A DNA stretch of 26,153 bases, from IMG/VR virus record IMGVR_UViG_3300044712_002647, positions 1-26,153 of that record; one strand, given 5' to 3'. This stretch comes from a virus. The position numbers and the translations under genes are program-made. The number at the start of each line of letters is the position of its first letter. Position 1 is the first letter of the stretch. Positions 1 to 26,153 of the stretch are shown here, piece by piece. Under the pieces are notes generated by a model. That model ran no database searches and was not told the origin of the DNA. It saw only the letters and a list, made by a program, of their open reading frames with translations.

Positions 1-9
1 AGAAGCAAA

Positions 10-378
10 ATGTTTGATCTGAAACCGTGTCTTGATGCTGTCAACGCGGCCAAGGACGAGGAGCAGCGAATCGCGAACGAGATCCAATCGCTCCTTGCCG
101 AAGGAACCGAGGAGAGCACGCTGAAAGCGGTCGTTGAACTGCAGCCGAAGCTGGATGAGGCGCAGAAGAAACTCGCTCAGGCGGAAACTCTCTACGAGTC
201 GATGCAGTCGGCCAACCGACCAAACGACATCGCCAAGAACTTCGTTCCGGTCAGCAATGCTCAACCTGGTGATGAGGTCGATCAGCAACCGACCAACATC
301 AAACGGGCCGAGTACAACAAGCTGAGCCTGGTGGACCAGGCAAAGTTCATCCGCTCAGGCGGAACTGTGGAGGACTAA
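10..378 (+). CDS. Small coiled-coil protein preceding the coat gene
   Basis: 122 aa. The first ~65 residues are charged and helical with heptad-like spacing (probable coiled coil). The C-terminus (about residues 98-122) has the pattern YNKLSLVDQAKFIRSGG, which resembles the tails of small proteins often found directly upstream of P22-type coat genes. It lies 35 bp before the coat gene on the same strand, so a head-assembly role (scaffold-like or capsid accessory) is plausible but not shown. The ATG at 10 has only a weak AGAAG upstream, and the frame is open to the window edge, so the true start could lie outside the window. Function is inferred from position only. Confidence 0.7.
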   Translation: MFDLKPCLDAVNAAKDEEQRIANEIQSLLAEGTEESTLKAVVELQPKLDEAQKKLAQAETLYESMQSANRPNDIAKNFVPVSNAQPGDEVDQQPTNIKRAEYNKLSLVDQAKFIRSGGTVED

Positions 379-413
379 TCGTCCTCAAATAATCTGACAA
401 GGAGAAAATTACC

Positions 414-1568
414 ATGTCCAACACCTTAACAGGTTTACTCCCGACCATCTATCGGGCGCTCGACGTTGTTTTGAGGGAACTGACCGGCTTTATCCCGGCA
501 GTCACGATGGATGCGAGTGCTGAGGCGGTCGCGAAGAATCAGACCCTCAGCTACCCGGTTACCGCGGCTCAGACTGCGGGAACCATCACCCCTGCTGCCA
601 CCGGGCCTGATCCCAGCGCACAGACGGTGTCACCGGGAACGGTCTCCATCTCGAAATTCCGCAGCACCTCGTTCTTCTGGGAAGGCGAAGAGCAGAAGGG
701 TGTGGGCGGTCTGTATAACATGATCCTCCAAGATCAGTTTGCTCAGGCCATGCGCACCTTGACCAACGAAGTGGAAGCTGACCTGGCCGCGCTGTACATC
801 TATGCTTCCCGTGCTTACGGCACCGCCGGTACCACCCCGTTTGACGGCACCAACAAGCTGACGTTCACCGCTCAGCTCTTGAAGATGCTGAAAGACAACG
901 GTGCTCCTCCAAGCGACCTGCAGCTCGTGCTCGACACGACCGCGGGGGCAGCGCTGCGCTCTCTCACTGAGCTCTACAAAGCCAATGAATCAGGGAACGA
1001 CAGCCTGCTGCGCCGCGGTGTGCTGCTCGACCTGATGGCCATGGCCGTGCGTGAGAGCGCACAGGTCAAGCTCCATACCAAGGGGACTGGTGCAAGTTAT
1101 GCCGTGGATCTCACGGCTGGCTATGCAGCTGGTCTCTCCACCGTCCACATCGATGGCGGCACCGGCACGATCGTTGCCGGTGACGTGCTCACCAACACCA
1201 AAACCGGCCGGGACACCAACAAGTACATCGTGAAGACCGGGTTCGCTGGTGACGGTGACGGTGATGTTGTGCTGCAGAACCCCGGCTTGAAGGCAGCCTG
1301 GGTGAACAACGACACTGTAGCGGTGGGCAACAACTACACCGCCAACATGGCGTTCAGCCGCTCAGCCATCCATCTGCTCGTTCGTCCCCCGGCCATGCCG
1401 GATGGCGGCGACGCTGCGGATGATATCACCTACATCACAGATCCGCAGACCGGCCTCACCTTCCAGGTGGCCATGTACCGCCAGTACCGCCGCATCGCCT
1501 ACGAAGTAGGCCTTGCATGGGGTGTGAAGGCAGTCAAACCCGAGGCAATGGTTCTTTTGCTCGGATAA
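414..1568 (+). CDS. Major capsid protein, P22 coat (gp5) family
   Basis: 384 aa. It forms the icosahedral head shell. The N-terminus (NTLTGLLPTIYRALDVV, then ELTGFIPAV), the segment RAYGTAGTTPFDGTN near residue 135, and the C-terminal SLAWGVKA/PEA-type ending (here VGLAWGVKAVKPEAMVLLLG) are characteristic of the P22 coat family of HK97-fold proteins. A Gly/Thr-rich beta region around residues 235-305 fits the inserted telokin-like I-domain of this family. The start is set by AAGGAG eleven bases upstream of the ATG. It stands between a small helical protein and the connector gene, and a strong terminator follows it, which fits high-level late expression of coat relative to downstream genes. 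Confidence 0.93.
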   Translation: MSNTLTGLLPTIYRALDVVLRELTGFIPAVTMDASAEAVAKNQTLSYPVTAAQTAGTITPAATGPDPSAQTVSPGTVSISKFRSTSFFWEGEEQKGVGGLYNMILQDQFAQAMRTLTNEVEADLAALYIYASRAYGTAGTTPFDGTNKLTFTAQLLKMLKDNGAPPSDLQLVLDTTAGAALRSLTELYKANESGNDSLLRRGVLLDLMAMAVRESAQVKLHTKGTGASYAVDLTAGYAAGLSTVHIDGGTGTIVAGDVLTNTKTGRDTNKYIVKTGFAGDGDGDVVLQNPGLKAAWVNNDTVAVGNNYTANMAFSRSAIHLLVRPPAMPDGGDAADDITYITDPQTGLTFQVAMYRQYRRIAYEVGLAWGVKAVKPEAMVLLLG

Positions 1569-1586
1569 AGATCGATCCAAGTAATG

Positions 1587-1617
1587 AAGTGGGAGGGGGC
1601 CTCCCCTCCCACTTTTT
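1587..1617 (+). terminator. Intrinsic terminator after the coat gene
   Basis: A perfect 10-bp stem, GTGGGAGGGG (1589-1598) with CCCCTCCCAC (1603-1612), closed by a GCCT loop and followed directly by TTTTT. It is 18 bp after the coat stop codon and just before the connector gene. Partial termination here would lower expression of the tail genes relative to coat. Confidence 0.85.
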
Positions 1618-1631
1618 GAAAAGAGGCCCAA

Positions 1632-2642
1632 ATGACAATCGCGCAAATCTACTGTACCGCTGATGAGATCCTCAACGAAAGCAACAAGATCACTTCTCCT
1701 GAGCTTCTCATGCAAAAGGTGTCAGCAGCGAGCCTCACCCTGCGCAGCAAAATCGGGAATTTCCTACCGATCCGCGAAGTCAAGACCTTCACGGTGAGCT
1801 GCAGGAACGAAAAGGATGAATGCATCTACCTCCCACCTGTGTTGGAGGTTTTCAGCATTAAGTTGAATGATTCTAGTATCGGCTCCAACGATTATGATCT
1901 GCTTCCCCAGGGACGTGAGTGGGATAACGGACCTTACATCAAGGTTCACATCGAGACCTTAATAGAAGGGGATGAAATTGAAATCGATGCAGTTTGGGGC
2001 CTCTACCAGGAAATAAAATCCCTGGGCTTGACGGGGACGCAAGCGGCTGCTGATACAGACACGATCGATGTGACCAACGGCGGCCTGTTGAGCGTTGGGA
2101 TGGTCCTTCTCATCGAAGATGAGCAGGAGTTGATCACAGAGGGGAAGGGGTCGAAACAAAGCCCAGCTCCGAGCAAAGCCACATCCAAGGTCAACGGAGC
2201 CATCCAAGAGAATGATGCGCTGATCACTGTTGATGATGGTGATGAATTCAACGCCGGCGAGGTCATCAGAATCAACTCGGAAGACCTCTATATCGAAAAA
2301 ATTAGCGGTGATGTCCTCACCGTATTCAGGGGATGGAACGGCACAAACCCAGCCGATCATCTGGATAACGCAGAGATCTATGTCTATCGCTCGTTCAGCG
2401 TGACCAGGGGGGTGAATGGGACGAGCGCCGCCATCCACACTGCCAAGGCCATTAACAGGATGATGCCGCCTGCAGACGTGAGCTATATGTGCAGGCAGGT
2501 TGCCATCTTGATGCAAAGCAAATCGGATTCCGGTTTCCAGGGGCGGGTGGGCGATGCCGCTACCGGCCAGGCTGGATTCTACAGTGAATTCCCTCCGAAC
2601 CAGTTGGAGGAGATCAGAAGCCACTACCCGAATATCGAATAG
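1632..2642 (+). CDS. Head-tail connector/adaptor protein
   Basis: 336 aa. The N-terminal ~90 residues are helical (IYCTADEILNESNK...LMQKVSAASLTLRSKIG) as in gp6-type head-tail connectors that dock under the portal. The middle contains two beta-rich segments around residues 135-165 and 190-255; the second contains a VFRGWNGTNPADHLDNAEIY motif common in phage connector proteins carrying an extra beta domain. The C-terminal part (ADVSYMCRQVAILMQSK, then QLEEIRSHY) is helical again. Placement directly after coat and before an HK97 gp10-like gene supports the neck role. It is longer than minimal gp6 proteins because of the beta insertion. The start has AGAGG six bases upstream. Confidence 0.75.
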   Translation: MTIAQIYCTADEILNESNKITSPELLMQKVSAASLTLRSKIGNFLPIREVKTFTVSCRNEKDECIYLPPVLEVFSIKLNDSSIGSNDYDLLPQGREWDNGPYIKVHIETLIEGDEIEIDAVWGLYQEIKSLGLTGTQAAADTDTIDVTNGGLLSVGMVLLIEDEQELITEGKGSKQSPAPSKATSKVNGAIQENDALITVDDGDEFNAGEVIRINSEDLYIEKISGDVLTVFRGWNGTNPADHLDNAEIYVYRSFSVTRGVNGTSAAIHTAKAINRMMPPADVSYMCRQVAILMQSKSDSGFQGRVGDAATGQAGFYSEFPPNQLEEIRSHYPNIE

Positions 2643-2649
2643 GGACCAG

Positions 2650-3273
2650 ATGCCAGATCAAAATGTAACTATGACGATGGAAGGTTTTCAGGAGGTGATC
2701 AATCAAATGAATTACCTGCAGTCTTCTCGCGTTAACAACGACTACCTGATCCCTTCCATGAAGAGTATTGGCGGCCAGGTTCGAAAAGTCGAAAAGGGAA
2801 ATATCCCGCGGTTCACGAGCAAAACGGCCAACTCATTGGGAAGCCGGGTCACAGCCGTTGGCGTTGGTTCGGTGATGCTGACTGTGGGGCCTGGCTCCAA
2901 AAGGAAATATATCTTCAGGTACATCGACGGCGGCGCACAGTGGCATGACCGCGCGAGTTCTATTACAACCTGGCGTGGAAGAGAGAATAACAGGAATATT
3001 CGCGGAGAACAGCGAACCAAGTCTGGATCAAAGGCCAACCCTTCGTACTTACCTGTCAATCAGTTGTTGCCCTGGGTAAGGCAGAAACTTGGCGTGAGCG
3101 CTGATGAGGCCCTGCACGTTGCATTCAGGGTGGCGAAGACTCTTGGGCGGGAAGGATTGAAGCCACGACCGATCACCGGGCCAACTGTTGGGCAAGTAAA
3201 ACAAATGGTGATCAACGCGATCAATGAGACCATTCGAAAGATGGTGGAAGGACTGAAGAATAATGGCAAGTAA
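2650..3273 (+). CDS. HK97 gp10-like neck / head-tail joining protein
   Basis: 207 aa. The segment IPRFTSKTANSLGSRVTAVG...VMLTVGPGSKRKYIFRYIDGG (about residues 51-96) follows the P-x-x-T-x-x-L-x-x-S ... V-G-P ... Y-x-x-x-x-x-x-G pattern of HK97 gp10-like proteins, which act at the head-tail junction. The ATG at 2650 is preferred: a longer frame would begin inside the connector gene (2554) and encode residues unlike any known family start. It is longer than typical gp10 proteins (~130-150 aa), with a Lys/Arg-rich middle (residues ~110-140). It overlaps the next gene by 11 bp, suggesting translational coupling. Confidence 0.7.
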   Translation: MPDQNVTMTMEGFQEVINQMNYLQSSRVNNDYLIPSMKSIGGQVRKVEKGNIPRFTSKTANSLGSRVTAVGVGSVMLTVGPGSKRKYIFRYIDGGAQWHDRASSITTWRGRENNRNIRGEQRTKSGSKANPSYLPVNQLLPWVRQKLGVSADEALHVAFRVAKTLGREGLKPRPITGPTVGQVKQMVINAINETIRKMVEGLKNNGK

Positions 3274-3724
3274 CGACTGGGGTGTAGACCTCTGGGGTTC
3301 AGCTTTGACTGATGCCTGGAAAGCGATCAAGGATCCAACCGGGCGCACCATCAAGGTGTATGGTTTCAATCAAATCCCGGCCACAATCACTGATATACCG
3401 TGCGCATTTTCCGTTGTGTCTGGTTTAGTAGAGGCTCCATACAGCGCAGGCGGAGATAACGTTATGCACTGGAAGGGAAAAACCGAATTTCACCTGACGC
3501 TCGACCTCTCACTGAAAAATCTGAGCATCCTGTGGCCGTATTTCAAGAAGATCATCGATGCGGCTGCAGCGAGCATTTCACTGGGAGGAAAGGTAAGAGG
3601 CTTCTTTTTGAACGATATCACTCTTGATGCCGTCCAGTTCGGTGCTGAAACTGAGCATTATGCGCTAATCGCAACCTGGGAATTGTACGAGAGTGTTGTC
3701 GGCAAGATCACTGTTGGTGGATGA
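3263..3724 (+). CDS. Putative tail terminator/completion protein
   Basis: 153 aa, without an obvious ribosome-binding site. Its start lies inside the end of the preceding gene, so it is probably translated by coupling. The position between the gp10-like gene and the tail tube gene is where long-tailed phages encode the tail terminator that caps the tube and joins it to the head. The fold looks alpha/beta with central hydrophobic strands (IPCAFSVVSGLVE, TEFHLTLDL, YALIATWELY). No specific motif is recognised, so the call rests on gene order. Confidence 0.55.
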   Translation: MASNDWGVDLWGSALTDAWKAIKDPTGRTIKVYGFNQIPATITDIPCAFSVVSGLVEAPYSAGGDNVMHWKGKTEFHLTLDLSLKNLSILWPYFKKIIDAAAASISLGGKVRGFFLNDITLDAVQFGAETEHYALIATWELYESVVGKITVGG

Positions 3725-3759
3725 CCCATATCGTTTATTTGTATTGGAGGTAGGTAGAG

Positions 3760-4767
3760 ATGAGCACAATATTAGGCAAGGTTCAGATCGGTAAAGAGAC
3801 TGTTCGCGGCACAGGCGTGGCAGCCACAGTGATGGTTCCCATTGTGCAGAAGCCGTTGCCGGTGGACCGGAAGGTCAAGGCGATCAACTTTGACACCGGT
3901 ATGAATGTGGATGTGACGCACCGGTCGATGCAGGGGCGCCTGGTGGAAGATACGCTGCAGTGGGACGACGGGTACTTTCAGATCCTGCCGCACCTCTTCT
4001 CCGGCCTGTTGAAAGGCGGGGTGACCCCGGTTGAACAGACGGCTGACCAGGACGACTGGCTGTGGGAGCATGAGCCGGCATTGGATGACACCGATAACGC
4101 GCAGGATTCCTTCACCATCGAGCGCGGTGACAACATCCAGGCAGTGGAGCACAATTATTCGATGTTCAAGCGGTTCAAGATCTCCGGGCAGATCAACCAG
4201 GAGGGCGGGGACTCTCCAGTGAGCATTGAAGTGGATTACTTTGCCCGCGAGAACGTGAATTCCTCGTTCACCGCCGGCCTCGACCCCCTGGAGCCGATCT
4301 TCTTAAACGCGAAGCTGGCCAGGGTTTACCTGGATGCGCTTTGGGCGGATGTTGGTGAAACCGAGCTCACTGGCCTTTTGAGGTCCTTCGAGCTCGAGAT
4401 CCTGAGCGGGCTGCACCCGACCTTCAACGGCGGGGCAGTGGAAACGTTTGGAGCTCATGAACAGGGGCCAATGAGCGCCATCCTGAACCTGACACTGGTG
4501 CGCGGGACCACCACAGAAGCGCTGCGGGCCGCGATCAATGAGTTCCGGGCAGCCAGGTTGACCATCACCGGGCCGAAAATCGGGACCGGCGTGAATCAAT
4601 TGGTGTCCTTTGATCTGGGCGGGTACATCGAAGATGTGGTGGCCATGGCCCAAAACACCAACAACAAGAACGCCAACCTGGATACGGTGGTGCTGCATGG
4701 CCAGTATGACGCGACCAGCGGCAAGCTTATCGTCCCCAGTGTGATCACGAACGTGGCCAGCATATAA
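3760..4767 (+). CDS. Major tail tube protein (Phage_tube_2-like)
   Basis: 335 aa. The beginning (STILGKVQIGKETVRGTGVAAT) and the segment TGMNVDVTHRSMQGR are typical of the larger tail tube proteins of siphoviruses that polymerise around the tape measure. Beta-strand-rich with an acidic middle (residues ~90-130). The GGAGG at 3746-3750 supports the ATG. It is followed by the frameshifted chaperone pair and the tape measure, the canonical order for long-tailed phages. Confidence 0.8.
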   Translation: MSTILGKVQIGKETVRGTGVAATVMVPIVQKPLPVDRKVKAINFDTGMNVDVTHRSMQGRLVEDTLQWDDGYFQILPHLFSGLLKGGVTPVEQTADQDDWLWEHEPALDDTDNAQDSFTIERGDNIQAVEHNYSMFKRFKISGQINQEGGDSPVSIEVDYFARENVNSSFTAGLDPLEPIFLNAKLARVYLDALWADVGETELTGLLRSFELEILSGLHPTFNGGAVETFGAHEQGPMSAILNLTLVRGTTTEALRAAINEFRAARLTITGPKIGTGVNQLVSFDLGGYIEDVVAMAQNTNNKNANLDTVVLHGQYDATSGKLIVPSVITNVASI

Positions 4768-4781
4768 CACCCGGAGGAATT

Positions 4782-5189
4782 ATGGAATTCAAAATACCGA
4801 GGATCACTAGAAAAATCGAGTTCAAGGAGTACGACCCTGAATTCGGTGAAATGGCCTTTGAGGTGTGGGTGAACCCACCACGGGCACTGTTTACCGAACA
4901 GTCAGCAATTGTCGATGAAATGCAGAAGATCGGTGCTGAGGTGGATGCCCGGGTAAAAAAGGGCGATACCAGGGAGGATCCAGCACTTAAGGAAAAGCTG
5001 GAGGCTCTGAATACCGCAATGGAAGCCTGGTATGGGTCGGTCTTTACCCAAAACGGGGAACCCCTCACTGCTGAGGATATCCATTCCCTGGTCATCCAGT
5101 GCTGGGATATTGACCCTCGGTTTTGGGACTGGCTGCGAGATAAAGCGCTGAGCGCGATTCTGGAGCACAGGGAAGAACAAAAAAACTGA
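4782..5189 (+). CDS. Tail assembly chaperone, short product (lambda G analogue)
   Basis: 135 aa, helical, acidic/basic mixed (FKEYDPEFGEMAFEVWVNPPRALF at the start). It lies between the tail tube and tape measure genes, where chaperones that hold the tape measure during tube assembly are encoded. GGAGG precedes the ATG. The last codons read CAA AAA AAC TGA, so the stop follows directly after an A AAA AAC heptamer (5180-5186), and an open -1 frame continues. This is the layout of lambda G/GT: most ribosomes stop here, and a minority shift to make the longer form. Confidence 0.8.
   Translation: MEFKIPRITRKIEFKEYDPEFGEMAFEVWVNPPRALFTEQSAIVDEMQKIGAEVDARVKKGDTREDPALKEKLEALNTAMEAWYGSVFTQNGEPLTAEDIHSLVIQCWDIDPRFWDWLRDKALSAILEHREEQKN
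5180..5186 (+). promoter_or_regulatory. -1 programmed frameshift site A AAA AAC
   Basis: The heptamer fits X XXY YYZ and is in the correct phase: the zero-frame codons are AAA (5181-5183) and AAC (5184-5186), followed at once by TGA. Slipping back one base puts the ribosome in the open frame of the chaperone extension. GC-rich sequence 10-50 bases downstream (GCGTCCGCCC, then GGGGCGGACGGGC) could form a stimulatory stem, since GTCCGCCC and GGGCGGAC are complementary around 5194-5230. Confidence 0.8.
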
Positions 5190-5455
5190 TCGCGTCCGCC
5201 CTGTTGGAGATCGTGCAGACGGGGCGGACGGGCAATGCAAAACTGAAAGCGGTGTTCATCGCAAGGGATATAAACCGCAACTGCAGCGGGGCAGTAGTAG
5301 CGCCCTGGGAGATCGAGCAGCTCCCGGATGACTGGCTGGATACATTCCTGGCTTTGAACAATGACATGCCAGAAATGCAGGAGGGCCAGAAGAAAGTGGA
5401 AGATCTGCGTGCAAAGTGGCTGCAGAGCCAGGGGTACAAGCACGGCCGAGCGTAA
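5186..5455 (+). CDS. -1 frameshift extension of the tail assembly chaperone (GT-type)
   Basis: The -1 frame after the slippery heptamer at 5180-5186 stays open to 5455 and adds 89 residues, beginning LIASALLEIVQTGRTGNAK, giving a fusion of about 224 aa. The frame has no ATG with a ribosome-binding site near its beginning; the only early start-like codon is a TTG at 5204, so independent translation is unlikely. In lambda-like phages the extended form (T domain) recruits the tail tube subunit while the G domain binds the tape measure. It ends 19 bp before the tape measure start. Confidence 0.75.
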   Translation: MIASALLEIVQTGRTGNAKLKAVFIARDINRNCSGAVVAPWEIEQLPDDWLDTFLALNNDMPEMQEGQKKVEDLRAKWLQSQGYKHGRA

Positions 5456-5474
5456 CTATTATTGGTGGTGTTAA

Positions 5475-7004
5475 ATGGGCGATAGTCAGATCAATATCAT
5501 TATCCAGACCCTGAAAAGAGGGACGGGGGATAAGGATACCCAGAACGCGCTAAAGAACATTGGCAAGCAGTTTCAGGCAGCGACCGGGTTCAGTCTATCC
5601 TACGTGGGCGGAATCTCGGCTGCTGTTGCCATTTCAAAGCGTTTGGTGGATATCACGAAGGAATCTGTCAACGCTCTGGTAGCAGAAGCTAATCTCACTG
5701 AGAAAATGGTGAGCTTGACCGGCAGCCGGGCTGAAGAGATCTCGCGCCTGCGCCAGGTGGCCGATGACATGAAATTGTCGGAAGAATCGCTGGAAAAAGC
5801 ACTGGAGGGAGCCACCAAAAAGGGGATCGATGTCAGCGTGGAATCTCTGGCCAAGCTCTCTGATGAATACCTGCGGTTGGCGCCAGGACTCGAACGGGCC
5901 AAGTTCTTGACCGATACATTTGGCAAGAGCGGCAGCGAGATGTACAAGATCATGAAGTTGGGCGGTCAGGCAATCAGGGACAAATCAGCCGCAATCTCGG
6001 CCAGTCTGGTGATCGACCAAAAAGCCATCGATATGGCAAATGCCTATCAATTATCGGTGGATGATGTGGCAGATGCTGTCACAGGTTGGAAGAACATACT
6101 CGCGAGGGAGGCTCTGCCGACCCTCACACAGATCAATAATGCCCTGGCTTATAACATCGAGCTGCTAAATGAGAGCGATCCGAAGGGTGGGTGGCTGCTT
6201 GATTCTGTTGGCAGCTTCCTGGGTGGAGGTACCGGCGTAGCATTACTGAACTTCCTGGACGAATACAACGCGAAGATCTATGAAACAAAGCTAGCCAATG
6301 GCGACTTCAGTGTATCCACCTATGATGCACAGGCGGCAGCGGAGTTGCTGGGAAAGACCTATGTTTCCACCTCAAGCGCCCTTGATGATTATTCGAAAAC
6401 CTATCAGACATCCACTTCCTACATCGAAAAGTTCATGGACCTGCAGGGAAAATCGGCCAGTGAAGTAGAGCTGGCCACGCACCGAATCATCCTCTCCATG
6501 CTGGAGAAGAAACTGGCTGAGGATGGGCTTACCCAGGCCGAGATGGACTCGCTGCTCAAACTGGGGGAACAGTGGGGCATCTATTCTGAAACTGCCATCC
6601 AATCATTAAAGGATGCACAGTCGACAGTGGAAGACCTGGCCAGGTCGATCAATGGCTTGCCCACGCTGAAGGAACTGGTCATCAATGTAAAGACAACTGC
6701 ACACACCTCCTATATCTCCAATAAACCAGCTCTGGCTGAAGCCAGGGCCAGTGGAGGCCCGGTGAGAGCCGGAGAGTCATACTGGGTGGGAGAAAATGGG
6801 CCAGAGCCATTCATACCTGATCAAGATGGATACATCGTCTCCAATCAGGATCTGGGGGGGTATTCATCCGGGAACTTGTCCAGTGGGGGGGTGATCAATG
6901 GATTGATCATCAACGTGAACGGGATCTCAGATCCCGAAAAGGCAGCCGATGCTGTGATGGCAAGGATCGAGCAGAAGCTGCGGCTGCAGGCAGTGGGGAG
7001 GTAA
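5475..7004 (+). CDS. Tail tape measure protein
   Basis: 509 aa, mostly alpha-helical. It sets tail length and is ejected with the DNA. A hydrophobic patch near residues 40-60 (FSLSYVGGISAAVAISKRL) precedes long helices. The C-terminal SGGPVRAGESYWVGENGPEPFIP motif (about residues 428-451) is a hallmark of tape measure proteins of many siphoviruses. It sits between the chaperone pair and the tail hub gene. At about 509 residues the tail predicted by the usual ~0.15 nm per residue rule would be short (well under 100 nm). The ribosome-binding site is weak (GGTGGTG). Confidence 0.85.
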   Translation: MGDSQINIIIQTLKRGTGDKDTQNALKNIGKQFQAATGFSLSYVGGISAAVAISKRLVDITKESVNALVAEANLTEKMVSLTGSRAEEISRLRQVADDMKLSEESLEKALEGATKKGIDVSVESLAKLSDEYLRLAPGLERAKFLTDTFGKSGSEMYKIMKLGGQAIRDKSAAISASLVIDQKAIDMANAYQLSVDDVADAVTGWKNILAREALPTLTQINNALAYNIELLNESDPKGGWLLDSVGSFLGGGTGVALLNFLDEYNAKIYETKLANGDFSVSTYDAQAAAELLGKTYVSTSSALDDYSKTYQTSTSYIEKFMDLQGKSASEVELATHRIILSMLEKKLAEDGLTQAEMDSLLKLGEQWGIYSETAIQSLKDAQSTVEDLARSINGLPTLKELVINVKTTAHTSYISNKPALAEARASGGPVRAGESYWVGENGPEPFIPDQDGYIVSNQDLGGYSSGNLSSGGVINGLIINVNGISDPEKAADAVMARIEQKLRLQAVGR

Positions 7005-7007
7005 AGC

Positions 7008-9014
7008 ATGGGTGAGACTATCGACTTCAAAACCAAGTTGAACGCAGTTGATATAACGGATCATATAGATCTGGGCTCCTCACCAATCCCCGAGATCACC
7101 AGCGCACTGAATGAACAACTGGATACGCTGACGATCAAAGTGAAGGATGGGGACGCGCTGGATATCCACGACTGGCAGGAGATCCAAGTGCTGGATGGCA
7201 CTGAGCCGGTCTTTGGCGGGTATGTTCTGACACCCGACCGTGAAGCCGGCACGGACCTCACCAAAAATGATTATCCGCTGGGGGCGTCTGACTACGCAGC
7301 GTATTTTGAAAAGGTTTTCGTTCAAAAGGAATTTGTCGACAAGACCGACGCTGAGATCATTGCGGAGGTCTTTGCGGATTCTGCAGACCTGGCTGGCTTC
7401 GACGGGACCACCTATGTTACTGCCATTCAGACCATCCCAAGAGTTGTTTTCAACAGGAAGAGCGTGCGCGAGGTCCTCAACTGGCTTGCGAACCAAAGCG
7501 GCGGGTACTGGTACTGTGATTACGAGAAAAAACTGCATTACTTTGGCGTCAGTGAATTCCGGGCGCCGTTCGATATTACCAATGACCCGCTGGACGCGGC
7601 CAAGAAGCTTGCCGAGGGCGTAAAAGTGGATGTGAACGGCGCCGGGGTGGTGAACGTGGTGGAGGTGGTGGGGGGAAATGCCCTCTCGGCAGATACAACC
7701 TTCCCATTCACCCGGGTTGGCTATTCCACCGATCTCTTTCTGAACAAGCGCTTGGCGCCGTGGGCGGCTGAGTCGAAGATCATCGTGAGAAGGAACGACG
7801 GCGGTCCGACCACCAACCTGCTGGCAAATCCATCCTTCGAGGTCAACATCACGGACGGCTGGACCCAATCACAGGAGGGGAGTGGGGCGGCCTGGGCGCA
7901 GGACGCAACAAAATTCAGCCAGGGCACGAAGAGTGCGAAGATCACAGCCGGCACGGGGATAAGCAAGTTGTTGAGCGCGAACATCAGCCTGGCACCTGGC
8001 GAGGCGCTGAGCGTGCAGGCCATGGCCTTCACGGCCACGCTGGGGATGGGGAGCGTTGTCATCTACGACACGAGCAATCTGGTGGTGCTGGCTGAGACGG
8101 TAAGCCGAAAAACGAGCACCTGGGAACGGTTGACAGCCACATTTATCAACGAAACCTCTGCATCGATGACACTGCGCCTTGAGCTACGGAACAAAGCCAC
8201 TGACTCCGCTCTGGCGGTCTACTTTGATGCTGCGCAAGCTGAAAAGCTGGCCTGGCCGAGCGCGTATTGTGACGGCAGCCTGGGCACCGGGTATGCCTGG
8301 AGCGGGACGGCCAATAACTCAACCTCAACACGGGTGAACATGCCAGTGTGGAGGACCCTGACCGTGAAGACCGGCAACAATGACACGCTGGAAGGGCGAG
8401 ATGAGGTGCTTTATTACGAGAGCGAGTCAAAGCTTGAGCAGGAAACCTACTGGCCAACGCTGAGCGATGCAATCGAAGTGGACGGCCGGGAAGAGACGCC
8501 GGTGAGAGTGGTGGTGAGAAACTACGCCAGCTACAGCCATTACGGCAAGTGGTTCAAGAAGGTCATTTTTGACACTGCCATCATCGATACCGAGGTGGCA
8601 AGGATGCGAGCGGCCACTATCCTGGCGCAGGATGCGTATGCCAGCGAGACGATCAGCTTTACCGTGCATGAGGCTGGTTTGAGGGCTGGGCAAACCCAGA
8701 ACGTATATCTACCTCAACGCGGGGTGAACGGAGATTACCTGATCAAGTCAGTGAAGACCTCCATCAGCGTGGGTGGGTATGTGACCTCGAAGGTGGAGCT
8801 GGGCGCAGCCGATGCTGGGCTGGTGAGCCTGCTGCTGAAGTTGAAGCTGGCCACGAGTACCACGAACCTGAGCAATGACGAGTTGATGGATCAGGTGCTT
8901 GACTTCAAGGATTCATTCACAGTATCTGATGATGATGTACTGATCACCGGAACAAGCGGGCCGTATCTGTGGGATGTGGCCAAGTGGGACTATTCGAAGT
9001 ACGGGGAGGAGTGA
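7008..9014 (+). CDS. Tail hub / baseplate protein with inserted carbohydrate-binding-like domain
   Basis: 668 aa. Residues ~1-260 resemble phage tail-hub proteins (gp27/XkdQ-like): the early DITDHIDLGSSPIPEITSALNEQ strand, IQVLDGTEPVFGGYVL, then RKSVREVLNWLANQSGGYWYCDYEKKLHYF, a common hub motif for building the tail-tip ring. Residues ~270-440 look inserted: TNLLANPSFEVNITDGWTQ starts a CBM4/9-like jelly-roll module, ending with SAYCDGSLGTGYAWSGTANNS. The hub fold resumes afterwards (DTEVARMRAATILAQDAYA, LRAGQTQNVYLPQRGVNGDYLIKSV). The start follows a GGGGAGG ribosome-binding site and lies 3 bp after the tape measure gene. Surface sugar binding is inferred. Confidence 0.75.
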   Translation: MGETIDFKTKLNAVDITDHIDLGSSPIPEITSALNEQLDTLTIKVKDGDALDIHDWQEIQVLDGTEPVFGGYVLTPDREAGTDLTKNDYPLGASDYAAYFEKVFVQKEFVDKTDAEIIAEVFADSADLAGFDGTTYVTAIQTIPRVVFNRKSVREVLNWLANQSGGYWYCDYEKKLHYFGVSEFRAPFDITNDPLDAAKKLAEGVKVDVNGAGVVNVVEVVGGNALSADTTFPFTRVGYSTDLFLNKRLAPWAAESKIIVRRNDGGPTTNLLANPSFEVNITDGWTQSQEGSGAAWAQDATKFSQGTKSAKITAGTGISKLLSANISLAPGEALSVQAMAFTATLGMGSVVIYDTSNLVVLAETVSRKTSTWERLTATFINETSASMTLRLELRNKATDSALAVYFDAAQAEKLAWPSAYCDGSLGTGYAWSGTANNSTSTRVNMPVWRTLTVKTGNNDTLEGRDEVLYYESESKLEQETYWPTLSDAIEVDGREETPVRVVVRNYASYSHYGKWFKKVIFDTAIIDTEVARMRAATILAQDAYASETISFTVHEAGLRAGQTQNVYLPQRGVNGDYLIKSVKTSISVGGYVTSKVELGAADAGLVSLLLKLKLATSTTNLSNDELMDQVLDFKDSFTVSDDDVLITGTSGPYLWDVAKWDYSKYGEE

Positions 9015-9021
9015 GAAAGCA

Positions 9022-9558
9022 ATGAAAGTTCTATCGGTAAAGAATCGTCTAGTACCCTCCGGGAAGGTTGAATTGTGCGGGTGGGAGCCTGGGGTGATCG
9101 GGGGGATGCTGGCCAGGGGTATGACTCTGCATGACGCGATCGAGGAAGCGAAGGCTGCCGGCTGCCTGCGGCGGGAGGTAAAGGTGAAGAACCTGGTCAC
9201 CACCGTTGGCAGGCAGTTCATCGCGAGGAGAATCACCGGGCAGGAGACCGTCGGCCTGCAGTACGCAGCAATCGGGACCGGGACGACTGCACCAGCCATC
9301 AGCGATACAACGCTGGTGAGTGAATCCCTGCGCAAGGTACTGACCGAATGTTACCAGGGAGATGTGTACTTCTACAGCAGCGTCTACCTTCTGGCCTCAG
9401 AGTGTTCGTTCCATATCAAGGAGGGGGGGCTTTTTGGGGGTGTACTGGCCACGGCCACTGCCGGCAGCGGATCTATGCTGTGCCGGTTCCTTGTGGATTG
9501 TGACAACAGCGTTGATCAGGAGGACCTGACGATGCAGCACACCGGGGAGATTGGATAA
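9022..9558 (+). CDS. Putative tail-tip/fibre protein
   Basis: 178 aa from the ATG at 9022, preferred over an upstream in-frame ATG at 8974 that lies inside the hub gene; GGGGAGGAGTGAG precedes it. Residues 60-110 (TTVGRQFIARRITG, then LQYAAIGTGTTAPAISDTTLVSE) follow a pattern seen in phage tail fibre and receptor-binding-region proteins. The C-terminal half is beta-rich and glycine-rich. It stands downstream of the hub, where tail-tip proteins are encoded. The exact role is unknown. Confidence 0.55.
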   Translation: MKVLSVKNRLVPSGKVELCGWEPGVIGGMLARGMTLHDAIEEAKAAGCLRREVKVKNLVTTVGRQFIARRITGQETVGLQYAAIGTGTTAPAISDTTLVSESLRKVLTECYQGDVYFYSSVYLLASECSFHIKEGGLFGGVLATATAGSGSMLCRFLVDCDNSVDQEDLTMQHTGEIG

Positions 9559-9574
9559 AGAAGGAAGGTAAATA

Positions 9575-10255
9575 ATGGTAGTCGCAATTTCACCCAATCA
9601 AGATATCAAGAGCGGGGAGGTAAAGGGGCTGGCTAATGTAGCGAACGCGAGTGCCGTCCTGACACCGAACACGGGGTACCAGACGCTTGTGGCTGCGCCA
9701 ACGACAGGATGCAAGCGAGTTAATCAGATCATGATGAAGAACATCGATGCATCGGTGGGTGCAGATTTCTTCATCAAGATCGTGCGATCGGCCACAGACT
9801 ATACGGTCATCAAGATCTACCTGGCTGCCGGAGAGAAGCTGCTGCTGGAGTTTCCTTTCATCCTGAGTACAACCACGAGCATCGAAGCCAAGGTGAGCGC
9901 GAGCTGCACGGCAAGGTTCATCGCATCGTGGGTCGTTTTTCCGGGTGGAATGGGTTTGACCACATTCACGGGGACAAGCTGGGCTGACGTTCTGACCGTG
10001 CCTACAGCCGAGGCGTACAGCCTGCTAGGGATGGTGATCACAAACACGGATACATCAACCCAAACCATCTCGGTGCAGGTGATCGATGGGTCATCGAACG
10101 TGATCCATTCGGACAGCCGATTGATGGGACCGGGATCCAATTGGGTATCCGGGTTCAACCTGGTGCTGAGCGCCGGGTACAAGGTGCAAGTGAAGCACGG
10201 TGCGGCCAGCAAGACCGGAGCTGCCGCAGTGAGTTATCTACCGGTCCCGGCTTAA
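9575..10255 (+). CDS. Putative virion-associated protein, beta-rich
   Basis: 226 aa, dominated by beta-strand-forming Thr/Ser/Val sequence with repeated segments of the kind SAVLTPNTGYQTLVAAPTTGCKRV and SWADVLTVPTAEAYSLLGMVITNTDTSTQTISVQVIDGSSNV. The two halves (residues ~25-120 and ~125-226) look like two copies of the same beta fold: each begins with a T-x-W/Y motif and has a later NxD/NTD turn. AAGGAAGG precedes the ATG. It belongs to the tail-tip cluster. No family is recognised with certainty. Confidence 0.55.
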   Translation: MVVAISPNQDIKSGEVKGLANVANASAVLTPNTGYQTLVAAPTTGCKRVNQIMMKNIDASVGADFFIKIVRSATDYTVIKIYLAAGEKLLLEFPFILSTTTSIEAKVSASCTARFIASWVVFPGGMGLTTFTGTSWADVLTVPTAEAYSLLGMVITNTDTSTQTISVQVIDGSSNVIHSDSRLMGPGSNWVSGFNLVLSAGYKVQVKHGAASKTGAAAVSYLPVPA

Positions 10256-10265
10256 GGAGAAAAAG

Positions 10266-11015
10266 ATGAACCTATCAATCTATTATGACCCGGTTTATTT
10301 TGATGCCGGATGGGCTTTTCATCATTTGGTAAGCAGAATTGTAGGCGCGGTATTTTCCGGGGTAGTCAACACCATCCGCCACTGGGTAAAGGTGCTGGAC
10401 TTTCTGATCGATCCAAAGGGGATCAGGATCGAGAATACCTGGTCGAATTACGGGACGGGAACCTCGGTCTCGGTGGCGGTGACGCCGGCAACGGTGACGA
10501 ACTGCTACATGGTGGCTGTGGTCTCGGCTGATAACACTGTGACCTCGATCACTTCTCCACTTCTGCAGGGTTCCACTCCATCAACGCTGGTGACGGTCGG
10601 CAACAGCCCACGAAGCGCGATCTATGGAACAACCAGCTACTCGACCACGGCCGGCACGTTCACCTGTACGCTGAGCGGATCGTGTAACTGGCGCTGTGCG
10701 GTGTATCAACTCTCGGGCGTGGATCAGACCACACCGACGACCAGCACGGGATCGGTAGCGCCGACTCAGACTTCGCCTATGTCGGTGACTCTGACGACGG
10801 TCGATTATGGTATCACGATCGATGTTGTGACGACCATGTCGGCCAGCTCCTACCCAGCTGTTCAGAACAGCCAAACAACGATCACACTCAATGGAAAGGT
10901 ATTTACCGGATATCTGTTGACGCCAACGGTCACCTCACAGGCGGTGGGGTACTCGCATTACGATTCGGGTACCAACTATGCGACGATGGCAGCGGTGGCG
11001 ATCAATCCGGCATAA
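10266..11015 (+). CDS. Putative tail adhesin-like protein
   Basis: 249 aa. The N-terminus (residues ~1-55) is aromatic and hydrophobic (IYYDPVYFDAGWAFHHLVSRIVGAVFSGVVNTIRHW) and may anchor the protein in the tail tip. From residue ~60 on the sequence is almost entirely Thr/Ser/Val/Gly beta-strand material, ending HYDSGTNYATMAAVAINPA, which resembles phage proteins that display a single beta-sandwich domain. AAGGAG lies upstream of the ATG. It sits 10 bp after the previous gene and 20 bp before the glycosidase-like gene. Receptor binding is a guess from location and composition. Confidence 0.5.
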   Translation: MNLSIYYDPVYFDAGWAFHHLVSRIVGAVFSGVVNTIRHWVKVLDFLIDPKGIRIENTWSNYGTGTSVSVAVTPATVTNCYMVAVVSADNTVTSITSPLLQGSTPSTLVTVGNSPRSAIYGTTSYSTTAGTFTCTLSGSCNWRCAVYQLSGVDQTTPTTSTGSVAPTQTSPMSVTLTTVDYGITIDVVTTMSASSYPAVQNSQTTITLNGKVFTGYLLTPTVTSQAVGYSHYDSGTNYATMAAVAINPA

Positions 11016-11035
11016 GGTTGCCAAAGGAGAAGGAA

Positions 11036-11965
11036 GTGAGAAACATTTTTTCTGGCATGGGAATGTTGATGTGGAATGTATACAAGTGTGTTGGAGGGCT
11101 GGACCCGAAAAGTGATGGGGCACGGGAGCACATTCTGAGCGCGATGAAGACGGCGGGATTGCGCTGGGCTGCTCCGAAGGTCTCAGACGGGATCTATCCC
11201 TACAACCGTGATGGAAACACCTACAAAGGCGAAGATCTGATCCTGCCGGCGATCTACGAAGCCTTGGCTGCGGCCGGGCTGCCCAAAATCGGTTGGCAGT
11301 ACATCTATGGGCATGATCCAAAAAAGGAAGCCGAGGTGGCAGCCGAACAGATCAAGAAGTATGACCTGGATGGCTTTATCATCGATGCCGAGAGCGAGTA
11401 TAAAAAAGCCAGCAAGGCTAATGCAGCAAGCATCTACATGAAACGGCTGCTGAGCCTGGCGCCGAACACACCGCTGGCTTTGTGTTCTTACCGGTTCCCT
11501 GTTTTTCACCCGTCACTGCCCTGGGCAACCTTCCTTGGGTTCATGAGCGCTGAGCATGGGGACGTGCACATGCCCCAGATGTACTGGGAGGGTGATATCA
11601 GCCCCACAGCGCCGCAGCTGCAACTCACGCGGTGCATGAGCGAGCTGAAGAAGCTGAAGGACCTGCCGGTCTTCCCGGTTGGGCCTCTTTACGGAGCGAA
11701 CGGGTGGTACCCGTCAACGGTGCAGATCGCTCAGTTCTCGCGGGAAGCAAAGGCTGATGGGTGCAGCGGGATCAGTTGGTGGTCGTGGGACGCGCTGGTG
11801 TCAACGGATGCGGTGAGGCCGGGGCCAGGGAAGCGCGGGTGGTGGCAAACCCTCATCGATGAATCAGGGGACTGGGGGGTGGATACACCGGCCGAGGAGG
11901 CTGAACCCACTGACGCTGAGAAGCTGCAGATCCTGTGGGAGGAATACCAGGAACGCCGTAAGTAA
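11036..11965 (+). CDS. TIM-barrel glycoside hydrolase-like protein, candidate lysin or tail glycosidase
   Basis: 309 aa from the GTG at 11036, which has AGGAG six bases upstream; a TTG at 11018 is in frame but has no ribosome-binding site. The chain shows alternating strands and helices: LRWAAPKVSDG, GLPKIGWQYIYGHDPKKEAEVAAEQIKKYDLDGFIIDAESEY, TPLALCSYRF, VHMPQMYW, CSGISWWSWDAL. The DAE at about residues 117-119, at a strand end, resembles the D-x-E catalytic pair of GH25-type muramidases and related TIM-barrel hydrolases. The last ~40 residues are an acidic helical tail. As the last gene of the late operon it could degrade cell-wall glycan during lysis or entry. No holin-like gene is seen beside it. 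Confidence 0.6.
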   Translation: MRNIFSGMGMLMWNVYKCVGGLDPKSDGAREHILSAMKTAGLRWAAPKVSDGIYPYNRDGNTYKGEDLILPAIYEALAAAGLPKIGWQYIYGHDPKKEAEVAAEQIKKYDLDGFIIDAESEYKKASKANAASIYMKRLLSLAPNTPLALCSYRFPVFHPSLPWATFLGFMSAEHGDVHMPQMYWEGDISPTAPQLQLTRCMSELKKLKDLPVFPVGPLYGANGWYPSTVQIAQFSREAKADGCSGISWWSWDALVSTDAVRPGPGKRGWWQTLIDESGDWGVDTPAEEAEPTDAEKLQILWEEYQERRK

Positions 11966-11968
11966 ATT

Positions 11969-11999
11969 GGAGAGACCGCCGGAAGGCGGTCTCTCTTTC
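11969..11999 (+). terminator. Terminator of the late operon
   Basis: Stem GAGAGACCGCC (11970-11980) with GGCGGTCTCTC (11985-11995), 11 bp perfect, GGAA tetraloop of the GNRA type, followed by a short TTTC. It lies 4 bp after the glycosidase-like gene and ends the plus-strand late block. Confidence 0.75.
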
Positions 12000-12050
12000 A
12001 GGGAATGATGAGTGCGAAGGAAATATTAATCAAGGAAGCCCTTCCCCTGG

Positions 12051-12362
12051 TCAACCTAAATCATCACAGGCTGAAGTATCGTTGGTCGACTTGAGGTATT
12101 GTTTCCCCTTCACTTTCAAGGTCAAAATGGGTCGCAGGCGGGAGTAACGCATCTCTTCTGACAGGCTGGAGCGATTGACCGCCTTGTTCTCGCGCATCAG
12201 GTAGATCCTGAGCCCATTCTCGGCAGCTGATAGTAAATACTCGCGATTGACAATATGGGTCTGCTGCGCATTGGCCTGACCCCGATCCAGGATCATGATA
12301 TTCTGCAGCAGCTCGCCAGCAGGATCGTAACTGAATGAAAGCACACCGATATCGAATTCCAT
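12051..12362 (-). CDS. Small hypothetical protein
   Basis: 103 aa. A strong ribosome-binding site (AAGGAGAG, read on the minus strand just right of 12362) supports this frame over an overlapping alternative frame (12064-12378). The N-terminal half is strand-rich (FDIGVLSFSYDPAGELLQNIMILDRG) and the middle is basic (YLMRENKAVNRSSLSEEMRYSRLRP). It faces away from the methyltransferase gene, with which it shares a 68-bp divergent promoter region. No family is recognised. Confidence 0.6.
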   Translation of the reverse strand: MEFDIGVLSFSYDPAGELLQNIMILDRGQANAQQTHIVNREYLLSAAENGLRIYLMRENKAVNRSSLSEEMRYSRLRPILTLKVKGKQYLKSTNDTSACDDLG

Positions 12363-12371
12363 TTTCTCTCC

Positions 12372-12399
12372 TTGACAATGCGAGTTACAATATTATAGA
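12372..12399 (+). promoter_or_regulatory. Divergent promoter pair between 12362 and 12431
   Basis: On the plus strand TTGACA (12372-12377) is followed after 16 bp by TATAGA (12394-12399), a good sigma70-type promoter reading toward the methyltransferase. On the minus strand the consensus -10 TATAAT lies at 12392-12397, overlapping it and reading toward the small gene at 12051, with only a weak -35. The two -10 boxes share bases, so the promoters should be mutually exclusive. Confidence 0.6.
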
Positions 12400-12430
12400 T
12401 TATTTGTTCTAATATTGGTAGAGGTGAAAA

Positions 12431-13078
12431 ATGGAAACCATCGGGGGTGCGACTTTGTACCAGGGGGATTGCCTGGAGATCATGCCGACGCTGGCTGCCG
12501 GAAGTATAGACCTGGTGCTGGCAGATCTGCCTTATGGGGTGACGGCCTGTGAGTGGGACAAGATCCTGCCATTCGAACGATTGTGGCCAGAATATGAGCG
12601 GCTGCTCAAGCCGGCAGGGTCCGTGGTGCTGACGGCCAGTCAGCCTTTCACGACCAAGTTGATCAACTCGAAGCCGGAATGGTTCAGGTACGAGCTGGTG
12701 TGGAAGAAGAACACGGTGACGGGGTTCCTGAACGCAAAAAAGCAGCCGCTGCGCAATCACGAGAATGTGTTGGTGTTCTCGCCGGCGAAGACCGGGAAGA
12801 TGGTCTACCATCCCCAGGGGTTGATCACGGTGGACCGGTGGAAGAAGACGTCAAAGGCGCGGATCTACGGCCGGCAGGCGACCGGGGAAAAGAAGCACGT
12901 GGCCTGGACGAACTATCCTCGGTCGGTGTTGGAATTCAATTCTGAGGTGGACCGGCACCATCCGAGCCAGAAGCCGGTGGTGCTGATGGCGTATCTGATC
13001 CAAACGTTCAGCGATCCGGGCGGGGTGGTGCTGGATAACACGATGGGAAGCGGGTCCACGGGGGTGGCGGCGCTGTAG
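12431..13078 (+). CDS. DNA N4/N6 methyltransferase, truncated by an in-frame TAG
   Basis: 215 aa as read. The family transfers a methyl group from AdoMet to adenine or cytosine in DNA. Motif IV is DLPYG at about residues 33-37, and motif I follows near the C-terminus (DNTMGSGSTGVAAL, about residues 202-215), the order of beta-class N6_N4_Mtase enzymes. The frame stops at TAG (13076) exactly after GVAAL, whereas homologues continue with G-R-x-F-x-G-x-E and an A-x-x-R-I helix. Those residues are still present in frame after the stop. GAGGTG and a good promoter precede the ATG. The truncated protein lacks part of the AdoMet-binding region, so it is probably inactive unless the TAG is read through. 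Other genes here use TAG as a normal stop. Confidence 0.8.
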   Translation: METIGGATLYQGDCLEIMPTLAAGSIDLVLADLPYGVTACEWDKILPFERLWPEYERLLKPAGSVVLTASQPFTTKLINSKPEWFRYELVWKKNTVTGFLNAKKQPLRNHENVLVFSPAKTGKMVYHPQGLITVDRWKKTSKARIYGRQATGEKKHVAWTNYPRSVLEFNSEVDRHHPSQKPVVLMAYLIQTFSDPGGVVLDNTMGSGSTGVAAL

Positions 13079-13174
13079 GTGGGTCGGCGGTTTGTAGGGA
13101 TGGAGAATGACGAGGGGTACTATCGGGTGGCGAGGGAGAGGATCGCGCGCCTGGTCGATGGTGGTGATAATTGA
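13079..13174 (+). pseudogene. C-terminal remnant of the methyltransferase after the in-frame TAG
   Basis: In frame with the upstream methyltransferase, this stretch reads VGRRFVGMENDEGYYRVARE then RIARLVDGGDN and ends at TGA (13172-13174). It matches the expected end of the family (R-x-F-x-G-x-E, Y, A-x-x-R-I). There is no start codon with a ribosome-binding site, so it can only be made by readthrough. The whole reading frame would encode about 247 residues. Confidence 0.75.
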
Positions 13175-13187
13175 GGTTATGGAAACC

Positions 13188-13213
13188 AAAAAGACCCCGT
13201 TTGGAGTCTTTTT
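13188..13213. terminator. Bidirectional intrinsic terminator
   Basis: AAAAAGAC (13188-13195) pairs with GTCTTTTT (13206-13213), with further C-G pairs inside after one mismatch. The plus-strand read ends in TTTTT after the methyltransferase remnant, and the minus-strand read also ends in TTTTT, so it can end transcription from both sides. Confidence 0.75.
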
Positions 13214-13301
13214 GACAGTCGCCACGAAGGAATTGCATTCTCCCATCGTGGAGGCCACCTTGCGGTGGACTTGATTTCTGATGCTTTCGCAGAGCAGAGA
13301 C
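13188..13301 (-). ncRNA. Candidate small RNA (~114 nt)
   Basis: The minus strand has TTGACA (13336-13331), exactly 17 bp, then TATACT (13313-13308), a near-perfect sigma70-type promoter with a predicted start near 13301. Transcription would end at the intrinsic terminator at 13188. No reading frame with a usable start fits inside. The RNA would form a CCACC/GGTGG hairpin (13255-13268) and a longer stem, CCACGA/TCGTGG (13222-13227 with 13246-13251), extended by an inner GAAT/ATTC pair, then the terminator stem. Its target and function are unknown; it lies just downstream of the toxin gene on the same strand. Confidence 0.55.
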
Positions 13302-13307
13302 AACCTC

Positions 13308-13336
13308 AGTATATATAATTATTTATTTATTGTCAA
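13308..13336 (-). promoter_or_regulatory. Promoter of the candidate small RNA
   Basis: Minus strand TTGACA, 17-bp AT-only spacer, TATACT. The spacer contains no G or C. It is among the best promoter matches in the window and points away from the toxin-antitoxin genes toward the 114-nt stretch that ends at the terminator. Confidence 0.7.
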
Positions 13337-13338
13337 TA

Positions 13339-13362
13339 TGCACTACGATGCATCATCGTGCA
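13339..13362. promoter_or_regulatory. Imperfect 24-bp dyad upstream of the small RNA promoter
   Basis: TGCAC...GATGCATC...GTGCA: outer arms TGCAC/GTGCA and a perfect 8-bp centre, separated by three bases each side that pair only partly. It abuts the -35 box at 13331-13336 and follows the toxin stop codon (13377). It could be an operator for the small RNA or the end signal of the toxin mRNA. Confidence 0.4.
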
Positions 13363-13376
13363 CCAAGGTACATTGT

Positions 13377-13790
13377 TCAGGGTAATTTCATTATTCCAAT
13401 CCCAGCCATGATGCATTTCTGTACCTTTGCCAATTGGTCTGCAGCGAGGACTCTGTTATCATAAATCCTCTTGCCTAGTCGATCCTTCCCATTGAAGGGG
13501 AGACAAAATCTATCGAAAGACAAGGCATAGATCATATCTCCTTTGACCCAATGGAACGGGGAATCATAAGGAGCCGGCAGAGGTGGATCCAGAACCAGTT
13601 TATAGTGCATGGGCAAAATCACCGAAGGTTCAGTGGTGCTCAGCGGAACCACGGTACATATATTGGGCCGTGAAGCGATTGGCTTAGAGACCACAATGAC
13701 AGGACGCCTCTTTGTCATTTCAGGTTCATGAAAACCTGAGAAATCACAAATCAGGATAGCTCCGATTGCAGGATGAAAATGGATTGTCAT
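13377..13790 (-). CDS. PemK/MazF-family toxin (type II toxin-antitoxin)
   Basis: 137 aa. The family are ribosome-independent or -dependent mRNA interferases with an SH3-like barrel. Signature features: HPAIGAILICDFSGF (residues ~6-20), then TKRRPVIVVS (the conserved R-R-P-V-x-V-x-S strand), NICTVVPLSTTEP, the WVKGDMIYALSFDRF strand-turn, and a final GKRIYDNRVLAADQLAKVQ helix region. The start overlaps the antitoxin stop by 4 bp (ATGA, 13787-13790), the usual coupling for such pairs. It is longer than E. coli MazF (~111 aa). In a prophage it could support maintenance or abort infection by other phages. Confidence 0.8.
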   Translation of the reverse strand: MTIHFHPAIGAILICDFSGFHEPEMTKRRPVIVVSKPIASRPNICTVVPLSTTEPSVILPMHYKLVLDPPLPAPYDSPFHWVKGDMIYALSFDRFCLPFNGKDRLGKRIYDNRVLAADQLAKVQKCIMAGIGIMKLP

Positions 13791-13987
13791 TTACCGTTGA
13801 ATTCTTTCTTCTCTCGAGCAATGGCCTCGGCCACCTTCTCTTTTTCCTTGAAAACAGCTTCATAGAGGCTGTACCCGGAGCCTGAGCCGGCAATTCCAAG
13901 ATCCTCAGCCATTTTTACGACTGCAGCTTTCAATTCGTCGTAAGACACATCTTTAAGTGATCGATATGGAGGTTTGTTTGAACTCAT
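13787..13987 (-). CDS. Antitoxin partner of the PemK/MazF-like toxin
   Basis: 66 aa from the ATG at 13987, which has AAGAGGAAG upstream on the minus strand; an upstream in-frame ATG at 14017 lies inside the DUF3892 gene and lacks a site. The sequence SLKDVSYDELKAAVVKMAEDLGI is helical, and the C-terminal half (AVFKEKEKVAEAIAREKKEF) is a charged helix that could wrap the toxin. No classical AbrB or RHH DNA-binding motif is obvious. The antitoxin role is inferred from the 4-bp overlap and toxin-proximal order. Confidence 0.6.
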   Translation of the reverse strand: MSSNKPPYRSLKDVSYDELKAAVVKMAEDLGIAGSGSGYSLYEAVFKEKEKVAEAIAREKKEFNGK

Positions 13988-14001
13988 TCTTCCTCTTTGA
14001 A

Positions 14002-14295
14002 TTATATTCTCGGGCATTCAGGTAGACTCAAAAGATTGTTGGGCACGTTACCGTCAGCAACCGTTTTCAGGTATTTGTGGCCGTTTTCAGTCTTGGCAAT
14101 AATGACATCTGTCGAAACCCCATTGACCATAACAAAGAATGCCCATTTACCCGCTTCTATCCCACTAATTGCCTCGTCCAATGTAATTTTCCACTTTGAT
14201 CCACTTGGATTCAACCCGCCGATATGGGTAATCCTTTCCCAATACGCATCGCGATCGATTTTGTTGATACATCCGACCCTAACTCTATCAGCCAT
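14002..14295 (-). CDS. DUF3892-family protein
   Basis: 97 aa. The core ERITHIGGLNPSGSKWKI, the EEAI-like DEAISGIEAGKW, the strand FFVMVNGVSTDVIIAKTENGHKYLKTVADG, and the ending PNNLLSLPEC are the conserved features of DUF3892, whose function is unknown. AGGAGG precedes the ATG. It lies 14 bp upstream of the antitoxin on the same strand, so the three genes are likely one operon. The parS-like palindrome lies 20-40 bp upstream of its start. Confidence 0.85.
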   Translation of the reverse strand: MADRVRVGCINKIDRDAYWERITHIGGLNPSGSKWKITLDEAISGIEAGKWAFFVMVNGVSTDVIIAKTENGHKYLKTVADGNVPNNLLSLPECPRI

Positions 14296-14315
14296 TCTTT
14301 CCTCCTAATCTCAAT

Positions 14316-14340
14316 CCGTTTCTGTAGAAACGGTTAACCG
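14316..14340. promoter_or_regulatory. Twin palindromes in the divergent region before DUF3892
   Basis: CCGTTTCTGTAGAAACGG (14316-14333) is an 18-bp palindrome apart from its two central bases, and CGGTTAACCG (14331-14340) is a perfect 10-bp palindrome overlapping it. They lie between the divergent starts of the DUF3892 gene (14295, -) and a small gene (14372, +). The 14-bp core GTTTCTGTAGAAAC recurs elsewhere in the window. Confidence 0.55.
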
Positions 14341-14371
14341 ATTGATGATTTCAACCAGTAAAGGAGATCAA

Positions 14372-14554
14372 TTGAAAAAGAAGCTCACACCAGTATTTGA
14401 AGTTCGCACTGTTCCCTGCCCACCTGAGCACACTGCTTCCTGGCTCAATGCATTAACCCTTTGGTGGCGAAGGATCGCCAGAGATTCATCTACCCGCTCT
14501 CACACCCAACCCCATCGTGATCCCCGTCGAAGTTGTGAGGATCATTACCAATGA
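14372..14554 (+). CDS. Small protein with PCPPE motif, TTG start
   Basis: 60 aa. AAGGAG (14361-14366) lies five bases before a TTG, a well-formed start, and an upstream in-frame ATG (14342) lacks a site. The N-terminus has KKLTPVFEVRTVPCPPEHTA followed by SWLNALTLWWRRI, a pattern I associate from memory with short proteins encoded beside site-specific recombinases, but this is unverified and no recombinase is seen here. Its last 65 bp overlap the 3' end of the thermonuclease gene on the other strand; after about residue 40 the sequence is low in information, so the real conserved part may be only the first ~40 residues. Confidence 0.4.
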   Translation: MKKKLTPVFEVRTVPCPPEHTASWLNALTLWWRRIARDSSTRSHTQPHRDPRRSCEDHYQ

Positions 14555-15608
14555 CTCGGAACCTTCGGTAACTGATATCGCCGCAATCCAGATCGGGGGG
14601 ATACGGAGGAATGCAAACATCGGGGTACGATGGGTCACAATTACCGCCGACTGAGTTGCTCGACGGTGCTGAGGTGGCTGCCGGTGCTACGTAGGGCAAA
14701 TAGGTTGCCGTTGGTGCCCACATTCCCAGCAGGCTGGCTTTTGCCATGGCCTGAGCTGAAGCAAAAGTGGAATCGCAGGCCGTATCTGGTGGCCAGGAGC
14801 CTGCGGTGGCGTAGCCATTGGTGACCATCGCGTAGTTGACGAACACATCCCCAACGAACACATAACGCAGCAGCCGGTCGTACTGATCGACCTCGGAGGT
14901 ATCTTTGACGAGGGTGACGGTCTTTCCCGCCACGAGGTACTCGTTGAAGTTGGTGGCTGCGAGGGCGCCCGGTTCGCCAGTTTCAGGGGTGTCAACACCG
15001 ATATAGCGCACGGAGTAATCCACGCCATCGATGATGACGTGGATGGTATCACCATCAACCACATAGGACACCTTGCCGACCTCTCGCTCGGAGGCAGGGT
15101 CCACACAAGAAGCGGCAGAGATCGCCGGCAAGGTAGCCGTTGGGGTCGATGTGATCGTTGCTGTCGAAGTTATCGTCGAGGTGGATGTTATTGTTGAAGT
15201 CATCATCATCGTTGATGTTGATGAAGCGGTCGCAGTGGAAGAAGAAGTGGAAGTGACCACCACTACCGGCGTCATTGTTTCTACAGAAACGGCAGCAAAC
15301 GCGGCGTGGGAAGAATTGCCGGAGGAAGCGATAATCGCAATAAGTATGATGGGACCAAGGATGAGGGAAAGCAAGGCGGTCCAGGAGAGGGCAGGGGGTA
15401 GGCTGCGGAGGTGAAGTTTCTGGAATAGGGTGGAGATCCACGATTGCAGGCGGGGTTTGAAAACTGTCCAGGCGTGCTGTAGGCGAGCTTTGAAAGAGAT
15501 CCAGATGCGCTGAGGCCAAGGCGGCAGTTCTGGCGGGAGCTGTGGGGGTAAAGCCGGCGGCAGGAGTGGCGGCGGATTCACCGGCAATGGCGGTATTGAA
15601 TTGTTCAT
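14490..15608 (-). CDS. Membrane-anchored thermonuclease (SNase-like) with excalibur domain
   Basis: 372 aa from the ATG at 15608, which has GGAGGGG directly upstream. Residues ~5-35 are proline-rich and cytoplasmic, ~75-96 form one membrane helix (LSLILGPIILIAIIASS), ~110-165 are a Ser/Thr linker, ~175-295 a staphylococcal-nuclease domain, and ~335-372 an excalibur domain. The catalytic set is visible: VRYIGVDTPET holds the Arg and Asp-Thr-x-Glu, and YDRLLRYVF the second Arg. The excalibur end has DLDCGDISYR and DHDGVGCES. The enzyme cuts DNA or RNA with calcium outside the cell, tethered by the helix. In a prophage it could degrade incoming DNA (exclusion) or scavenge nucleotides. TAG stop at 14490. 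Confidence 0.85.
   Translation of the reverse strand: MNNSIPPLPVNPPPLLPPALPPQLPPELPPWPQRIWISFKARLQHAWTVFKPRLQSWISTLFQKLHLRSLPPALSWTALLSLILGPIILIAIIASSGNSSHAAFAAVSVETMTPVVVVTSTSSSTATASSTSTMMMTSTITSTSTITSTATITSTPTATLPAISAASCVDPASEREVGKVSYVVDGDTIHVIIDGVDYSVRYIGVDTPETGEPGALAATNFNEYLVAGKTVTLVKDTSEVDQYDRLLRYVFVGDVFVNYAMVTNGYATAGSWPPDTACDSTFASAQAMAKASLLGMWAPTATYLPYVAPAATSAPSSNSVGGNCDPSYPDVCIPPYPPDLDCGDISYRRFRVIGNDPHNFDGDHDGVGCESG
15277..15290. repeat. Second in-gene copy of GTTTCTACAGAAAC
   Basis: Exact 14-bp core inside the thermonuclease gene, encoding part of VSVET just outside the membrane helix. Flanks are not palindromic here, unlike at 14316 and 22340. Confidence 0.6.
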
Positions 15609-15624
15609 TTCCCCTCCAAACAAA

Positions 15625-17265
15625 CTAAATATCCAGTATTCCTTGTTCTGGACTTTGCTTTTTCACCTTCGCAGCTTGCTTGAACGCACCCGCTCCTGAC
15701 GGAGGCATTTTCACCTCTGCGCCAGCAAGGATCGCTTCAATCGTGAGGATTTGAATGCGGGGGTAATCCTTGTTCCAGAGCTCGGAGTGATAGTGTCCGG
15801 CAGTAGCGGCTTCTGTGTTCATTTCACGGGTGGATGGCTCGAGAGTGATAAAAACGCCGATCGCAGCCTGCTCGCGTTCGATAGTGCCTTTGAGATCCCT
15901 GATCATCCCGCTGTTAACGTTGCCACCTTTGACCTGGATAATGACACGCTTGACGCCGCCTTTGGGATCATCCAAGAAGTTGATCACGCCATCAATACCG
16001 CGATCTGCACCTTTCTTGCCGACTTTGCTACCTTCTGTCCCTCCCTGGGGACGCGCTTCGATGAGGGATAACGCCCACCATTGGAACTGGTATTTATCAT
16101 CCCGGGCAAGCTGTTGTGCGCCGGCCAGATCTTCAGGTTCGCCGATGACCTGGTAATCCTTCTTTGGCTCCAAACCAAACATATCTTTAAGACGTGCTTT
16201 GTGCATGGCGATGGCCAGGTGGGTGATATCGATGCCGATCCACTGCCGGCCAAGATTTTGAGCTGCACTGATGCAAGTACCACAACCGCTGAAGGGGTCG
16301 AGAACGACATCACCAGGATTTGAGGAGGCGCTGATAATGCGTTCGAGCAGCGCTAGTGGTTTTTGAGTTGGATATCCAAGCCTTTCTGCGGCTTGAGCCT
16401 GGATCGGTGGAATATCGTCCCAAAGATTCGACACCACAGGTTCTTTTACTTCATCAAGGAAAATTTTTCGAGAAGGGCGGCCGTTTGCGCTCCAATAGAG
16501 TTTCCCAGCTTTATCCAGTTCTTCCAGCTTCCCTTTCTCCATCATCCATCCATAAGTCGGTGTATATCCCTTGTACTCATAGATGAGATTTTGTCGAATA
16601 CCGATGCCTTGGTTTCTTTCAACTAAATGAAGCCGGTAACGGCGACCATTTTGATCAAAATGACGGTAAAAATCATCTACATATTTCGTATCATGGCTGG
16701 TTCTTGGTGGAATGAAAAGATACTGAGCGCTTTTTGAATAAAACAAGAGAGTATCGGTTATATCCCCCAACTTTCTCGTAGTTGTATTGTGAGCGGTAGT
16801 CCGTTTCCAAACGATTTCATTCAAAAAGTTCTGTGGTCCAAAAATCGTATCCAAGATCATCTTCAGATAATGACTGGCAGTTGGATCACAGTGAAGATAG
16901 AGAGAGCCGGTCGGCTTGAGCACCCGGTGGAGCTCGACCAGTCGAGCCGCCATCATCACCAGGTAGGCCATCATCTGGTTGGCACCGATGAATTGATGCA
17001 AGGCACCGATCATATTCCCCACGCCGCCTGGGGCGTTGCGTACCAGCTGCTCGTACGTCTCCTGGGCAGATGGTCCCCAGTGCCAGGCGTCATCGAAGGC
17101 GGCGATCTGGGCGTCTGACTGGCCACTTTCATCTTTGAAAAGCACGTTATAGGAGCGGTTTGAATTGAATGGCGGGTCCAGGTAGATCAAATCAACCGAT
17201 TCATCTTTGATATGTTCTCGAAGGACCTTTAGGTTATCGCCGTAATATAGAGTATTCATCGCCAT
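15625..17265 (-). CDS. DNA methyltransferase fused to a restriction endonuclease-like domain
   Basis: About 546 aa. The N-terminal ~370 residues form a beta-class N6_N4_Mtase: LDPPFNSN near residue 30 (motif IV), and VVLDPFSGCGT near residue 320 (motif I), with GRQWIGIDI after it. Residues ~400-520 carry an Mrr/PD-(D/E)xK-like nuclease: RGIDGVINF, then VKRVIIQVKGGNV, where the Asp and the Gln-x-Lys are the likely catalytic residues, then GTIEREQAAIGVFITL. One protein could therefore both modify and cut DNA. The start is uncertain (GTG 17277, ATG 17265, ATG 17259; none has a strong site; family members usually begin MNxLYYGDN). It is 16 bp upstream of the nuclease gene, as one operon. Confidence 0.8.
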   Translation of the reverse strand: MAMNTLYYGDNLKVLREHIKDESVDLIYLDPPFNSNRSYNVLFKDESGQSDAQIAAFDDAWHWGPSAQETYEQLVRNAPGGVGNMIGALHQFIGANQMMAYLVMMAARLVELHRVLKPTGSLYLHCDPTASHYLKMILDTIFGPQNFLNEIVWKRTTAHNTTTRKLGDITDTLLFYSKSAQYLFIPPRTSHDTKYVDDFYRHFDQNGRRYRLHLVERNQGIGIRQNLIYEYKGYTPTYGWMMEKGKLEELDKAGKLYWSANGRPSRKIFLDEVKEPVVSNLWDDIPPIQAQAAERLGYPTQKPLALLERIISASSNPGDVVLDPFSGCGTCISAAQNLGRQWIGIDITHLAIAMHKARLKDMFGLEPKKDYQVIGEPEDLAGAQQLARDDKYQFQWWALSLIEARPQGGTEGSKVGKKGADRGIDGVINFLDDPKGGVKRVIIQVKGGNVNSGMIRDLKGTIEREQAAIGVFITLEPSTREMNTEAATAGHYHSELWNKDYPRIQILTIEAILAGAEVKMPPSGAGAFKQAAKVKKQSPEQGILDI

Positions 17266-17283
17266 CCAATTATTCACTACTTA

Positions 17284-17493
17284 TTAAATCAAGCCTGAGC
17301 ATGAGACAAGAACTGCGATCAAGCCAAAGATGATCGAGATAATAATTATTATCTTGATGGTGCTCAGATGCCCCTCAGTCTTTTGCGAAGATTCGAGGAT
17401 CTTTGTATCGATCTCAATGAGACGGTCCAGCCGTTGATTGAGAGCCATCGTGTTCATCGATGAGTTATCAGTTGATTGAGCGTTTTTTTCCAT
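17284..17493 (-). CDS. Small membrane protein
   Basis: 69 aa. Residues ~1-45 are polar and contain a helical stretch (LNQRLDRLIEIDTKILESSQKTEGHL); residues ~46-69 form a hydrophobic helix (IKIIIIISIIFGLIAVLVSC), ending close to the C-terminus. AAGGAAAGGGG lies upstream. It precedes the methyltransferase-endonuclease gene with an 18-bp gap on the same strand. It could be tail-anchored. It is not recognised as a holin: there is one membrane helix and it sits in the lysogenic operon. Confidence 0.6.
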   Translation of the reverse strand: MEKNAQSTDNSSMNTMALNQRLDRLIEIDTKILESSQKTEGHLSTIKIIIIISIIFGLIAVLVSCSGLI

Positions 17494-17510
17494 TTTGACC
17501 CCTTTCCTTA

Positions 17511-17539
17511 TTGCATAAATAGTACGCTTGTTCTATAAT
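17511..17539 (+). promoter_or_regulatory. Plus-strand promoter between the small membrane protein and repressor genes
   Basis: TTGCAT (17511-17516), 17-bp spacer, TATAAT (17534-17539), then AGGAGG (17548-17553) and ATG at 17558. The order and distances are those of a complete promoter plus ribosome-binding site, yet what follows on the plus strand is mostly the antisense of the repressor gene. Confidence 0.6.
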
Positions 17540-17557
17540 AATTCTCAGGAGGAAAAG

Positions 17558-17773
17558 ATGTTCCTGACCATTACCGACCCTAAGTACCCGGCCTATTCGT
17601 TGATGGTGACGTTCAAGCCGTACTTGCCAAACGATTCGCGAATGACCTTGCGGCCCTCCTCTGAATCTGATAATACTTTACGATCAACCAGGGCTGAGTC
17701 TATCTCGGCCATGGCTTTTCGAAAGCGATCTTGTAAGTCTGGGGGGAGTGAAGAAATACTGACAGCATCATAA
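17558..17773 (+). CDS. Doubtful short ORF antisense to the repressor 3' end
   Basis: 71 aa, starting MFLTITDPKYPAYSLMV. Only the first ~12 codons lie outside the repressor gene; the rest is its antisense strand. It has a good promoter (17511-17539) and an AGGAGG site four bases before the ATG, so it is probably translated at least in part. It may be the surviving start of a gene cut away by recombination, or a deliberate antisense transcript that lowers repressor expression. No family is recognised. Confidence 0.3.
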   Translation: MFLTITDPKYPAYSLMVTFKPYLPNDSRMTLRPSSESDNTLRSTRAESISAMAFRKRSCKSGGSEEILTAS

Positions 17774-18039
17774 TTCGGCTCGCTAGGCCCGGGCATTCCT
17801 AAAATCGTATAAACTTCGTAACCAAATTTCTCAACAAGGGCGGAAATATTTTTTGAGTTTGTTGGAATTTTCCCGTTCTTCTTCATCCATTGCGACATCA
17901 GGCTGGTGGAAACGCCAAGCATGGCAGCAAATTCTGTGATCGATTTATCTTGACCGATGGCATCCCCCCGCCAGTCAATATATTTTCGAGTCAACCATTC
18001 AGAGAATTCTTGTTTCACAATCCAATTATACATATTCAT
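17593..18039 (-). CDS. Cro/CI-type transcriptional repressor (HTH_XRE-like)
   Basis: 148 aa. A helix-turn-helix lies at about residues 32-58 (KSITEFAAMLGVSTSLMSQWMKKNGKIP), with ALVEKFGYEVYTILGMP following as the last helix of the domain. The C-terminal half is helical (DLQDRFRKAMAEIDSALVDR) and carries no visible Ser-Lys LexA-type protease, so it is not an obvious RecA-cleaved CI. It faces the early operon across an intergenic operator region (18040-18129), the classic lysogeny-switch layout. The ATG at 18039 lacks a clear ribosome-binding site. It is likely to bind the 18084-18110 inverted repeat. Confidence 0.8.
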   Translation of the reverse strand: MNMYNWIVKQEFSEWLTRKYIDWRGDAIGQDKSITEFAAMLGVSTSLMSQWMKKNGKIPTNSKNISALVEKFGYEVYTILGMPGPSEPNYDAVSISSLPPDLQDRFRKAMAEIDSALVDRKVLSDSEEGRKVIRESFGKYGLNVTINE

Positions 18040-18060
18040 CAGTTATTTTTTGAAAACCTA

Positions 18061-18089
18061 TTGACAATCATCAACTGTCGTGCTATATT
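18061..18089 (+). promoter_or_regulatory. Early operon promoter
   Basis: TTGACA (18061-18066), 17-bp spacer, TATATT (18084-18089). It reads rightward into the replication genes. The predicted start lies near 18096, inside the inverted repeat that overlaps the -10 box. Confidence 0.75.
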
Positions 18090-18110
18090 GTTACCGTAGT
18101 AAACAATATA
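18084..18110. promoter_or_regulatory. Operator-like inverted repeat over the early -10 box
   Basis: TATATTGTT (18084-18092) and AACAATATA (18102-18110) are perfect 9-bp arms separated by 9 bp (ACCGTAGTA). The left arm contains the -10 box, so a bound repressor would block the early promoter. The obvious candidate is the HTH protein encoded divergently at 17593-18039. Confidence 0.65.
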
Positions 18111-18129
18111 AACTATGGTGAAAGAGATC

Positions 18130-18399
18130 ATGAAAACAGCATCCTACGTACTTGAAGAAAAGCAGATCGAATTTGTAGAGAACGAAGCCAAGGCGCGGGC
18201 AGAAGCCACGCACCAGGCCTCTGCTTCCTCCTCGGCTGTAATGCGGCACATCCTTTCATCGATGATGGAAACGCAGATCCCGGGCAAGCGGATCGTGGCG
18301 TACAAGGGGAGCGACGGGATCCTGCATCTTGATCCTGATTTCGCAAAGACGGGTGACGGTCCTGTTTCACAAGAACAGGTTAGCACGAATCAGCAGTAG
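18130..18399 (+). CDS. Probable ribbon-helix-helix regulator, first early gene
   Basis: 89 aa from the ATG at 18130, preceded by GAAAGAG. An in-frame ATG at 18115 would begin only ~20 bases after the transcription start and has no site. The first 45 residues (TASYVLEEKQIEFVENEAKARAE, then ASSSAVMRHILSSM) have a strand followed by two helices, as in CopG/Arc-like ribbon-helix-helix proteins. Its place opposite the repressor, where phages put Cro or another antirepressor, supports a regulatory role. TAG stop. Confidence 0.55.
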   Translation: MKTASYVLEEKQIEFVENEAKARAEATHQASASSSAVMRHILSSMMETQIPGKRIVAYKGSDGILHLDPDFAKTGDGPVSQEQVSTNQQ

Positions 18400-18453
18400 A
18401 ACGCAAAAAGTCACAAAAAAGTAAGGAAAATCGAACGATATCGAAAGGAGAAG

Positions 18454-18675
18454 ATGGGAGTACCGAGAACATGGCCAACGATCGCGGCTGATGACCGCGA
18501 CACGGCGGCGGAGTACGTGAATAATGGAGCGGGCCAACTGGCCAGAGTGCGCAACAGAGTACCGAACGAATATCGCGGCGACATTCTGGAGATCGAATTG
18601 AATCTGGCCAACGCGTTGAGGCTGTTAGAGAAACACGGCGCCAAGACCAGGATCCCCGACCCGCTCCGCCCTTGA
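18454..18675 (+). CDS. Small hypothetical early protein
   Basis: 73 aa, with AAAGGAG close upstream of the ATG. Basic and helical (VNNGAGQLARVRNRVPNE, then ILEIELNLANALRLLEKHG). No family is recognised. It is the last protein gene before the ~780-bp structured noncoding stretch, so that stretch is probably transcribed downstream of it from the 18061 promoter. Confidence 0.6.
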   Translation: MGVPRTWPTIAADDRDTAAEYVNNGAGQLARVRNRVPNEYRGDILEIELNLANALRLLEKHGAKTRIPDPLRP

Positions 18676-18813
18676 AAATGGCAGTTCACCGGCCTCGCCG
18701 GTTCGTTTAGAGGTAGGAAGTGCAATCCAGCATCGGTGCGCCGGTGGACTGTAGGAAGTCCCTGCTCCCTCGTTTCACGAGGTCGCGGGATGGCCGCAAA
18801 GAACGCGGCACAG

Positions 18814-18886
18814 TGCGGGATGGAGGAGAGGTCACCTCGCTGGGCTCATAACCCTGAGATCGCTGGTTCGAATCCAGCTCCCGCTA
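18814..18886 (+). tRNA. tRNA-Met (CAT), initiator-like
   Basis: A full 73-nt cloverleaf with standard spacing: acceptor TGCGGGA/TCCCGCT, U8, D-stem GAGG/CCTC with an 8-nt GG-containing loop, anticodon arm with loop CTCATAA (anticodon CAT at 18847-18849), 5-nt variable loop, and T-arm GCTGG-TTCGAAT-CCAGC. Three hallmarks of bacterial initiator tRNA are present: an unpaired 1-72 position (T-T), three G-C pairs at the bottom of the anticodon stem (GGG/CCC), and A11-U24 in the D-stem. One more mismatch lies in the anticodon stem (T-T). CCA is not encoded (CTG follows the discriminator A). Confidence 0.75.
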
Positions 18887-18925
18887 CTGGCAAGACAGAT
18901 CTTTGAAAAATAAACAAGCAATGGA

Positions 18926-19039
18926 CTGGCGGAGGCGTTGGGCAACACCCGTCCTCCAATCGATCGAAGGACGTGAAGGCAGAGCCGGAGGATCGATCAC
19001 GGTGAGAACTTCAACCAGGTTCGAGTCCTGGCCGCCAGT
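18926..19039 (+). ncRNA. tRNA-like element 2: perfect acceptor and T-arm, enlarged body
   Basis: CTGGCGG (18926-18932) pairs fully with CCGCCAG (19032-19038), and the T-arm is CCAGG-TTCGAGT-CCTGG (19015-19031), with a perfect B-box GGTTCGAGTCC. The 82 bases between acceptor and T-arm are twice the normal length and do not give D and anticodon arms; they form a GGAGG/CCTCC stem and GTCCT/AGGAC stem with a 12-nt loop containing ATCGAT, a sequence repeated in a second loop near 18991. It is either a tRNA disrupted by an insertion or a tRNA mimic. Confidence 0.4.
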
Positions 19040-19198
19040 ATTCCCGGAGTGGGTCGCCCCCCTCGACCTGCTCCGGGAGGAGGTTTGAAAAGGCAATTTC
19101 CGGACGTCTGGTGCGTCCGGTTTGCATCTGCAACACCTGGTGCTAATCACCAGTGAGCAAGTAACCTGCAGTCGGTAACCTTAAGTGACCCAAATGGA

Positions 19199-19303
19199 CT
19201 GGCAGGAGGCCGGTGGAAATCCGGCCTACGCTTGGGCGAGATGAGCTGACATGCCCCCCTCATGCCAGCGGGTCAGCACCGTTCGAACCGGTGACGCCCA
19301 CCA
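19199..19303 (+). ncRNA. tRNA-like element 3: T-arm with 3' acceptor strand and CCA
   Basis: The T-arm CACCG-TTCGAAC-CGGTG (19277-19293) is followed by ACGCCCACCA, which could be read as an acceptor strand ending in ACCA. TGGGCGA (19233-19239) would pair with ACGCCCA at six of seven positions, but only 37 bases lie between it and the T-arm, too few for D and anticodon arms. The 5' part instead forms a stem, CTGGCA plus GAGG with CCTC plus TGCCAG (19199-19268), around GCCGG/CCGGC. Confidence 0.35.
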
Positions 19304-19408
19304 TACCTTTGATGATGGCCAGCAGTTTCAGGAGGTGTCTCGCGGCTACAGTTCAGATACGCCGCAGCAATTGAGGTAGCTGAACCCTGACGGCCATACC
19401 CCTGCAGC

Positions 19409-19445
19409 GAGGGGCGGATGTTCTTCTCTTCTTGATCCGCCCCTC
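19409..19445 (+). promoter_or_regulatory. 11-bp hairpin directly before a ribosome-binding site
   Basis: GAGGGGCGGAT (19409-19419) pairs perfectly with ATCCGCCCCTC (19435-19445) around a 15-nt pyrimidine-rich loop. Two bases later comes AAGGAG and the GTG start at 19459. There is no T-run, so it is more likely an mRNA processing, stabilising or translation-control structure than a terminator. Confidence 0.5.
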
Positions 19446-19458
19446 AAAGGAGCAAAGA

Positions 19459-19869
19459 GTGAAGTTCAATCCCCAGGATATCGAAAATTTTGAGAATATG
19501 ACTGCCCAGGCGCGTGAGATCGTGTGCGTTCTACCCGCCTACATCCAGCAGCTCGCTGAAAGCCGCGACCGCTTATGGGGCTTTGAGGACCTCGCTCTGG
19601 CCAAGGCTGGTGAACAGATCCTCGGCTCCTGGCTGCATGTGACCATCACGCGGCTCGTTTGGACGGTCCTGCTGGATCACCCGCTGCAGGCAGAGATCCA
19701 CCCGGCCATCACCCTGGTGAGAGAACCGGGCGGCAGGGTGGTGGATGTGCTCATCGAAGAAGACCTGAGGAGCTGGCTGCCTGAATACCCGGTTGATCCT
19801 GGGATCAGGCTGGTGATGCCAAACAGCGGCGGTGATGAACTTGAGCAGGGAGTACCGATCGGCGCGTAA
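19459..19869 (+). CDS. Hypothetical early protein, GTG start
   Basis: 136 aa from the GTG at 19459, which has AGGAG six bases upstream; an in-frame TTG at 19432 falls inside the 19409-19445 hairpin and has no site. The first 75 residues are helical (DIENFENMTAQAREIVCVLPAYIQQLAE), and the rest is mixed with an acidic segment (VDVLIEEDLRSWLPEYPVDPG). No family is recognised. It opens the second part of the early operon after the noncoding stretch. Confidence 0.6.
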   Translation: MKFNPQDIENFENMTAQAREIVCVLPAYIQQLAESRDRLWGFEDLALAKAGEQILGSWLHVTITRLVWTVLLDHPLQAEIHPAITLVREPGGRVVDVLIEEDLRSWLPEYPVDPGIRLVMPNSGGDELEQGVPIGA

Positions 19870-20005
19870 AGGCGGTGAACCGCGGCCGGGCCGGTACTGA
19901 AGATGCCGTCCTCCCGCGGGAGTCCATCGCCCCGCCCCATCTTTTCCACGGGGAGATCGTCGTCGTCAACACCGCGGCGCTCTCCCCAAGAAGAAGGAAG
20001 GAAAA
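19870..20005 (+). other. GC-rich hairpin-forming intergenic stretch
   Basis: 136 bp without a gene. It holds GCGG/CCGC (19872-19883), a perfect 12-bp palindrome CTCCCGCGGGAG (19911-19922), and GGGGAGA (19950-19956) paired with TCTCCCC (19981-19987). It resembles the hairpin style of the 18676-19458 region and may be part of the same transcript. It ends with the AAGGAAGG site of the next gene. Confidence 0.4.
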
Positions 20006-20419
20006 ATGACCACTTACCAAACTGCACTTAATACTGGATTCAGCATGGCGGCCGCCCTCGAAGGGGTGACCGGTGAACTCGAGATGGCTATCCTGCGTGT
20101 AGTCATGTTCCACGTAGGGGCAGAAAATCGCATCAGCCGCACTGAATTGGTGGCCGAGGTTCACGCCCAGGGACTGAAACAGGATGAACGCACGATCCGG
20201 CTGGCGGTGAGCGAGATGCGCCGTAAATACGGCATCCCGATCGCAGGCACGGGCGGCACGAAGGGTGGGTACTGGCTGCTCAAAAACGAGGATGAAGCGG
20301 CTGCCTACCTGAAGGTTGAGCTGCACGACCGAGGCACTTCGCTCCTCGAACAGGAGGCGGCGGTGCGGAAATCGTTCAATCGCTGGTACCCAGGCGAACA
20401 ATTGAGGCTTGGCCAATAA
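20006..20419 (+). CDS. Winged-helix-like DNA-binding protein
   Basis: 137 aa. Residues ~40-95 (ISRTELVAEVHAQGLKQDERTIRLAVSEMRRKYGIPIAG, then GGYWLL) have the helix-helix-wing pattern of winged-helix domains in which RTIR...RKYGIPI is the recognition helix and the GTGGTKGGYW turn is the wing. The C-terminal helix region (residues 96-137) is charged. AAGGAAGG precedes the ATG. It sits at the head of the replication genes, so a role in replication or transcription control is plausible but unproven. Confidence 0.6.
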   Translation: MTTYQTALNTGFSMAAALEGVTGELEMAILRVVMFHVGAENRISRTELVAEVHAQGLKQDERTIRLAVSEMRRKYGIPIAGTGGTKGGYWLLKNEDEAAAYLKVELHDRGTSLLEQEAAVRKSFNRWYPGEQLRLGQ

Positions 20420-20435
20420 ACACGAAACAGGAGAG

Positions 20436-20681
20436 ATGGCAAAGATGATCATCCGCAGCATTCGAACACACGCTCGCACGGCGGGCGCCACGGTGAACGT
20501 CACCGGGATGTACCGCAAGCGCGGTCTGCAGCTCCCGGCAGAAGGTGAGACGCTGATCGTGGAGAATATCGCCAACGGCAAACGCTTCGCCGGCACTGTA
20601 ACCAAAGTGGATACGGTCACACGCTGTTACGACTTCCGGGTGGATCTGAGCCAGGAGATCACGGCAGAGGCGGCAGCGTGA
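20436..20681 (+). CDS. Small hypothetical protein in replication operon
   Basis: 81 aa from the ATG at 20436, just after CAGGAG; a TTG at 20409 in the same frame overlaps the previous gene. The sequence is short strands with basic residues (MIIRSIRTHARTAGATVNVTG, then ETLIVENIANGKRFAGTVTKVDTV), perhaps a small beta-barrel. It overlaps the next gene by 4 bp (GTGA). No family is recognised. Confidence 0.6.
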   Translation: MAKMIIRSIRTHARTAGATVNVTGMYRKRGLQLPAEGETLIVENIANGKRFAGTVTKVDTVTRCYDFRVDLSQEITAEAAA

Positions 20682-21574
20682 AGGGGCGCTCCTTCGTGCG
20701 GGAGATCCGCACCAGCGAGACGTTCGGCAAGCTGAGCTACCGCCAGCGGGACCTGTTCCACGGCCTGGTGGAAGTGGCTGACGACCAGGGCAGACTGGTG
20801 GGCAACCCGGCCTCTGTGCGGGCTGAGGTGTGGCGCTACGACGAGACGATCATCGTCCCCGAAACCCAGGCTGAGCTCGAAGTGCTGGCCAGCGGCAAGG
20901 ATCCGTTCATCAAGATCTACCAGGTGGAGGATAAAACCTACATCCAGATCATCAACTGGTGGAAATATCAGCGGATGGACTGGGCGGCGCCGAGCGCGTT
21001 CCCCGCGCCGGCAGGCTGGACGGACCGCGTGAAGATCAACGTCAAGGGCGGAAAAACCCTGATGGTCAATTGGGACAAGCCGGGCGGGTTCGATCAACCC
21101 GAAAGAGCTACGGCGGTAACTACCAAGGAAGGTGTCAAGGTAGGTACAGGGGTGGCTACCCCGCCAGCTACGGCGATAAAGAAGTTAAGCGAAGTTAAGG
21201 ATAAACCAAATAAAAAGAATATTAACCAATCCAATCCAACCGGGATACCCACCGGGCTTGACCCTGACCCTGTTCTGACCCCTGAAAAGGCAAAACGAGC
21301 GCTGGATCTTGCCCTCGGCGACCTTCGCCGCACGATGGGCCGAGCGGATTTTGATACCTGGGTGAAGCCGGCCGAGTTCTCCGGGATCTCCGGCAACCAG
21401 GTAGTGATCGCGGCCGGGAACGCATACGGCCGAGACTGGCTGGAGGGCCGGGTGAAGTCGACACTGACGAATTCGATGCGGGCTTACCTGGAGGATCCAG
21501 ACCTGGAGCTGCAGTTCGTTGTGGCTCCGATGGTCGACACGAGCCGTCAGCCGCGAACGGCGGCGGTTGGGTAA
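20678..21574 (+). CDS. Phage replication protein with DnaA domain I-like C-terminus
   Basis: 298 aa, GTG start overlapping the previous stop. Residues ~1-115 (TSETFGKLSYRQRDLFHGLVEVADDQGRLVGNPASVRAEVW) resemble phage replisome-organiser N-terminal winged-helix domains. Residues ~120-205 are a disordered Lys/Pro/Thr-rich linker. Residues ~205-283 (AKRALDLALGDLRRTMGRADFDTWVKPAEF, then VVIAAGNAYGRDWLEGR) match the DnaA N-terminal domain I: F-x-x-W-x-x-P and the N-x-x-x-x-x-W-L motif. No AAA+ or DnaA DNA-binding domain follows. It may load the host helicase through this DnaA-like domain at the phage origin. Confidence 0.7.
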   Translation: MKGRSFVREIRTSETFGKLSYRQRDLFHGLVEVADDQGRLVGNPASVRAEVWRYDETIIVPETQAELEVLASGKDPFIKIYQVEDKTYIQIINWWKYQRMDWAAPSAFPAPAGWTDRVKINVKGGKTLMVNWDKPGGFDQPERATAVTTKEGVKVGTGVATPPATAIKKLSEVKDKPNKKNINQSNPTGIPTGLDPDPVLTPEKAKRALDLALGDLRRTMGRADFDTWVKPAEFSGISGNQVVIAAGNAYGRDWLEGRVKSTLTNSMRAYLEDPDLELQFVVAPMVDTSRQPRTAAVG

Positions 21575-21598
21575 AGAGAAAGGATAAGGAAAAAAGCG

Positions 21599-23206
21599 AT
21601 GGAAATCCCGAAATACGCACTGAAGGACATTTTCCCGAACCCGTACCAGACCAGGGAGAACGAGGATTTTGAGCACATCAAATCGCTGGCGGCTTCGATC
21701 GTAACACACACGATGCTGCAGATCCCAAGCGCACGGCCGGCATCCGGGCAGATGGGTAAGCTGGAACTGGCCTTTGGCCACTCACGCCTGGCTGCGTACA
21801 GGCTTCTGACCGAGGCGGGAACTCCCGGCTACGAGACATTCCCGCTGAACGTGGTGGAGATGAACGACGAGCAGATGTTCGAAGCTGCGGTGGCTGAGAA
21901 CCGCGACCGCAAGGACCTGACGCCGATCGAAGAGGCCAAGGCGATGCTTCGTTACCGCGACGAATTCCACAAGACCAGCGAAGAGATCGGTGTGCTGTTC
22001 CACCTGAGCGACTCTGCGGTGCGCAACAAGATCCGGCTGCTCGAGCTGCCCGAAGGCGTGCAGAAGGCTGTGGGCGTGACGATCACCGAGAACGCCGCGC
22101 GTGAGATCGTCTCGGTGATGGACCTGCCGGAAGATATCGAAACAAAATGGGGATCCCGAACCACAAAGGATCTGCGGAAAGAGTTGATTGCGCAGGCGGC
22201 AGATGGTGCATCGAGCGAACAACTGCAAGAGGCCGTGGTCAGCTTTTTCAGAGAATCCGGCGAGAAGATGGATGAGAAGCGCTGGAAACATGAGGATGAC
22301 CTGGTGGGTGAGGGCATCATTGGGCGCTGTACCGGCTGCGCGTTTCTACAGAAACGCAAAAGCGAATACTGCCTCAAGCCTGAGTGCTTCAGGGCCAAGG
22401 AAAAGGCTTGGAAGCTTCAGTACCTGACCCAGGCCAGCTTGCTGAGTGGGATCCTGGTGCATGAGCGAGCCGGTGAATTGGGCTCTTATTATTCAGACAC
22501 AGTGACCAGTTTTCAATACGGCAGTGTGCAGGCGAAGTTGAAAGACCTACGTAAAGCTCAGTGCGAAAACCTCAGGCTGGTCTACGATGAGCTCCGCGGC
22601 AAACCCGGTGAGAGCGATAAGATCACCCACCTGGTGAAGGAAAGCTTTCCGGCAGCGATGATCGTGTGCATGAAACGCAGCGGTCACTGCACCTGTATGA
22701 AAGCCATTGAAAAAGGCATCGATGTGACCAAGCAGGGTGACGGCGCACTGGCCGAGAAGCAGTTGAAAGAACTGCGGCGGCTGGCCAAGGAGCAAACAAA
22801 GATCGATCGGGATGCGGTCAAACACCTGGCCGCGGTCACAGTGGAAAGGATCGTTGCCGGGTTGAATGAGCGCAACTTCAATACCTGGGCGGTATTCCTA
22901 AAAAAGATTCCCTGGAAATTCGACCCTGAGAAGGTCGCCGAAAAGACGGTTGAGCAGCTCATCGAGCAAGCTGTTGAATTGATTGTGGCAACTGAGATTG
23001 AGTACACGGCCGATGATCTGCGGGGCGCGAGATCGCTGTTGAACCAGACATTGAAGCGCTGCGGCCTGGAGCTATTCGAGTTGCCGCAGGAACAGCCGGT
23101 AGTGGAGGAAGGCGAGCCTGAGCTGGAGGAAGAAGCGGTCGAAGATCCCGGCCTGGTTGCTCTGCGCGAGGCTTCTGAAATGGAGGCTGCCAATGCCGAA
23201 AAATAA
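21599..23206 (+). CDS. ParB/Spo0J-like protein with zinc-binding insert
   Basis: 535 aa. Residues ~6-105 form a ParB N-terminal domain: DIFPNPYQTRENEDF, GHSRLAAYRLL (in place of G-E-R-R), and AENRDRKDLTPIEEAKAM. An HTH follows at ~118-150 (TSEEIGVLFHLSDSAVRNKIRLLELP), as in the KorB/ParB central domain. Residues ~243-262 (CTGC, then YCLKPEC) suggest a zinc site. The C-terminal third is helical with an acidic tail (~500-535). Such proteins bind parS sites in partitioning, or regulate or cut DNA. No ParA lies next to it in this window. It contains one copy of GTTTCTACAGAAAC at 22342. Confidence 0.8.
   Translation: MEIPKYALKDIFPNPYQTRENEDFEHIKSLAASIVTHTMLQIPSARPASGQMGKLELAFGHSRLAAYRLLTEAGTPGYETFPLNVVEMNDEQMFEAAVAENRDRKDLTPIEEAKAMLRYRDEFHKTSEEIGVLFHLSDSAVRNKIRLLELPEGVQKAVGVTITENAAREIVSVMDLPEDIETKWGSRTTKDLRKELIAQAADGASSEQLQEAVVSFFRESGEKMDEKRWKHEDDLVGEGIIGRCTGCAFLQKRKSEYCLKPECFRAKEKAWKLQYLTQASLLSGILVHERAGELGSYYSDTVTSFQYGSVQAKLKDLRKAQCENLRLVYDELRGKPGESDKITHLVKESFPAAMIVCMKRSGHCTCMKAIEKGIDVTKQGDGALAEKQLKELRRLAKEQTKIDRDAVKHLAAVTVERIVAGLNERNFNTWAVFLKKIPWKFDPEKVAEKTVEQLIEQAVELIVATEIEYTADDLRGARSLLNQTLKRCGLELFELPQEQPVVEEGEPELEEEAVEDPGLVALREASEMEAANAEK
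22340..22357. repeat. Palindrome GCGTTTCTACAGAAACGC inside the ParB-like gene
   Basis: An 18-bp palindrome except for its two central bases, with the 14-bp core GTTTCTACAGAAAC (22342-22355). The same core occurs at 15277-15290 and, as its reverse complement, at 14318-14331. The arms GTTTC/GAAAC equal those of the bacterial parS consensus; the central four bases differ (TACA instead of ACGT). Confidence 0.6.
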
Positions 23207-23456
23207 CGTGATGGCGCAGGTGAAGTTGATTCCGCGCAGTGTGGCCGAGGAGTACCGGAAGAACCTCATCGAGGCCGGCGACAGCGAGAAAAAGACCACG
23301 ACTGCCAGGCAGTTGGTCTCTTCACGGCTGATGGACAAGTTCGGGATCCGCTGGTGGAGTTGCAACTCCGGGGCGGTGCGGGCGGAGATGGCGCTCATCG
23401 AAAAAGACCTGTCCAACCGCTGTGGCACGTGCGGCGCGGATCTAAGCTCAAAATGA
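23193..23456 (+). CDS. Small hypothetical protein with terminal CxxC
   Basis: 87 aa from the ATG at 23193, with TGGAGG six bases upstream, overlapping the ParB-like gene by 14 bp. The sequence has a basic N-terminus, a helical middle (ARQLVSSRLMDKFGIRWWSC, then AVRAEMALIEKDLS), and ends RCGTCGADLSSK, a single Cys-x-x-Cys that might bind half a metal site or pair with C68. No family is recognised. Confidence 0.6.
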   Translation: MPKNNVMAQVKLIPRSVAEEYRKNLIEAGDSEKKTTTARQLVSSRLMDKFGIRWWSCNSGAVRAEMALIEKDLSNRCGTCGADLSSK

Positions 23457-23482
23457 TCCTTGAACTAATAAAGGAGATTGAA

Positions 23483-24115
23483 ATGAAGACGTTCGAAATT
23501 CCTGTTGAAGTTGGCAAGATCGACGCGACGCTGAGCCTTATCCAGGTGGCGGCGGAGTACTGCGAGGCGAACGTGACCACCTCGCTGATGATCAAGGTGG
23601 AATCGGAGAGTCAAAATGTTGGCAACCTGGTGCAGTACATCGGTTCGCTCGAGAAGGCTGGGCCGGCACCGGTGGGGAAGGAACGCTCGGTGATCGTCAA
23701 GAGGGCGACGAGGATAGCGAAAGAAGGAGATCGTAACGCTTTCTTGTCCAAGGCTTTTCCAGTGGCATCAGCAGACCCAGAAGCCAAGACCATCGGTTAC
23801 TGCCGGAATTGCACAGAGACGATCCCTGCAGATAAAAAAGGCAGGTTCTGCTCGGATCCTTGCCATAACCGCTACGCCGTGAAGAAACACAATCTCAAGG
23901 GCAAGGGCGTGGAATTGGACGATCTTTTCACTGTCAAGGTCGGCGAGAAGATTCGCAATCTGAACGAAGCAGAATTCACTGATGAACTGCACAATGGCAA
24001 TCTTCCCGAGGGAACCCGCATCGTTACCCCGGCAGGGACCCTGAAGGTGGTTGTCTTCCAGGGTGGGCGACTGACAACCAACGAGTATTTCCCGATCGAT
24101 CAGGAGGTTCAATAA
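23483..24115 (+). CDS. Zinc-finger early protein
   Basis: 210 aa from the ATG at 23483, which has AAAGGAG upstream. The N-terminal ~70 residues are amphipathic (FEIPVEVGKIDATLSLIQVAAEYCEA); a Cys cluster at ~106-123 (YCRNCTETIPADKKGRFCSD, then PCHNRY) suggests a zinc site of the C-x2-C...C-x3-C type; the C-terminal part is strand-rich (TRIVTPAGTLKVVVFQGG). It lies directly before the SSB gene, sharing one base (TAATG). No family is recognised beyond the zinc motif; a role in DNA transactions is inferred from neighbours. Confidence 0.6.
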   Translation: MKTFEIPVEVGKIDATLSLIQVAAEYCEANVTTSLMIKVESESQNVGNLVQYIGSLEKAGPAPVGKERSVIVKRATRIAKEGDRNAFLSKAFPVASADPEAKTIGYCRNCTETIPADKKGRFCSDPCHNRYAVKKHNLKGKGVELDDLFTVKVGEKIRNLNEAEFTDELHNGNLPEGTRIVTPAGTLKVVVFQGGRLTTNEYFPIDQEVQ

Positions 24116-24552
24116 TGTTTCAGCAGATTATTCTTATTTGCAGGCTGGGGCGAGACCCCGAAATGCGCTTCACACCCACCGGGCAGGCGGTGGCTACCTT
24201 CCCGGTGGCCACAGACAGGCAGTACAACGATGCTGCCGGCCAGGTGGTCAAAGAGACGACCTGGTTCCGGGTGCAGGTGTGGGGCAAGATGGCCGAGGCC
24301 TGCAACACGTACCTGGCCAAGGGCAAGCTGGTGATGGTGCAGGGGCGCCTGGTTTGCGACCCAAAGACCGGAGGCCCGCGCACGTGGCAGGGCAAGGACG
24401 ACTTCATGCACACCAGCTTTGAGGTGACGGCCAGCCAGGTGAAGTTCCTGAGCTCGAAGTCTGACCAGGCTGTTGAGAAATCCGACGAGGGCGCAGAGAA
24501 AAGCGACGCCGGCGAGGGTGAGCAGGACCCGACCGAGGGAATTCCGTTCTAG
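24115..24552 (+). CDS. ssb: Single-stranded DNA-binding protein
   Basis: 145 aa. The OB-fold core is clear: ILICRLGRDPEMRFTPTGQAVATFPVATDRQY (residues ~6-37), TTWFRVQVWGKMAEACNTYLAKGKLVMVQGRL (~48-80), and FEVTASQVKFL near 101-111. The C-terminus is an acidic linker ending EGIPF, like the D-D-x-I-P-F tip that recruits other replication proteins. The loop between the third and fourth strands holds an insertion (TGGPRTWQGKDD). It coats single-stranded DNA during phage replication. TAG stop. Confidence 0.92.
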   Translation: MFQQIILICRLGRDPEMRFTPTGQAVATFPVATDRQYNDAAGQVVKETTWFRVQVWGKMAEACNTYLAKGKLVMVQGRLVCDPKTGGPRTWQGKDDFMHTSFEVTASQVKFLSSKSDQAVEKSDEGAEKSDAGEGEQDPTEGIPF

Positions 24553-24563
24553 GTGGTGAGCTG

Positions 24564-24983
24564 ATGGTGCTATCGATGGTGAAACGAAGCGATGAAGTAG
24601 AAAAAGCCGCCTACGAGGTCGAGCGGAAGCAGCGGGCGCTTGAGCACGAGCTGTACAAGTTCGCCAAAAATAAGCTGCATCCGATGGGTTCCAGGGAGGC
24701 CTGGGGCATGGCCATGGCTTTGGTGCTGAATGGCGAGAAAACCCTTTCGGAACAGGCGGCGATCGAGCGGATGATCAGCCTGGCAGTGGGGCGCGGGGAT
24801 CTATCGATCTGGACAAGGCACAGCGGTGAGACCTTCAATATCGTCGCTTTCAGAGGTCACCATTTCCGCTGCCCACGATGGCAGTTTGGCGTGGCCAAAG
24901 CGGTGATCTACTCTGAGGAGTGGCTCAAATATACGTACGAGTGCAAGAAGCTGGAAGAGGCATTCCGTGAAGAATATGGCTGA
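24564..24983 (+). CDS. Hypothetical early protein
   Basis: 139 aa, start at 24564 after AGGTGGTGAG; a second ATG in frame at 24576 is possible. Residues ~9-35 are a charged helix (DEVEKAAYEVERKQRALEHELYKFAKNKL), followed by GSREAWGMAMALVLNGEKTLSEQAAIERMISLA. The aromatic segment FNIVAFRGHHFRCPRWQFGVAK is unusual. The end overlaps the next gene by 17 bp. No family is recognised. Confidence 0.55.
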   Translation: MVLSMVKRSDEVEKAAYEVERKQRALEHELYKFAKNKLHPMGSREAWGMAMALVLNGEKTLSEQAAIERMISLAVGRGDLSIWTRHSGETFNIVAFRGHHFRCPRWQFGVAKAVIYSEEWLKYTYECKKLEEAFREEYG

Positions 24984-25380
24984 TGGTTTCCACCCGCGTT
25001 TCAAGCGCGAGCATATTCTGCGGTTGAGCCGGTTGCTGGACATGCTATATAAACCCAGCGAGATCGCCGAGGAGATCGGCATCAGTTACGACTCCCTGGT
25101 GCGCACGTATCTGCCGGCAGGTTGCCCACATCAGCGAGATAAAGGCGGCCTGCTGTGGATCCACGGCCTGGAGTTCAAGGCCTGGGCCGAGAGTGTGAGC
25201 AAGGCGAAGAACACGTATCACCTCGGTGAGGGTGAAGCCTGGTGCGTGCGCTGCAACAAGGTGGTGACCATCGAGGGCGGCCGCGAACGCGCGGTGAAGC
25301 GGAACCTGCGCATCGTGCAGGGGAAGTGCTCCGAGTGCGGCGGCAAGGTGAACCGGTTGAAGAGTGGAAAGGTGCTGTGA
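24967..25380 (+). CDS. HTH plus DUF5679-like zinc-ribbon protein
   Basis: 137 aa, GTG start with AGAGG six bases upstream. Residues ~10-50 contain a possible helix-turn-helix (ILRLSRLLDMLYKPSEIAEEIGISYDSLVRTYLP). The C-terminal part has a zinc ribbon: EAWCVRCNKVV, then VQGKCSECGGKVNRL (C-x2-C ... C-x2-C), closely resembling DUF5679, where YCVKC and GTCPVCG frame a short basic stretch. DNA or nucleic-acid binding is likely. Its stop shares one base with the next start. Confidence 0.7.
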   Translation: MKNMADGFHPRFKREHILRLSRLLDMLYKPSEIAEEIGISYDSLVRTYLPAGCPHQRDKGGLLWIHGLEFKAWAESVSKAKNTYHLGEGEAWCVRCNKVVTIEGGRERAVKRNLRIVQGKCSECGGKVNRLKSGKVL

Positions 25381-25577
25381 TGATCGAAAAGACGGTTCGC
25401 GCAAACCACTGCCCGGCGTGCGGCGCGGATATCACTGAGGAGCTGCAGCGGATGTTCTGGGAAACGAAGCAGCAGGTGTGGCCGGCCAAGTGTCCGCGCT
25501 GCGGGGCAGCCTTGAGCGTGGAGACAGAAACCCATACAGAGTTTTGGGTGAAGGGCAGTTCAAATGGCCAACAATAA
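25380..25577 (+). CDS. Short zinc-ribbon protein
   Basis: 65 aa from the ATG at 25380 (overlapping the previous TGA by one base). CPACGADI near residue 10 and CPRCGAAL near residue 43 form a four-cysteine zinc ribbon around a helical stretch (EELQRMFWETKQQVW). It overlaps the next gene by 14 bp. It could be a small nucleic-acid-binding protein; no specific role is known. Confidence 0.6.
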   Translation: MIEKTVRANHCPACGADITEELQRMFWETKQQVWPAKCPRCGAALSVETETHTEFWVKGSSNGQQ

Positions 25578-25770
25578 GCTGACCCAGGAGCAGATCGAGA
25601 ATTGGCGCGGGTTCATGATCCTGTTTCTTGGCGTGAAAGCACTCTATCTGAGCGATGCAGAAGTGCAGCAGCTCCGGGATGAAGTGGATGCGAATTTCAG
25701 GAGCGAGGGCGGCAGCACCAAGCCGATGCCTTTGCCTTTTCTGCGCACAAAGGTTGTGAGGGTGAGATGA
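25564..25770 (+). CDS. Small hypothetical protein
   Basis: 68 aa. It starts inside the end of the zinc-ribbon gene and overlaps the VRR-NUC gene by 4 bp (ATGA), so translation is coupled on both sides. Mostly helical (LTQEQIENWRGFMILFLGVKAL, then SDAEVQQLRDEVDANF). The C-terminus is basic. No family is recognised. Confidence 0.55.
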   Translation: MANNKLTQEQIENWRGFMILFLGVKALYLSDAEVQQLRDEVDANFRSEGGSTKPMPLPFLRTKVVRVR

Positions 25771-26153
25771 GCGAGCATGATGAACAAAAGGCCTTGTTCG
25801 ACTGGGCAGAATCGATGATCGCGCAGGGCAGGATTCCTGAGCTGAAGAATATGTTTGCCATCCCTAACGGCGGGATGCGCAATAAAGCCGTTGCTGTGAA
25901 GCTCAAGCAGGAAGGCGTAAAGAGGGGCGTGCTTGATATCTTTTTAGCCATGCCATCGCCAGCCTGGAATGGTCTCTTCATCGAAATGAAGGATGGAGAT
26001 AATGTGCTTTCACCTGACCAGCGAGAATGGAAAAAACGTCTCGAGGAGAATGGTTACCGGTGTGAAATCTGCCGGTCCTGGTTGGCGGCAGCCAGGGTTT
26101 TGATTGATTATTTGCGCAGGGAAAAACTGGAGTTTCCGGAGTTTTTCGAATGA
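25767..26153 (+). CDS. VRR-NUC domain nuclease
   Basis: 128 aa, ending at the last base of the window. The VRR-NUC fold of the PD-(D/E)xK superfamily is visible: EQKALFDWA at the start, FAIPNGGMRNKAVAVKLKQEGVKRGVLDIFLAMP (residues ~31-64, with the catalytic Asp in G-V-L-D-I), then GLFIEMKDGDNVLSPDQREW, which holds the E-x-K pair, and a C-terminal GYRCEICRSWLAA helix. Stand-alone phage VRR-NUC proteins are thought to cut branched DNA such as recombination intermediates during replication or packaging. The next genes, outside the window, are likely to be terminase and portal. Confidence 0.85.
   Translation: MSEHDEQKALFDWAESMIAQGRIPELKNMFAIPNGGMRNKAVAVKLKQEGVKRGVLDIFLAMPSPAWNGLFIEMKDGDNVLSPDQREWKKRLEENGYRCEICRSWLAAARVLIDYLRREKLEFPEFFE

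Follow-up and report, generated by a model that had tools for sequence, protein, structure and literature searches.

What is a promoter with a ribosome-binding-like site doing just beyond the stop codon of a phage repressor gene, on the opposite strand and directed into that gene? We addressed this question in a 26.2-kb virus record, the whole of which was analysed and is referred to below as the window. The reading that we consider best, with a probability of about 0.52, is that this is a LexA-repressed, SOS-controlled antisense promoter that would shut down synthesis of the repressor in cis.

Source phage and probable host

The major head protein encoded in the window was assigned to phrog_283, and because relatives of this protein are annotated as P22-type coat protein, the window appears to come from a tailed phage. 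A related capsid gene was present at 20 loci in cellular genomes, with an identity of 65–77% at five of them and 45–55% at the other 15; the five closer loci belong to four Anaerolineae (Anaerolinea, Anaerolineaceae, Pelolinea and Bellilinea) and one Armatimonadetes MAG. Since the closest cellular relatives of the capsid gene are mainly from Anaerolineae, the host of the phage is probably, although not certainly, an Anaerolineae (Chloroflexota) bacterium.

Several other genes of the window could be assigned. In a single ORF (positions 15625–17277) a DNA methylase (N6_N4_Mtase) is combined with a restriction-endonuclease-like domain at the C terminus (Mrr_cat, NA-iREase1), and a second methyltransferase of 215 aa (12431–13078) shares the PHROG of this methylase. 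The early region contains a tRNA-Met gene (cat) at 18814–18887, and a replication-initiation-like protein that matches the DnaA N-terminal domain is encoded at 20678–21574.

A promoter faces the 3' end of the repressor gene

The features of the locus are as follows.

17284–17493, − strand: gene for a small protein with a hydrophobic C-terminal part, 3' of the repressor gene; a relative occupies the same place in the related phage G033
17511–17516, + strand: −35 element TTGCAT, from the sequence
17520–17535, no strand assigned: LexA-type operator TAGTAC-GCTT-GTTCTA, covering part of the promoter spacer and the start of the −10 element; rank 1 with a lexA matrix
17534–17539, + strand: −10 element TATAAT, from the sequence
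17546, + strand: predicted transcription start, placed 7 nt past the −10 element
17547–17552, + strand: ribosome-binding-like AGGAGG, from the sequence; not kept in all relatives
17558–17773, + strand: 71-aa ORF antisense to the 3' end of the repressor gene, probably incidental
17593–18039, − strand: HTH repressor without a detectable S24 peptidase domain (Pfam, PHROGs and structure model), the putative target of the antisense promoter
18061–18089, + strand: TTGACA-17-TATATT, an early promoter (PR-like) that is collinear with the antisense one
18115–18399, + strand: first of the early genes, oriented divergently to the repressor gene, with a weak relative in G033
18454–18675, + strand: second early gene, with a relative in G033

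The first-pass annotation had described a TTGCAT-17-TATAAT promoter followed by AGGAGG and an ATG, directed against the 3' part of the repressor gene and opening a frame of 71 residues antisense to it. Each of these elements proved to be where it had been placed, on the + strand, the spacer between TTGCAT and TATAAT being 17 bp, and both the promoter and the ORF indeed oppose a repressor gene that lies on the − strand. The ATG that opens the 71-codon ORF (17558–17560) follows AGGAGG after a gap of 5 nt, and, given a start at about 17546, AGGAGG would form the extreme 5' end of the RNA. The −10 element sits outside the repressor gene. Note that TTGCAT agrees with TTGACA at only three of six positions, and a standard promoter scan, with a threshold of at least four of six, therefore omits it. 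The region holds six promoter-like sites compared with a mean of 4.6 in shuffles, which is not in excess of chance, and the promoter of the window taken alone is no more than chance would provide. What takes it beyond chance is its conservation in related phages.

The antisense promoter is conserved in divergent phages

Relatives of the window were reached through capsid searches because queries with the repressor and the ParB-like protein yielded nothing: the repressor had no match in viral_contigs, phages or plasmids, the ParB-like protein had none in viral_contigs, and a search with the repressor of G033 returned its own record as the sole match. There were 109 capsid relatives in viral_contigs, of which 80 were kept, and 50 of these 80 were searched for the repressor and the promoter pattern (the shortest contigs made up most of the other 30). 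A homologue of the repressor was present in five of the 50 records (G013, G014, G030, G032 and G033), the repressors of G013 and G014 being identical; L198, whose repressor is 48% identical to that of G014, represents a further lineage.

In five of the six repressor lineages (the window, G033, G030, G014/G013 and L198) an antisense promoter lies just past the stop codon of the homologous repressor gene and is directed into its 3' end, even though the repressors of the relatives are only 23–32% identical to that of the window. The promoters of the relatives read TTGCTT-17-TATAAT in G033, TTGCTA-17-TATAAT in G030, TTGCAA-17-TATAAT in G014 and TTGATT-17-TAAACT in L198, and an Anaerolineaceae MAG carries a near-identical copy of the G014 promoter. 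The TTG of the −35 element occupies the identical position in all six aligned sequences, and the −10 element is an exact TATAAT in the window, G033, G030, G014 and the MAG, and TAAACT in L198. G032 has a related repressor gene but no such promoter, and the promoter was found at the repressor gene in none of five more distant repressor-like loci (in four of 396 Anaerolineae genomes).

The search pattern was built from the window, G033 and G030; no sequence of G014/G013, L198 or the copy in the MAG contributed to it. Allowing at most two mismatches, the pattern gave five hits in the 50 records, four of them at the 3' end of a repressor gene (the fifth, in G026, is not at a repressor gene), and the reversed pattern, used as a control, gave none in the same records. 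The locus has one of the features expected of a cis-antisense RNA regulator, namely a conserved promoter on the opposite strand that is directed into the putative target gene.

The promoter contains a putative LexA-type operator

The earlier reading had overlooked the main clue to function, the inverted repeat TAGTAC-GCTT-GTTCTA (17520–17535). This repeat in the promoter spacer has the general form TAGAAC-N4-GTTCTA, and PMC3323433 describes GAAC-N4-GTTC as the LexA box in Bacillus subtilis, with an extension to Gram-positive bacteria. A lexA gene scored above the curated cut-off in 55 of 60 Anaerolineae genomes. Among the best-scoring 30 of the matches from these 60 genomes, 22 had TAGAACNNNNGTTCTA within two mismatches in the lexA upstream region, compared with 0.7% of shuffles. 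Anaerolineae lexA genes have GAAC-N4-GTTC between the −35 and −10 elements; the boxes are often laid out as TTGACA-TAGAACNNNNGTTCGTG-TATAAT, many of them lie between TTGAC and TATAAT, and the lexA upstream region of Bellilinea has the same type of box. The phage operator overlaps its promoter as the boxes of lexA promoters do, but is displaced towards the −10 element.

A lexA matrix was made from 29 boxes (the 30 minus L167 and L173, plus the Bellilinea box). With this matrix the antisense site ranked first in the window (score 15.0; next best 13.7), in the G030 record (15.6; next 6.6), in the G033 record (15.0; next 11.8) and in the 6.4-kb L198 locus (11.1), and matched weakly in the G014 record (rank 16, score 4.3). 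In a leave-one-out comparison real lexA boxes scored 14.0–22.0, and because the phage boxes (12.1–15.7 for four of them and 5.3 for G014 in this comparison) are at or below the low end of that range, the phage sites are weak to moderate LexA-type sites. The best score in 200 shuffled windows averaged 10.3 and reached 20.6, so a score of 15.0 somewhere in the window is not rare by itself; what counts is that the top score falls on the antisense promoter, and does so repeatedly in relatives. (Note that the lexA boxes were selected for their fit to a pattern that had been recognized in the phages beforehand, so their choice favours similarity and the scores should be read with caution.)

Two further LexA-like sites were observed elsewhere. 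One, at 12396–12411 (score 10.7, rank 4 in the window), lies just upstream of the methyltransferase ORF at 12431–13078; the other, in a related phage (L022 1630–1665), is a box (14.9) that accompanies an intergenic TTGACA-17-TAAAAT and has no relative of the repressor near it.

A repressor without a detected self-cleaving domain

The protein encoded at 17593–18039 had a weak HTH-like match in Pfam (best E 0.019, under the curated cut-off) and matched phrog_8, transcriptional regulator, in PHROGs (E 6.7e-08); its structure model is all-helical and of low confidence (mean pLDDT 64.8). We infer that it is the lysogeny repressor from its HTH, its location and the divergent early genes. An S24 domain was not found in Pfam and PHROGs searches, and in this the protein differs from repressors of the lambda CI type, which have a C-terminal S24 peptidase domain. 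Both this result and the all-helical model would fit a repressor whose inactivation does not depend on self-cleavage. With regard to its start (18016–18039), a TATAAT at 18030–18025, possibly the −10 element of the repressor promoter, lies past the listed repressor ATG, and a leaderless start at the GTG at 18018–18016 is possible.

In a lysogen, host LexA would occupy the operator between the −35 and −10 elements and keep the antisense promoter off. DNA damage would lead to cleavage of LexA, upon which transcription would initiate at about 17546 and enter the repressor gene in the direction opposite to that of the gene itself; repressor synthesis would then drop through collision with opposing RNA polymerase together with pairing of the antisense RNA with repressor mRNA. 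The antisense RNA may continue over some 570 nt and reach the early genes, the first of which begins at 18115; no strong terminator was found on that strand ahead of them, although a weak hairpin-plus-T candidate at 17692–17710 counts against the proposal. Because the repressor has no detected self-cleaving domain, the antisense promoter would stand in for repressor cleavage as the link between damage and induction. LexA binding, transcription, the effect on the repressor and induction are what we infer here; the promoter sequence, the similarity of the operator, the orientation, the conservation and a repressor in which no S24 domain was detected are observed.

The 71-residue frame is probably a by-product

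The promoter could instead serve to make a small SOS-induced antirepressor, namely the product of the 71-aa ORF, which would act in a Gifsy-like manner on the repressor whose gene it overlaps in antisense; we regard this as unlikely. LexA-controlled antirepressors of repressors that are not cleaved are already known (PMC3121763). Moreover, the first ATG after the promoter opens the same antisense register, third base facing third base, in all four lineages computed, starting 11–35 nt outside the repressor stop codon (promoter-strand scoring and ORF recoding covered the window, G033, G030 and G014, that is, all lineages with the promoter but L198), and a ribosome-binding-like sequence is strong in the window (AGGAGG-5-ATG) and moderate, though plausible, in G033 and G014. 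However, inspection of the sequences of the remaining two of the five lineages, G030 and L198, revealed no such site, and the N-termini of the antisense peptides differ among lineages. Upon synonymous recoding of the repressor, the probability that the antisense frame stays as long was 0.92 for the window, 0.77 for G033, 0.84 for G014 and 0.28 for G030 (where recoding used the open frame from a TTG, with an in-frame stop upstream, of a repressor that is possibly 5'-truncated). Thus in three of the four lineages tested the frame is open because of the amino acids of the repressor, G030 being less clear. Within the overlap the G014 and MAG copies differ by four changes, none of which affects the repressor sequence; one of them alters the peptide, the other three being silent in the antisense frame as well. 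The model of the 71-aa peptide is poor (mean pLDDT 62.7, pTM 0.24), with a predicted hairpin in the first 20 residues (pLDDT near 88). A protein family for the ORF was rejected because the peptide had no match in Pfam or PHROGs.

The 71-aa ORF is therefore best described as probably a by-product, and what we take to be conserved is the RNA, or transcription as such, as opposed to the peptide. A dual-purpose gene, in which the RNA from one SOS promoter would both silence the repressor in cis and encode an antirepressor peptide on the opposite strand of its target, strikes us as quite improbable. The first-pass annotation had proposed either antisense control of lysogeny or the start of a lost gene. 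The former is supported by the fact that promoter, operator and orientation are conserved over divergent phages; the latter was rejected, since recoding keeps the frame in three of four lineages, neither the N-terminus nor the ribosome-binding site is conserved, and no family matched the peptide.

Other readings of the operator and promoter

The main role of an SOS promoter at this position might be to transcribe the early operon, with transcription across the repressor gene being incidental, which seems to us rather unlikely. A near-perfect early promoter lies in the same direction, about 530–550 nt downstream, in all five lineages (window, G033, G030, G014 and L198), and no strong terminator was found on the antisense strand between the antisense promoter and the early genes in these lineages (weak candidates are a hairpin-plus-T at 17692–17710 in the window and one in G014, L086 1782–1764). 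Against this, some 500 nt of mostly untranslated RNA intervenes, and a closer position would presumably suit such a role better.

Another regulator might bind the operator, the promoter then tuning the repressor level or answering a signal other than SOS. The boxes are imperfect, that of G014 being the worst, and similar promoters precede genes without an evident SOS role in Anaerolineae genomes. Nevertheless, the core of the operator and its place between the −35 and −10 elements are those of lexA promoters, and three whole phage records have it at rank 1 with the lexA matrix; we consider this reading unlikely.

That the operator serves the small − strand gene at 17284–17493 is very unlikely. 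The box lies about 25–30 nt before this gene in the window, G033 and G030, but by a rough promoter score the antisense promoter exceeds the best promoter on the opposite (−) strand in all four lineages scored (window, G033, G030 and G014), which led us to reject the gene as the owner of the operator; in G014, moreover, the nearest ORF of at least 45 aa on that side is about 90 nt past the box, yet the promoter is kept. Least credible of all is a chance AT-rich match without function, since, even though the window promoter alone falls within the range of shuffles, its position is conserved in five lineages.

Comparison with known systems

The LexA-repressed antisense promoter that we favour has counterparts in part. 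Tum of coliphage 186 is an SOS-controlled protein antirepressor; the present locus would likewise be a phage switch that acts on the lysogeny repressor under SOS control (predicted here), but through antisense transcription as opposed to a protein. Lambda OOP and P22 sar are phage antisense RNAs against phage regulators, as is predicted for the RNA described here, and neither is known to us as a LexA-controlled antisense RNA to the gene for its phage's lysogeny repressor. A phage whose repressor cannot be cleaved requires a different connection to DNA damage, and the phages of this kind that we know of use antirepressor proteins.

Gifsy prophages are reported to be induced without repressor cleavage by LexA-controlled antirepressors (PMC3121763). 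The likeness lies in a repressor that is not cleaved (here, one with no S24 domain detected) and a LexA-controlled phage locus (predicted here); the difference is that theirs is a separate protein gene outside the immunity region, whereas the promoter described here lies inside it and faces the repressor gene. In GIL01, host LexA is reported to repress the phage's own lytic promoters (PMC4551915, PMC6182141); host LexA would act directly on a phage promoter here too (binding is predicted), but the phage has an HTH repressor of its own, and it is the promoter opposing the gene for this repressor that carries the LexA-type site. An antisense RNA to lexA that arises by terminator read-through in Staphylococcus aureus (PMC8745188) also acts on an SOS-related repressor gene, but there a host gene and read-through are involved, as opposed to a predicted SOS promoter. 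A search of the open literature, with subscription papers mostly outside its scope, turned up LexA-controlled antirepressors and LexA-repressed phage promoters but no antisense promoter under LexA control that opposes the gene for a phage repressor, which is a weak negative.

If the favoured reading is true, a LexA-repressed antisense promoter would be a simpler link to damage that requires no protein, and it would point to how phages of Anaerolineae, hosts that have received little study, may switch out of lysogeny. Induction would then be expected to fail if the −10 element, outside the coding region, carried a single mutation.

Similar promoters in other contexts

The exact pattern occurs in 19 stretches of viral_contigs. 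Two of them, L100 (G030) and L107 (G033), are members of the present repressor group; the remaining 17 were rejected as instances of the same system, being similar promoters in different settings, seven of which precede one 546-aa ORF. In these seven near-identical stretches (L092, L095, L098, L099, L102, L104 and L109; the ORF is incomplete in L092) TTGCAAAAATAGAACGAAGGTGCTATAAT lies about 150 nt upstream of the ORF, so that this type of promoter also occurs in a different group of phages. A version with full symmetry, TTGCAATTATAGAAC-N4-GTTCTATAATTGCAA, is found at L105 4867–4900 and could fire bidirectionally, and in L148 and L152 (Bellilinea and the Anaerolineaceae MAG) a similar promoter precedes a gene for a related-looking hydrophobic protein.

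Follow-up and report, generated by a model that had tools for sequence, protein, structure and literature searches.

Genome setting of the RNA region

The stretch of DNA analysed here, termed the window (26,153 nt), is a linear 26.2-kb IMG/VR record (IMGVR_UViG_3300044712_002647) from an uncultivated tailed phage. It encodes a major head protein (414-1568) followed by tape measure and tail genes, together with replication and partition genes that include ParB, SSB and a replication initiator (20678-21574) with a DnaA N-terminal domain located within its C-terminal part. Other recognizable genes are a DNA methylase fused to an Mrr-type restriction endonuclease domain (15625-17277, minus strand), followed by an SNase-like nuclease gene (14490-15623), and a PemK/MazF-like toxin gene (13377-13790, minus strand) adjoining a 76-aa ORF (13787-14017) which could be its antitoxin. 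The host is probably a member of the Anaerolineaceae, since relatives of the head protein (MCP) were found in genomes of Bellilinea, Pelolinea and an uncultured Anaerolineaceae bacterium; further relatives were found in one Anaerolineales MAG and one Armatimonadetes MAG. Searches with a flanking 145-aa protein or with ParB returned no close relatives, and cultured phages matched the region at tRNA-Met only. The head-protein scan yielded 80 related loci, and 45 of their records were searched with the DNA of the region; all phage sequences compared are metagenomic fragments.

A noncoding region of 783 nt (18676-19458) follows an early promoter and two small ORFs and precedes the replication genes. 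The final upstream ORF stops at 18675, and GTG 19459 is the most likely start of the next gene, leaving no likely protein gene in between; the boundaries, the lack of a protein gene and the early-operon position proposed in the first-pass annotation are upheld. The features, all on the plus strand, are as follows.

18061-18089, plus strand: early promoter TTGACA-N17-TATATT, predicted from sequence, ahead of the operon that contains the RNA region
18454-18675, plus strand: small ORF of 73 aa bordering the RNA region
18682-18751, plus strand: module U, 12-bp closing stem CAGTTCACCGGC/GCCGGTGGACTG and tRNA D-loop-like TTTAGAGGTAGGAAGTGCAA
18752-18811, plus strand: module A, AGGAAGTCCC...CTCG-TTTCA-CGAG...GCCGC-AAAGAAC-GCGGC
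18814-18886, plus strand: initiator tRNA-Met(CAT), no encoded CCA
18925-19039, plus strand: tRNA-like Y, 8-bp acceptor ACTGGCGG/CCGCCAGT, canonical T-arm at 19015-19031
19041-19079, plus strand: free C6 hairpin (H type) directly after Y, CCCGGAG...GGTCG-CCCCCCT-CGACC...CTCCGGG
19100-19120, plus strand: perfect 7-bp hairpin CCGGACG-TCTGGTG-CGTCCGG
19137-19153, plus strand: hairpin CTGGTG-CTAAT-CACCAG
19207-19227, plus strand: hairpin AGGCCGG-TGGAAAT-CCGGCCT, directly before X
19233-19303, plus strand: tRNA-like X, acceptor TGGGCG/CGCCCA, T-arm CACCG-TTCGAAC-CGGTG, 3' end ACCA
19245-19269, plus strand: C6 hairpin within X, GCTGACATG-CCCCCCT-CATGCCAGC
19409-19445, plus strand: perfect 11-bp stem GAGGGGCGGAT/ATCCGCCCCTC, ahead of GTG 19459
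20006-20419, plus strand: protein gene p20006 (phrog_2113)

Folding and modular organization

The density of hairpins noted at first pass is well beyond chance: 17 perfect hairpins (stem of at least 5 bp, loop of 3-9 nt) were counted against 6.3 in dinucleotide shuffles (p=0.002), eight of them with 7-nt loops against 0.9 expected, a number equalled by none of 500 shuffles and reached by only ~2% of same-size windows of the record. The minimum free energy of the whole region was moderately low (z -3.1), being strongest at 18676-18800 (z -4.3) and 19040-19084 (z -3.9) and weak in the rest, including the true tRNA (z -1.0), and sliding-window folding energy over the region was uninformative. Folding energy alone could therefore not prove structure, and the weight rests on comparison between phages.

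ARAGORN and Rfam agreed on a single tRNA in the region, the tRNA-Met(CAT) already proposed (58.8 bits), which is assigned as an initiator because of three G-C anticodon-stem pairs and a U1.U72 mismatch. Rfam returned nothing but tRNA at gathering and relaxed thresholds (E≤5), and ARAGORN found no tmRNA with a tag peptide, lowered thresholds giving spurious calls only. An initiator tRNA is also present at a comparable locus in three more relatives (L126, L149 and L159). A homologue of p20006 lies 3' of the RNA locus in L149 (62%), L159 (62%), L086, L087 and L088, which argues that this is the same locus across relatives, and L086 has a homologue of the 73-aa ORF ahead of its RNA locus (tblastn 41% identity, E 2e-6).

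Because the order and combination of the pieces differ among these phages, the region is best described, from sequence comparison, as an early-operon array of separate structured RNA modules comprising U, A, tRNA-Met, Y, a free C6 hairpin, smaller hairpins and X; the single ~780-nt RNA envisaged at first is at odds with this reshuffling. Module U is kept directly before the initiator tRNA in L149 and L159 (a comparison of two distinct sequences), and phages L086 and L087 have homologues of module A at other sites, with paired changes (blastn 76% over 66 nt, E 1.9e-6; three sequences compared). Y is without a normal anticodon arm, and its 8-bp acceptor covaries between four sequences, those of the window, L086, L088 and L149 (ACTGGCGG/CCGCCAGT, TCTGGCGG/CCGCCAGA, TTTGGCGG/CCGCCAAA and GATGGTGG/CCACCATC), enclosing inserts of widely differing length. 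With introns allowed, ARAGORN read Y as a tRNA-Trp with a 23-nt intron, a candidate that was rejected as the lengths and sequences of the insert differ in L086 and L088.

The sequence TGGACTG does recur at 18745, 18922 and 19195 as had been observed; it does not define three homologous repeat units. A pseudoknot had also been suggested between the TCTGGTG loop of the 19100-19120 hairpin and CACCAG (19148-19153), but the latter is already paired within its own hairpin at 19137-19153, and neither the 19100-19120 hairpin nor the pseudoknot partner was seen in the relatives inspected. The hairpin at 19207-19227 has a counterpart in the same place in L087 (TCCGG-GAAAGA-CCGGA), while the 11-bp stem at 19409-19445 was not traced in relatives; this stem has a 15-nt pyrimidine-rich loop and contains a GAGGGG complementary to the C6U loop.

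tRNA-like scaffolds and exchange of arms

The tRNA mimics proposed at first pass are supported: Y and X both have an acceptor stem and a T-arm with a TTCRA loop, although neither matched the Rfam tRNA model even at E≤5. X retains an acceptor and a T-arm around a C6 hairpin placed at the anticodon-arm position, with a few nucleotides in place of the D-arm; it has no anticodon loop bearing U33, its loop being CCCCCCU, and no promoter of its own. A structural scan of ~1.2 Mb of sequence found four X-type loci only, and further ones came from scanning viral contigs with a pattern. Across an alignment of seven sequences, pairing was retained in 100% of cells for the acceptor, 94% for the T-arm and 89% for the arm (94% for the three helices), and 10 of 19 pairs had changed on both sides, with a covariation score unmatched in 500 shuffles. 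Covariation in relatives, which the first-pass annotation had put forward as its check, is supported beyond expectation, and the comparisons establish the identity of the modules and their folds.

L129 and L149 have the C6 hairpin on a second tRNA-like scaffold, X' (CGGCCGATGGC...GCAGATCGTCTTTC), which bears another, unrelated arm in L161 and in L087 (read in the overlapping copy L083). On X, the C6 hairpin is found in the window, L086, L087, L126, L159 and L161, and a second copy of X in L126 has a different arm, so that in every phage listed with X or X' one scaffold carries the hairpin. Both scaffolds have near-CCA 3' ends (ACCA, ACCU). The presence of the hairpin on both scaffolds, each of which also occurs with other arms, indicates that the C6 hairpin is a portable payload; its exchange between scaffolds is itself observed, and is the strongest sign of function.

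Two other elements were encountered in these phages. tRNA-like units that do score as tRNA, but whose 12-nt anticodon loop is enclosed by GGATCC stems, occur in L149 (3949-4029, 46.1 bits) and L159 (11549-11627, 43.5 bits), and a recurrent motif GCTAACGTCGGCA followed by a GACARYCGG-type hairpin occurs in L086 (10980, minus strand), L126 (2738) and L149 (3874) and is absent from the window.

The C6 hairpin in phages

The C6 hairpin (loop CCCCCCU) is present twice in the window, the free copy scoring 19.8 bits (E 0.004) and the copy within X 28.1 bits (E 2.5e-5) with a covariance model, R1, whose E-values are rough and which was trained on the C6U loop. The copy within X has a conserved A.C mismatch and its loop at 19254-19260. 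A free copy follows a tRNA-like or tRNA unit in the window, L126, L129, L149, L159 and L161, the loop being three bases longer in L149 and L159. R1 matched 17 times in 831 kb of sequence from relatives and related loci, always inside the RNA locus.

In other phages the hairpin forms a stand-alone unit: TTGACA-N16/17-TATAAT is followed after ~7 nt by a 10-12-bp stem, whose halves enclose the core GAC-N-UG-CCCCCC-UCA-N-GCC; a T-rich tract comes next, and a second promoter often follows it. In HK97-type phages these units lie close to the head of the structural operon, whose genes we take, from our own reading of the proteins, to be those for terminase, portal, protease and head protein. Over 27 phage sequences the hairpin was 96.5% paired, with a covariation score of 0.873 against 0.200 in shuffles, and the ten outer pairs, which lie outside the search pattern, also covary strongly. 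The invariance of the C6 loop is partly built into the search pattern and the model; in a control with the same stem core and a free 7-nt loop there were at least 79 sites, and among the matches listed only two sites, both CCCCCCT, had the outer stem (at least 8/9) and a promoter, which argues that the loop belongs to the element.

Phage and host copies alike gave only tRNA at gathering against Rfam 15 and otherwise nothing near a gathering score, and no full C6 hairpin was found in cultured phages or plasmids. The MCP of one phage with a stand-alone hairpin had no match in 147 Anaerolineaceae genomes. Two other identities were considered and rejected. The arms vary yet stay complementary, and the conserved centre is not palindromic, unlike a double-stranded DNA operator; for many copies an ordinary terminator of the upstream gene is excluded by the promoter that lies between them and by upstream genes that can be divergent.

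The C6 hairpin in Anaerolineaceae chromosomes

When 400 Chloroflexota genomes were searched by pattern, four of the loci that were read proved to be true hairpins. At a permissive threshold (E≤0.01), R1 matched 52 of 61 Anaerolineaceae genomes, with one to four copies each; at E≤5e-4, it matched 31/61 Anaerolineaceae genomes compared with 4/60 genomes drawn across the class. A C-loop hairpin lay at the match in 21 of the 25 loci fetched for checking, some weak matches being false. The host hairpin measures 37-39 nt, with an uninterrupted 15-bp stem and mostly GGGUG-CCCCCCU-CACCC at its apex; 99.1% of the stem cells are paired, and 11 of the 15 pairs show double changes. It is preceded by a sigma-70-type promoter-like site, scoring at least 9/12 at a fixed spacing in 62% of copies against 1% of random positions, and followed by a short U-rich tail. 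Promoter linkage, like presence in host chromosomes, is shown by these comparisons.

Host copies are flanked by chromosomal genes, and the gene that comes next frequently has the opposite orientation, from which most of them are likely to be small RNA genes and not leaders; in three genomes the hairpin lies so near a lipoprotein gene that it could be the 5' leader of that gene. At the permissive threshold, most of the sampled Anaerolineaceae appear to encode the C6 hairpin as a tiny, undescribed RNA gene. The neighbouring genes include those presumably encoding RecN, an ABC transporter and a PTS-type regulator, as named from our own reading of the proteins. Among host loci L312-L336 (e.g. L322 and L330), one hairpin site recurs just after the recN-like gene.

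Some further observations concern tRNA fragments. Among other relatives, a tRNA-Val(CAC) is intact in L048 (~19950, minus strand), and its 3' half lies in L089 (~552, minus strand) at the opposite end of the same record (G032), which looks like prophage attL/attR; lone T-arms were for this reason excluded as tRNA-like units. On one contig of an uncultured Anaerolineaceae (G046, C34), three initiator-tRNA 3' halves (38279, 46583 and 55116) spaced ~8.3-8.5 kb apart suggest tandem elements integrated at tRNA-fMet.

Possible function and alternative explanations

The structure and conservation of the array and of the C6 hairpin are well supported, and we infer from them a target and a function, with expression, processing, action in trans and G-rich targets of the C6 RNAs as its components. 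Tentatively, and at rather less than even confidence, the phage array with its C6 payload is proposed to be a trans-acting mimic of a new host hairpin sRNA carried on a natural tRNA scaffold. The tRNA-like RNAs lack usable anticodons, and the active payload would be the CCCCCCU-loop hairpin, of which the phage would have mounted one copy of the host type as the anticodon arm of the D-armless scaffold X and left a second copy free. X would be trimmed by tRNA end-processing enzymes and be stable, the tRNA frame probably stabilizing and processing the payload as engineered tRNA scaffolds do. In trans, the loop would most likely pair with ribosome-binding regions or other G-rich sites (complement UGAGGGGGGCA), and the phage would thereby imitate or saturate the pathway of the host hairpin RNA. 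This reading is favoured because the loop is conserved and because C-rich loops that pair with GGGG near start codons offer the closest known precedent. The wider proposition, that Anaerolineaceae possess minimal single-hairpin C6U-loop sRNAs copied by several phage lineages, in some through tRNA-like grafts, so that a host pathway is taken over or blocked, is one to which we would give just short of an even chance. Against a role in trans are the position of the hairpin at the structural-operon head in many phages and its possible use as the 5' leader of a lipoprotein gene in three host genomes, both of which also fit a role in cis.

A protein partner for the C6 hairpin is nearly as likely as a trans-acting mimic. 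The stem and CCCCCCU loop could be recognized by a host RNA-binding protein or RNA polymerase, a reading that we rate a serious contender despite its lower probability, with host copies acting as regulatory ligands and phage copies titrating or recruiting the protein, either as a decoy in trans or as an antiterminator in cis. The near-invariant loop, the closing UG/CA pairs and the A.C mismatch fit protein recognition at least as well, the outer stem being free in sequence and not in pairing, and the 5'-terminal position at +1 near structural-operon heads recalls put-type antitermination in HK022. However, many phage copies have a T-rich tract at their end and a second promoter after it, which fits a short separate RNA better than a leader, and placement within a tRNA-like unit that would be cut out sits poorly with cis antitermination.

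It is unlikely that the tRNA-like units serve simply as processing punctuation, with RNase P and RNase Z maturing the early transcript and the hairpins only stabilizing the pieces. Their location between genes of one operon, the intact acceptor and T-arms and the near-CCA 3' ends of X and X' are all compatible with such a role, which nevertheless leaves unexplained the invariant C6U loop, the exchange between scaffolds, the stand-alone copies and those in host chromosomes. Far less probable is that the array is what remains of a captured host tRNA cluster in decay, as one intact tRNA beside tRNA-like units without D or anticodon arms might suggest: acceptor and T-arms are kept paired by compensatory changes, a covariation that contradicts decay, and the same odd architecture recurs in several phages, where one specific hairpin replaces the arms. 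In view of the phage tRNA neighbourhood, the first-pass annotation had raised a large ornate RNA resembling GOLLD or ROOL, known or new. The presence of such an RNA, which would form a homo-oligomer, can be given hardly any credence despite a comparable length and a location beside tRNA-Met (GOLLD env-38 lies downstream of a Met-tRNA; PMC12286853), given that neither Rfam model matches at gathering or E≤5 and that the modules in relatives are separate and reordered, with protein genes between them.

Relation to known RNAs and significance

The proposed trans-acting mimic has partial parallels among known RNAs. In Xanthomonas, sX13 acts without Hfq to repress mRNAs that have GGGG motifs close to the start codon (PMC3771888); sX13 and the Staphylococcus RNAs share with the C6 hairpin stable stems with C-rich apical loops, whereas the C6 RNA is one hairpin of 37-39 nt with a single invariant loop, largely limited to Anaerolineaceae and phages and displayed on tRNA-like scaffolds. 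In the engineered tRNA scaffold, the anticodon stem-loop gives way to an RNA of interest, which the tRNA frame protects (PMC3753655); X, in contrast, is natural, lacks a D-arm and is found in phages. Viral tRNA-like structures and the tRNA domain of tmRNA resemble X in closing an acceptor and T-arm around a non-tRNA domain, but here the units stand in tandem in a DNA phage operon with a host-type hairpin as payload. GOLLD and ROOL, like this region, are phage noncoding RNAs near a tRNA gene, and differ from it in that it has no covariance-model match and consists of separate, shuffled modules instead of one RNA. The HK022 put RNA is a hairpin near a phage operon promoter, as is the C6 hairpin in other phages, and is set apart by description, since the C6 element has a single C6U loop and occurs also in a tRNA-like context and in host chromosomes.

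Together, these data point to a new RNA family common to a little-studied bacterial family and its phages. As the host hairpin is short, multi-copy and loop-invariant, its partner can be sought directly. The arrangement in X is a natural counterpart of the swap made by engineers, in which the anticodon arm of a tRNA is replaced by another functional hairpin. The proposed mimicry would show phages imitating a host small RNA and not a host protein. It also suggests a reason for the presence, in some phages, of tRNA-shaped genes that are unable to decode.
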